In this document: positions 1-64,000 of the stretch, one piece after another
Layout of the letters: each line of letters starts with the position of its first letter
Numbering within the stretch: the first letter of the stretch is position 1
DNA from: Dasypus novemcinctus
Lineage: Eukaryota; Chordata; Mammalia; Cingulata; Dasypodidae
NCBI RefSeq assembly: GCF_030445035.2
Contig: NC_080695.1
Location: 51,105,954 to 51,169,953 of the forward strand
Direction: 5' to 3'
DNA: 64,000 nt
The notes under the pieces: generated by a model
Databases searched by the model: none
Told to the model about the DNA's origin: nothing
The model's input: only the letters and a program-made list of their open reading frames with translations
Translations under genes and position numbers: made by a program

Positions 1-1139
1 AAAATGTGTTCTTTAAGAGTTCAGTCATTTTAAGCCAAGTTTAGATTGCATGAATTTATTTTGGGAAATGAAGCTCTGCTATTTAGGTTTAGCCCTGAGG
101 CCGATGGCAAGTTGTCAATATGGATTTTGGTGTTGAAGGCAGGGGACCCCTTATTGGCCGAGCCTGTGGGAAATCTTGCTTAACTGCTGAATTGCAGAAA
201 AGTTTCCAAAGGCTTCCATCAGCCCTTGGTGGACAATTAGCAAAAGGAACTGCAGTGAAACAAGTACATTTTATAACATGTTAACAATTTACAACTCCAG
301 GTGCTTTTTTATGAGTAGAAATCTCAAAAAATCTTTAAAACACAGAGAAAGGGTTTTAGCAAAATTGTCACTTGTACTTTGCTTTAAAACATAGTCTAAA
401 CATTTTGGAAATAGCATGTAACAAAGAAGTAGATTTACTATGAAAATTACTTATTTTAATGATATACTAATGTAAGTGGGACAGTCCGCTAAAACACAGC
501 CTCAGTGTATGCCTCACATCCTTGATAGTGGTTTATAAAATTCTAAAATGTCCACAGAACTAAATGCAGGTGTCAGGAACTACCTTCCCTCTCTAGCTTC
601 TTAGTTTCTGTTCCAACCAGGTGTTCTTAATTAGCTCCACCTGTAAACTTCAATCATTTCATTCCTGGAATTTGGCTCTTTGCCTTCCTAAAAAGCAACT
701 ATCTGTAAAACTCTTGCCTTACTTACAAGTCTCTTATTGTCATTAATGCCTTTCACAAACTCCCACATTGTTTGAAGATAGCTGGGTTCCAGAGTGTTCA
801 CCTCAATTTTGGCCACCCCTTTAGTTTTCCTCTTGGTTTGTGTCCATTGAAGCTTTTGGGCAACTATTAAGAGCCTTATATTTGTTCATGTTTTTACCTT
901 GAATTGTTCACATTCCCTGACTAGATCTTATTTATAATTGTCTCCTTTTTTACAACTGGAAATGTGCTTCCTAGATTCAGAAAATTTTCCAAAGACCTTA
1001 ACTAGCTACTCACATTAAGTTAGGACAAACAACCTTCTTTTGGTTTGTTTGTTACATTTAAGTGCAGTTTGAAGAGAAGTCAGTCTGATTTACATTTAAA
1101 TGTTAAGTCACCTGGAACACTTAAGAAACTTGCTCAAGA
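1..1139. other. AT-rich DNA without recognised feature
   Basis: No open frame with coding character, RNA gene or recognisable repeat was seen here. Composition is AT-rich with ordinary mammalian intergenic texture. Confidence 0.4.
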
Positions 1140-1560
1140 GTTTGAGGTCAGGATTTGAGGAGGACTCTGCTGTGCACTTTGTTTTTTGTTCATGTAGGGG
1201 TAGCTGGATCTGGTGGATCTTCTAGCTGGCCACCTCACTCACATGCCTGGCCCTTCTGACCACCCTCTTTCTCTGGGCATAGCCTCTTATCCTTCATGGC
1301 CTCTCCAAGTGGTTTGGCTTGTCACAGCCTAAAAGTCTCAGGGTTGTCTGACTTCAGACATGGTAGCTAGCTCCACACACAAGTGTTCCCACAAGCCTCG
1401 CTGGAAACTGCAAGGTTCCTTATATACTACCCTTGAAAATGCCAACATACCCTTAGCATTCAATTGGTTAATCAAGTCCTAAAGCCAGCCCAGATTCAAG
1501 AGAAAGAAAATATAGATTATACCTGCAGCTGGGGGACATGCCATGCACATTTTAAGAGGG
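1140..1560. repeat. Probable ancient interspersed repeat, family not assigned
   Basis: A CT-rich, moderately GC-richer segment whose phrasing (for example attggttaatcaagtcc near 1463, then a GCC-AGCC-AGATTC-like stretch) resembles an old mammal-wide interspersed element. I could not name the family or define its ends. It might also be unique sequence. Confidence 0.25.
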
Positions 1561-2660
1561 AATAAGTTGATGTTTGATGTGTGAAGGTAAGAAAATAAGT
1601 AAACTGAAAAAAATTTATAAACTACTTTTTCAAGAAGCTTGACTGTTGAAGTGAGAAATACAATAAGAAAGACTGGTAAAAAGGAGTTGTTGGATTGAGG
1701 GAGGTTTTTCTTTTGTTATATCCTCTCCCATTTACCAGTTGTAAGAAATTCCAGTATATACTGAGGGAAAACAGAGAAGCATGAACTACTGGAAAAAAAC
1801 AAATTGACAATGGATTAATAGATGAATCAATGTTATTGAGCATAAACTAGGGAATATTAATAAAATTAAAAGATTTAATTTAGGTGGAAAAGGCAGTAGG
1901 AAATAGACTAGAGGATCAGGAATTGGAAAATTTTACCTAAGTTTTAAACTGAATTTATAGGGAAAGTTATCTGCTGGGACAGGGAGCTAGAGATGTACAG
2001 AGAACTTGCAAAGTAGGATGAAAGTTTGTAATAGGTATTATAAGGACATAGTGGTATAACTCATAACTAATAAAAGTAAAATTATTAATATTTAGTGCTG
2101 TGTTTAGAAACAGAGATTAAAAATTTAATTTCTAATGACAAGCATACACAATTGAATGACTTTCACTACTAGTACACAACAACCCTGAGCTCAAATGACT
2201 GCCTGACTCTTGCTGATGGGATAGCATAATGAGTGTATTTTAATCTTTCATTTATGCTTGAGGCTAAAATCCTATGCATTCAGTGTTCTTTTTTCTTTTT
2301 TTTTCATTTTTCCTTATCTTACATAGTCACTTCTTTCCTGCATAGATTTTTAATTTAAGGAACAATAGATGGTAATATATGAAAGAGATGAAATACACAA
2401 TAAAATGGAGATGAATATCCCATTGGAAGATCCAGATAGCAGAACTCAATGTTTTTTTACATACTAAGAAGTTAACATTGTACAACAAATTCTTCTATAC
2501 TTTTCTTCCTTACTGGTCTGATCCTATCTCATGGATTTAATTCTCATATATGCACTCATGATTTTCAAATCTATGTCTCCAACCCTGACTACTCCCTTGG
2601 GAAGCAGACATATTTATCCAACTATTTAGTTAACATTTTCCACATACGTGATATATATTA
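1561..2660. other. AT-rich DNA without recognised feature
   Basis: Contains a short minus-strand frame of 73 codons at 1622-1843 with low-complexity, non-coding-like composition. Nothing else is supported. Confidence 0.4.
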
Positions 2661-2664
2661 GAAT

Positions 2665-2795
2665 TAGGAGCTAGGATATCATATTAGCTCTACCACTTAT
2701 TTTCTATGTGACTTAGAGAAAGTTACTTAATATATCCCATATCAAACCGTTTTCTTCTGAAAATGGAGGTAATATTTCCTATATCATGTTTTAGG
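2665..2795 (+). repeat. MIR-like SINE remnant
   Basis: The order of short motifs (taccacttattttctatgtg, then cttagagaaagttacttaa, then a gaaaatggaggtaat stretch) follows the conserved core of MIR elements in the plus orientation. It is heavily diverged, as expected for this ancient tRNA-derived family, and lacks clear ends or target duplication. Confidence 0.5.
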
Positions 2796-2799
2796 TAAT

Positions 2800-3229
2800 T
2801 GTGGATTGAATCATGTCCCCCACAAAAGGTGAGTTCGGGTCTTAACCCTGGTCCTGTGGGTGTAAGCCCATTGTACGTGGGACCTTTTGATGAGGTCTTT
2901 TCTTGTTAAGGTGTGGCCAGCTGAATCAGGCTGGGCCTCAATCCAATATGGCAGAAGTCCTTATATGCAAAGGAAATTGGACAGAGAAGCAGCAGCCATG
3001 GGGAGCAAAAAGAAGGTGAAGTCAATAAAACCTGGAAGAGAAAGAGGAAGATGCTGCCATGTGTGGAGAATCTAAGGTCCAAGAAAAAGCCAATGACCAA
3101 GGTCACCTAGAGGCAGTCCCAGAATACCACAGTTGTTAAGGCAAAAGCCTCCTCTTGCTCATGCCTCGATTTGGGGCTTCTCCTGGCTTCAAAGCCATGA
3201 GCCAATAAATTCCCATTGTTTAAGGCACC
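2800..3229 (+). mobile_element. MaLR-type solo LTR, 5' part (interrupted by a second LTR)
   Basis: Starts at TGTGGATTGAATCATGTCCC, the classic opening of MaLR (MLT1-like) LTRs. It continues through the usual order of blocks: a three-C run, the aaggtgtggcc block, ccaatatggcag, a purine-rich middle and an AATAAA polyadenylation signal near 3205. The 3' end stops abruptly at 3229 and resumes at 3691. No internal retroviral coding sequence is present. Nonautonomous LTRs of this class were mobilised in trans by ERVL-type elements. Confidence 0.7.
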
Positions 3230-3690
3230 TGTGGTGGTAAGAGGCTGTATGTACTCCAGAAAAACGTGTTCTTAAATTTAATCCATTCCAGTTCTGAACT
3301 CATTGTAAGTAGGACCTCTTGGTGAGGATACATCAGTTAAGGTGTGGCCCACCTCAATCAGGATGGGTCTTATCCTGTTACTAGAGTTCTTTATAAGAGA
3401 ATGAAGTTCAGAGAGAGAGAAAGTCAAAGGAAGCAAGGACCACATTAGAGGAACCCAGATGAGAAGGGAGAGACCAGGAGATACCGCCATGTGCCTTGCC
3501 AAGTGACACAGGAGCCAAGGAAGTGGGCAGCCAGCACAGAACACCACAGCCTTCAGGAAGAAAGCACCGCCTTGAGGATGCCCTGATTTGGACTGTCTTG
3601 TAACCTAAAAACCAAAAGCTAATAAATGACCATTGCTTAAACCAACCCATTTTATGGTACTTGCTTAAGCAGCCTAGGAAACTAAAATAC
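3230..3690 (+). mobile_element. MaLR-type solo LTR inserted into the previous LTR
   Basis: Begins at TGTGGTGGTAAGAGGCTGTA and ends near cctaggaaactaaaata. Internal blocks follow the same order as the flanking LTR (aaggtgtggcccacctcaat, a purine-rich GAGA stretch near 3410, an AATAAA-type signal near 3620), so it is the same class but a distinct copy of about 460 bp. No gag, pro or pol sequence lies beside it, so it is a solo LTR. The 5-bp target duplication is weak (gcacc versus atacc). Confidence 0.7.
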
Positions 3691-3735
3691 CAACCCATTG
3701 CATGATATTCCTTTTAGCAGATAGGATACTAGGAC
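3691..3735 (+). mobile_element. 3' end of the interrupted MaLR LTR
   Basis: The sequence aacccattgcatgatattcc and the following cttttagcag-ataggatac block form the terminal block this LTR class normally carries after the AATAAA signal. It joins cleanly to position 3229 if the intervening LTR is removed, which shows the order of insertion. Confidence 0.65.
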
Positions 3736-5771
3736 AGTACTGATAAAGTACATTAACATATCCACAGTGTTAAAATTAACAGAAAATATTTTTAGGTAAT
3801 GTCTAAAATTTGCAGCTATTACAGGAATTCTTGTAAGAACATATATTCAACCCAATTCTTCCCATAATATTTTATATTTTATTATTGGCATAGCCATCAA
3901 CCCGGTTGCCTAGACTTAAACCAGAATGTTGCTTTTATTATTCTGGGTCCAGATCAATCCATGAACTAGTACTGTTATCTCTCTTCAAAATATCTTCTAA
4001 ATTCCTTGATTTTTATGACCTTCACTTTTATTTCTCTGGTCAAATCAAAAGCTATTTCTTATCTGGCTACTGCAAAAGCCCTGGTTAAACAAAATTTTAT
4101 ATTGCCCACACAATCTATAAAATAAATTTGAGACTATATCATTGGTAAATCATATACATTTATTATCTACCAATAAGTTTTATAAATTATGAATCATATG
4201 AATTTCTGCAGATAGACTGTTTTAGAGAAAACAGAATAGTCTATGGCCAAACAATGTTCCTATGGAAAAGAATTAGATAAACCAGATAAAATTAAAAATC
4301 ACTTCTTTAAAAATATCAGAGCCACAGAAGCAGCAATGACTGTAAGTCTAACATTTTGGAAAAAGTGAACCACAGATTATAGTGGACATTTTTCAGCCAT
4401 TTCCCCCTTTGGGACATTTTACCATACTTGGCACTTAAAAAAGGTTTGGTCTGATGAACACATGCACATGATGAAACTCTCCAAGAAAAGAACCACCTGA
4501 AGGGATCAAAGATAGCAGTGGCCACCTCACACACAGCACTGAGTGCAGCGCCCACTACCACCTCCCAGGGTAGCGAAGCCTCTTGATTCAGAGGTTGCAC
4601 CTAAATAGTGGAGAACAATTACCAATAGACTGCAAACTGACGTTCTACCTAACAAATCTTAAAAAAAGGACCAAAAGGATCAAAGTGTATTTGAGTAATT
4701 TATCTGCATCCCAGAAAAGAGCTCAAGAATATTTTATAGGAATGGAAAAAAATATCCAACACCAAAGTCAATTATAGTACTTGAAGCCTGTATAATTTAT
4801 TGAGTATGTTAGCAATGTTCAAGTGTCCTCTGTAGCTGATAATACGTGTCTGTAATAAATAGGACTCCACAACTGTGGGTTGTAGGAAACAGGGAGGACA
4901 CACAGAAAGAGAGCCAAAGAGAATAATTCAAAACCACTACCTCACCATTTCCTTGATGAGGATGACCTGGCCACTGATATCTGAATCAAACTTTCCATTC
5001 TTTGTGGTATTTTCAATATAAACACCACAATGAAATGAATATGGTTTTTATTAAAGTGGGTGGGACATAGTCATTCTCAACAAATCCTTGTGTAATTTTT
5101 GCAATTACCCAAGACAAAGAATTTCTCTTATGTATTAGTGCATTAATCAGATAATATATTTTCCTTTAAATTCCGATAGATGTCTGGCCCCCTGAAAATT
5201 ATGGGGCTGCTGTGAGGAATAAGCCAATCGTGGTACCTATTCTCATAGAGCCTGAAATTTAGTGGAGAAGTCTGGCATTAGCATAGAATCACAGATATTC
5301 GATTGAATATTTTATGAAGAGAGTTAAGAGGCTGATGAGACACAATATTCAGACAGGCAGACATGGAGCTCCAGTGGGTAGCAGCACAGCAGCCCTCCTG
5401 AGGACATCATCCTGACCAGAAATATTTATCTGTGTATGTTACAGGCAACAAATTCAGTCTCCATGGCCTAAACCAGGGGTGGGTGAGCTTTTAAGGAAAA
5501 CAGCTCAGCAGCTGTCTTTGCCTGGCATTATTATCCTTACAACTGTCCAACAAAAAAAAGACTTATATTGGTATATGGCCATGAGATGTGATTCTGTATT
5601 TTATACACTGAAACACCCGCTTGAGAAGAAGCAGTTCTTGAGCTGAGTTTTTTCACACCAAGGATATCAACAATAACTTGTTAATTCCCTGCTATAGAAA
5701 CTAGAACCATGCCTGGGAAGAATGTTACCCTCATTTGGTCCTGTTTACATTTTAATGAAATAAAACCTATG
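3736..5771. other. No recognised gene or repeat
   Basis: AT-rich sequence with scattered frames under 100 codons that lack coding features. The minus frame 4316-4600 and the plus frame 3906-4088 have no recognisable homology. Confidence 0.35.
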
Positions 5772-6290
5772 TCACAATAGTTGTCTGTTAGAGTTTATTT
5801 TTTTAATGCATTTAAAGAAAAATAAAATGGGATGAGATGTGAGCATTCTAAAATGCCTGTTATATTTATAAAGGAGCAAAATGTAGTGAGGCTGGTGTGA
5901 GAAGAGGTTAGCATGTCCCATTCCACTTCTGAGTGCGGATGCTGCTCTCTGGTCGTTTCCAAAAGATGTGCTCCCCTCTTGATTGTGTTCTCTATTTACT
6001 TGGTGTGTCATTTTCTGGTACAGAAGCTTGTTGCCACAGTCACTGACTCTTTCACTGGTTTTCAGCTGTCTTTGGATACCCTGATATAGACCCCAGTACT
6101 CTGCCATATTTTGGGTCAATCTCTCTGCTGAAAGCCTCCAAGTGCTGATTAGCTGCTCTGTCCATTGCAGTATGGAGGACCCCATCACAAGCCCACCATA
6201 AGCTGGCAGGACAAAGCAACCTGGAAGACACCTCCTTATAGAATACTGACTTAAGGTAAATGAGATAAACTTTCATGAAGAGATAGAATC
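5772..6290 (-). other. Unassigned segment with a 138-codon minus-strand open frame
   Basis: A 138-codon minus-strand frame at 5772-6188 overlaps a 74-codon frame (6052-6276) in another phase. Base composition is more balanced than in the neighbours. On the minus strand an AATAAA signal (aaaaaaataaactc, near 5793) follows the frame, as in a processed mRNA copy, but I do not recognise the protein and found no target duplication. It may be a degraded processed pseudogene, an unlisted repeat, or chance. Confidence 0.15.
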
Positions 6291-6385
6291 TAGGTGGTAA
6301 TAAAAGCTAGTTGTGTGGCAGTGCTAAATGCAAGTCACAAAAATTACTATAATTTCATTTCAAGTTCTAGTATCAGAAAAGCAAA

Positions 6386-6942
6386 TTTATTAGTCAGCAA
6401 AAGGGGTGCTGATGCAAAATACCAGAAATTGGTTGGTTTTTATAAAGGATATTCATTTAGGGTAGGAGCTTGCAGTTACCAGGCCATAAAGCGTAAGTTA
6501 TTTCCCTCCCCAAAGTCTATTTCCATGTGTTGGAGCAAGATGGCTGCTGACTGCTGCAATGGTTCAGGCTTCCTAGGTTCCTCTCTTACAGGGTCTTGCT
6601 GCTCTCCAGGTTCAAGGTTCCTTTCTACCCAGGGCTTGCTTCTTTCTGGCTCAGGGTTCCTCTCTTCCTGGGACTGGCTTCTCTTTCCTCTGTGAGCTTA
6701 CTTCCCTGGGCTCCAGCTTAAAGCTGCAGCATCAAATTCCAACATCAAAACCCCTCAACTCTGTCTTTTGTCATGTCTTTTATCTGTGAGTCCCCACCCA
6801 CAAAGGGGCATAGACTCAACATCCTAATGACATGACCCAATCAAAGCCCTAATCATAACTTAATCATGCCCAGGTACAGACCAGATTATACACACAATCC
6901 AATATCTATTTTTGGAATTCATAAACATATCAAACTGCTACA
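6386..6942 (-). mobile_element. Solo LTR (MaLR/ERVL class), 557 bp
   Basis: Read on the minus strand it starts TGTAGCAGTTTGATATGTTT and ends near CTGACTAATAAA, close to the usual ACTAATACA terminus. It is flanked by a 5-bp target duplication, gcaaa (6381-6385) and gcaag (6943-6947), with one mismatch. The middle is a CT-rich set of imperfect short repeats (6560-6700, gggttcctctcttcc-like). There is no internal retroviral sequence, so it is a solo LTR. The TG...A ends and 5-bp duplication fit the ERVL/MaLR class. The exact subfamily is unknown. Confidence 0.75.
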
Positions 6943-6947
6943 GCAAG

Positions 6948-8784
6948 TAAACCATTCCCTCTAAAGAAATGTGGCTGAGAGTTACTAACAGAGGCAAGAG
7001 AATATTTTTAAAATAAATTTTCTGAGGTAATGTTAGTGAAAAATGGCAAGTTAAAATTTTTTGTTTTTAATGCTGAAATTTTGCCTTAATGACAACATGT
7101 AAACTTGCTTGGGAGCTTAAGTCAAAGAATAAATGTAATTAACAAAGGCCTAAATTCTGAAAAATACCCATGTCAGCAGCTTCAGCCACTCTTGGAGGAG
7201 GAATAACCCAAAAATGATAGCAAATATATACATATTGTAAAAATAAAATCAGTGCAAACACCCAAATTAGAATCAAAGGATTCATCTTCTTGATTGAACT
7301 GAAAAATGTGGTTGGTCCTATTTGTCAATTCTTTTCATAATAATTCATGTGTGAAACTCAACTGCATTAACATGTATGTATATACGGTAGATGAGTTACT
7401 CCCTAATAGGCTTCATAAATGCAGGTCTTCTTTGATTTGGGTGACGTAATCAGAACAACAAGGCCAGTGGGGTCACATCCAAGTGCTTGTGCTCGGTTAA
7501 TTCCTAGCACCTCTGAGCAGCTGCACCCAATCCGCGGACAACACTCTTGGTTTCACACAGGGCACAGCCAAGCCTCTGTGTTTTCGGCAGCACAACTCTT
7601 CTCCGTGTTGAGCTGAACGCTCCTTTTTGTGAGTGCATCCACAGTGAAAACTCTCCACATCCTTTACCACAGGCTTCACTGCACAGGAAGAATACTTAAT
7701 TCATAAAGAAATGGACCACTTTTTGATCCTCATCTCCAGTAAGAACACGGTGTTGTATTTCTAGAAATTTAACAGCAGACAAAGGAAATAAGTTACCCAC
7801 ATGCTAAGAAACATGATGCTGTTTGGCCCATCTTCCTTATGGCCAGTGAAAATAGCTACTCCCTTTCTGGCCTGGTCATAACTTGTCACACATAGTGCCC
7901 TAATGTCAACTTTCTATGTCTATCTAAACAGCTTTTGCCCCCACCATGTAAAAATTTGGAAAAGTTGATGTTGGAATAGCCACCTAAGAGTGACTAATAG
8001 AATTAGCTGAAATTACTGATATCATCTATTCCAGATTACTTCCCCATTCTCAGCAGAATATTTACTTTTATCTTATAAAGTTTTCAGGTTAATCTATACA
8101 AATTCATTATCAATTCTGCAATGGTATTGGAGAAAAATTCCTTGACATATGGCCAATGGTACTGCACAGTGTTATAAATATGTAAAGAGAAAACATAAAA
8201 TGTTAGAAAGGGCATTTGTCACTATTACATAGCATAGGGGAAGATACATCTTTATAGACAAATAGATTGGGAATTACAGGAATGAAGGGTCCCTAATTGT
8301 GCCTAACATTATCAGAGAGTAAATTATTGAGGAGAAAACACTCAACAGTTTTAGAAACACACAATTTCATGTTTTATTTTCACATAAAGTTGGCAGATTT
8401 CCAGATTCTAGGGTGAATTTTTTCTGTTTGTTTTAAATTCAGAGCACAGTGCAAACTCCCTCAGGATGAGGCTACACTTCAGACTGAGCAGAGCCAATTA
8501 ATTTTGTAATGTCAGAATTCTGAACTGAGTCATTTGTGAAAGGTTCGGTCAAATCTACATGAACCAATTAACAGGGGGACTGGCAGTCACCAAGATGTCA
8601 GGGTTCTTCCTCCCTCACAGACACTTTGGAATGATGCCTGCGGTTGGCAGTCCTGGGCTGGAGTCACTGGTTTAAAGGAGAGCTATTTGAGCACTGCACC
8701 CCCTGCCTCCCTCACTTCTGCTAAGGCAGCCCCGTGAGCAGTGCTCGGGAGCCCAGAGCGGGCACTCATCTGCCATCCTTCTTC
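6948..8784. other. No recognised gene or repeat
   Basis: Mostly AT-rich. The interval 8450-8780 is slightly GC-richer (gccccgtgagcagtgctcgg near 8730) but has no supported coding frame. Small frames at 7419-7679 on both strands overlap each other and look like chance. Confidence 0.35.
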
Positions 8785-8965
8785 CCACAAGATGTGAAAC
8801 CTTTGCAAGTTACTTAACCTTTTTTACCCCCGTTTCCTCACATGTACAATGTAGCTCATCAGAGTACCTATCTTTGGGGTTTCTTTCCAGATCAAATGAA
8901 GCAAGACTTCCAAAGTACTTAATAAGGTAACTGGTCCATGTAAGTAGTCAATAATTACTGTATTA
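8785..8965 (+). repeat. MIR SINE remnant
   Basis: Shows the MIR core order in plus orientation: gtgaaacctttgcaagttac, acttaacc, gtttcctcacatgtacaatg, then atcaaatgaagc and the tail-like aagtagtcaataattactg. Diverged but better preserved than the other MIR fragments here. Confidence 0.7.
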
Positions 8966-9049
8966 CACATGGGTTTCTGAAAAGAAATGCCATCCATCAC
9001 CCACCTAAATTCCCAAACGTGCTTTACTATCCATATTTTAATTGTAAGC

Positions 9050-9240
9050 TAAGATTTATTCAGCAAAAACATGATGGTCAGCCATTAAGAACTTCGAATG
9101 GGTCAGATGTTTCATAAATGTTGGTCTTACACTTTCAATAAGCCTAGAAAATAGGTATTTTTATGACCATTTTGCAGATCTAAAGAATGAATTAAATGAG
9201 TGCTTCTTCCAGGGCACGCAGTACTAAATGCCATTGTCTC
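9050..9240 (+). repeat. MIR/L2-like ancient repeat fragment
   Basis: Contains the motif series common in MIR/L2-derived DNA: aggtatttttatgaccatt, ttgcagatctaaagaatg and a later agggcacgcagtac. Family assignment is uncertain because several ancient mammalian repeats share these blocks. Confidence 0.4.
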
Positions 9241-9439
9241 TGACTGAATCATTTTACAAATTATTATATCTTGTATTGGATATACACTTTCTCACAATAA
9301 TCCTATCTTTTATGGTTAAACGATACACACACACATGCACACCAATTTGTTGCTTTACTTTGGAAAATCCCATCTTTAACAAATTTATTTCTTTATTTAA
9401 CTAATGTTTACATTGTGCTCAATAGGCCCCAGACTGCAG

Positions 9440-9575
9440 TATAACCATTTTATATGTTAACCCACTTAGTCCTTATATTGACCCAAAACAAAGGTACTTC
9501 TATTTGTCTTTTTTATAGAGGGTGACATCTGGCACAGAAAGGTTAAAAAATTTCCTCCGCAGGTGATGAGGAGGC
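9440..9575 (+). repeat. MIR/L2-like ancient repeat fragment
   Basis: A second copy of the same motif series (ggtacttctatttgtctttt, then a gagggtgacatctggcacag-aaaggtta block and an aggaggcagcagatccagg segment). The ends are not defined. Confidence 0.4.
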
Positions 9576-9804
9576 AGCAGATCCAGGAAGTCTCTCTCCA
9601 AATGCTCACTGTTGAAAATTTCTGCTAAAGGGCCTCTTAGAGATAAAACCTTTCCATTGGAAGTTATGGCATTTTACCAGAGTTTTAGCACAATTTTTCA
9701 GCACACATTCTTTGTTCTTTGTGTCCTGTCCACCTTCTATTAACATGCATGGCAGATGGGGAGTCCATGTCATTATCAGCTGCTGTCAGTCACTGCTCCT
9801 CAGG

Positions 9805-9925
9805 ATTGTGTTGTCCAGTGTAGCTCATGGCCACTTAACATGAAGCTGAAGTGAAAGCTAAGAATTTTTTTTCTTCACTATTTTAAATTTTGTGGGCTAA
9901 ACAGCTGCTACCAGGTAAGAAGGAA
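9805..9925 (+). mobile_element. MER5A-like hAT-Charlie fragment (possible)
   Basis: The order gttgtccagtgtagctcatg, gccacttaacatgaagc, a T-rich middle, then tgtgggctaaacagctgcta resembles the MER5A nonautonomous hAT element, whose halves repeat a GTGGCTAGTGGCTACC-like block. It is strongly diverged, and no 8-bp target duplication was confirmed. Confidence 0.4.
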
Positions 9926-10176
9926 AAACATCATCATATCTATACAGTTTTGTAAGAAGTCACTTGATTAAAACCATCATGAATATGCCAAGTGAGTTCA
10001 AACTCTTTCCCAGTATTCAATATGCACGATTGATGAATGATTGGCTAACCCTATGAGGAAGAGGATTAGGGTATGCATGACGTATTGCCACCACAGCGCT
10101 ACTGAGCAGTAAAATGAGTAAAAATACCATGAAACTAGACAGAAAAGGCATTTGCATGATTCCATGGAACTCTTTC

Positions 10177-10192
10177 CCCTACTTTTTATTTT
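10177..10192. repeat. Target-site duplication of the DAS SINE (left copy)
   Basis: ccctactttttatttt, identical over 16 bases to 10565-10580. Direct repeats of this length flanking an A-tailed element are the mark of L1-mediated insertion. Confidence 0.9.
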
Positions 10193-10564
10193 ATTTTATT
10201 TTTTTTAAGATTTATTTATTTATTTAACTTCCCCCTCCCCTGGTTGTCAGTTCTCTGTGTCTATTTGCTGCGTCTTGTTTCTTTGTCCGCTTCTGTTGTC
10301 GTCGTGAGCGGCACGGGAAGTGTGGGCGGCGCCATTCCTGGGCAGGCTGCTCTTTCTTTTCACGCTGGGCGGCTTTCCTCACGGGCGCACTTCTTGCGCG
10401 TGGGGCTCCCCCACGCGGGGGACACCCTTGCGTGGCACGACACTCCTTGCGCGCATCAGCACTGCGCATGGCCAGCTCCACACGGGTCAAGGAGGCCCGG
10501 GGTTTGAACTGCGGACCTCCCATATGGTAGACGGATGCCCTAACCACTGGGCCAAAGTCCGTTT
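10193..10564 (-). mobile_element. DAS-type SINE (tRNA-derived), near full length
   Basis: On the minus strand the element begins with cggactttggcccagtggtt, carries a pol III A box (TGGCCCAGTGGTT) and a B box (AGTTCAAACCCC, 10500-10511 on the plus strand), then a GC-rich body with cgcgtgggggagccccacgc and an A-rich tail of TAAATAAATAAAT type. Length is about 372 bp. The tRNA-like head and body match the armadillo DAS-SINE family, described as tRNA-Ala derived. These SINEs encode no protein and depend on L1 machinery. The short frames of 87-142 codons running through it on both strands are by-products of its GC-rich body. Confidence 0.93.
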
Positions 10565-10580
10565 CCCTACTTTTTATTTT
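10565..10580. repeat. Target-site duplication of the DAS SINE (right copy)
   Basis: Perfect 16-bp match to 10177-10192, which fixes both ends of the SINE. Confidence 0.9.
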
Positions 10581-13235
10581 CTAATTCTTCCAGTTCCAAG
10601 GGAAAGAATAAAACCCTTTGGTTATTGTGGGGAATGTACAATACTTTTTGTTAAAGGTTATACAGTTCTCAGATTGATTCAGCGTTGGGTGGATATTAAC
10701 TGCCAAGTGCAGATTTTGATAAAAGCCTCTAGGGAGGAAATGTACTGATCGGATTTCTCTTCTTCTTTCTAGCTCTCAATGCAGTCTTTGCTGGGCAGAC
10801 TTTCCAGTTGTCAACAGGCCCCTATAAACCTGCAAAGTGCCAGCTGAGTAATGCTGTGTATTTAGGCTATTTTAAGGAAGGCATACAAGGTGCAAAATGC
10901 CATAGAGTATGGTCAGGTAAATCCAGGGCAGCTAGAGACTCAGCTTTTTAACATAAGCCCTTTAAAGGGAGGATTCCCCAATACAGAAACTTCAGACACT
11001 TATTTACCCTAAGAAATTTGTTGTACTATCATAATTATGAAGAATTGGAAGAAGTATATGGTTTGATAAGCTTCGATATTAGAAGTCCCTTTTTACATCA
11101 TTACCTCCCATTCTTCTGATTCTTCCTAATCTATTAAATAGCACAGCATTTTCACATTTCCAGAGTTCTCCACAACCCATCTGTTCTTTCCTTACCAAAA
11201 TATGGAAGCATAAATTCTTTCTTTGTTAACTTTTGCATAAAATTTGCTTCTTTTATTTTGTCTCTGAGGACCAATATGCATTTCATGTCAGCTGCCAAAT
11301 GTTCAAAGATCCTCTGAAAGTGGGTGACATTTAGCAAATAGTAGTTACATTTTCGAAGCCCTGTTCTGCTTCATTTAAAAATAAAAAATACACTAGAATC
11401 AGACTAAGCCATTATATTTTGCCAAATCCCCTTTACACTTTAACATGCAAAGAAAAGAATGTATCTTTTGGTAACTTTGATATGAAAATGAAACAAAAGA
11501 AAGGGAGTTTCAGGGAACACTAAAGCAAACAAAATGAGCTCTAGAGGTTTGAGGGGTAAGATGATTGGATTCCAGGGGTTACATTAAATAGGCAAATGAT
11601 TTCCCATGTAATTGGCTGGAATGTCAATATAGCAACAACTGCTATTTTTATTCCACTCATGTGCATTTGTGATTCCTTAGAAAACATTGAATTTGCTATT
11701 CAATGGAGATCAAAGACTGAATTTGGACATGGCTAATTCATGTAATTAATTTCAGAAACATGAATTGTATGGATTGTACACTTGCAGTATTTATACCTAT
11801 AATCCTCATTATGTGAATAAGTTAGTGCTTAGTCTATTTAGAAGCATATCCTAATTTGCCTGGTATATTTGTTTGATCCCCACGATGATGCACTTGTACA
11901 GAGTTTTACTGAAATATTCAGAATTATGAATTTTGGGGTCACTGGGATATTTTTCTAGTCCTGTGATTTCTTCCTGCTATTAAACTGAAAATTTTAAATC
12001 TTCCTTCATCTCCTTAATCACTGAAAGATTTTGAGTTCCCCAGAGAGGTTTATCTGCTTTCAAGGGGCTCTGTATTCTATATAATTTGTAGTTACAAAAT
12101 TCCTACATTTCACCAGCTTGTCCCATCAATGGAGAAACTAATTTCTAACTTAATGGAAGGATTTGTAATGGCTTAAGTATTTCATGAGGCTAAAAATTTA
12201 GAACAAACCGATTTTAAATCTCAGTTCAGGATAAAGATGGTTATGACCCAGGAATTATTTATAAAACCATATACAATTTTAAAAGACACAATTTAAAAAA
12301 GCTCAAAAACAGACCTTTTCTTTTCAGTTTCCTTGCTGGTGCTGGGAGGAACAGTCTTCCCATCATATTCATTTTCTTCCATGGTTTCTGCACTCAGAGA
12401 CTGGTGCTTCAGGGAGAACCCATATCTTATTGAATTCACATGATAAATAGGCACTCAATTTTAGTGTGAATTTATCCCATGTTAATGTGCAATTGGTCCA
12501 TGGAATTTATAACTAATTCTAGCTTTTACACTCTTGTTTTCTTAGCTCAACTTTGGCTAAATTGTCAGAGGCACTTGTAAACATATCTATGCTTTTACAG
12601 CATGATAAGATGCCATGGGGAATGCTATGTCAAACATAACTATTTCTGACCAGAAAAATATCTTCATACTTACCAATATACCTAGATTGTTTGGAATTAT
12701 AACTTTGAATTCCTTTAAGGTAGTAACTTAGAGACTATTGATAATTACTCCCTAGAGAAACCTGAAAACCTCACTTGAATATATGTAACTAATTTCCACT
12801 TGGACAGTGATTAAACATGGCATGTATAAATAAAGATTTGATAAAAACAAATTGTAATAGCAGGACATGCTTTAACTCTTTATGTTCTGTCATAGCACAT
12901 ATTATCAAATGATATTGACTTCAGGAAATCCAGATGAGAGGACAGGAGTTCTCCTAGATATGTTCTAGGGAACTATGTTGAAGTATCACAGTTTACTTAT
13001 ATATGTATGTGGAAAGACTATACATTACTTGAGTAGGAAAAACTGTTTTTATTTTCCTCTTAGCAAATGCTAGTTTTGAGGTAAGGTAAACACAATCAAA
13101 TAAATAAAACCCTCCACTTTACCCGTAAAAGGATGATATGATAGTTGGACACAGTAGTCTTACAATGGCAAATCTCATTCATTACTCCATGGTGACGCGT
13201 TGTGAGGCCAGTTGTGATTTACTGAAGATCTCTTT
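10581..13235. other. No recognised gene or repeat (one weak exon-like segment)
   Basis: AT-rich DNA. The only item of note is a minus-strand stretch around 12315-12387 with an acceptor-like CTCTGAGTGCAG, a good ATG context (AAACCATGG) and an open frame. It is treated as a finding and not called a gene. Confidence 0.35.
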
Positions 13236-13239
13236 GAAT

Positions 13240-13385
13240 CTTCGCTCTGTCACTTCCCAGCTGAGTAACCTTAGCCACATCTTTTAAGGTCATGTGTCTG
13301 TCCTCTGGAAACTGGAGATCAAAAGGTTTAATAGGTTTGTGAGAATTTTAAAAAGTAAATAGTACGTGAAAGCAGTTGGAATATA
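13240..13385 (+). repeat. MIR SINE remnant
   Basis: Motifs ctctgtcacttcccagctga, gtaaccttagccacatc and a ggaaactggagatc block follow the MIR core in plus orientation. Confidence 0.6.
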
Positions 13386-15504
13386 TACTCACTAAAGTTT
13401 GGTTGAATCAACAAATATCAGGCTAGGATTTTTTTCTTCCTCTTTTTGTCTTACTCCAGGATCTAGCAATTTAAAGTCTGGATTTATGAAATACAAACAA
13501 ACAACTAGTTTCCTTTGACACAAGGAACAAAATAAGAAAGAATAATAAACTTTATTAAAAGCATCTTTTTTTATTTACAGCAAATTTTATGTAACTTTAA
13601 ATCTAAAGTTAACAACTATGTGTAGCAGAAAAGAATAAAATTGTAATGAGAATTACAGTGGGTTTATAAGCAAATGCCATGCACTGTAAACATACAGACA
13701 TGGAAGGGGATCAAGTCTATACCAGCAGAACTGGTGAAGGCTTCATATGGGAGGCCACGTTTGTGCTGGGATTGAAGTATGAATAGATTTGGAACCATCA
13801 ACTGAGATAAGAGAATTCCACACATTTGGAGAAGCATGAGCAATGCCATGTAAGTGCAGAGTGGGCTCGTCAGGGTCAGAAAGGTGGAATAAAGGAGAAA
13901 GCAAGGATTGATGGGGTAGGATGTCAAACAGCACCAGTAACAAAGTAAATAAGATGCCAACATTTGTGTCCATCCGTATGGCATATATTCACAAAAAATT
14001 TAAGACTTCCCCTTAGTTAATCCAGCGAATCACTGTTGTTGATAACACAATTATAACAGCTCTGAGTCACAACCTTATCACTTGTTCATGTAGTGTAATA
14101 CATTAAAAAGTTTAATGCCTGCCATTATCAATCCCAGGGAATATATAAATACATAATAAATAATTTAGTTTTAAGACATCTGGTAGGATTCAACTCTGAT
14201 CCCTCATTTACTGTATGTGAATAAATGATCTGAAAATTTAACAAGCTTATGCCAATGCAGATATTGAATGGCATCCCATTTTTGTAGTCAGATAATGATT
14301 GGAAAGAACTTAAAAAGAATTTATTGGGAAATAGCACATTCTCTAATTAGGATTTTAACAACATCATTGAAACCAATGTAATATAAAAATAAATTACACT
14401 TGCTTGAGAATATGCACTTTGTATTCACCTCCGCCCAAGCAAAACTCAAAATATGCTGACTTTTTCACTATTGAAAAATGGTGATCTTTTTTAAAATTCT
14501 GGAAGCAGGGAACATCAAAGTAACAGAAAACCACCTAGTTCTAGAGAAGCTATATACTTGCTTTTAGTGGCTTCAATTACAAAAATTAATGTTCATTTAG
14601 GTAGAACACTTTATGTGGAGTTTTGTTTACAGGCAAATACCCCGAAGTTTTCTCAGGTGTCTGTGTTTCTGTAACATTGAACTGGTCAAGGTTTCTCAAC
14701 CCACTAGTCATGGACCTAACTAGTCACCTCCAATCTCTGTCCCTAGGCTGATCCCAAGGTCACGTAGCCTTTCTTCTGTGTTGAGACAAGAGCTCTAGGT
14801 GACCCTTCCTGATACTGTCGGAAACAGGTTGCCTACCAAGACGAACTATGAGAGCAAGTAAGATATTGAAGGAAAGGGTTTGTTTAAATTTTCTTCTGTT
14901 GTTGCTGTTTGTTTCACATTTCTTTTTATCCCTTCCTTGGAGCTCACTAATATATGAATATTCTTCTTTGGGGCTCTCAAGATTAATACAAAATATACTA
15001 CTTCTTAATTAAATACATGCAAATGAGATTTTGAAATAGACAATAAAAAATTTCAATGAGTAGACTCATCAGTTAATGATTCTCAGTATTATCCTTAGAC
15101 TGCAATCGTGATTAAAATGTGCTTATTTTATTGCTATAGTTGTCTGTTCATTTCATGGTTTTGATAACTTGTTTTATTTTTCTTCTGGCTGGCTGAATAT
15201 TCTTAATAAGTTGTACAAATATGCACACATATCTGAGTTCATATACTAAAACTATATTTTGCAAATGCACATGGAAATCTATAAAAATCCACATATGTCT
15301 TAGAGCATATATAAGATTTTTAAGTTATAGGTTTATTTTATATTATTTATATTATGATTGTATGTTTATATATATTCTTACAGGAAATTTTAATGTATGA
15401 TACAAGTATTTTCATCCCAGTATTAATGAGAAAAGTAATAAACATTTCTATTCATGAAAACATTTAAAAGAGAAGCAATCTTACCAGAGAGATGAAAGAT
15501 TTGA
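13386..15504. other. No recognised gene; possible ancient repeat at 13640-13985
   Basis: The sub-interval 13640-13985 (tgaaggcttcatatgggagg, then attccacacatttggagaag) resembles an old interspersed repeat that I cannot name; a 106-codon minus frame there looks incidental. The rest is AT-rich with no supported feature. A TA-rich tract lies near 15290-15380. Confidence 0.3.
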
Positions 15505-15657
15505 CAGTAGTTTTGGTGGATTGAATTGTCTACACCAATTAGATAAGTTCTTGAACTTGGTCTGCTTTCCTATCAGTTTGAACTCATTATAAAAAGGATC
15601 TCTTCAAGAAGTTATTCCTAGTTAGGTTGTAGACAAGTTGAATGAGATAGAGTCTTA
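15505..15657 (+). mobile_element. MaLR-type LTR, left part
   Basis: Begins near tggtggattgaattgtctac. It shows the tcagtttgaactcattataa and aaaaggatctcttcaagaag blocks in the same order as the LTRs at 2.8-3.7 kb. Broken at 15657 by an L1 insertion; the remainder lies at 16524-16755. Confidence 0.6.
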
Positions 15658-16523
15658 TTTTTATTTTTTTAATTTTTAAATGAAATTTTATTGAAGGATA
15701 TCATTCATATAAGAACATACATAAACGATAATATATATTAAAAATTGTGAACTTACAAATAAAACACACATATCATCCTACAAGGCTCCCATACAGCTAC
15801 CCACCTCCAATACCTGGCATTGTTGTGAAACATTTGTTACAAACTATGAAAGAGAGTGTAAATGGTAATGTAAACTGTAATCCATCGTTAGTAGCAATGC
15901 TTCAACTTGTATTCATCAATTGTAATGGGTGTACTACACTAATGAGGGATGTTGTTGATGTGGGAAATTATGGGAGGGGGAGAGAGTGGAGCATATGGGA
16001 ATCCCTTATATTTTTTATACAACATTTATGTAATGTTTAAATGTACTTTAAAATTTTTTTAAGTAAAAATAATACTACTAGCTGTAGCCCATATCTTATA
16101 TTTGGTGTATTATCTACCTGCCCACCCAATTATTAACACCTTGTATTAATATTATATATTTGCTATCATTCATGAGAGAACATTCTCATATTTGTTCTGT
16201 TAACCACAGTCCATCATCCACCACAGGATTCACATATAGTCCCGTGCTTTGTACAACCCATTCAAAGTGTACACTCAGTGATTCACATTTTCCTCACAGA
16301 GTTGTGCTGTCATCACCTCAGTCAATTTTAGAACATTTTCATTACTCCAAAAGGAAAAATCCCATACCCTTATGCCCCCTATTGTTCCTTCAAAATGAAA
16401 TATCTTCTCACTGTTAAATATAATTCATAAGCTGCATTAGTTGTAATTTTCCCCGTGTGTCAGCATAGTCTTAGCACTTTGTGAAAGAAGAGCATTCTTT
16501 CATTTATGTTGTTAAGAGGTTTG
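15658..16523 (-). mobile_element. 5'-truncated L1 3' UTR inserted into an LTR
   Basis: Minus-strand L1 3' UTR with its T-rich (A-tail) end at the left (15658-15680). It shares an ordered series of blocks with the L1 3' UTR at 42.2-42.8 kb, such as attgtgaacttac, ggctcccataca, tgttctgttaaccacagtcc and tttgtacaacccattcaaag. The host LTR sequence gtctta is present on both sides (15652-15657 and 16524-16529), a minimal target duplication. A plus-strand L1 3' end sits inside it (15860-16075). No coding sequence remains. Confidence 0.7.
15860..16075 (+). mobile_element. L1 3' end (plus strand) nested in the minus-strand L1 piece
   Basis: The order ttcatcaattgtaatgggtg, tactacactaatgagggatg, a G-rich gggagggggagag run, then gcatatgggaatccctta and an AT-rich tail is the standard 3' terminus of L1M-type elements read 5' to 3'. 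It interrupts the 3' UTR seen uninterrupted at about 42415-42450. Confidence 0.65.
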
Positions 16524-16755
16524 GTCTTACTCCAGATTACTGGAGTCCTTCATAAGCAGAGGAAATGCAGGTATAGTGAGAAGGCTCTGGGAGGACAGAA
16601 GCTGGAAGTCACTGGAAGCTGAGGGAGAGAGAAGAAGCTGTTTTCTTGAGATGGGAAAGCCAAGGAACCCAAGAACCACAGCCATCCAGAGCACTGCAGA
16701 CCTGAAAGGAGGCAAGCCTTCTTGCTGCTGAAACCAGGAGCCATGTTGCTAAGCT
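16524..16755 (+). mobile_element. MaLR-type LTR, right part
   Basis: Continues the LTR begun at 15505: ggtcttactccagattactg, gagtccttcataagcag and a purine-rich stretch (16570-16640), then a ccatgttgct-like block. The 3' terminal part is missing. Small minus-strand frames here (16527-16812) are shadows of the repeat. Confidence 0.6.
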
Positions 16756-17409
16756 AACACACTGCATGGCATTTCTCATATCAGCCCAAAAAGCTAAGGC
16801 AGCAGGCAACATCCAGATAAATGTTCACAAGTTTAGTATGCATCTCAAAAATCTTCATGATGCTAACGAAGGTCCCTGTCTTTAGACTTACTTTCTTATT
16901 TTGCTAAAGCACCCATATCCTCTTGGTAAATCCAAGGATTTTAGTAATAGACACATTTCAGTTTCTCTAGAAATATCTCAATTTTCGATGAAAAATCATC
17001 ATCAGGTTGGTGTCTTTGAGTATTTTTAAATATTCTGTCCATAGCCTTGGAGTGAAGGGAAAGCAGTGAAAAAATGCTGCCTTTTTCTGAATGATTATAT
17101 CTAGAATTTATCTCCAGTTATTGGTTACTACTTTGATTTTTTTCCATTTTGGGTGGTCTCCATAAACACAAGTCTTCTCACATTCTTTGTCTAGTTCCCA
17201 ATTTTGAATTTCCATTACCTAACCATGGCTTCCCTCATTTCTGGGTTGTACCACATTGTATATTCTTTCTATACCACAAACTTGGCCTAGCAGCCCTTCA
17301 AAAATCATGTCAGGCATTTTTTTTTCCTGTGAAATTTCCTTGTGATATCCAAAGAGTTAAGCATAGCTTTTTTGGGTTGCTTAGTATCTTGCGTGTGGTC
17401 CTAAGGTAG
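16756..17409. other. No recognised feature
   Basis: AT-rich, with an 86-codon plus frame at 17149-17409 that has no recognisable homology. Confidence 0.35.
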
Positions 17410-18361
17410 AAGACATAGCAAACAGAAAATCTTAAGTGTATTTTGATTTTTAAAGACTGTTTTACAGGGTAAAAGACATATAAAAGCTGCACATATTTAA
17501 AGTGTATAATGTGATACATTTTTACATTTTTTCATAAAATCATCTCTACAATCAAGATAGTGAACATAAACATTTTCAGAAGTTTCCCTCTGCTCCTCTG
17601 CCCCTTGATAATCTCTTTGTTACCCACTCCACTCACCCATTTATTTACCTTCCAACAATCTCAAGCACCCCAATCTGCTATCTGTCACTATATATTAATT
17701 TGCAATTTCTAGAATTTTATATAAATAAAATCATGGAGCACATGCTCTGTTATTGGCTTCTTTCATTGATAATAATTTAGAGATTCATTAGTGGTGTTTT
17801 CTCCATCAACAGTTCATTCCTTTTTATTGGTGACCAATTTCAATTAAATGATATACCACAATCTGTTTATCCATTTACTTGCTGATGAATATTTGGGTTC
17901 TTTGTATGAACACATGATTACTATTATTTTCTTTATCTTGTGTTATCACTGATGTGCAGAATGGCTAGATCTTAGGGAGATATACATGTCAGTTTTTAAG
18001 AAACTGCCAAAAGGTTCCAAAGTAGTTATACCATCTTTAATTCCCACAAGAATTCTATGATCATTCTAGCCCTCCATATCCTCAACGTATTTTCTAATTT
18101 CTCTTTTAATTTCTTCTTTGTCCCATAATATGCTATACTGCTTCTTAATATTAGAAAAAATGTTAGCTATTTCTGTTAGGAACATCTCACCTAATTCCAT
18201 TGTGCTCAGATAATATACTTAGAATAATGTGAATCCTTTCAAATATGTTAAGACTTGTGTTATGACCCAGGATATGTCTGTCTGGTAAATCCTGAGAGTG
18301 CACTTGAACCGGATGTGTTTTGTGTTGTTGATGTTGGTTAGTTCAGGTTGATTACTTACGT
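17410..18361 (-). mobile_element. Old L1, 3' portion and ORF2 remnant
   Basis: Read on the minus strand this follows L1 3' UTR and ORF2 C-terminal sequence. Recognisable blocks are agattcattagtggtgtttt, ccacaatctgtttatccatt and aagaaactgccaaaaggttcc. All frames are broken. It is the 3' part of an element that continues at 19450-19810 and 20196-21180, separated by two later insertions. Confidence 0.65.
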
Positions 18362-19449
18362 GGTTTATATCTGCTAATACACATGTCTTCACTCTAAACT
18401 TCAGTGCAGGTCCACACAAATCACCTTGCAAGCTGAAGTAGTGCAAAGAGATCTTAAGGGCAAAAGCATGCAATTGTGCCACAACATTTAAAACTTTTTG
18501 TCAAAACCTTAAACACTTTCTCACATCAGTTATCACAATCACTCTCCTCATTTATTTCAAGAAGTTTTCCATCACTAACTTCTTCTAGCTGTGTCTCTAG
18601 AATCTCTCGAATGGCAGCAAAGTCAGTATTCTCATGGTCAGCTCTTTCTTCTATAACACCTTAGAATCTAGGGCACAGTTCACTGCAGCATCCTTATCTG
18701 CCCTAGTAGGTTTACCAGGTATTAAACATTAATCAATTTGTGTCAACTTCTGAATTAATGAACCCAGTCTCTATTGGAAGTAAAATGTTCTTCTTTGGTC
18801 TCTTTGTAATTACTGTTTTCTTGCAATATGGCAAATAATTTGATACTTCTCTACGAATGCTAGCCAAAATTATGATAATCAGTACAAAAAAGTAACTGCA
18901 TTCCACTTCAACCATAAAAGGCTTTCCTACCCTCCAGTAATTTAAATTGAAATATGTTGAAATGACATTTCCTTTTTATTTAATATCTGTCATGCTTTTC
19001 AATAAGTTTCATACTATATCTTCATGCAGGTCAAAGTTTAGTTCTATCTTTGCTTAATATTGCCATTTTCAAAGTCACGTTCTTCTTCCTGCATAATCAA
19101 CTTTTGATTCTTTGTTGTTCTTACATCTTTGCCAACTCCCACTTTACCTATTTATTTTTGTAAACTGTCAAATGTGTTTCACTGGGCGATAAGGAAGCAA
19201 TACATGTACATTCTTTGCTGTCAGTGTAGGAACTGAAAACATAGGAACCATGACATGTCACTGACAGACTTTGAAAGAAGTGATGTGACTTGTCACAGGT
19301 CATGATGGGTCTCTGTTATCCATATAGTGATTTGTGAACTCAAGAGTTAGTATTAGTAAAATTTGAGTTTACTAAATAACTCACAGTTAAAAAGCCATAG
19401 TAACTTAACTGAACTGAGTTGTTGAAGAACTCATCATTTCGCTAAACCA
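18362..19449. mobile_element. Unassigned 1.1-kb insertion splitting an old L1
   Basis: L1 sequence stops near 18361 and resumes near 19450; the intervening DNA does not resemble L1. On the minus strand 18526-18663 is open for 45 codons and reads as an acidic, Glu/Asp-rich peptide (ENTDFAAIREILETQLEEVS within it), suggesting a remnant of a coding element such as a DNA transposase tail or a processed gene copy. I found no terminal inverted repeats, poly(A) or target duplication that would decide the class. Confidence 0.3.
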
Positions 19450-19810
19450 TGGAACCTGAAATATTTGTGTATTGAAAGTGTGCAATGTGAAGACTGTCTA
19501 TATTTCCTGATAAATCTCCTACTTGTATTATCAATTAGTGAGATAAGGATATTGAAATCTCTCACTATAATTGAGGAATTGTGTAAATCTCCTTTATATC
19601 CTCTCTGTTTTTGCTTCATGTATTTTAAACTTCTATTATTAGATTTAGAAATATTTAGAATTGTTATTTCTTCTGGATAAATTGATACCTTTGTCCTTTT
19701 GTCATTATAAATTTACCATTTTACATCTTGTAATAGATTTTGCTCTCTAGTCTACGTAATCTGGTATGTATTAAACCACTTCTGTGTTCTGTTGTTGAAT
19801 GCTATCATGG
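19450..19810 (-). mobile_element. Old L1, ORF2 endonuclease-region remnant
   Basis: Matches the L1 ORF2 N-terminal region read on the minus strand: aaggatattgaaatctctca, ctataattgaggaattg, ctgtttttgcttcatgtat. Diverged and without an open frame. Confidence 0.6.
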
Positions 19811-20195
19811 TGTGATAATTGTATGCAATGAAACAACTTAGGTGTTGTTAAGGTATTTTGTAGATGTAGTTAACATCTAAAATCAGTTGACTTTAAATAA
19901 AGGTGATTCAATAACGTGGGTAGTCTCATTTAATAAGTTGAAAGGCTTAATTAAGAGCAAAACTCAGGTTTTACAAAGATTGTCTTGAGACTGCAACATA
20001 AAATCTTGCTTAAGTTTCCATCCAGCTGGCCTGCCATACAAATGTTAAAAGTTCAATCCTCACTTGTATGAGCCAATTATTTAAAATAAACCTATGTGTC
20101 CCTACATAAGTCTCTATATCTATTTATCTTTTTATTTCTCTCTCTCTCCATATCTATATATGATTAGTTCTCTTTCTCTGGAGCACCCTGATTCA
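19811..20195 (+). mobile_element. LTR-like element (ERVL/MaLR class) inserted in L1
   Basis: Begins TGTGATAATTGTATGCAATG. Its 3' half has the typical LTR end: gtatgagccaattattt, an AATAAA signal (aaaataaacc near 20084), a TA/TC-rich run, then tctctttctctggagcaccc and tgattca. About 385 bp, with L1 sequence on both sides. The target duplication is not clear. Confidence 0.55.
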
Positions 20196-21180
20196 GGGGG
20201 TGTATATTTTTCAATTATTTTTCTTTTAGTATTTATGCTGTTTTTGTATTTAATGAGTTTTTCCTGTATGCAACATATTTTTGGGTTTTCCAATTTTTAT
20301 CTATCTTAAGAATCCTTGCCTTTTAATTGGGATGTCTAGACAATTTATATTTAGTGTTATTATTGATATGTAAGATTTAAAATATAATATTCTATTTGTT
20401 TTCTATTTTTCCTATCTGTTAGTTTTGTATCTTTCTCTGTCTTTACATTAATTTTGATTCACTTTATCATCTCTTTGTGGCCCTTTGTTTTGTGGATTAA
20501 TGGCAGTTTTAGGTTTATGATATACATGTTTTACTTATCACAATCTACATTCAAGAGATAGTACATAATTAAATGTTCACTTAAAATAGTATACTTTTAT
20601 TCCATTTCCTCTCCTCCCAGCTATTTTGTCATTGTTTTCAACTATTTTATTTTCAATCTGTATTATAAATGCCACACTCCACTTATTTAATATTTATTTA
20701 AAAGGTGAATTGTCTTGAAGAGATTTTAATAATATGAAAGATATTTTACCTTTACCTATGAATTTATCATTTCTGGCCTTCTTCTTTCCTTTTCATAATC
20801 TCTTTTTCATCTGGTATCATTTTCTTTCGGTGTGAGGGACACCTTTTAATTTTTTATATAGTATAAGTGTGCTGAGAAAAAATTCTACATACCTGGCATT
20901 CATTAAATACTCAGTGCAATCAATATTTATTTTTATCTATTACTATCTTAATTTGCTTTTTCTGAATATTTATTTATTTGATTTTCAATTTCTATTCTTT
21001 AAAATTTCTAGTTTTATTACCAATTTTAACATTTTTCTTATTAACAGCAACTCATTTTCCTTACTTATGACATATTGCTATATTTTCCCCATCATTAATA
21101 TAGAAGGGATATCTCATTTCAACTATTCTACAGTATTAGATGCTATCTTATCATGTTTCCTGTCTTTAGAATGTTAGCTG
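20196..21180 (-). mobile_element. Old L1, ORF2 start to ORF1 remnant
   Basis: Continues the L1 interrupted at 19810. Minus-strand L1 blocks include ccttttaattgggatgtcta (start of ORF2), tttagtgttattattgatat (inter-ORF region) and tttcggtgtgagggacacct (ORF1). The plus-strand frames of 102 and 71 codons here are antisense shadows. Confidence 0.55.
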
Positions 21181-22520
21181 TGATAATTCAGTTTACAAAA
21201 AAAAACTAAAGTTGACCACTTTAATGCTGAAGGAAAAATGTTTTATATGTTTGACTATTGAATTAATCCATTAATTTGCTTATCACTATCTACCACATTG
21301 CAGAGTAAGAAAGATTTTAGATAACTGCCTGGATATCATTCACATTTTTTAACCCTGCCACTATTGTAGGAGATTTAACAACACCAGAATATCTAAATTA
21401 AAGTAAATAATGACAAATAAATGGATGCTGATTTGGATTTCTTGGTAGATAATTGCTTTTAGTGGAGTGAATTAAGGAATTAATGCTGGTTTTCATCAGA
21501 GAGCAAGTATCTTTGAGAGTCATTATGTATACTTGAGTCTGTTAAATTTTCATCTCAAAAATAAAAAGATGTGATGTCTATATCAAGAAGCTGAAATGTG
21601 GTGAAATAAAGAATGCAGATTAATGACTCTAAATCATGTTTATTCTACTATTGTTAGTCATTTATTTATCAATTCATTCAAATAATTGCTTATTAAATAT
21701 ATTCTAAATGCCTGGCAATGTGCTGGGATACTGTCATTTGAAATGCAATTTTCTCTTCACTTGGGTTTATGATTTCATGATGAGAGGCAGATAGATAAAA
21801 GTCTGCAAAGTGTTAATGGTTCAGTTTTATAATTATTTATTGGATGTATTAGGAGAAAATAAAAAGGAGTGATCACCTACACACCCAGAAAATTATTTCT
21901 TATAATATTTTTCAGTTCCAGATTTAATACCTTGTATTAAAGCACAAGTGCTAAACAAAATACCATAAACTAGCCATTCTGTCTATGGCTTATATACCAT
22001 TGGGGATTCCCTAGGTAATGTAAGTGTAGCCTGTTGAGGCCAAATCTATTTTTACAATAATTCTCATAATAATTTTATTTCATTAAAATACAAAAATAAG
22101 TAATAATGACACTTGCCCTTTTCATGGTGCTGACATTTTCTCTGATGTTGCAAAAGCAATGGTGGGTAAAACTGGGGTGCCTTCCAAAGAATCAAGTACC
22201 AACTATTACTAGGACTTCTATTCTGCACTGCTACACAATCTTGGAAGAAACAAAAGACAGTCTCACTTAAAAATATCCTTTATAAGGAAGTAAAAATTAT
22301 TAATATTATTAAATATTGGCCCATGAGTATATATATTTGTATGTTTAAAGCATGCATTCAAACTTATTTTAAAAGTAATGGTATTATTAAGAAAATGTTC
22401 AAAGACAAAAATTTGTTTTCACTTGGTTTTGAGTCTTCTCTTGAAATGTTACACAAACTCAGAAGTGAACTACTAATACTTGGGAATCAGCATATTTATT
22501 TGCATGTGTTCTTACATTTT
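21181..22520. other. No recognised gene; possible old repeat at 21650-21850
   Basis: The segment gtcatttatttatcaattca followed by aaatgcctggcaatgtgctg resembles a common ancient mammalian repeat block. Otherwise AT-rich DNA without a feature. Confidence 0.3.
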
Positions 22521-23505
22521 TTCCTTTTTTTATAAGAGTAGTTGTAAGTTTGCAGAAAAAGCATACAGAAAATACAGGAATCCCATAAACTACCCTATTA
22601 TTAACACCTTGCTTTTAGTGTGGTATTTTTGCTGCAAATAATGAAACAGCATTTTTATAATTATACTATTATAATTACATATTATAAATATAATAGGGTT
22701 CAGTGTGTTGTACAGTGCTATGGATATTATTTTATATTTATTCTAGTAACATATATACAACTTAAAATGTAAAACCACCTTTATATATACATATCAGTGC
22801 TGTTAATTATTTTCACAATGTTTTGCTACAATCACCACCATTCATTACAAAAATTTTTCCAGTCTTCCAAATAGAAACAATGTGGAATGTCAGCATTAAA
22901 TCTCCGTTTTCCACCACCACCCTGGCTCCTGGTAATCTATATTCTAGCGTCTGACTCTATGAGTTTGTTTATGCTAATTATTTCATATTAGTGAGATAAC
23001 ACAATATTTGTCCTTTTGCGTCTGGTTTATTATACTCAACATATTGTTGCGTTTATCAGGACTTCATTAATATTTGTGGCTGATTAATATCCCATTGTAT
23101 GTATATATCACACTTTATTCATCATTTGATGAACACTTAAGTTGTTTCCATCCTTTGCAGTTGTGAATAATTCCTCTATGAACATCAGTGTGCAAATACT
23201 GGTTTGCATCCCTGCTTTAAGTTCTTTTGGATATATATTTAGAAGTAGGATTGCTGAATCAAATAGTAATTCTGTACTTAAATTTCTGAGGAATTGCCAA
23301 ACTGTTTCCACAGTAACTGCACCATTTTACATTCCACCAACAATTAATGAACATCCACTATTTCTGCACATCCTCTCCCACACTTGTAAATTTCTACTTT
23401 TCTTAATCGTAGCCATTCTAGTGGGTGTGAAATGGCACCTTCTTTTGGTTTTGATTTGAATTGCCTTAATGAATGATGTTAGTCATCTTTTGATATGCTT
23501 TTCTC
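22521..23505 (-). mobile_element. L1 3' UTR and ORF2 C-terminus (internally deleted element)
   Basis: The T-rich left end (22512-22530) is the A-tail on the minus strand. The 3' UTR (tattattaacaccttgcttt) is followed by ORF2 C-terminal DNA: tttccatcctttgcagttgt, aggaattgccaaactgtttc, gtgggtgtgaaatggcacc. The minus frame at 23108-23311 holds a degraded ORF2 C-terminus. At about 23505 the sequence jumps straight to ORF1. Confidence 0.75.
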
Positions 23506-25320
23506 TTGCAGCTTTTACTACATTCTCCTTGTCCTTTGCATTCAACATTATGATCATTATGGAATGGGACATTATGTTTCTTCCAAGCTTATGTTATTTG
23601 ATGTTCTTTGGGATCCTTGAATGTGTGTATTCCCATTGTTTGCTAAGTTTTAGAAGTTCTCTGTCATGGTTTCTTTGACTATTCCTTTTGTTCTTTCTTC
23701 TTCTTCTGGGATACTTACAATGCATGTATTGGTACACTTAATGATGTCCCAGGGATCTCTCAGGCTATTTTTGCTTTTTTTTTCCTTTCTGCTCCTCAGC
23801 ATGATGCATTTCAGTTGTCTTTCAGTTCACTGTTTCTTTCTTCTGCCAGTTCCAATCTGCTGTTGAAATCATCCTGGTAATTTTTCATTTACCAGGTGTT
23901 CAACCAGTAGTTCTGTTCAGTTCCTTTTTAAAGTTTCTATCTCCCTTTTGAGTTTCTCATATTGTTCCTTTAGAGTTTTTCTGATATTCTTTAGTTAGTC
24001 TACTGTATTTTACTTCATTTTCATGAACATACTGAGGATTTTTTTTTTTTTACTCTTTGTCTGGTAATTCCACAGGCGGGTCTTCTTTGATATTTTCTGT
24101 TTTGATCCTCTTCCTTTGGATGGGCTGACATTTCCTATTTCTTTATATTGTAATCTTTTGTTGTACAATGTACATTTTAATATTTTAAAATGTTAATTCT
24201 GAAATTTAGTTCCTAAGCTGTTTCTTGAGTACCTCCTATCTAGTTAGTGATATGAAATATATTTTCTTGAGGGCCAAGAACTAATAAAAACCAAATAAAC
24301 CAATGTAAAAAAGTCACCTACCACAGTGCTGCAAATTGACTTTGTGATGGCCTGTATTTTCTTTGAACATTCAAGAAGGTCTGCCCAAGGTAAATGCAAG
24401 GTGCAGGGTCCTCCCTGTCTTTTTTGGGCCTGGTCTTGTTCTTGGCTTGTTTGTAGTGTCCTTAGGAGATCCCTGTTTACAGGAATTTGAATGCCCCTTC
24501 TTTGCCCCAGAAAACAATCCTTTCCCTCCCAGGGATTCACCTCAGGACTTAGGGCAGGTAAGCCTTTGCCCCAGGCTGCCAGACTTAATTGTTTCTTACT
24601 CTGCTTTTGTTGTCTAAGCTGCTTTTGCATGGAGAGCAGATGCTGGGAGGAGGGACAAGCTGAAGAGGAGTTTCCCAGGCCAGTCTTTCTCATCTGCAAG
24701 GAGACTGGCAACCCATGAAAGGAATGCTGGAGAGCTTCACACTGCCCTATGGAGAGTGTGAGGGAGGGGCCATCACCAGGTGTTCCTCCCATGGTTTAAA
24801 CGTTGTGTTTTCTTGATTTAACACTTGCCCTGGTAAATGCAGCCCTTTGACTCCTTTCTGTAGTTTTGAAGAAGGCTCTTTAATACTCATTCAGCTCTTG
24901 CCTGGGAAGGTTGGAAGAATGGCTGCCATCAGAATTAGGCACCCCAGTGATCTGGAGTAGCTAATCAAAAGCAGTGATCAGCTATCAGATCGTACACCAT
25001 TAGATCTTGGGGAACTTGGTCTTTTATCCCACCCTGGCACCAGAAAATTGCACAAAGTGCCAGGGTTGTGTACCTTACTGCTACCTGCCATGAGTCTGAG
25101 AGATGGGTGGCAGTAGCCACTGCCTGGAGAGTGCAACTCGCTAGTGTTTAGTGTGATTTCCTGGCATCTTCTTCAGATATTCCCTGGAAGAACAGAATGT
25201 TGTTCTAGATTCCAGAGTTTGAAAATAGTTGATTCAGAAAGTTATGCATGTTTAATCATTGTTCTGATGGAGGAACTTCTTCCTGAAACTTCCTACTCTG
25301 CCATCTTCCCGCAATCTCAC
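23506..25320 (-). mobile_element. L1 ORF1 and 5' UTR (internally deleted element)
   Basis: After the 23505 junction the minus strand reads as L1 ORF1: cttcttctgggatacttaca, gtcccagggatctctcaggc and ctttcagttcactgtttctt are standard ORF1 blocks. 24240-25320 is the 5' UTR, ending at the element start with a gccatcttcccgcaatctca block (minus-strand sense: gaagatggcagagtaggaag). A 182-codon minus frame in the 5' UTR (24244-24792) is not an L1 protein and probably chance. The whole copy is about 2.8 kb instead of about 6 kb. Confidence 0.75.
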
Positions 25321-25817
25321 ACATTTTAATATTCTGTGTGACAAAATGACAAGCGTATATAGTACACTCCAGATACATACCAGAGTATGATCTGTTGTTC
25401 CATGATTTGAGTTGCAAGCTGAGCCTGGTGCTTTTTTCCACCGAACATCATTTTTACTTGAAATTTTGGCTGACAATCTATGCTAATTTGGACCTGGATA
25501 TATATAGCAGACAAATTTTTTTCAAAATTTGAAGTGTATGCCTATCACTTCAGTGAAGATGACTAAGGGTATGTGTTGAAAATTTGTTGAACTTACATGC
25601 AAAATTTACAATTGAGATTTTTATTCACCTCTGCACTCTTGATAGCTTCTCAATGCTTAACCACTTTTCTAATAAGAATGGTGGTGATACTAATAACGGC
25701 TATTTTTGGAAATTTTTATAATTGAATGTGTTAACATTTATAGGATCATCAAAACTCAGAAAACCAATATTTTTCAAAATGACCAATGCATAATACTACA
25801 AAAGCATTTTGTGTGTA
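25321..25817. other. No recognised feature
   Basis: AT-rich DNA; three overlapping minus frames of 61-74 codons at 25252-25514 are mutually inconsistent and look random. Confidence 0.35.
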
Positions 25818-25832
25818 GAAGATCCATTCAAG
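25818..25832. repeat. Target-site duplication of the short SINE (left copy)
   Basis: gaagatccattcaag; matches gaagagccattcaag at 25923-25937 in 14 of 15 positions. Confidence 0.85.
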
Positions 25833-25922
25833 GGAAGCAGGTATAGCTCAGTGGTTGAGCATCTTCTTCCCATGTACAAGGTCCTAGATGCAATCCCCGG
25901 TACTCCTAAAAAATTTGTAGTT
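25833..25922 (+). mobile_element. Short tRNA-like SINE, 90 bp
   Basis: Carries a pol III A box (tatagctcagtggttgagc, 25841-25859) and a B-box-like tagatgcaatccccgg, then gtactcctaaaaaattt. The layout resembles compact tRNA-derived retroposons (ID-like or Vic-like) found in other mammals. It is too degraded for a functional tRNA: no intact anticodon stem is evident and the B box is imperfect. It differs from the 370-bp DAS SINEs because it lacks their GC-rich body. The flanking 15-bp direct repeat shows that it is a complete retroposon. Confidence 0.8.
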
Positions 25923-25937
25923 GAAGAGCCATTCAAG
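25923..25937. repeat. Target-site duplication of the short SINE (right copy)
   Basis: One mismatch to 25818-25832. Confidence 0.85.
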
Positions 25938-26884
25938 AGTGAAGTACAGCAATGGATTTGATTGTAACATAGTATGCAAAAATTGATCAATATGTTTTCA
26001 GATTTCACAGTGCAACTAATATATGAGACTACCACTTGTCAAATTTTGATGTAATATCAAAGAAGTATACCCCCATTAATTGTAAAGGTTATTAAAATAA
26101 TTTTCCCTTTTCCAACTTCATTTAATTGTGAGGCCAGAGTTACTTCAATATTTTAAGTCAAAACATTACTATAATAGGCTAAATTCAGAAACAGACATGG
26201 GAATCTAATTACCATATATTAAGCCACAGAGTTAAAGAATTTATATAAAATGTAAAACGATGCCACTCTTACCACTTTTTGTTTTAGAAAATGTAATTAT
26301 TTTTCATCAGAGATACATTATTTATATTAACATCTTTATTCTTTTAAATGAAATAATAAACAATTTAAATTTTCTGTGTGAATATAAAATATGGTAAATA
26401 ATGTCCAAACAACAGGGCTTTGGAGTCCTCAATATATTTTTAATAGTGTGAAGAGTTTGAGATAATTAAAAAAACAACTGAGACACACTTTTTTGAACAA
26501 CTGTCCAATCCTCAGAGTAATCTCCAAGTAGGATATAAGATAAAATTCAGCAACATGATAAGGGGTAAATAATTTACTAAATTTACTTCCCTTATAGCCT
26601 CCACAGAATATTCTGATACCCCTATATACAAATAGTTCTTAAAAATTTCATGGAGAAATAAAAGAAACTCTTTACCATCCCCATTCTTATTTGAAATAAA
26701 GATCTATTCAGGAGTTGCTTATCCTTTAAAAGTACTTTCTATAAAATCCTATGGGCTTATTTTTTTTAATTACCTGACCTATTTGATGTTAGTGGAAAGC
26801 AATGGAAAGAAATAGTGAGGTACTGTACATATCCTATAAATCAGAACACTTTAGATGCAAAGATAAACAATGGAAAACCTAATT
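25938..26884. other. No recognised feature
   Basis: AT-rich DNA without supported coding or repeat signal. Confidence 0.35.
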
Positions 26885-27065
26885 CAGAGTTTTATTAATA
26901 CTTTCATACAAGCTTTAGATTACATAAATGTTATATCAGAAATATAGGGGATTTCCATAAGCTCCATCCCTACCCCCCACTCTTCCCCATTAACAACATC
27001 TTTGATTAAGTGTTGATTAGTGTGGTACATTTGTTACAATTGATGAACAGTTATTGAAGAAAATC
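26885..27065 (-). mobile_element. L1 3' UTR fragment
   Basis: ctaccccccactcttcccca, ttaacaacatctttgatt and gtggtacatttgttacaatt with attgatgaacagttattg follow in order the antisense of an L1M 3' UTR. Only about 180 bp remain. Confidence 0.6.
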
Positions 27066-27149
27066 CTGAGTAATTTTTAAAATTGTAGCATTGTAGCATT
27101 CTAAGATTTCCCTTCTGTTTATGGATAATAAGTATGTTTAATAATAAGC

Positions 27150-27228
27150 AAGTTTGTATACATATATATTTATATATACATATGTGAGTGTATATACACA
27201 AATATGTATGTGGATGTGTGTATCCAAG
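27150..27228. repeat. TA-rich simple sequence with TG/TA steps
   Basis: A run of ATATAT and GTGTATATACAC-like words (tatatttatatatacatatg and following). Low-complexity DNA, possibly a decayed microsatellite. Confidence 0.7.
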
Positions 27229-30200
27229 AGTGATATATTTCTGCATTGGACTGAAGTATTCCAGTTATTTTATTATTCCTCAGGTTCATAAGCAATTTGT
27301 ATTAAATAATTTCTGAGGAGCATTAGTCTTGGGTTACCTCTTCTCCTTGTGAGACAAAATCCCGTACAAGTCACTGAGTTATTGAAGATAATGAATACCC
27401 CAAAATTGGTAATATTTTAGAGTTTTTGCCAGGAAATATACAAAAGTCAGGAACTTCTCTTTTTATGTTCATGCAAATAAAGTATAAGCTTTTCCAAATT
27501 AAAATTACAAAGAAAGGAATAGCTTGGCCAAACAAAACTAATTTGCATCCACCCCCCATTCTCCCTTAATTAAACAGATAGCATGTAAACTTTCTTTAGT
27601 TTTATAGGTATTGTTATATCATGACTTCTAGTTGGTAAACATATACTTATTGGCTAGCTACTTTGTTTGGTGGCTAATACTGAGATTAAAGTGCTGAAAA
27701 GGAGTCACAGTTTATGCTTTCATAAATGTTTCAGCATTATTGTAATGAAATAGTCCCAAACAGGGAATCATGCACAATTGGCTTATATTTTGTTTTATAT
27801 ACAGTTTTTATATTTTATTTGCAGATAATAGATACTTGCCCTAAGTATGTTTGGAGTTTAAAATTAAGTTTACCTTACTGTGAGAGTCATAAAGAAGGAA
27901 AGCCACATAAAATATTAGATGATATGTGAATCTACACTGAAACTAAAAGGTTTATCAGAATCTATTTATACATTGAAAATCAAGTGCTAATTGTGGAATT
28001 TTCTTGTGAGTTCAGTGTTTTTGCAATGTTCTCCCTATTCAATAAGCCTTGTTCCCTTTCTGAAAGCTTGCTTCAGATCCATGGTGAGATGACATGTTGT
28101 GATAAATATATGACGATGCAATGATATGTCGCCCTTTCCTAACTTCTAATATTAAATACTACTGTAATCTTCAGATTTTTCTATTCATACTTAATCTCAA
28201 AGCAGTGCATCTCCTGGCATGTATTCTAATGAATTTAAATTACACTGACTCAGCACTATTCTTGCTATATATTCTTGCATTCAAATTCTCTACATCAAAA
28301 TTCTTTGTGCATTTCAAAGGTTGGCATGTGATAATTTTTACTAGAAATAAGGAAGTTTAAAACAGAACATTAACTAATTTGAAGGATTAAACAAAAGCAA
28401 TAAATTTATCCTTACCTAAGTTAATAAAAGGTAATACTGAAATCTGGGTGTGTTTTTTTAATGAGTTCTTTTAGGTATGTACAAATTCAAAATAACAGAA
28501 TCCCCAATACTTAGGTTATTCCCTTTTGAAGGACCACCTGAATATGGTGTGTGGGGCAGGGGTGGCAGCAGTCTGGACCCATGTCTTTTATCTCAAAGGA
28601 GATGGCATGAGGATTCATAATATCCAATTGCACTTTATTTTGTGTCAGAAGGTTTACTCATAATTAAAATTTGAGATAATCGGAAATGGCACAGGTTTAT
28701 ATCCAGGAATTTAAAAATTCATCTACATTGATTTATTTATGAAGTGATACCAGACAAAATTAACTGGTTTATGTTTCTTACTCAGTTTTTTTCAGGAACA
28801 TGCAAAAAAAATTTTTTTAAGCAAAAAAATAGGAATTACGGTATAGGAGAAATTTTACAAACTAAGCCAGTGCTAAGGAGTTGGGCATTATATAAAAAGG
28901 GGATAAATGTAATTCTATAAGACTGAAATATGCAGGTTATTTTATTCACTTAATGCTTTAATGTAAAATCAAATGTTTTAATGTGTCAAACAAAGTGTAA
29001 TTTAGAAGGTTTAGGTTAGTATGTTGGTGGAGGGAGAAGGAAGCCAAATACCTAACATTCACATTTTTGTGGTTATCAACTGTTGATATCGGTGCCATTG
29101 TTTGGCCATTAAAAGCTTAGAAAATGATAATACCAATGGTGATGATGAGGATAATGAACACAATAACACAATAACAATAAAGGCTATGGACACTTTACGA
29201 AACTATTTACAAATCTGTCCTCATTTGACAGGTCAAGATTCATATAGCTAGTACTAATTTGCAACTGCTTGGACAGATAATTATAATTACATGACAAAAA
29301 TTCTCTCTGAGGATTTGAACTGGCAAGGATCAAAAGGGTTTTTAAAAATATGTATCAGTTTGCACTTTCAGTGGGAATAACATAACTTCTGATGTTAAAT
29401 CCAGGGGTGCTGTCAGGGAGAACTGGTTCCCCGCCACCACCTGTCGTTTGCAAATGGTGAATGCAGATGTTTCTTTTAAAGATCGACATTGATTGAGATG
29501 TGCCCTGTAGTCTGACCCAGCCCTGCATTTCAGTTCACACCAGGCTCCAGTCCTAAAAGTGCCTTAGGTATCATACATATCAAGTACCGTCTGGCTCCCT
29601 AGTAATTAGGTCACATCCAGTGAATAATAGAGAAGCCATTACTCTCATTAGGCACTTGCTCTCTCAATGGACTAAGTTATTATACTGTGCCAGCCTGAAA
29701 AAGCAGGCAAAGGAAATCCAAGTCTTGTGTGGAATTCACTTTACTAATTTAGGTGAAGCTTTTTCTGGAAACTGTCCAGCTTCAGGAAATCAACTGTTCC
29801 ACATTTTTCCACTTCTCTTCTTCTTTCCCTATGCTCTCATAATTTCTCTTCATGCCCACACTCTGTGAAATTCACCCCTCTTCATTTTTCTCTATACACA
29901 CTTAATCATTTCATCAGAATACCAAGAATGTACATATCTCAAAGTTTTACCCTTGGATTCCAGCTTTTCTGACACCTGCAATCTGAGTTAACAAAATATA
30001 AAGCCAGTGATTTTTTTTTCTGATTAATATACATATAAGTCAAGCATTGGGATATACGCAGACATTCTAGTGGATCAGCTATGTTGCAAAGTAAACTCTG
30101 GATTTCATGTCCAGTGAGATTTAGTGTATTTAGAATTTGGACCTGCTGCCCTCTGATTTATACGATTGCTTAGAAACATGGAAGACCAAAATATATATTA

Positions 30201-30341
30201 TATAGTTTAAGATTTTCAGCTCCAAAAGACAATTTTCCTTAGGTCTTTAAATTTTTAGGTCAGCATTAGAAATATAATGCATGACATATGAGTAATTTAA
30301 AATTTTCTAGTAGTAATATTTTAAACACAAAAAAAGCAGTG
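27229..30341. other. No recognised gene or repeat
   Basis: AT-rich sequence. 28540-28580 is locally G-rich (gtgtggggcaggggtggcag). 29190-29260 has an MIR-like tttgacaggtcaagattc phrase. Frames such as 29620-29868 (82 codons) show no recognisable homology. Confidence 0.3.
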
Positions 30342-31188
30342 GAGCACAAGCACAAAATGACAGAGTAGGAAGTTTTACAAATCACTCCCTCCTCTAGAAA
30401 AGTGAAAGAGCTGGTAGAAGATACTGGACTTAACAAGGTGGTCACCCTGGAACCAGAATGGCCCTTTAGAACAACTTTGCGAGTGCCAGAGGAATTGAGA
30501 GGCTGCTGTGTTCAGCCTTTGTAAATGAATGCCTGAGCCGTGGGCCAGGCCTTCTGACTTAGCAACTGCAGAAAGGGCTAGACTGTGGCTGAGCAATGCA
30601 GCCTGGGTTCTGGGAATGTCCATGTGGGGCCAGTGTTGGCCAAGGAAACCTCTTCCTCCAAAAGTTGGGATTGAGGTTGAAAACATTCTGGGGAATTGCT
30701 GGCGGGCCAGGGTGAAAGCTGGCCTCAGTTTCCACCTTCTGGGCAGCAGGGCATCCACTCTCTCACAGGCATCTGCCTGGATGTAAAGAGCTAGTTACCT
30801 TCTTAGCTGTTTCCCCTTCTCTTTGTGGACACTTCCTGGTTTGGCAGATCCCTGAGGACACTGCAGAGACTCTGGTCTAGTTTCAGCCCTCTCGACAGCA
30901 AGGTCTTCTGGCCTCACCCCAGCATTCACCAGACGTAAGGCCCCAGTGCACTTCTTGGTTGGCTGGGTTCCTTCTGACTCCTTCTCATGCCTTCTAGTCT
31001 CACAGATCCCTGAGGGCCTGGGGCAGGTGCTGGTCTCAGTTCCTCTCAGAAGCTGTGTCTCCTGGCCTTTCACCAGCATCTACAGTGACATACGGAGCCA
31101 AAGCCCCTCTTTTTCTTTTACTTTGATTTTCAGTTGGTTGAATTTTTTCTTCTCTGTTTATATTTCTGGATTTGGAGGAGCCCTGAAG

Positions 31189-31200
31189 GAAAACGAGAGA
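31189..31200. repeat. Target-site duplication of the second DAS SINE (left copy)
   Basis: gaaaacgagaga; matches gaaaatgagaga at 31594-31605 with one C/T difference. Confidence 0.85.
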
Positions 31201-31593
31201 GGGAAACGGACTTTGGCCCAGTGGTTAGGGCGTCCGTCTACCATATGGGAGGTCCGCGGTTCAAACCCCGGGCCTCCTTGACCCGTGTGGAGCTGGCCAT
31301 GCGCAGTGCTGATGCGCGCAAGGAGTGCCGTGCCACGCAAGGGTGTCCCCCGCGTGGGGGAGCCCCCACGCGCAAGGAGTGCGCCCGTGAGGAAAGCCGC
31401 CCAGCGTGAAAAGAAAGTGCAGCCTGCCCAGGAATGGCGCCACCCACACTTCCTGTGCCGCTGACGACAACAGAAGCGGACAAAGAAACAAAAGCAGACA
31501 AAGAAACAAGATGCAGCAAATAGACACCAAGAACAGACAACCAGGGGAGGGGGGGAAATTAAATAAATAAATCTTTAAAAAAAAAAAAAAAAA
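31201..31593 (+). mobile_element. DAS-type SINE (tRNA-derived), near full length
   Basis: Starts gggaaacggactttggccca. A box at 31212-31224 (tttggcccagtgg), B box GGTTCAAACCC at 31258-31268, GC-rich body with gcgtgggggagcccccacgc, and a tail of aaataaataaatcttt followed by a 17-A run. It is 393 bp, about 21 bp longer than the copy at 10.2 kb, mainly because an approximately 18-bp unit (gcggacaaagaaacaa and gcagacaaagaaacaa, 31475-31508) occurs twice. Inserted into the 5' UTR of the old L1. The long A run and mild divergence suggest a fairly recent insertion. It has no coding function; frames of 91-140 codons across it are artefacts. Confidence 0.93.
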
Positions 31594-31605
31594 GAAAATG
31601 AGAGA
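31594..31605. repeat. Target-site duplication of the second DAS SINE (right copy)
   Basis: Second copy of the 12-bp direct repeat; fixes the 3' end of the SINE. Confidence 0.85.
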
Positions 31606-31769
31606 TGCTGGCCTAGGATTGGGCCTTGAAAGCAGCAGCTTCTGGCCTCCCACAAGCACATAACAAGAAACTTGAGGCGGCATTGCGCTTCATTTTTTTT
31701 TTTCATGTTATTTTTTGTGAATGTTTTGTTGCTTGTTAGTATTTTTTAACTCTTTCCTTCTTCTTTCCA

Positions 31770-32036
31770 CTTTTGGCGCTTTCTCTCTTTCTTTCTCTCT
31801 CTTTTTATCTTCCTCCCTTCCCTCCTTCCTTCCTCCCTCCTTTTCTTTTTATCTTCCTCCCTTCCCTCCTTCCTTCCTCCCTCCCTTCTTTTCTTTTTAT
31901 CTTCCTCCCTTCCCTCCTTCCTTCCTCCCTCCCTTCTTCTTTTCTTTTTATCTTCCTTCCCTCCTTCCTTTCTCTGCCTCCCCCTCTCTCTCCCCCTCCC
32001 CCTCTCTTTCTTTCTTTTTTTCTTTCTTCTTTTTCT
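31770..32036. repeat. Polypyrimidine tandem repeat (period 44-51 bp)
   Basis: Almost pure C/T on the plus strand. The word ctttttatcttcc recurs with starts spaced 44, 48 and 51 bp, each unit followed by cctcccttccctccttcc-type runs. It lies in the 5' UTR of the old L1. The 115- and 88-codon frames through it are low-complexity artefacts. Confidence 0.9.
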
Positions 32037-32079
32037 TAGTCTGGTGGACTGATAAATGGGAGAACTAGTTTTCCAAAGT

Positions 32080-33060
32080 GACTACAATGGAAAACTCAGA
32101 ATGTCCAGAACTCCACAACAACAAAAAAAATGACAAAGCATACAACGAGGCAGGAAAGTATGGCCAGTCACAGGAAAGAAAAAGGATTTTAATGGAAAAT
32201 ATGCCAGAGGAAGAGCAGTATCCAGAATTAAATTAAAGATCTTAGAACTCTAATAAATAGGATCAATGAGCTAAATGGAAACATGAACAAAGAACTAAAG
32301 GAACTCAAGAAAACAATATATGAACAAAATGAGAATTCCAATAATGAGACAGAAATTATAAAGAAGAACCAAATGGAAATTCTGTAATAAAAATTTATAA
32401 TAACAGAAGTGAAAAATTCAATATAGGATTCATGAGCAGAATAGAGGAAGCAGAAGAAATGATCAGTGAACTCAAAGGCAAAACAATCAAATCTGTTCAG
32501 GCTAAACAGCAGAAAGAAAAAAGAATGAAGAAAAAAATGAAGAGAGCCTGTGGAATCTGTGGCACACAGTCAAGCACAATAGGCATATCATAAGGAATCC
32601 CAGAAGGAGAAGCCAGAGATAAAGGTCCAGAGAAATTATTTGAAGAAATAATGGCAAAAACTTCCCAAATCTGATGAAAGATATAACTATACAAATCCCA
32701 GATGCTCAACCAATGCCGTGCAGGATTAACTCCAATAGATCTACACAGAGATACATTATGATCAACCGACAGATGCCAAGGACAAAGACAGAATCTTAAA
32801 AACAATGAGAGAAGCCATGTGTCACCTATAAGGGAACTCTAATAAGTTTAACATCTAATTTCTCAAGAGAAACCATGGAGGTGAGAAGGCAGTTAAGGGA
32901 CATATTTAAGTGCTGCAAGAAAGAAAGAAAAAGACAAAAACAGTAACCCAAGAATAATATACCAAGCAAAGTTGTGCTTCAGAAATAAGAGTGAAATTAA
33001 GATATTTCCAGACAAACAGAAATTGAGGGAATTCATCACCACCAGGCTGCCTAAATGGAG
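32080..33060 (+). pseudogene. Degraded L1 ORF1 (RNA-binding protein) remnant
   Basis: Sequence order matches L1 ORF1. There is an A-rich coiled-coil region, then aggaatcccagaaggagaag (the conserved IPE motif region of ORF1p) near 32598-32617 and gaagaaataatggcaaaaac shortly after. Further on are agattcaac-like and cttccagacaaa-type blocks typical of the 3' end of ORF1 in L1M elements. Many stops and frameshifts leave no frame over about 60 codons. The normal ORF1 protein is a trimeric nucleic-acid chaperone of about 300-340 residues. Confidence 0.6.
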
Positions 33061-33539
33061 CCCTTCATGTTGAACCGAAGTAACACTAGAAAGTATCTCA
33101 ATGCTGGCTTAAGAAGTAAATATCTCTAGTATAAGTAGCAACATGAATAAATATAAAACCAATATTATATCATTTTTCATTTGTAAAGCTGTGTTTTATT
33201 TCTAATAAGGTTTAGCATTCACATGCATAAATAAAGAATAATGTTTATTACTGAGCTCATAATGCATAAAGGTGTAATTTGTGGCAAGAGCAACATAAAA
33301 TGGAGGGATGGAGGGATGAAGGTACTACGTGTGTGCAGGCTATTGAGGTGAAATTGGAATCAACACAAATAAATTTTAATAGATTTAGTATGCTAAACAT
33401 AATCCCCAGAATAACCATAAAGAAAATGTCTAAACAAAAGAAAAGATAAGTGACTTGGAATGGCTTTATAGAAGGTCATCCTGAAAAGGAAGGCAGTAAT
33501 GGGGAAAAGTGGGCACAAAATGTATGACATAATAAAACA

Positions 33540-36500
33540 ATTACTGTGGTAACAGAAGTAAATCTTGCCTTATTAGTAATTTCCTTAAGAGTGAACGGAT
33601 TAAATTCTCCAATCAAAAGGCAGAGACTGGCAGAATGGATAAATAAACATGACCCAACTGTATGCTGTTTACAAGAGATCCATCTTAGAACCATAGGTAC
33701 AAATAAGTTTGAAAGTGAAAGGATGGAAGAAATATTTCATGCAAATAGTCATCAAAAAGAGAAGGGGTGGCTATATTAATACCAAGACAAAGTTAAAAAT
33801 TGTTAAAAGAGATATTATATGACTATAAAAGGTTCACTTCAATAAGAAGTTTTAATAATTATAATAAATATACACCTAACAGTAGAGTGCCAAAATACAT
33901 GAAGCCAACACTGACAGAATTGAAGAAAGAAATAGACAGTGGTACAATAATATATGAAGATTTCAATGCACTACTTTCAACACTGTGTAGAACACCTAAA
34001 TGGAAGATCAATAAGGAAGTAGAGGACCTAACAACACTATAAACCAACTATATCTACCCTACATACAGTACACTTCACCCAATAATAATGGAATACTCAT
34101 TCTTTTCAAGGGCACACAGGTCATTCTCCAGGATAGACCCTGTTCTAGGGCTCAAGAGAAGTCCAAACAAATTTTAAATATTGAAACTATAAAAAAGAAA
34201 CCTCTCTGACCACAATGCAATAAAATTAGAAATCAATAATAGAAGGAAAACTGCAAAAATTTCAAATATGTGGAAATTAAACCGCACACTCTTAAAATAA
34301 TCATGGGTTTAAAAAATTTCAAGATTTAGAAAATAAAAAAACAAAAACTCAAAATACCAAAACTTTGGGATGCAATAAAAGCAATACTCAGGGTGAATGT
34401 GTGGCTATTAATGTGTGTTTTAAAAAAGACAAAGATCTCAGATTAACAATCTTAATTTACATCTTGAGGAAATAGAAAAACAAGAGCAAAGTAAACAAGT
34501 ACAGGATCAAAATCCATCACCAGAAAAAAAAATTATAGACTACTTTTCCTTATGAATAGAGATGAAATATCCTTAAAAATACTAGCAAAACAAATCCAAA
34601 AGCATATTAAGTGGGAGTCATGCCAAGAATGCAATGCAAGTCTTGTTCAACATATAATAACCAATCATTTTAACACATTACATAAATAGAATGAAGGAAA
34701 AAAATCCACACAATTGTGGCAATAGTTGCTGAAAAATCATTCAACCAAATAAAGGAGAAGGAAATTTTTCAACATGATAAAGGCCATTTGTGAAAAAACT
34801 ACAACGAACATCATACTCGATAGTAAAAGACTGAAAACTTTCCCTCTAAGATAAGGAACAAGACAAGTATGCCCACTTGTCTTAATTCACCACTGTTCTT
34901 CCATAGTCTGTTAGAAGTTCTGGCCTGAGCAATTAGGCAAGAAAAAGAAGCTAAAAAATAAAATTGGAAGGTAGAAACAAAACTATCTCTATTTGCATAT
35001 GACATGATCTGATATTCCAAAGGAATCCACAAGACAACTACTAGAACTAATAAATGAATTCAGCAACATGCAAAAATTATGTCCCTAAACACTAGCAATG
35101 AATAATCTGAAAAGGAAAATAAGAAATTAATTCCCTTTATAATAATACCTAAACCTGGAGTTCTTAACCAGAGGTCCATGAGCTTGAATTGAAATTCAAA
35201 AAAAAAAACCATAATTCTTGTGGGGACATGTTGGTGTGGGTGTGATATTTTTATTCAATAATACACAGTATAGTATAGGTTTAGTAAGGGATCTATAGTT
35301 TTCACCTGACTGGCAAAGGGGTCCATGGAACAAAAAGTTTACAAACCCCTAATCTAAAAGAATATTATATCTAGGAATAAGTTTAACCAAGGACACTAAC
35401 AATTTGTATACTGAAAACTATAAATACTCCCAAATTAACAAGGACCCAATTAAATGGCAAGACATCCCATGGATTGGAGGAATTAACACATTGATAATGT
35501 GTCAATTGTTACCCAATGAAATACCTACTAAAATTCCAACAGCATTTTATGTAGAAATAGAAAAAGTGATCCTCAATTTATATGGAACTGCAAGAGACCT
35601 GGAATAGTCAAAACAGTCAAATAGTATGACAAAATGACAGTAATCAAAAAAGTATGGTAATGGTACAAAGATAGACAAATTAAATCAGTGAACAGAATTT
35701 AAGTCTGAAAGTAGACACATATATCTATCATAATTTGATTTTTGACAAGGATGCTAGATACATGTAGTGGGGAAAGAATATTATCTTCAACATACAGTAT
35801 GGGGAAATTTGGATATCCACATGCAGATGCCTGTAATTAGACCCCTACCTCACACCATTTAAAAAAATCAATTCAAACTGGATCAAAGACCTAAATATGA
35901 GGACTAAAACTATAAAACTCATAGAAGATAAATTAGATGCAAATCTTTATGAAATGGCATTTGGCAATGGATTCTTAGATACGATACCATAATGCACATG
36001 AAACAGAAGGAAAAATAGATAATGTGATTTCATCAAAGTTAAAAGCTTTTGCACATCAAAGGAAGTTATCAAGAAAGTGAAAAGACAACCTACAGAATGG
36101 GGGAAAATAATTGGAAACCATATATTGGATAAAGGCTTAATATCACAAAAATATATAGAATGGTTGCCATGCAATAACAAAAAGACAAACTGCAATTTAA
36201 AATGGGCAAAAGACTTGAATAGTTATTTATCCAAAGAGGATATATAAATGTCCAATAAACACAAGAAAAAATGCTCAAAATCATTAGCCTTTAGGAAAAT
36301 GCAAATTAAAATCAAAGTGAAGTGCCACTTGACACCATTTATTATTTTAAAAACTGAAAATAAGTGTTGGAGAGGATGCAGAGAAATTGGAATCCTGGTT
36401 CCTTGTTGGTGGGAATGTAAAATGTGCAACCACTGTAGAAAGCAATATGGTAGTTTCTCAAAAAGGTAAATATACACACAATCACCATTTGACCTGACAA

Positions 36501-36640
36501 TCCCACTTCTAGGTACTTTTAGTTATAAACACAAATAGAGTGAAAACAGGGTTGCAAATTTGTGCACCAGTGGTTTACAGCAGCATTAGTCACAATAGCC
36601 AAAGGCTGGAATCAACCCGAATCCATCAACAAATGAATGG
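33540..36640 (+). pseudogene. Degraded L1 ORF2 (endonuclease/reverse transcriptase) remnant
   Basis: The start is clear: 33546-33779 still reads VNGLNSPIKRQRLAEW and CCLQEIHLRT, the L1 endonuclease N-terminus with the conserved N and E residues. Mid regions (34560-35150) show the scrambled RT domain; 35880-36480 is the C-terminal part. The gene is shorter than an intact ORF2 (about 3.8 kb) because of deletions, is split by a hAT-like insertion at 35152-35360, and has many stops, so it is inactive. Confidence 0.75.
35152..35360. mobile_element. Small nonautonomous hAT-like DNA transposon
   Basis: About 210 bp with imperfect terminal inverted repeats: left ctggagttcttaaccagagg and tccatgag; right ggggtccatggaac and gtttacaaacccc. 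L1 ORF2 sequence is continuous on both sides (ataatacctaaa, then aaaagaatattatatctagg). The ends and length fit mammalian hAT miniature elements. The expected 8-bp target duplication is only partly visible (cctaaacc versus cctaatct). Confidence 0.55.
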
Positions 36641-37110
36641 ATAAACAAAATGTGGTACGTACATGCAAAAAAGGCCTGGGCCAGCCTTTCAGCCCGCCGC
36701 CACCGCCCGCCACTCTGGCCTCGAGCCCCACCTCCCCCGCACGCCACTGGCTCCCGGGACCCCGGCCGCTCGCCTGCCCACACGTCACCGGCACCTGCTC
36801 CGCCCTCGGGCCCACGGCGCGGCTCCCGCGCCACCGACGGCTCAGTCCGTGGACGGCGCCCTGCGGACCCCCGACCGCCACGCGCACCCCTGGTGCCAGG
36901 CCAACCGGCCCACGACTCTCCCGCAGCGACCCGCCTCAGGCGCGAGCGCCGGCGCCCCCTGCCGGCCGGCCCTGCCTCACCACCCCGCGCCCGGGCCAAG
37001 CACCTGCCACCACGCCCAGCCGGCGCCCCTGAGCCGGTACCGCCCCGGCCCAGGAGGCGGGGCCAACCCCAGTCCCGGCCTGCCGCCCACGCGCCCGCAC
37101 GCCCCCGGCC

Positions 37111-37150
37111 CCCCCCCACACACACACACACGCGCACACGCCCCCACCCC
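37111..37150. repeat. CA-rich simple repeat in the GC-rich block
   Basis: A poly(C) run leads into alternating CA and CG dinucleotides (cacacacacacacacgcgca), followed by a C-rich run. The alternating purine-pyrimidine tract is prone to length change. Confidence 0.9.
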
Positions 37151-38459
37151 GCACGCCTTAGCCCCGGAGCTCGGGCCCTGGGCCCTCGGCCATCGCAGCG
37201 GGTCCTCGCATCCAGAACTCGCGCTCCCGGCCACGCGCAGGGCTCTGCCCTCGGCACTCGGGGCCGCCCCCAGGAGCCACGCCCACCCGGAGGGCGGGGG
37301 TCGCCCCGCACGCCGCCCGGCCTTGACGCCACACAGCCGCGCCCTGCGCGGGAGCGGCCGCTCTCCTTTGGAGCGTCGGCCACCAGCCGGCGTCGGATGC
37401 GGGCGGCCGCGCTGGCTGCAAACGCCGACCGCGGGGCCAGGCGGAAAGCGGCAGGTGGCCGGATCGGGGCCAGGCTGTCCGCAGGCCTGCGCAGCTGGGG
37501 CCAGAGCAGAGGCCCTTGCACCTGGCACCGGGGGCTGCCCAGCCGCAGCGGGAGGCCCCGAGGCGCACGCAGCGGAAGCGCCCCCGGGCCGCGGCGGTGG
37601 GCGTGGCCTCGGTGCCCGCGCACCTGCGCCTGGGCCCTGCCGGGCTGCCGTGGGCACTGGCCTCTCCTCGCAGAGGCCCTGGGCCGCAGAGCTGGGGCCC
37701 CGGCCCCCTGCCTTGCCACCCCGAGCCCCTCCAGGCGTCCCGGCCGCAGCCGGCCTAGGCCTCGCTGTCGCCAGCGCCTGCTGACGGCGGAGCTCGCCCA
37801 GCTCCTGCAGATGCGCCTGGCGGGAGGCGAGGGCGACACGGCCGCCCGCTCGGCCAGACCTTCCAGAAGGCGCCTGGGTGCTTGCCGCCGGCGGGAGGGA
37901 CACTTGCAACCCGCGCCGCGCGCCCCGTGGGGGAGATCCCCTCGGGAGGCCGCTTCCTTCAGGTCTCCCGCTAGCGAGACCCGGCCTCCGCACACCTGCC
38001 CGCCGCCAGTGACACTCTGGACCGCGGGGCCTCGGTCTCCCAGCCGCGAGCCCAACTGGACGCGGAGCCGGGCTGCCAGGACCAGCGCCTCTGCTCGCCA
38101 TGCCCTCGTGTGCCCTCGTGCCCCGAGCACAGATCCCGGCCCACGGGCCAGGCCCCGGGCTGCTGCTGGGGCCAGAGGGGCACGGGCCAGAGGCCTCGCG
38201 GGCAGCGGACCGGCGGGTGTCCTCCGGGCAGGGCAGGGAGCTCTGGCCCGAGCGGGCCCGGGAGGCGGGTGCTGGTGCTTGGGCTGGACCAGGTGGGGAA
38301 GGCACCGGCCCGGGACCCGGGCTCAGCCAGGTGGGTCCCGGGATCAGCCAGGTGGCCCCCGGTCTGCCTCCGCCGCCGCCGGCGGTGTGTCCAGGCACCT
38401 TGGGCTCTGAATGCCGCCAGCCCCTTGCGGGAGGAGCGATGGGCCGCGGGCACACGTGC

Positions 38460-38495
38460 CGGTGTGCGTGCGTGCGTGCGCCTGTGTGTCTGCTT
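38460..38495. repeat. GTGC/TGCG simple repeat in the GC-rich block
   Basis: gtgtgcgtgcgtgcgtgcgc followed by ctgtgtgtctgc: alternating purine-pyrimidine sequence of the kind that can adopt Z-DNA. Confidence 0.85.
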
Positions 38496-38937
38496 CGCGG
38501 GCTCCGGACCGTGTCCCGTTGGTCGGCACAGGGGTACCGACCGCACTGGCTGAGGGAGAGCGCCGCCCGCTTTCCCGCTGCCCGAGGGGCCAGGGGATGT
38601 GGGTGGTTGGTTAGGTGGGGCCTGTCTCCTGGGCTCAGGGGGCCACGGGAAGTCTGTGGCATGGGGCCCATGGGCGTGGTGCCAAAGCAAGGCGGGGAAA
38701 GGCGAGAAGGGGCAGGCCCTGTGTGCACGGTTACAGGGCATGGGCCGGAGGAAGGGCCGGCCGGACGCCGACAGGTCTAGCGGTCCTGGGTTCTTGGGCC
38801 CAGGCGCAGTGGGCGCGGGCCCCCGCGGTCCCCAGCCACATGTGGGTTGGTGCGGGACTGCGAGCTCCAAGGAAGGGCTGGGTGGCCGCCGCCTGCGTGG
38901 CTGCCTGCGTGGCTGCGCCGCCAGGGAAGGGCGCGCG

Positions 38938-38990
38938 CGGGTTGGGGTTGGGGCCGGGGGCCGGGGGCCGGGGCCGGGGCCGGGGGCCTG
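38938..38990 (+). repeat. G-run cluster with quadruplex-forming pattern
   Basis: At least eight runs of four or five G separated by CC or TT (ggggttggggccgggggcc and repeats). This lies 90-140 bp beyond the 3' end of the 5S sequence. Confidence 0.85.
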
Positions 38991-39074
38991 CATACCTGGC
39001 GCTGAGGGCGGCGGGAAGCCGGGCTCGGGGCTAGCAAAAGGAGGGCGAGCGAGAGGGAGGGGACGGCGCGTGGC

Positions 39075-39078
39075 AAAA
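39075..39078 (-). terminator. TTTT pol III terminator of the 5S sequence
   Basis: The minus strand reads GGCTTTTGCC at the 3' end of the 5S match; four T residues are the minimal mammalian RNA polymerase III stop. Confidence 0.6.
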
Positions 39079-39195
39079 GCCAGAGCACCGGGTATTCCCA
39101 GGCGGTCTCCCATGCAAGCACTAAGCAGGCCCGACCCTGCTTAGCTTCCAAGATCAGAGGAGATGGGGCGCGTTCAGGGTGGTATGGCCGTCGAC
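39076..39195 (-). rRNA. 5S ribosomal RNA sequence, probable pseudogene
   Basis: The minus strand matches mammalian 5S rRNA from end to end (120 nt against 121), starting GTCGACGGCCATACCACCCT. Against the near-invariant human 5S as I know it, there are 9 substitutions (positions 4, 31, 37, 46, 71, 77, 82, 106, 113) and one deleted A near 115. Box A (39133-39147, AAGCTAAGCAGGGTC) is unchanged; box C (39098-39115) has one change; the intermediate element has one. Because functional 5S barely varies among mammals, this divergence points to a pseudogene, though the promoter is well kept and transcription is conceivable. In ribosomes 5S RNA binds uL18 and uL5 in the large subunit. It is embedded in spacer-like DNA, unlike the usual A-tailed 5S retropseudogenes. 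Confidence 0.92.
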
Positions 39196-39215
39196 GCTGG
39201 CTGCTGCTGGTGGCA

Positions 39216-39227
39216 GCCTCAAGAGCC
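39216..39227 (-). promoter_or_regulatory. 5S gene D-box-like upstream promoter element
   Basis: The minus strand reads GGCTCTTGAGGC at -32 to -21 relative to the 5S start at 39195. The mammalian 5S D box is GGCTCTTGGGGC at this position, so only one base differs and the spacing is exact. A cDNA-like retrocopy would not carry it. Confidence 0.75.
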
Positions 39228-39360
39228 TGCTGCGCCCCAGCTGCGCTGCCAGCCGCCAGCCTTCCGCTCCCGCCCCAGTTATTACAGTATGCTCCGCTTG
39301 AAACATTTAGCAGTATTACACGGACTAGTAGAAAAAAAATTCTTAATTGATATATTTGTT

Positions 39361-39570
39361 GATGGAAAGCCATAGAAAAATGAAGTTATGAAATATTCTT
39401 TCCTACAGAAGAACCTTGAAAACATTATGTTCAGTGAAATAAGTAAGGCTCATGAGCACAAAAATTGTGTGGTATCACTGCCACATCATGTCTAAAAGTA
39501 ACAAATTCACAGAGATAGCAAGCAAATTACAGGTTACTGGGGAAGGGGGAGAGGGGCATATTGACAGGAG
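39361..39570 (+). mobile_element. Old L1, 3' UTR after the GC-rich insertion
   Basis: Resumes with tggaaagccatagaaaaatg and continues ccttgaaaacattatgttca, gtgaaataagtaaggc, aaattcacagagatagcaag, gttactggggaaggggga. These are consecutive blocks of L1M 3' termini. This is the continuation of the element ending at 36668. Confidence 0.8.
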
Positions 39571-39786
39571 AGAAAGGAAGGAGTATGTTTTAAATTTTTT
39601 TAATTTAAGAAAGAGTTTAAAAAAAGTGAGATTAATATTAATATTTTGTTTAATCCCATGTATGCAAAATAGTGTCCTCTCCATCTCTGATTAATATTGA
39701 ACATGTATTGAGAAATTTTAACTTCTCAATTTCATGTCATTGAACTTTCTTATGTATTTAGACTTACATTTTAATTCAAGCATTAA
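39571..39786. other. No recognised feature
   Basis: Short AT-rich interval between two L1 pieces, within which caagcattaacg (39777-39788) may be the left target duplication of the next element. Confidence 0.3.
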
Positions 39787-41116
39787 CGTTTTTTTCTTCT
39801 TTATTTTCTTTTTAAATGCTATATTAAAAAAATATGAGTTCCCCATATACCCCCACCCCCCCATCCACTCCTCCCACATCAACAACCTCTTCCATCATTG
39901 TGGCACATTCACTGCACCTGGTGAATCATTTTGGAGCACTGCTGCTCCACATGGAAAGTAGTCTCCATTGTAGTCTACACTCTCCCCCAGTCCACCCAGT
40001 GGGCCATGACAGGACACACAATGTCCAGCATCTGCCCCTACAGCACCACCCAGGACAACTCCAAATCCTGAAAATGCCCCCACATCATATCTCTTCTTGT
40101 CTCTCCCTACCATCAGCAGCTACTGTGGCCACTTTCTCCACATCAATACTACAATTTCTTCCCTTACTAATCACAATAGTTCCCCAGCAGAACACCATTA
40201 AGTCCACTCTAATCCATACTCTATTTCTCCATCCTGTGGACCCTGGGATGGTTATGTTCAGTCCCCCTCTACATCAAGAGTGGGCTTAGATTCCACATGG
40301 ATGATGGATGCAATTCTCCTGCTTGCAGTTGTAGGCACTCTTGGTTCCCTGCTGTGGTGGTTGACCTTCTTCACCTCCCTGTTAGCTGGCCAGGGTAAGC
40401 CCAATAAACCAGAGGGTAGGAGTTGCAAGTCTGCTGAAGTTCAGGGCCTGGCTGTCACATGGACAGTCCAGAGATTCAGGTGTCCTGAGTATACACCAAC
40501 CCAAACGCCAACCACAGGTCTGGTAAAAGTCACAGAAGACGCATGTGTAGAAAGTTCATATCTGAGTCCAACTCCATCACACTCAGGAACACAAACTCCA
40601 AAGTAGGACCAACTGACATGGCACCGAACTCCAGAGCCATCTGCCATGACCACAGAACCTGTAGGTCTCTGTAGGCCTCAACCAGTACCTGGGTTTCTAT
40701 CTACTTTGGCTGTCTCTGGTACCCTGCTGAGGCATGCATAAGCATTACCCCTCTGATGACTTCCTGACTCTTTTTTGGAGATTCACAGTCATATAAACTC
40801 ATTTGCCCTTTCCATTTCCCCCTTTTATCCAAAGTCAAAAAGCAGTTTTTAACACCTGATCTTAATGAAGGCTGAGATATTCTGCTGTTCTGAGTTGACC
40901 CTTTTATTCAAGGTCCTTTTCTAGTTACGTCATCAGCTGATGCTTGGTAGTAATCCCTCGGGACCAGGGAGGCTCATCCCCTGGAGTCATGTCCCACCCT
41001 AGGGGAAAGGTAATGCATTTACATGCTGAATTTGGCTTAGAGAGTAGCCACATTTTGAGCAACATGGAGGCTCTCAGGAGGTAACTCTTAGGCACCCTGC
41101 AGTTATATAGTCCTGT
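39787..41116 (-). mobile_element. 5'-truncated young-type L1 3' UTR
   Basis: Parallel in order to 47.73-48.97 kb: aaaaaatatgagttccc, accacccaggacaactccaa, ggcttagattccacatggat, gtggtggttgac, agggaggctcatcccc, catgctgaatttggctt. The T-rich left end (39789-39812) is the A-tail; the element is cut at about 41116. A possible imperfect target duplication is caagcattaac on the left and caaagcaataaa on the right. It holds no ORF; frames of up to 151 codons are incidental. Confidence 0.75.
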
Positions 41117-41164
41117 CAAAGCAATAAAATGGGGTTAAAAAGAACAAACATATTGCTTCAGTTT

Positions 41165-41290
41165 CTAAATTTAAGATTAAAATTAAATTAAAACCTAAAT
41201 TCCTAGTTACACCAGCTTCATGCCAAGTGCTCAGTAGTCACATGAAGCTGGGGTCTACCCCATGATTGGTGCAGCTATGCATGCTTCAAA
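41165..41290 (-). mobile_element. MER5A-like hAT-Charlie element
   Basis: ttaagattaaaattaaatta, then ttcctagttacaccagcttc, atgccaagtgctcagtagtc and acatgaagctggggtctacc reproduce in antisense the order of MER5A blocks (A/T-rich centre, then the CACATGTGGCTAGTGGCTACC-like block). Diverged, as expected for a family shared by all placental mammals. Confidence 0.75.
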
Positions 41291-42225
41291 TGCACTCCCA
41301 AGGTCAGGGAGTATTTTTTCTCCTGACTGGGGATGAGCATCCAATCTGTGTGCTCATGCCAGGTTCTGTCCTCTAAGGACACTTGAGTGTAGCTTAATAC
41401 TCTGCTGTCTCTATCCTGAAGTTCATAACTTCTTTTTTATCAAGGTGCCATGCATTTTAATTTTTCACTGGGCCCTGGAAATTATGTATCTGGTCCTTTG
41501 CCCAGCATGAGTCTAGTGGCCTTGCACTTCTGCTAGCAATTACATCTAAGTCTACGATGTAAAGATGATGTAATTTTTCCATAAAAACTCCTTCAAGAGA
41601 GATTCAGTTCAAGTTGCAGCAAATGGAACTGAGAAGCATAAATTCCAAAGAGGTTGTTGTTTTAAGCTAGTGCTTCTTTGGGGTGGTTTATCATGCAAAG
41701 GAGGACTATTTCTTTTTAAGGAATGCTGCCTTTGGGAAAAAAGAATGCTTTTAAAAAAATCAGTTCAGTGAAAGTCCAATACCATATCACCACACACTTC
41801 TCATTTATCCTTTTAAGTATCTTTTTCAAAAATCAGTAATGACTTGAGTTACAAATAAGCATTCTCTTTTTTCTCCTTTAATTATCTTTCTCCATCTTTC
41901 TGTGACTATTCACTTGCATAATATTAAGAATCTTTAACTAATAGCTAATCTATCGCAAAGGCATATTGCTTTCTGATCAATTTGTTCTGGTGCTAATCTT
42001 TATAATTATAGAAAGCATTACCATAATTTTTTTAGTTTAGTTATTATTTGGCCTTGTAAATTCTATCAATCGATGTTAAATGTTCCCCCAGACAATTGGA
42101 AAGAATCTCTTTTTGGTATTTCTATCACAGCTATTGATTTATGAATTAATAGAAGGGTTTTTCTCTACTGTGCTTTTTAAAAAAGTCCTTAATACCTGCA
42201 TTTATCTATATAATTTGTTGCACAG
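41291..42225. other. No recognised feature
   Basis: Slightly more balanced composition at 41290-41520, then AT-rich. No supported coding frame or repeat. Confidence 0.35.
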
Positions 42226-45109
42226 ATATTTTCTTTTTTTATGTAAAATTTATTGAAGTATAACATTCATAATGAGCATACGTAAACAGTAAGTGTATAG
42301 GAACAGTTGTGAACTTACAATAAAAACAAGTGTATCATCATAAAGGGCTCCCATAAATCAGCCCACCCCCAGTAGCTTGCATGGTTGTGAAACATTCATT
42401 TCACAATGAACTATGAAAGAGTATTGCCAAAATAATTCTTATAGCCCATATCTTACATTTGGTATATTTCCCCCCAACCCATCTGTTTATTAACACCCTG
42501 TATTAGCATTATCTATTTGTTATAGTTCATGAGGAAACATTGTTATATTTGTTCTGTTAACTACAGTCCATCTTCCACCACAGTATTCATTGTGTTACAC
42601 AGTCCCATGCTTTGTACAACCCATTCAAAGTGTACCCTCAGAGGATCTCGTTTTCCTCACAGAGTTGTGCTGTCATTACCTCAGCCAATTTCTGAACATT
42701 TTCATAACTCCAAAAGGAAGGCTCACAAGACCCCCTTATAACCCCTATAGTTGTCCCTTAGAATTGAAATAATATCTTCTTACCATTGCTGTAAAATAGC
42801 ACATTACACTTAGCTATCGTTCATAAGTTATATTAGCTGTAATTTTCCTGTGTTTCACCATATTTTTAACACTTTGTAAAAGAGCATTCTTATATTTATA
42901 TTATTAAAACTAATCTTCATCCACCACCAAATCATTTATACATTCCTTGGATTATCACCTAAATTACTTTCTTTTGACATTTATGTCCAAAGAAGACCTC
43001 TTACAGGCACAATCACATTTATAAATCAGCAGTGTTTGTTATACTAGCTATAATGTGTTCTGATCAACTCTATTCATTTCCTCACTTTTACAATAAACCT
43101 TATGAAAAATTCTACACACATAAGCATCAGCTCCCATTCTTAACCAACATTCTATTTCCTGGTAACCTATAGTCTAAAGTTTCCCTCCATGAGTTTGCAC
43201 ATCATATTTAGTTCATACTAGTGATACCATACATTATTTGTCCTTTTGTGTCTGGCTTATTTCACTCAATATAATGTCCACAGGGTTCATTCATGTTGTC
43301 ATATACATATTGATTTCATTTCTTCTTATTGTTGAATAGTATTCCCTTGTATGGATACACCACATTTTCTTATCCATTCATCAGTTGATGGGCAATTGGG
43401 CTAATTCCATATTTTAGGAATTTTGAGTAATGCTGCTATGAACATCATTGTGCAAGTGTCAGTTCACATCCATGCTTTCAGTTCTTCTGAATATATTCCT
43501 AGTAATGGAATGCTGGATCATATGGCAGCTCTACATTTAGCTTCTTGAGGTTTCCCCAGTCTTCCACAGAGACTGCACCATTACACATTCCCACCAACAG
43601 TAAAGGAATGTTCCTAATACTCTACATCCTTTCCAGCACTTGTACTTCTCTGACTTTTTTCAAATGGTCACTCTATAAGGTGTAAAATGTTATTTCGTTG
43701 TAGTCTTGGTCAGCATTTCCCTAATAGCTAGTGAGGTTGAACATTTTTTTCATGTACTTTTTAATGTATTTATTCCCTCTTTGGAAAAATTTCTATTCAA
43801 GTCTTTTGCCTTTTATTTGTTTAGGTTATATTTCTTTTTTATTGTTGAATTTTGTGATCTCTCTATATAACATGGCTATCAAACCCTTATCAGGTATATG
43901 GTTTCCAAATATTTTCTCCCATTGAATAGGCTACCTTTTTACTTTCTTGACTCTTTTGAAGAACAAAAGTATTTAATTTTGAGGAGGTCCTACTTCTCTA
44001 TTTTTTCATTTGTTGATTGTGCTTTGGGTGTAATGTTTAAGAAACTACCACCTACCATGAGATCTTTTTCTGGGACTTTTATGGTTGCAACCTCAATATT
44101 TAAGTCCTTGATAAATTTTCATTAATTCTTCTTAAGGTATGAGATAGGGAGGCTCTTTCTTTCTTTTGGATATGGATATCCAGTTGTCCCAGCACCATTT
44201 TCTGAATAGACTGTTTTGGCCCAGTTGGGTGTGCTTGGCAGCCTTCTCAAATATCTCTTGACCATAGATGTAACGATCTATTTCTAAGTTCTTATTTGGG
44301 TTCCGTTGGTCAAAATGTCTATCTTCCTGCCCGTATGATGCTGTTTTTTCCATTGTAGCCAAATAATGTGAATTAAAGTGAGCATATAAGAGTCCTCCAA
44401 CTTTGTTCTGTTTTAAGACATTTTTGACTACTCAGGGCCCCTTATTCCAAATAAATTAGCTAATTGACCTTTCCACTTTTGTAAAAAAAAAAAGTGGGGC
44501 CTATTGGTATTTTGATTGGGATTACATTATCTCTGTAAATCAGTGTGGGTCAAATTGCCATCTTCACGATATTTAGTCTTCCAACACATGAACAAAGAAT
44601 GCGCTTCCTTTCATTTACTTTTTGGTTTCTTTTAGCAATGCTTTGTAGTTTTCTGAATACAGGCCCTTTATGTCTTTAGTTAAGTTTATTTGAAATATTT
44701 GATTCTTTTACTTGTTATAAATGGATTTTTTCTGACTTCTTCCTCACATTGCTCAGCAGCAGCATATAGAAAGACTTCTAATTTTTGCATATTAATCTCG
44801 TATCCCACTACTTTGCTGAACTTGCTATTAAATTGAATGCATATGCTGAGGATTTATATAGGAGCCTATCATCAATAAATAGTGAAAATTTTACTTCTTC
44901 CTTCTTATATGGGTGCCTTTTATTTCTTCATCTTGCCTAATAGTTCTAGGTAGAACTTCTAGCAAAATATTGAATAACAGTCATGATAGTGAGCATCCTT
45001 GTCTTGTTCCCAATCTCAGCAAGAAAGTGCTCCTTCATCATTGAGCTCAAGCTAGCTGTGAGTTTTTCATATATGCACTATATCATATTGAGAAGGCTTC
45101 CTTCTATTC

Positions 45110-45361
45110 CTATCTTTTGGAGAGATTTGTCAAGAAAGAATGCTGTATTTTGTCAAATGCCTTCTCTGCATCATTGAAAAGGATTATGTGATTTTTCTTC
45201 AATTTATTAATGTGGTTTTTTATGCTAATTGATTTTCTTGTGTTGAACCACCCTTGCATGCCTGGAATAAAAACCACTTGAAGGTGGTATATAATGGTGG
45301 TAATGTGCTTTTGGATTTGGTTTGCAAGTATTTTTTTGAGGATTTTTGCATCTAAACACAT
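45110..45361 (-). pseudogene. L1 ORF2 reverse-transcriptase fragment
   Basis: 83 codons including [16 protein letters not shown] and [14 protein letters not shown], the conserved finger and first palm aspartate region of L1 RT. Flanking frames are closed by stops. It is part of the old L1. Confidence 0.8.
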
Positions 45362-46686
45362 TAGAGAAATTGGTCTATAAATTTCATTTTTTTTGTATTA
45401 ACTTTATCTGGTTTGGTTATTAAGGTGATGGTGGTTTCATAGAATTAGTCTGATAAGTATTCCTTCCTATTCAATTTTTTGGGAGAGCTTGAGCAGAATT
45501 GGTACTAGTTCATCTTTGGGTGATTGGTAAAATTCACCTGTGAAGTCATCTTGTCCTGAACACTTCAGTTTGGAGAGGTTTTAGATGGCTGTTTCAGTCT
45601 CTTGTGATTTGTTTTTTGAGGTCTTCTGTGTCTTCTAGGATCTGAGTAGTTTGTTCCTGTATATCTAGGAACTTGTCCATTTCATCTCCATTGTCTGTTG
45701 GTATTTAGTTGTTCATAGTACCCTTTCATGATCTCTCTTATTACTGCCGTGTCAATGCATCTTCTCTCTCTTTTTCTTTGTCATTCTAGCTAATGGTTTG
45801 TCAATTTTGTTTATCTTATAGAAGAACCAATGTTTGGATTTGTTGATTCTCTCTTGTTTTGTTTGTTTTTTTAATTTAATTTATTTCTGCTTTGGTCTTT
45901 ATTGTTTATTTCCTTTGACTTTGTTCTTTTTTTTAGTTCCTAAAAGTGTAGAATTAGGACTTCATTTCAGCTCTTTCTTCTTTAATGTAAGCATTAAATC
46001 CTGTAAATTTCCCTCTCAGCACTATTTTGCTCTATCCCATAGGTTTTGATATGCTCTGTTCCCATTTTTTATTCATCTTGAGATATTTACTGAGTTTTCT
46101 TGCAATTTCTTCTTTGACTCACTGATTATTTAAAAGTTTGTTGTTTAATTTCCATATATTTACGAATTTTCCCTGTTCCTATCCACTATTGATTTCCAGC
46201 ATCATTCCACTATGATCAGAGAAAGTGTTTTGTATAATTTCAATCTTTTTAAGTTTATTGAGGCCTGTCTTGTAAGCCATCAAATGGTCTATCAAGGAGA
46301 AAGATCCATGAGTATTTGCAAAGAACATATATCCTACTGTTTGAGACGTAATGCTCTGTAAATGTCTGTTAGGTCAAGTTCATTTATCACAGTATTCTAG
46401 CTTTCAGTTTCCTTATTTATCCTCTGTTCAGACTTTCTATCCAATGCCGATAATAGTGTATTGACGTCTCCAACTATTATTTCAGAAAAATGTATTTCTC
46501 CCTTCAGTTTTGCCAGAGTGTATTTCATGCCTCTTGGGGCACCCAGGTTAGATGCATAAATATGTATTATAGTTATTTCTTCTTGGTGAATGATCCTTTT
46601 ATTAATATGTAGTGATCTTCTTCATCTCTTATAACAGTTTTGCATTTAATATTTTGTCAAATATTCTCTTATACCAGTTTTGTAAT

Positions 46687-46944
46687 TCAAATTTTGTCAA
46701 ATATTACTATCACTAATCCAGATCTTTTTTTTTTATTACTATTTCTATGGAATATCTTTTTCCAACCGTTCACTTTCAACCTGATTGTGTTTTTACATGT
46801 GAGGTGAGTCGCGTGGGTCTTTTTTATCATTTCTGTGAGTCTATGTCTTTTGATTGGGGATTTCAATCCATTAATGTTCAATGTTATTATAATAAAGACA
46901 TTACTTAACTTCATCCATTTTATCCTTTGACTTTCTGTTGTCAT
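46687..46944 (-). pseudogene. L1 ORF2 endonuclease N-terminal fragment
   Basis: 85 codons with NINGLKSPIKRHRLTEMIKK, the opening of L1 ORF2, including the conserved Asn of the apurinic-endonuclease-like active site. The downstream QETHL motif is degraded to a CKNTIRL-like sequence, so the catalytic Glu is lost. Confidence 0.8.
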
Positions 46945-47108
46945 ATCTGACTATTGTTTGTCTTTTTACCCTTTAATTTATCCTTCCAAATAGTCTTCAT
47001 TTCTACAATCTTCTCCAAGTCTCTCTGCCTTGTCTTTTCCTTTCAGGCTGTAGCATCCTTTAGTACCTCTTGTAAATCTGGTCTTTCGGTAAGATATTCC
47101 CTCAGTTT

Positions 47109-47549
47109 TTATTCATCTTTGAAGATTTTAAACTCACCCTCATTTTTGAAGGACAGTAATTCTGGATAAAGATTTCTTGGCTGGCAGGTTTTCTCTTTCA
47201 GTACCTTAAATACATCATAGTACCTTCTTCTCACCTCCATGGTTTCTGATGAGACATAGGCACTTAGTCTTATTGAGCTTCCTTTGTATGTGATGCTTTG
47301 CTTCTCTCTTGCTGCTTTCAGAATTCTCTCTTTATCTCTAGTATTTGTTATTCTGAATAATATGTGTCTCAGTGCATGTCTATTTGAATTTTTTCTGTTT
47401 ACAGTATGTTTTCTTTCTTGGATATTGATATTTATATCTTTCATAAGGGTTGGAAAGTCTTTTGTCATTATTTCCTTAAATATTCTTCTTCCTGCTTCTT
47501 TCCTTTTTTCTTTCCTTCTGGGCCACCAATAATATCTATGCTTGTGCAT
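47109..47549 (-). pseudogene. L1 ORF1 C-terminal fragment
   Basis: 146 codons containing DKERILKAAREKQSITYKG and SSIRLSAYVSSETMEVRRR. These are the RRM and C-terminal domain of ORF1p, which form the nucleic-acid-binding half of the trimer. The coiled coil lies beyond the insertion point. Confidence 0.85.
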
Positions 47550-47717
47550 TTCATGTCATCATTCAATTTCCTGAGTTCCTGTTCAATTTTTTCCATTCAA
47601 TTTTCTATCTGTTCTGTCTTCTAAAGTTCAGATTTTCTCTTCTCAGATTCACTTATTCATTCTTCTACCACTTCAAATTGGCTGTTCTATGCCTCAGATA
47701 TATTTTTAACCTCATCC

Positions 47718-47727
47718 ATTGTGTCTT
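47718..47727. repeat. Target-site duplication of the 9.6-kb L1 (left copy)
   Basis: ttgtgtcttt, identical to 57357-57366. Both copies belong to the ORF1 sequence of the older host L1. Confidence 0.75.
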
Positions 47728-50463
47728 TTTATATTCATTTCTTTAAAAATATTACATTCAAAAAATATGAATTCCCATTCAACCCCACTGCCCCCACCCC
47801 CCACTCCCCCCACAGCAATACTCTTTCCCAACATCATGACACATCCATTGCATTTGGTAAGTACATCTCTGGGCATCGCTGCACCACATGGTCAATGGTC
47901 CACATCATAGCCCATACTCTCCCATGTTCCATCCAGTAGGGCCCTGGGGGGATCTACAATGTCCCGTTATTGTCCGTTAAGCACCACCCAGGACAACTCC
48001 AAGTCCGGAAAATGACTCCACATGTCATCTCTTCCTCCTATTCCCCGCACCCAGCAGCCACCATGGCCACTTTTCCCACATGAATGCCACATTTTCCCTG
48101 TGGTCATTGGAGTGGTTGTGTTCATTGCACTACTATGTCAAGAGGGGGCTTAGATTCCACATGGATACTGGATGCAATCCTCCTGCTTTCAGTTGTAAGC
48201 ACTCTAGGCTCCATGGTGTGGTGGTTGACATTCTTCAACTCCATGTTAGCTGAGTGGGGTAAATCCAATAAATCAGAGTGTAGGAGTTGAAGTCTGTTGA
48301 GGCTCAGGGCCTGGCTATCATATTGTCAGTCCAGAGATTCAAATCCCCTAGATATATCTTAAACCCCAGCACCAACTACAATTCCAATAAAGTAGCATGA
48401 AAGTCTTGTGAAAAGAGATCCCATCTGAACCCAGTTCCATCACACAGAAACACCAGCTCCAAAGAAGGGCCAACTGTCATGGCAGTGAACCCCATCTCCC
48501 ATGACCATAGAATCCGTGGGTCTCTTTAGCCCTCAAAAGAACCAATACATGGGGTTGTATCTACTTTATCTGTCTCTGAGACTCTGCTCAGGTGTGCATA
48601 AGGGCAATCCTTCTGACAACCTCCAGACTCTTTTTTATAGATTCATAGCCATATAAACTCATTTCTCCTTTCCATTTCCCCCTTACATTAGGTCAAACAG
48701 CATTTTAAAGTCCTGTTATTATATGTAGACAGGGACATTCTGCTGGTCCGCATTGAACCTTTAATTCAAGGTCATTTTCTAGTTGCATCATCAGCTGGTA
48801 TTTGGTAGTGATCCCTCGGTGCCAGGGAGGCTCATCCCCGGGTGTCATGTCCCACACTGTGGGGAATGCACTGCATCTACATGCTGAATTTGGCTTTGAG
48901 ACTGGCCACATTTTAGTAACATGAAGGCTGTCAGGAGGAAACTCCCAGGCACAGTGCTGCTCTAGGCCTTGTTCTTATTTCAGGTGTATAGGCTCACAAG
49001 CATAGTCATTAGTATCAGGGGCTCACTGTTGGACCCTCATTCCTTCCTGGTTCTTACCGTTGCACCTGGGGGACTGATGCTGCTCCCCTAGGGACCACGA
49101 CAGAGCAACCCCGGCCAGGAACCCAGTATCCCCCCCAGCTGTTGTTTTTAATTGTTTCCACTATGAGTATATCCAAACATTACCATGCACCCTGGACATA
49201 TGCCCTGTATAACTCCCTGTCAACCATATATCGCCTGTCCATATTCCTCCGCCACCTTTGTTGAACCACTCTGTGATCCAAAACTTCCTGAAAAGCGAAG
49301 CTCAGTATAATGTCAGGTTCCCTTACTAGTAAAATGGAATATAGCCATGAGTTTAAAGGTTAGATCTAGAATACGTATTGATTTGGAAAAATTCTGCATC
49401 CTATCTTTTTCTTTTCTTTTTTCCTAATTATTGAGCTTCTCTTCACAAGAGCCTTAGATCACAGTAATTCATATATACAATATACAGTACTCCCACACAT
49501 CCACACACCTTTTCCCTTCCACAGCGATAGTCTTATAACTTATTCATATCATATTTACTTAAACTGATGTACAGACTCTGAGACAATAGCTTTCAAACAA
49601 GGTGACATCTGTGCTTACATTGTGGTCCATACTTTAGGATATACAGTTTTCTAAATTTTTAGTTATCCTATGTTTTACATTATGGTTTACATTATTAGTC
49701 TGTCGTACCCTATATGTTTTTGGTGTAATATTACATGTTTTATATCCATCCTTGTGTACTCTCGTGAAACTCCTCTCTTACCCCCACATTTACCTTGGTT
49801 CCATCCATTCAACATCCATTTTCCCCTCCTCTTGGGGCCCACAGCGACAGCCAATCTCCATTTCCCGAGGAGCCACGTCCAGAGATACTTGCAACAGTGT
49901 TCAGGGCCTGACTTGCTCAACTGCCCTAATGCCCTGGGAGCCACCCTTTCTCTCAAGAGATACAGTTCCCTCTATTTGACGGCATTAGTCCTCCCCAGGA
50001 TGTGGGGCCACCCCCACTCTCACTACTTGTGTCTCTATCCAATGGTACAACCCACCCTGGCAAAATGAGCATTCAGACATTCCCCAGGAGTCCATCCCGC
50101 ATCAGACCATCCCCACTGAGCATCCTAAACAGGTAACCCTCCTAATTATATTTTGATACGATTTTCTCAGCATTTTACTCTCAACCAACACCTGACACTC
50201 TCCTATGTTCGTATGTTGCCCCTCCCTCCCCCCAATGTTTTGGGTAATATTACCCATCCGCCCCTCCCCAGCCCCCTCAACCACGCAAATCCCCACCCAA
50301 AGGCAACCCCTTGCCCCCATTTTATCTCTTCTTTGTGCTCATACTTACCGCCAGCTCATCATAGATTCCACCCCTGCAGACGTCGGCTCATATCCCTCCT
50401 CCACCCCCGATTTCCTGTAAGCCTATCTTCCAGTCTCTAGCTCTCTGAGGCAGCTTGCTTATT
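47728..50463 (-). other. Long 3' UTR of the younger L1
   Basis: 2.7 kb between the ORF2 stop and the left target duplication. No non-L1 ends or internal poly(T) boundary clearly splits it, although the T-rich run at 49405-49425 (tctttttcttttcttttttc) is a possible seam. The left 1.2 kb is parallel to 39.8-41.1 kb. Its 3' end (gaatgtaatatttttaaag on the minus strand) resembles standard L1 termini. Frames here of 60-132 codons have no L1 or other homology. Confidence 0.65.
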
Positions 50464-53400
50464 TCATATCATTGAGGTCATGTAGTATTTGTCCTTCAAT
50501 GCCTGGGTTGCTTCACTCAACATAAGGTTCTCAAGATTCATCCATGTTATCATGTGTGTTTGTAGTGTATTTGTTCTTACAGCCGAGTAGTATTCCATTG
50601 TATGTATATACCACATTTTATTGATCCACTCATCTGTTGATGGGCATTTGGGTTGATTCCAACTTTTGGCAATTGTGAACAATGCTGCTATGAACATTAG
50701 TGTACATATATCGGTTTGTGTCCTTGTTTTCAGTTCTGCTGGGTATAAACCCAGCAGTATTATTGCTGGGTCATATGGCAAATCTATGGTTAGTTTTTTG
50801 AGAAACTGCCAAACTGTCCTCCAGAATGGTTGGATCCTTCTGCATTCCCATCAGCAGTTCCCCTTTTTTCACATCCTCTCCAGCATTTGTATTCTTCTGT
50901 TTTTTTCATAGCTGCCAATCTTATGGGAGTAAGATGGTATCTCATTGTAGTTTTGATTTGCATTTCCCTGATAGCTAGAGATTTGGAGCATTTTTTTCAT
51001 GTGCTTTTTAGCCATTTGTATTTCTTCTCTGGAGAAGTGTCTGTTTAAATCTTTTTCCCATTTTTTTAAATGGGTTGTTTATCTTTTTATTTTCAAGATA
51101 TAGGAGTTCTTTATATATGCAAGTTATAAGTCTCTTATCAGATATATGGTTGCCAAATATTTTCTCCCATTGTGTGGGTTCCCTTTTTACTTTCTTGACA
51201 AACTCCTTTGAGGTGCAGAAGGCTTTAATTTTGAGGAAGTCCCATGTATCTATTTGTTCTTTTGCTGCTCGTGCTTTTGGTGTGATATTCATGAAGCCAT
51301 TTCCTATTACAAGATCCTGTAGATGTTTCCCTACACTGCTTTCCAAGGTCTTTATGGTCTTGGCTCTTATATTTAGGTCTTTGATCCATCTTGAGTTGAT
51401 CTTTGTATAACGTGTGAGATGGTAGTCCTCTTTCATTCTTCTACATATGGATATCCAGTTCTCCAGGCACCATTTGTTGAATAGGCCATTCTCTCCCAGT
51501 TGAGAGGGTTTGGTGGCTTTATCGAACATTATATGGCTATATATATGAGGTTCTATATCAGAACTTTCAATTCAATTCCATTGGTCTGTGTGCCTCTCCT
51601 TATGCCAATACCATGCTGTTTTCACTACTGTAGCTTTGTAGTATGTTTTGAAGTCAGGTAGTGTGATTCCTCCAATTTCGTTTTTCTTTTTCAATATGTC
51701 TTTGGCTATTCGGGGCCTCTTTCCTTTCCAAATAAATTTCATAGTTAGTTTTTCGAGTTCCTTAAAGAAGGCTGTGTTGATTTTTGTTGGGATTGCATTG
51801 AATGTGTAGATCAGCTTTGGTAGGATAGACATCTTAATAATATTTAGTCTTCCTATCCATGAACAGGGAATATTCTTCCATTTATTTAGGTCTTCTTTGA
51901 TTTCCTTGAAGAGTCTTGTATAGTTCCTGGTGTATAAGTTTTTCACATCTTTAGTTAAATTTATTCCTAAGTATTTGATTTTTTAATTTACTATTGTGAA
52001 TGGTATTTGTTTCTTGATTTCCTCCTGATCTTGCTCATTATTGGTGTACAGAAATGCTACTGATTTTTGCGCATTGATCTTATAACCTGTGAATTTACTA
52101 AACTCATTTATGAGTTCTAGAAGCTTTGTTGTAGACCTCTCAGGGTTTCCTATGTATAGGATCATGTCATCTGCAAATAATGAAATTTTGACTTCTTCCT
52201 TTCCAATTTGAATGCCTTTTATATCTGGTTCTTGCCTCAGTGCTCGAGCAAGTACTTCTAAGACAATGTTAAATAGAAGGGAAGACAATGGGCATCCTTG
52301 TCTTGTTCCTGACTTTAGAGGGAAGGATTTTAGGATTTCTCCATTGTCAACAATGTTGTCTGTAGGTTTTTCATATATACTCTTTATCATGTTCAAAAAA
52401 TTTCCTTGTTTTCCAATCTTTTGGAGTGTTTTTATTAAGAAAGTGTGCTGTATTTTGTCAAATGCTTTTTCTGCATCTATAGATATAATCAAGTGATTTT
52501 TTTCCTTCAATCTGTTTATATGGTGTAATACATTGATTGATTTTCTTATGTTGAACCATCCTTGCATACCCGGAATAAATCCCACTTGGTTGTGGTGTAT
52601 AATTCGTTCAATGTGCTGTTGAATACGATTAGCAAGTATTTTGTTAAGTATTTTTGCATCTAGGTTCATTAGAGAAATTGGTCTGTAGTTTTTCTTTCTT
52701 CGTTGTCTTTGTTTGGCTTTGGTACTAGGGTAATGTTGGCATCATAGAAGGAGTTAGGCAATGTTCCTTCTGTTTCGATTTTTTGGAAGAGTTTCAGCAG
52801 GATTGGTGTTAGTTCTTTCTGGAATGTTTTGTAGAATTCACCTGTGAAGCCGTCTGGCCCTGGGCTCTTCTTAGTTGGGAGGTTTTTAATGACAGATTCT
52901 ATCTCTTTACTTGTTATTGGTTTGTTGAGATCATCAATTTCTTCTTTGATCTATATGGGCTGCTTATGTGTTTCTAGGAATTTGTCCATTTCCTCTGAAT
53001 TGTCATTTTTGTTGGAATAGTTTTTCAATGTATCCTCTTATGATAGACTTTATTTCAGTGGGGTCAGTGGTGATATCTCCTTTCTCATTTCTTAGTTTGT
53101 GTATTTGCTTCATCTCTCTTTTTTCTTTGTTAGTCTCGCTAAAGGTTTCTCAATTTTGTTGATCTTCTCAAAAAACCAGCTCTTGGTCTTGTTTATCTTT
53201 TCAAGTGCTTTCTTATTTTCTATTTCATTTAGTTCCGCTCTTATCTTTGTTATTTCCTTCCTTCTTCTTCCTGTTGGATTACTTTGTTGTTTTTTTTCTA
53301 ATTCCTTCAAAGGTGCAGTTAGTTCTTCAATTTTTGCTTTCTTCTTTTTTGATATATGAATTTATGGCTATAAATTTCCCTCTCAGTACTGCTTTTCCTG

Positions 53401-54268
53401 CGTCCCATAAATTTTGGTATGTTGTGTTATCATTAACATTTGTTTCAAGGTTGTGATTGATTTCTTTTGAGATTTCCTCTTTGACCCACTGTTTTTCTAA
53501 GAGTGTGCTGTTTAATTTCCAAATCGTGGTGTGAAATCTGGGCCTCTGTCCCTTGCAAATTTCCAGCTTCACTCCACTGTGGTCAGAGATATTCTTTTGT
53601 ATGATTTCAATCTTTCTGAAATCATTAAGCCTTTCTTTGTGGCCTCGCATATGGTCTATTTTGGAGAATGATCCATGTGTGCTTGAGAAAAATGTATATC
53701 CTGCTGTGTTTGGGTGTAATGATCTATATATGTCTATTAGATTCAGCTCCTCTAATATACTGTTCAAAGGTTTTCTTTCCTTAGTGATTCTCTTTTGAGA
53801 TGTTCTGTCAAGAGTTGATAGTGGTGTATTAAAATCCCCCACTATAATTGTAGATGCATCTATTCTTTCTCTTAGTTTTTCCAGCATTTGCCTCATGTAT
53901 TTAGAGGCGCCCTTGTTAGGAGCATAAATATTTATGATTGTTTGATCTTCTTGACTGATTGTCCCTTTCACTAAAATGTAGTATCCTTCTTTGTTTCTCA
54001 CAATTGTTTTTCATTTAAAGTCTATTTTGTCTGATATTAACATAGCTACTCCTGCCTTTTTTTGGTTATTGTTTGCTTGTATGATTGTTTTCCAGCCATT
54101 CATTTTCAACCTCCATGAGTCTCTGGGTCTAAGATGTGTCTCTTGTAGACATCATATAGATGGGTCATATTTCCTTATCCAATGTCTCAGTCTGAATCTT
54201 TTGATAGGTGAGTTTAATCTGTTGACATTCAGAGTTATTACTTTCAAGGAATTATTTGTGTTAGCCAT
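50464..54268 (-). pseudogene. L1 ORF2 (endonuclease-reverse transcriptase), disabled
   Basis: About 1268 codons from ATG at 54268 to TGA-equivalent end at 50464, close to a full-length ORF2. Endonuclease: LNVNRLNSPIKRF, QETHLRPR and [11 protein letters not shown] (the SDH motif) are visible. [31 protein letters not shown] and FADD at 52166-52177 are intact. C-terminus: KWYI-like WYIHTMEYYSA. It has nonsense codons at 54152, 54011, 51983 and 51572, and frameshifts near 53340, 53100 and 51020. The protein would nick DNA at T-rich sites and copy L1 or SINE RNA. It cannot be made whole from this copy. Confidence 0.9.
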
Positions 54269-54341
54269 ATTTTGATTGGAGTTGTGTTTGTCATATTTTG
54301 TTTGCTTTTTTTTCCTTCTTTTTTTGTCTTTTTTGTTGCTC

Positions 54342-55313
54342 TTACACTCTCCTCCAACTCTGCCTGTCCTGTTTTTTCCTTTCTTCCTGCAGAACTCCCT
54401 TTAGAATTTCTTGAAGGGGAGGTTTCTTGTTGGCATACTCTTTCAGTTTCTGTTTATCTGTGAATATTTTGAACTCTCCATCATTTTTGAATGCTAGTTT
54501 AGCTGGATAGAGTATTCTTGGTTGGAAATATTTTTCCTTTAGTACCTTGACTATATCATACCACTGCCTTCTTGCCTCCATGGTTTCACATGAGAAATCA
54601 GCACTTAATCTTATGGAGCTTCCCCTGTATGTGATGTTTTTCTTTTCCCTTGCTGCTTTTAGAATTTTCTCTTTGTCTTTAGCATTGGATAATTTGACAA
54701 GTATATGTCTTGGGGTGGGCCTGATGGGGTTTATGACAAGTGGGGTGCACTGTGCTTCTTAGATATGTACATCTGTCTCTTTCATTAGATTTGGGAAGTT
54801 TTCAGCTATTATTTCCTGCAACACTCCTTCTGACCCCTTTCCCTTCTCTTCTCCTTCTGGAATCCCTATAATACATATGTTTGAGCATTTTGCATTATCA
54901 TTCAGTTCCCTAAGTCCTAGCTGGATTTTTTCTATCTTTTTATTGACCAATTCTACTATCTGTTTGATTTCTGATGTACTGTCTTCCACATCAGTAATTC
55001 TCTGCTCTGCCTCTTCTAGTCTGCTGATGTTTGCTGCAAGTGTATTTTTGATTTCTTGAACTGTGGTGTTCATTCCCATCATATCTGTTATCTTTTTGCA
55101 TATGTCTGCAGTTTCCCTTCCAAGTGTTGTCTTCATGTTGTTAACCTCTTCCTTTACTTCATTAAATTTGTCGGTGATAAATGTTCTGAGATCTTTCATT
55201 ACTTGTGCGAACTTCTGCTCCCCTTCCTGATTTTTAGTTTCTTGATTGGATTCAGCCATGTTTTCCTGATTACTGGTTTGGTTTGTAGATTTTTGTTGCT
55301 GTGTGGTCATCAC
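54342..55313 (-). pseudogene. L1 ORF1 (RNA chaperone), one in-frame stop
   Basis: One continuous frame of 323 codons from ATG 55313 to 54342, interrupted only by TAA at 54759-54761. N-terminal half: Gln/Asn-rich start, then a coiled coil (about residues 50-130, ISRLEEAEQRITDVED). The C-terminal half has CNICIIGIPEGEEKG-like (reads CSNICIIGIPEGEEKGKG) and DKEKILKAAREK, with QRRQW-like ARRQWYDIVKVLKEK. The stop replaces a codon at the position usually read as Q in VQEAQ, so it is a CAA-to-TAA transition. Length and domain order are normal for ORF1p. It lies 73 bp upstream of ORF2, as in other L1s. Confidence 0.92.
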
Positions 55314-57356
55314 TTTATCTTGATGGGTTTAATCAGTTCCTTACCTTCTTTGTCTAATCTTGGAGATTAATTAGCTCTTGTTTTTGCGTAAGTGTTATAT
55401 CTTCTCTTTGTCACTTTGTTCTTATTTTAATTTCTTATTGCTGGTTGAGTTCACTTAAAAGGAAAGTATTAGGGCCGGGGAAAGGCAATTGTGTAAGCAA
55501 GGAAAAAATGCAAAGTAGTATTGGTGATAAATGTTAATAGAGCAACAATATGAGATCTGGGAGGATGGATGTTAGATTCATGTAAGTTGTGTAGAGTTAT
55601 AGCAGTAGGTAGAGTACCTATAATGAGGTAGTCAACTGAATATGGGAGGAATATGGTATGAATTAAAAAGCTATTGTTTTCGTGAGAGAGGGAAAGAGAA
55701 AAGAAAGGCAATAGTTTCAAGAGTGGATAACAGACAGAAAACAAAACAAAGGTATTAGAAATTAAGAGTTAGACACTTTGTGGATCAAATAAAGGGAGGT
55801 GGAATATTGGAGAGACAGTAGATGATGGAGGCTATCAAGATGTAGGCGAAAGGAGATAGTGTAGGTAGCCAAATGTATTCAAACAGAAATGAGGCAGTGG
55901 AGGATGAGGAAACCCAGCAAATGTGCGGTGTTCCCTGTAGCACCTATTGTATAGTTAAGATAATATAAAATAAGAAGAAATTGAGGGACGAGAGAGAGAG
56001 AAAAAAAAAGAGAAGAAAGGAAGAAAGAAAAAGGGGGGTGGATAAAGGGTGGGGAACAGGTAGGGAAAAGAAAAAAAAGATATACACCTACTACAACAGC
56101 CACAAGAATAACAATTAAAAAAAAAAGCCCTAAAAACTGAAAAAAAAAAAAGAATTTGGGGGATACGCTGGGAGAAAAGACTACGGGATAATGCAATGTT
56201 AGCAATCAGGATATTAAAAATAAATAAAAAATAAAATAGAATAAAAATAAAAACAAAACAAAACAAAAAAGAAAAAATGCAAAAATTGAGGGCTAGGAAA
56301 TTCAAGGACCTCAGATGACCTCAGGCCATGATGGATTCAGGGATGGAAAGTCTGAGATATTGAAGACTCAAGAGGTGTGAGTCTCTGGGGTTTGGGCCAC
56401 CAGGGTTTAGGGGACTCAGACCTGGCAACCTCAAGTCCGGTTAGCAGGGAGCCTGGGAGCACTGCAGTGCATCACAGCCTTCAGGGATCCCTGCAGCTGG
56501 GTGCCAGGCCTATGGGTGAGGTCACATCCACAACCTCTATCCTGTATGCCTGTACCCCACAATTCACTCACTCACTGGGGTCTATTCTGTGGATGTATCA
56601 CCAGTTCAACTTCAGGACCTCTCCCACCCTGTGATCCCCTGGAATGGTCACCTGGGGGCGCCTCTACACTGCAGCCAACTTAATGATGCAGATCAATAGC
56701 CAGGCCTGGGGGTGGGGCCCCAGCCGGAAACGCTAATAACAGAGTCCAAACCCAAAATTCCCACGCTTTGCAAAATATTCCCCTAATCGGCTTCCAAATG
56801 TCTCCCACCCTGCCAGACCCTGGTGGAATCTCTTTATTGCTATCAATTTAAGTCCACTGTAGATCAGCAGCCTAACTTGTGGTGGGGGCTGGGCTCTAGG
56901 CGGAAGCGCTATTGTTTGTGTCGGCAATCAAAAATTCCCCCACTTCGCAATAAAACTCCCGTTTGTCTCCCCAAATCGGTCTGCAAGTGCCTCCTGCCCT
57001 ATTAACCTCCCAATAGGCCGCTCAGGGCAATAGGCCGCTCAGTACTGCAGAGCCTCCAAAAAAAAAAAAGAAAAAAGAAAAAATGCCACGGTGGCTCATG
57101 GCGCTGCGGCTCCACCCACCTTAGGAGGCAGCGTTCCGCGCACAGCCCGGACTTCCTTGTAAAGAGTCTCAATTATATTTTATAGACATATTTTCTCTGT
57201 TACCTTCCCACCAAATCGATGTCCAGACACCTCCTGTCCTGCAAAAATCCTGGAACAGCCTGGTCCCGAAGAACCTCCAACGCTGCCCAGTCACTTCTTT
57301 GCAGGAGATATTATCAGGTAAGCTCACTCAGCCACCATCTTGCCCCCCTCCCCTCT
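55314..57356 (-). promoter_or_regulatory. 5' UTR of the younger L1
   Basis: About 2.0 kb, ending (5' end on the minus strand) at gccaccatcttgcccccctc, the RC of the usual GGGGGGCAAGATGGTGGC start. The distal part (56300-57300) is more GC-rich with a few CpG, as expected of an L1 internal pol II promoter; the proximal part (55970-56280) is a purine-rich and A-rich tract. Frames of 60-116 codons here are not proteins. Confidence 0.75.
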
Positions 57357-57366
57357 GTTGTGTCTT
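57357..57366. repeat. Target-site duplication of the 9.6-kb L1 (right copy)
   Basis: ttgtgtcttt, the second copy; the old L1 ORF1 sequence continues directly after it. Confidence 0.75.
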
Positions 57367-58326
57367 TCATTCCTATAAGCTCTGTTACTTTTTGAGCAGA
57401 CTTTCAAGTTGTTCTTTATGCTTGCCCAGTTTGTTTAATATCCTTTATCTCTTATGTCATATTTTCCTTCAACTCTTCAACTTGACTTTGAAATTTGTGT
57501 GATTTTCAGTGATTAGTTGTTTAAATCCTGTGTCTTATCAGGATTTGTGGTTTGTTCCCTTAGCTGTTCAATATCTTCCTGTTTATTAGCAAGGCTTGTA
57601 ATTTTTTGCTGATGTCTCAGCATATGATTCTATTGGTGAATTTACTCTGACAGTCAATTTCTTGCTCTTGTCTTGTGGTTTTGTTTCATGGTTCTTCTTT
57701 GATATTTTGGTTCAACTTATTCTAGATCTTTAAAATTGCCCAACATATAAGTTATCAAAGTAGGGCCAGGGACCCACTAATAGGTGCAGATTTGATCCAA
57801 GGGGTCTGAAATGAAAGACTCCAAGAAGCATTTTTTTTCTCTTTGCAGTTCCCAGACAGCCAGTGAGATGGCACTTGTCAGAAAATCTTTCCACAGAGGT
57901 GTGTCTTCTGATCTCCACTTCCTGTGATTCTGGTGTGTCCAGAACCAAGATTCGAAGAAGGCTTTGCTGCCCAAACTCATTAAGAGAAACCACTCTCCAC
58001 CCTTTGCTGCACCCTCCCTCTTCCCAGGGATGAAGAAGTCTGTTCTCCTCTCATTTGACTACAGGGAGCCAAGGGTTTTATCTAAAACATTCCTTTAAGT
58101 TTGGGGGATAGGCCCATTCCCAACTGTGGAGACCAGTAACACATGATTTTCATTTTGACTTCTTTGTCTCTCTGTCCCTCAACTTTCTGGAGGATGTGCA
58201 GCACTTTCCTGGTCTGCTGATCCCCAAAGCATCTTCCTTGGACAGCCTTCTGCCCTTCCTCCATTGTTTTTATGAGATAGTTGAGATATGACTACCTACT
58301 CTGACACCATCTTCCTGAAAGTCCCC
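57367..58326 (-). mobile_element. Old full-length L1, ORF1 N-terminus and 5' UTR
   Basis: Continues the old L1 after the insertion: cattcctataagctctgtta, tttcaagttgttctttatgc (ORF1) and the 5' UTR up to a ctgacaccatcttcctgaaa block at 58303-58320. The RC of that block is the normal L1 5' start (gaagatggtgtcagagtagg). It shows that the old copy was full length. Confidence 0.8.
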
Positions 58327-60229
58327 TCTAGTGTGTTTTTATCTTTTGGAATTTTCAATAACCAAAATCTCACAAGGTGTTCAGCTGCCAAAGGAATTCT
58401 CTGACCCTATATCAAATTATTCATACATACACACACACACACATCCTTTTAAACTTCCTTTTATTATGTTTGATTACAAAATTACTAAAGTAAATAAAAA
58501 ATATGTTATCTCTTTGCTGTCATTATCATTCTTTTGTTTCTTCAATTATAATTTAAATCCTACAAATACTACATATTTGAACATTCCTAAAATATTGAAT
58601 ATGATACGTTAAAAAATGTTGATTGAAATTGACAGTTGAAAATAAATTAATTAAATGACAAAATCATCATGTAATCCTCCCCATTTTTACCATTCCTTAA
58701 TTACTTGACCAACTACCAACTTGATTAGTTTGAAATTGTAAAATTTGTTAATGGAAGGAAGTTAACATTTGTATTGATTTGCTTCAAGTGTAAACATGTA
58801 TACTGGAATGTGAAATAGTAATGATTAATTGGGAATGCATTAACAGAGCAAACTAATAAATCCTTGATAGAACAGGATTCGTTTATAAGATGTAGAATAC
58901 AACAGTCAGTGAGAGAGAGGAAGGTAAGGGAAAGGAGAAAGAGCAGCAAGCCTAAAAATCAGAATAATAAGAAAATGTGATGGAAACATTCTATATGCCA
59001 TAAATTGTTTTAAATGCCATATATGGATTATTTCTTTTCTTCTCCAAACAACTTTGGGATGTAAGAACCATTGTTATTCTATTTTTACAGTTGATGAGAT
59101 TTAATAATGTAAAAATTGAATAACTTGCTACAATTTGCATGGAGAGAAAATGGTAGAATTTGTACTTTGAAAGAAGAAATATCAGTGCAGCTTACCAACA
59201 ATGAATCAGAAATCTTAGGGCCAAATTTGTTTCAGAATTCTGAATTTTCATTTTTATAATGAAGTAGTACTATGCATAGACCACATATTTGTAATACCAG
59301 TGGAGTATATAACACCTTATCATTGAACACATTATGATTTTTTTGTATCAAAATATGAATATCCATCCTAAATTTTAAAAATTAAGAAAATATATCATTT
59401 ATTTTCATATTAGTTTTTTCTGTTAAATGAGTTTTGGGGATAAACTTAAGGGAAAATTTTGTGTTTCCAAACATCATTTGCATTTTTAAATGAAAATAGG
59501 TGATTTAAAACTTGCATCAACTGCACAAGATGTATGATTTGAAAAGATATAATTTTGTGCAAGATATGAATTTTACTGATAAAGCAGTTTAAGTTATTAA
59601 AATAATTTAAGGCAGATGCCACATGCATAATGCCAAAAATACATGCTCTCTACTCAGTACTGTGTTTGATAATTATAAAGAAATATATGTCAACACTTCT
59701 ATCTAATCAGTAGGCATGGAATGATACAGAATGATTATGTTAAATTTGGGATTTGGGTATAAAGGAAGATTGAGCAAACTCATTAAGATTTCATGCACAA
59801 AATGTGAACAGAAGCTGATGAGAAAATCACTAGAGTCAATGTGGTTCCAGTGATCCTGACAGCCTGAACCAAGGATGGCAACTTCAGCAATGGAAACTGG
59901 CAGCAGAAGCAGCCCTGAGAGAAAGAGGGCCCTATGTGCTACGTAGACATGGAAAAGGAATTCTTTCAGCTATTAATATCTGTGTTTTTGCAAACTGAGT
60001 GGGTCAAGTGTAGTTTGCATTTATATTTGCATGTATTTGTTTCTCTCTTATTTGAAAACAATTTCCTACAAAATCAAGAACTCTTCTCAAAACAAATATA
60101 AGTCTAAAAGTATGAAACTATATTTGACTACACAATAATAACAATGTAACTTTAAATTACAGTTTTTTTTTTGGGCCAGTCACTTTGGTAAAGGGCTATA
60201 AAACTTATTATCCAGAAAATCAGCAACTT
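58327..60229. other. No recognised gene; CA repeat and MIR/L2-like scrap
   Basis: A CA run at 58424-58443 (catacacacacacacacatc). 59040-59150 carries an MIR/L2-like phrase (ttgggatgtaagaaccattg with ttttacagttgatgagat). Otherwise AT-rich. Confidence 0.35.
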
Positions 60230-61000
60230 TCATTTGAATAATTCTTTCAACATACAATACCAAACTTTGGGTGATACACATAAAGCAGTGCTTAAAAGCA
60301 CAATGCAATTATTAGAAAAGTAGAAGAGAAGAAAGAAGAGGAAAAAAGATTAGACTAGAAGTTAATTATATAAAAAATTAAGCGTAAAGTTGGTTCTTTG
60401 CAAATATTAACATACAGCAATGTTGGTGAAGAAAACACATATACAGCATACATGCATGCACAGATAAGAAAATCATTTTTAAAATAGCTGATATTAAACC
60501 TAATGTCTTATAAATAAATAAAACAAACATTTAATTCCAATATTAGAACTAAATACTAGTAAACAATACAAAAGATGAATGAGATGATGAGATAATTTGA
60601 GTAAATTATTCTAGTATTCTTTTGTTTTTCTGTAGGAACATGAAAATATTGATTAAATCTACAATGCTTTTAAATATTAAATTTAAAAGCAAAATAGACT
60701 TATAAATTATAATCTGATAATAATATATGAGAAATCCAATAAAAAATATGTGCTCAATCTTATCGAAAACAAATGAGAAGAAAATATATACATATGAAAG
60801 GCAGGATCAAGAAAAAACTCAAAATAAGGTCATAGTAATAATTTCAAGTATTTCAGTAATGGTAATACAGTAAATGGACTAAACGCAGCAGTTAAAGGAC
60901 AGGGATTGCCAAATTTGATATAAAATCTGCTCTGTTTCAACTGATCAACTCAAACACAGAGAATTATAGATTAATAAAGACAATCTACCACTTGAGACAA
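60230..61000 (+). mobile_element. Old L1 ORF2 fragments, out of the usual order
   Basis: 60280-60420 (aaagcagtgcttaaaagcac, then gttggttctttgcaaatatt) matches the region between the endonuclease and RT of ORF2, while 60860-60960 (gtaaatggactaaacgcagc, aaggacagggattgcc) matches the ORF2 start. In an intact L1 the second precedes the first. Very diverged; no open frame. Confidence 0.4.
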
Positions 61001-61996
61001 AACGAGCAAATTATTTTAGTATCTGGTTCTATGTTCCATTTTAACTCATTGAAAAATATACATATATAATATAAAATTTCCTCCAACATCTCTTAATTTG
61101 AACTCATTGCTATCCAATGTACAAATATTAATCATTAATTTCTTTGGTATTCATTGTAATACCCTAATTATCATAAAAATTATTCTTTCTTGCATTAGCC
61201 TTGATCATGAAAAATTCATGCTACATTTGTGAGAGTATCACATGCATCACATGTAATTTCTGTGCACAAAATTGTAATTTAGCACCTGTTAAAAATTACT
61301 TAATGATAACATAAAATCAAATATTACTCAGGTTAAGAAATCTGTCTATACTACGAATTCAGGAGGTGACATATTAACCAAATTACAGGGCACTGTAAAC
61401 CAAACTACAGTCCCCAGAACTTTTTATATTATCTTCAGAAAAAATATAATCAGGTTTTGATAATAGCACAATCCAAGCTTTATCTTTATAAAAAATTTTA
61501 ACATGTTTACATCTATATCTAGAAGAACTCTAAAAATTTGTGTGTAATAATTCATTTTCAAAATACAGGCTAACTCCATTTGAGTTAAACACCTTTAAAT
61601 ATTATAGCTTTTTAAAAAAAATTTTTGGTGGGACACTGGTTAACATTAATGAAGAAATTGAGAACATTTAAAGTTGTGTTTTATATTATTAATCCATATA
61701 TATTTTAACTATTTTCAATTACTATCATAATACTTGCATTGATGAATGCTATATAGCATCATTAACTTCAATTGTGCAAACTTCTGTTTTTTGAAAAATC
61801 CTTCCCTTGGAAATGTAAGTCAATAATCCTGAGTCCCACGGCTCCTAAAATTGTGCATTAACATCTCTTGCATAATTCAGAAAAAGATGAAACTGATTTC
61901 CAACTTGAATCCATTTTATTGTTATAAGGAGTTATTTATCTTTTTCTATTAAACTTTTAGAAAAATCACCCACTTAATAGAATTTCATATTGAAAG
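61001..61996. other. No recognised feature
   Basis: AT-rich DNA. Confidence 0.4.
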
Positions 61997-62532
61997 TGTG
62001 ATGATTAGGCTAAGGTCTCAACCTGGCCTGGTAATTGTGCCCAGTTGTTTGGTCAAGCAAACACTGGGCTAATTATAATACAAGGACATTTATGGACTTT
62101 AATCATCAGTTTGCATAGATGGCTGATTACATCTACAATCAACCAAGGAGATTGCCTTCAGCAATGAGTGACATTTTGTCCAATCAGTTGAAGCCTTAAA
62201 AGGGGGTGTAATTTCAGCATTCAGAGACAATTTTCCAGCTCAGCTTCAGACAGCCAGGGCCTCTCCTGGGAACTCATCAAGGACCTTCATCAGAGCCCCT
62301 GCGGGATTTGGACTTCTGCATCCCCACGGTCATGTGGGAGAACTTTATAAAATCTCATGCTAATTATAGACATCTCCTGTCACTTCTGGTCCCCTAGGAA
62401 ACTCCGACGAATACAGCTTGGTACTGGGCTGTATTAATACAGACTCTTAAAAATGGGATTTCTGAATTGACTCTGGGGATTTGCAGGTATCTTCTGTCAA
62501 TTCAGTTTCCCTAGAGAAAGCTGACTAATACA
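61997..62532 (+). mobile_element. Solo LTR-like element, 536 bp
   Basis: Starts TGTGATGATTAGGCTAAGG and ends ctgactaataca. Near-identical 5-bp flanks (gaaag at 61992-61996, aaaag at 62533-62537). Inside are a CAAT-like region, acctggcctggtaattgtgc, a tttataaaatctcatgctaa TATA-like block and a 3' block cagtttccctagagaaagc. These features fit an ERVL/MaLR solo LTR. No coding sequence. Confidence 0.6.
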
Positions 62533-64000
62533 AAAAGTTACTACTGAGCTTTACATCATTTATGTTTTCATAAATTGCTAACTTTCTTTATTTAGTGCTC
62601 TTTTTCTATGGGTGAAATTCATATTTTCCTAGATGAATACTTAATACTACTTGATTAAAATTTCTAAAACTTCAGTATACCAAGACCTCTGATTTCCATA
62701 TTCCAAAGAAAGTCCTTGGCAAGGGTGAGGTTTGTTCTGGCTCATTTGCCTTATCTATAAAGTGGGTATAGTAATATTTACTGCTCCACGTATTTGCCAT
62801 GTATCTACTTGCATTTTTAGCGGTGGAGTCACTGTGTGCCGATGGTCATTCACCTCACTTTTCCCCCTTCCTTCTCTGTATACAAGGTGGGAAGTTGAGC
62901 CACTGCCTATATTCCCTGGCAAGCTGTTTCCTTGCAGCCTCCCTTTTCTGGACCCTGCCTCCATGTGGTCGCTACCAAACTATTATTATTATTATTGTCT
63001 CAAGTTAAAGATAGGTATAATATTGCTTTACTAGGTTTCATTCTTCAAGGCATTTATCTAATTTATCCGATGAAAATTTAGAAGTGCTATGCTTCCCTTA
63101 AACAGTTGGTCCTATTTCCTGTCGTAGGATCCTCATTCTTAATAGGTTTAACTCTTTTAGCCACTTGGATGGAAAACCATATTAAAATTGCTTTTGCCTG
63201 TGAAGCTTGAAAAATTATATATCAGACTCAGGAAGGGGCAGGCACTGGGATAAAATGTAAAGACTATAAACTGAAGTCATTCCACTTTGCATCAATATCC
63301 AGAGTTCTAATCTTTCACCTGAGAACTGACTTCAGGAAATTCTAGGCAGAAGCCATAACCTACACTTGTAATAATCCCTGTGTATATACAGACATCCATC
63401 CCAGCCAGCAAATGAGTTCAGGGGTTAAGACAAAAGGCCTCAGGGAAATGAAAGGGGGCACACATCAGGGTTCTAATCAAGATGCCTCGAGTTCAATCAG
63501 GAATCCAGCTACATAAAGAAATTGGAATGCTCAGCAGACAGTATGGCAGAAACCCTGTAGTATGGAAGGAGCAAGGTGGCAGGAATGAAGCACAGACATA
63601 CCTGTGGCATCATGCCAAATACACATCCACGACACAATGGATAATTCTAGACAAAACCCACCCATGTATCTCGGTCTTTGAAGATACTCATAATCCAGAC
63701 TCAGCTGACATGAAAATGGACATGATGACTACAAGCAAAGCTTGAGAAGAAAACAGCTGATGCCAGAGCTCTGGAACTGTTCAGTCCAACTCTATCACCT
63801 TGTCCACAATATGTAACCCAACACTTTAGGTCAAAATCATGAACAAAATAAACAACCATAATTTATTCCATTAATCTGTCAAAATACTCAGTGTTTGATT
63901 CTTCAGCAGGGAGACTATAAGAATAATTCCTTTCTGGAATTTTTTATTCCAGAGCCAGACCCTCCATGGGTTTCACATGTCCTTTATCCCATGCAGTCTG
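62533..64000. other. Mostly unassigned; MIR scrap and ATT microsatellite
   Basis: 62735-62815 resembles an MIR core end (ttgccttatctataaagtgg). 62979-62998 is (ATT)n. An 87-codon plus frame at 63482-63745 has balanced composition and is free of repeats I recognise, but I do not recognise the product. Confidence 0.35.

Follow-up and report, generated by a model that had tools for sequence, protein, structure and literature searches.

Orphons are dispersed members of tandem gene families, reportedly described by Childs et al. in 1981, and processed 5S retropseudogenes are a known class of mammalian 5S copies. The locus described here from the armadillo Dasypus novemcinctus is an orphon of the tandem 5S gene array, and an unusually readable one: as in the orphons, it is a unit of a tandem family placed outside its array, with the difference that here the whole unit is present with its spacer, that its two ends meet in the array, and that empty sites and 11 filled copies are found besides. 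It is also, like the processed retropseudogenes, a decayed copy of the 5S outside the array, but it carries the D box and the spacer, its limits are not those of the RNA, and it has neither a target-site duplication nor a 3' A-rich tail. In human cells, 5S rDNA circles whose sizes are multiples of the unit, along with a faint spot the size of a monomer, are reported in the accessible part of the work of Cohen et al. 2010 (PMC3225859), where the integration of circles is also proposed as a possible source of orphons; as far as that part goes, the object there is the circles, while here it is an integrated unit-length copy known from its sequence. This escape of tandem genes by circle excision and reintegration, as proposed in that part of the source (PMC3225859), is hard to read from sequence. 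With the array, a tandem intermediate, and filled and empty sites all in one genome, the break points and the repair signature become readable, and the order of events becomes thereby testable in related species. Orphons and 5S circles are, of course, already known; what is new is the case of a whole unit together with its array, its likely donor, its empty sites, its end-joining junctions, and its later amplification in a single genome. No account of this locus was found among the matches listed in a search with partial coverage of the literature on armadillo or 5S rDNA.

The window, by which we mean the whole stretch of 64,000 nucleotides analysed, is C37:51105954-51169953 of an assembly searched over 3.61 Gb in 546 contigs (C30, C37, C43, and the like denote contigs, and L016, L049, and the like denote loci fetched for comparison). 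A first-pass annotation had described in it a GC- and CpG-rich block with one 5S sequence, which is indeed present: GC is 0.765 and CpG o/e 0.76 in the block, while outside it the window has 0.361 and 0.16, and a 5S rRNA pseudogene, placed by alignment and by Rfam RF00001 (77.3 bits, gathering 38), is matched on the minus strand from 39195 to 39077. The inserted 5S rDNA unit, that is, the gene with its upstream flank and whole spacer, occupies positions 36673..39276 (2604 bp, on the minus strand, which is that of the 5S gene), with borders set by the empty sites L049-L054 and by the identical junctions of 11/11 filled copies. The annotation was right in taking the block for a real insert, while the span of 36669-39360 that it gave proved too wide on comparison with the empty sites. 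On the gene strand, the upstream side of the spacer (39228..39276, by array alignment) precedes the D box GGCTCTTGAGGC (39216..39227, positions -32 to -21), then the pseudogene (39077..39195), its TTTT terminator (39075..39078, AAAA on the plus strand), and the CpG-rich downstream side of the intergenic spacer (36673..39076, by composition and array alignment). Around the 5S, the insert includes 81 bp of the unit on the upstream side and about 2.4 kb on the downstream side. Four extra A, missing at the empty sites, stand at the left junction (36669..36672). The left flank (35774..36668, plus strand) is a 3' part of an L1 that at the empty sites runs on into the right flank, and the right flank (39277..40164, plus strand), which is kept at the empty sites, begins with about 90 bp of older non-L1 sequence, after which come the 3' part of the L1 and what lies past it. 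Judged against the other L1 copies that the window contains, the flanks are two parts of one L1. They had been thought to be adjacent but for the insert, and as the empty sites show, some 100 bp of other sequence lay between them before the insert arrived. This short non-L1 stretch within the L1 (39277-39366) is also found on C42, C2, and C27 and is perhaps an old unnamed repeat; the matches on C2 and C27 cover only this stretch plus little beyond.

It is on C43 that the genuine 5S array is found, spanning C43:33183403-33310992. In the 5S gene search, in which 40 of 257 candidates were scored and the counts are lower bounds, the 40 matches listed fell on C43 (at least 31), on C37 (at least 6), and on C30, C6, and C5 (at least one each), and at least 25 of these 40 were matches of the full query at 100%, all of them in the array. 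The mammalian 5S reference was in this way matched at 100% in the genome's own array. Consecutive array genes among those listed are 2799-2877 bp apart in 29/30 gaps; the remaining gap, of 45.6 kb (C43:33248547-33293990), gave no match in either the gene search or a search with a pattern over the 5S start and its upstream flank. Allowing at most 3 mismatches, this pattern occurs 68 times genome-wide (29 times in the C43 array, 38 on C37, and once on C46), and its reversed control not at all. The composition of the array resembles that of the block, with a GC of 0.79 and a CpG o/e of 0.79-0.80 in three loci.

In 20/20 array loci, the alignment with the block runs through from one end to the other (BLAST pieces over 500 bp, 81-90% identity), so the similarity of the block's spacer to array units, which had been predicted, extends along the whole length. 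The D box, already noted with its correct spacing, has the same letters and the same place in 18/20 array loci, the exceptions being L035, with a one-base deletion, and L041, with one letter changed. We have a gene together with its non-transcribed flank outside a tandem array that exists elsewhere in the same genome. The ends of the block are also neighbours in the array, as had been anticipated for a single-unit circle: the BLAST ends lie 44-106 bp apart in 20/20 array loci, 9 of which give 44 bp, the order in the array being the spacer of 39228..39276, then a short missing piece, and then 36673. By joint alignment with the b joints on C37 described below, the insert lacks about 24 bp of the unit, and the unit of the C37 d locus measures 2625 bp (2/2 loci measured) vs. 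2604 bp for the insert. The insert ends thus adjoin in a tandem donor, as would be expected of a unit-length circle. Together, the spacer alignment, the neighbouring ends, and the empty sites strongly support the earlier proposal of a transfer at the DNA level of a whole unit with its spacer, and we consider it highly probable that the block is a DNA-level insertion of one whole 5S unit.

The right-flank sequence from 39277 onward was found without the block in five places on C37 and in one on C42 (19/19 candidates scored), and these six empty sites attest to arrival by insertion. In them, the left flank, up to 36668, and the right one, from 39277 on, have only 13 bp between them, TTAAGCTTATAAT, of which one letter differs in L052, and the flanks are 92-96% identical to those of the window. 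The window has AAAA plus the unit in place of this 13-bp piece of target, and neither a target-site duplication nor a poly-A tail was found at the insert junctions vs. the empty sites. Because 13 bp were lost and AAAA was gained, with no duplication and no tail, we read the event as end joining of DNA and not as retroposition. An inverted L1 repeat at the junctions (36622-36648 / 39340-39366), reached by 1/1000 shuffles, was considered as a repair scar and dropped, being already present at the empty sites. The block is not a single-copy feature; there are 11 filled sites, and they share one insertion, as shown by junctions identical in 11/11 and by the separation of filled and empty clades in the tree of joined flanks with the C42 copy as outgroup (0.99 and 1.00). 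Single-flank trees gave 0.95 and 1.00 for the left flank and 0.42 and 0.99 for the right one, and mean flank identity is 99.3% among filled copies, 99.2% among empty ones, and 95.3% between them.

On C37, each amplicon contains three 5S-derived sites: a, which is the window block, b, and c/d. In the numbering of the block, site b is 1942-2607 joined to 7-1671, about 0.9 of a unit, site c is 1271-2607 joined to 47-1678, and site d contains more than two units. Since c and d share their flanks, they are one site with differing numbers of units, about one unit apart, and in the pairs compared the flanks of b and c/d are unrelated. There are 16 copies of site a on C37 (11 filled and 5 empty); a b-type match lies about 40-44 kb from 16/16 of them (13 by block search and 3 by the joint pattern only) and a c/d-type match about 63-71 kb from 12/16 (one by pattern only). 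Site b stands beside filled and empty a copies alike, and c/d beside 3/5 of the empty ones, and because both also stand beside empty a sites we read b and c/d as older than a. Eight of the 11 filled copies form four inverted pairs about 77-78 kb apart, and the sites a, b, and c of the window copy recur in mirror image on the other side of a point near 51.18 Mb; in the pair 51142622(+) / 51219819(-), the blocks differ by 0.12% and the flanks by 0%, so inverted arms are nearly identical, as in a palindromic amplicon. Over the 55 pairs of filled copies, block divergence is 2.19% vs. 0.66% in the flanks, and in L019 (C37:41796000-41802000) the left end of b runs into the right end and flank of c, as expected from a deletion between the 5S blocks of b and c. 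The excess of block over flank divergence, together with this b/c hybrid, supports exchange among the 5S blocks. At a larger scale, at least 16 copies of site a, 8 of them in palindrome pairs, are spread with their neighbours over the 10 Mb of C37:41.8-52 Mb. The palindromic ampliconic regions described in the accessible parts of PMC3723533 and PMC11168930 likewise have inverted near-identical copies and signs of conversion, but C37 is not where Xist_exon4 lies and shows no TSPY-like cluster among the matches listed. We considered C37 as the X and dropped this, given that Xist_exon4 lies on C47, and a TSPY-like cluster, a sign of Y linkage, was also discarded for C37, with 1 of the 52 NAP family matches listed (144 of 176 candidates scored). 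Between the empty copy on C42 (L054, C42:4894300-4896200) and each of the 16 C37 copies, identity is about 94%, and it is possible that this C42 copy represents the progenitor of the amplicon.

Regarding the state of the gene, the window 5S differs from the mammalian 5S by 9 substitutions and 1 deletion in the alignment and so lacks the coding sequence identity of a functional gene, and the Rfam alignment flags non-standard pairs in it, mostly in the end helix. The fetched C37 copies readable over positions 7-122 show 6 to 15 changes each, and none is intact. The A box of the window copy is unchanged, one change falls in what we take to be the intermediate element and one in what we take to be the C box, and the TTTT stop that had been noted downstream is in place. 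Taking as reference what we assume to be the human D box, a D-box-like match of equal quality within 3 bp of the expected place arose in 24/100000 shuffles. The window 5S is best read, as far as sequence can tell, as a pseudogene, a decayed type-1 Pol III gene and probably not a ribosomal one. Read on the gene strand, six of its 9 substitutions replace G by C, and of the 251 differences between the block and the array locus L029, 78 are C/G exchanges.

The first-pass annotation had named the 5S array as the source of the unit; 5S mutations in common with other C37 copies, and likewise the loss of about 38 bp, point instead to the C37 tandem. The immediate donor would quite probably be this older 5S-derived tandem (c/d), about 65 kb off on C37, and we infer that this tandem derived in turn from array-type units. 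All distinct fetched C37 5S copies that extend over position 77 are changed there (26/26, with 25 A77G and 1 A77C), and the window 5S has T4G, G31C, C46T, G71C, G82C, G106C, G113C, and A115del in common with the b copies L016 and L028. The deletion of about 38 bp is common to 11/11 a units, 3/3 middle d units, and 3/4 c loci and is missing from 20/20 array loci, 3/3 outer d units, and 1/4 c loci, and the insert, with its 2604 bp, is closer to the C37 unit (2625) than to the array units (2799-2877). All this speaks against the unit having come straight from the functional C43 array, with its likeness to C37 acquired by later gene conversion from sites b and c/d, which we regard as somewhat unlikely, if with several points in its favour. 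In the stretch q1680-2000, largely missing from b, the distances (5/11 a copies) are nearly star-like, with 0.075 for a-array, 0.069 for a-d, and 0.102 for a-c; C14G is present in 17/18 fetched b, c, and d copies covering the site and in 0/10 a copies; and the signs of exchange among blocks, both the block vs. flank divergence of the 55 pairs and the L019 hybrid, would accommodate such conversion. Some b copies are also without G31C, G82C, or G106C, which the window copy carries, so a b-like or d-like ancestor requires exchange or an early split, and it is because of C14G that we do not rate the local donor any higher. The a copies do not form a clade in the left-half trees, as expected if blocks exchange sequence. 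The split of C37 vs. array units (UFboot 95-100), seen in the six region trees with array rows, a seventh having none, was set aside as donor evidence: it only reflects the likeness of the array units among themselves, and the position of the root is not given.

As for the route from this C37 tandem, we propose that a piece of the 5S array of more than two units would have reached C37 earlier, at site c/d, where its units would then have mutated; that one unit would have left this tandem as a unit-length circle via recombination of neighbouring units; that the circle would have been opened in the spacer and end-joined as double-stranded DNA into a double-strand break in the L1, some 65 kb away; and that segmental duplication, partly as palindromes, would have multiplied the locus, with gene conversion presumably still mixing the 5S blocks. 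We favour the unit-length circle with moderate confidence as the most likely route of transfer. Ends that meet in the repeat fit a circle and also a pair of cuts made at the same point of neighbouring units, so a linear unit-length piece, released by such breaks and end-joined without any circle, is a lesser but real possibility. It would produce identical ends, and the joint is common to neighbouring units, but it requires two coincident breaks, and by a rough estimate a random linear piece would come this near to the unit length about 1% of the time; neither is the inverted repeat at the joint notably stable as a hairpin, an idea of break point that we abandoned after finding it no stabler than shuffles in 3/3 sequences (z 0.41, 0.31, 0.43). 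Retroposition of a read-through transcript, sense or antisense, could appeal to the eight-A run near the right junction (39331-39338) and the six A at the left one, but an A7-A8 run already stands at the same place in the empty sites and hence is no tail, the 13 bp of target were lost rather than duplicated, and the insert contains the promoter flank and full spacer with ends that are not RNA ends, all of which makes it hardly conceivable. Only slightly more credit, and still very little, is due to an assembly chimera. Tandem repeats often cause misassembly, but here eleven places with identical junctions in both orientations, along with six empty places, appear to largely meet this objection, and among the pairs compared the flanks differ by up to 1.2% and the blocks by up to 3.8%. 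A different question is whether the C37 5S blocks are working units, kept as CpG islands or as Pol III units that serve the amplicon in some way. The block has kept 231/309 array CpGs vs. 353/405 GpCs with its CpG o/e of 0.76, an old 5S copy on C46 lies in CpG-poor sequence, the A box (at what we take to be its position) is unchanged, and the D box is as in the array; but no readable fetched C37 copy is intact over positions 7-122, the 5S part has diverged about as much as the spacer, no Pfam family was found for any of the 10 window ORFs tried out of 47, and GC-biased conversion could equally keep CpG, so we hold working units to be improbable. Low germline methylation or GC-biased conversion would explain the retained CpGs, and since these persist although block and array have come to differ by roughly 10%, either explanation can be put to the test here. 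Beyond the single transfer by a unit-length circle that we prefer, it is a rather doubtful idea that the C37 5S blocks might constitute a local self-seeding family, in which c/d would shed unit circles repeatedly, these would re-enter within tens of kilobases (b, a), and the GC-rich, CpG-retaining blocks would drive conversion, deletion (L019), and perhaps the growth of the palindromic amplicon.

Some further observations concern the 5S copies and the window in general. Transcripts of 5S pseudogenes can activate RIG-I, according to the accessible part of PMC10498592, and on this account it is fair to ask whether copies whose A box and D box are unchanged are transcribed. An exact 25-base mammalian 5S pattern had 0 matches in IMG/VR and 0 in GTDB contigs. 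On C46 (C46:46202163, L057 around 2557-2713), there is another 5S copy made at the DNA level, much older and accompanied by its upstream flank, of which only about 160 bp are alignable and whose surroundings have 0-3 CpG per 500 bp. In the window itself, the minus strand of 47109-55328 contains reading frames that resemble pieces of L1.
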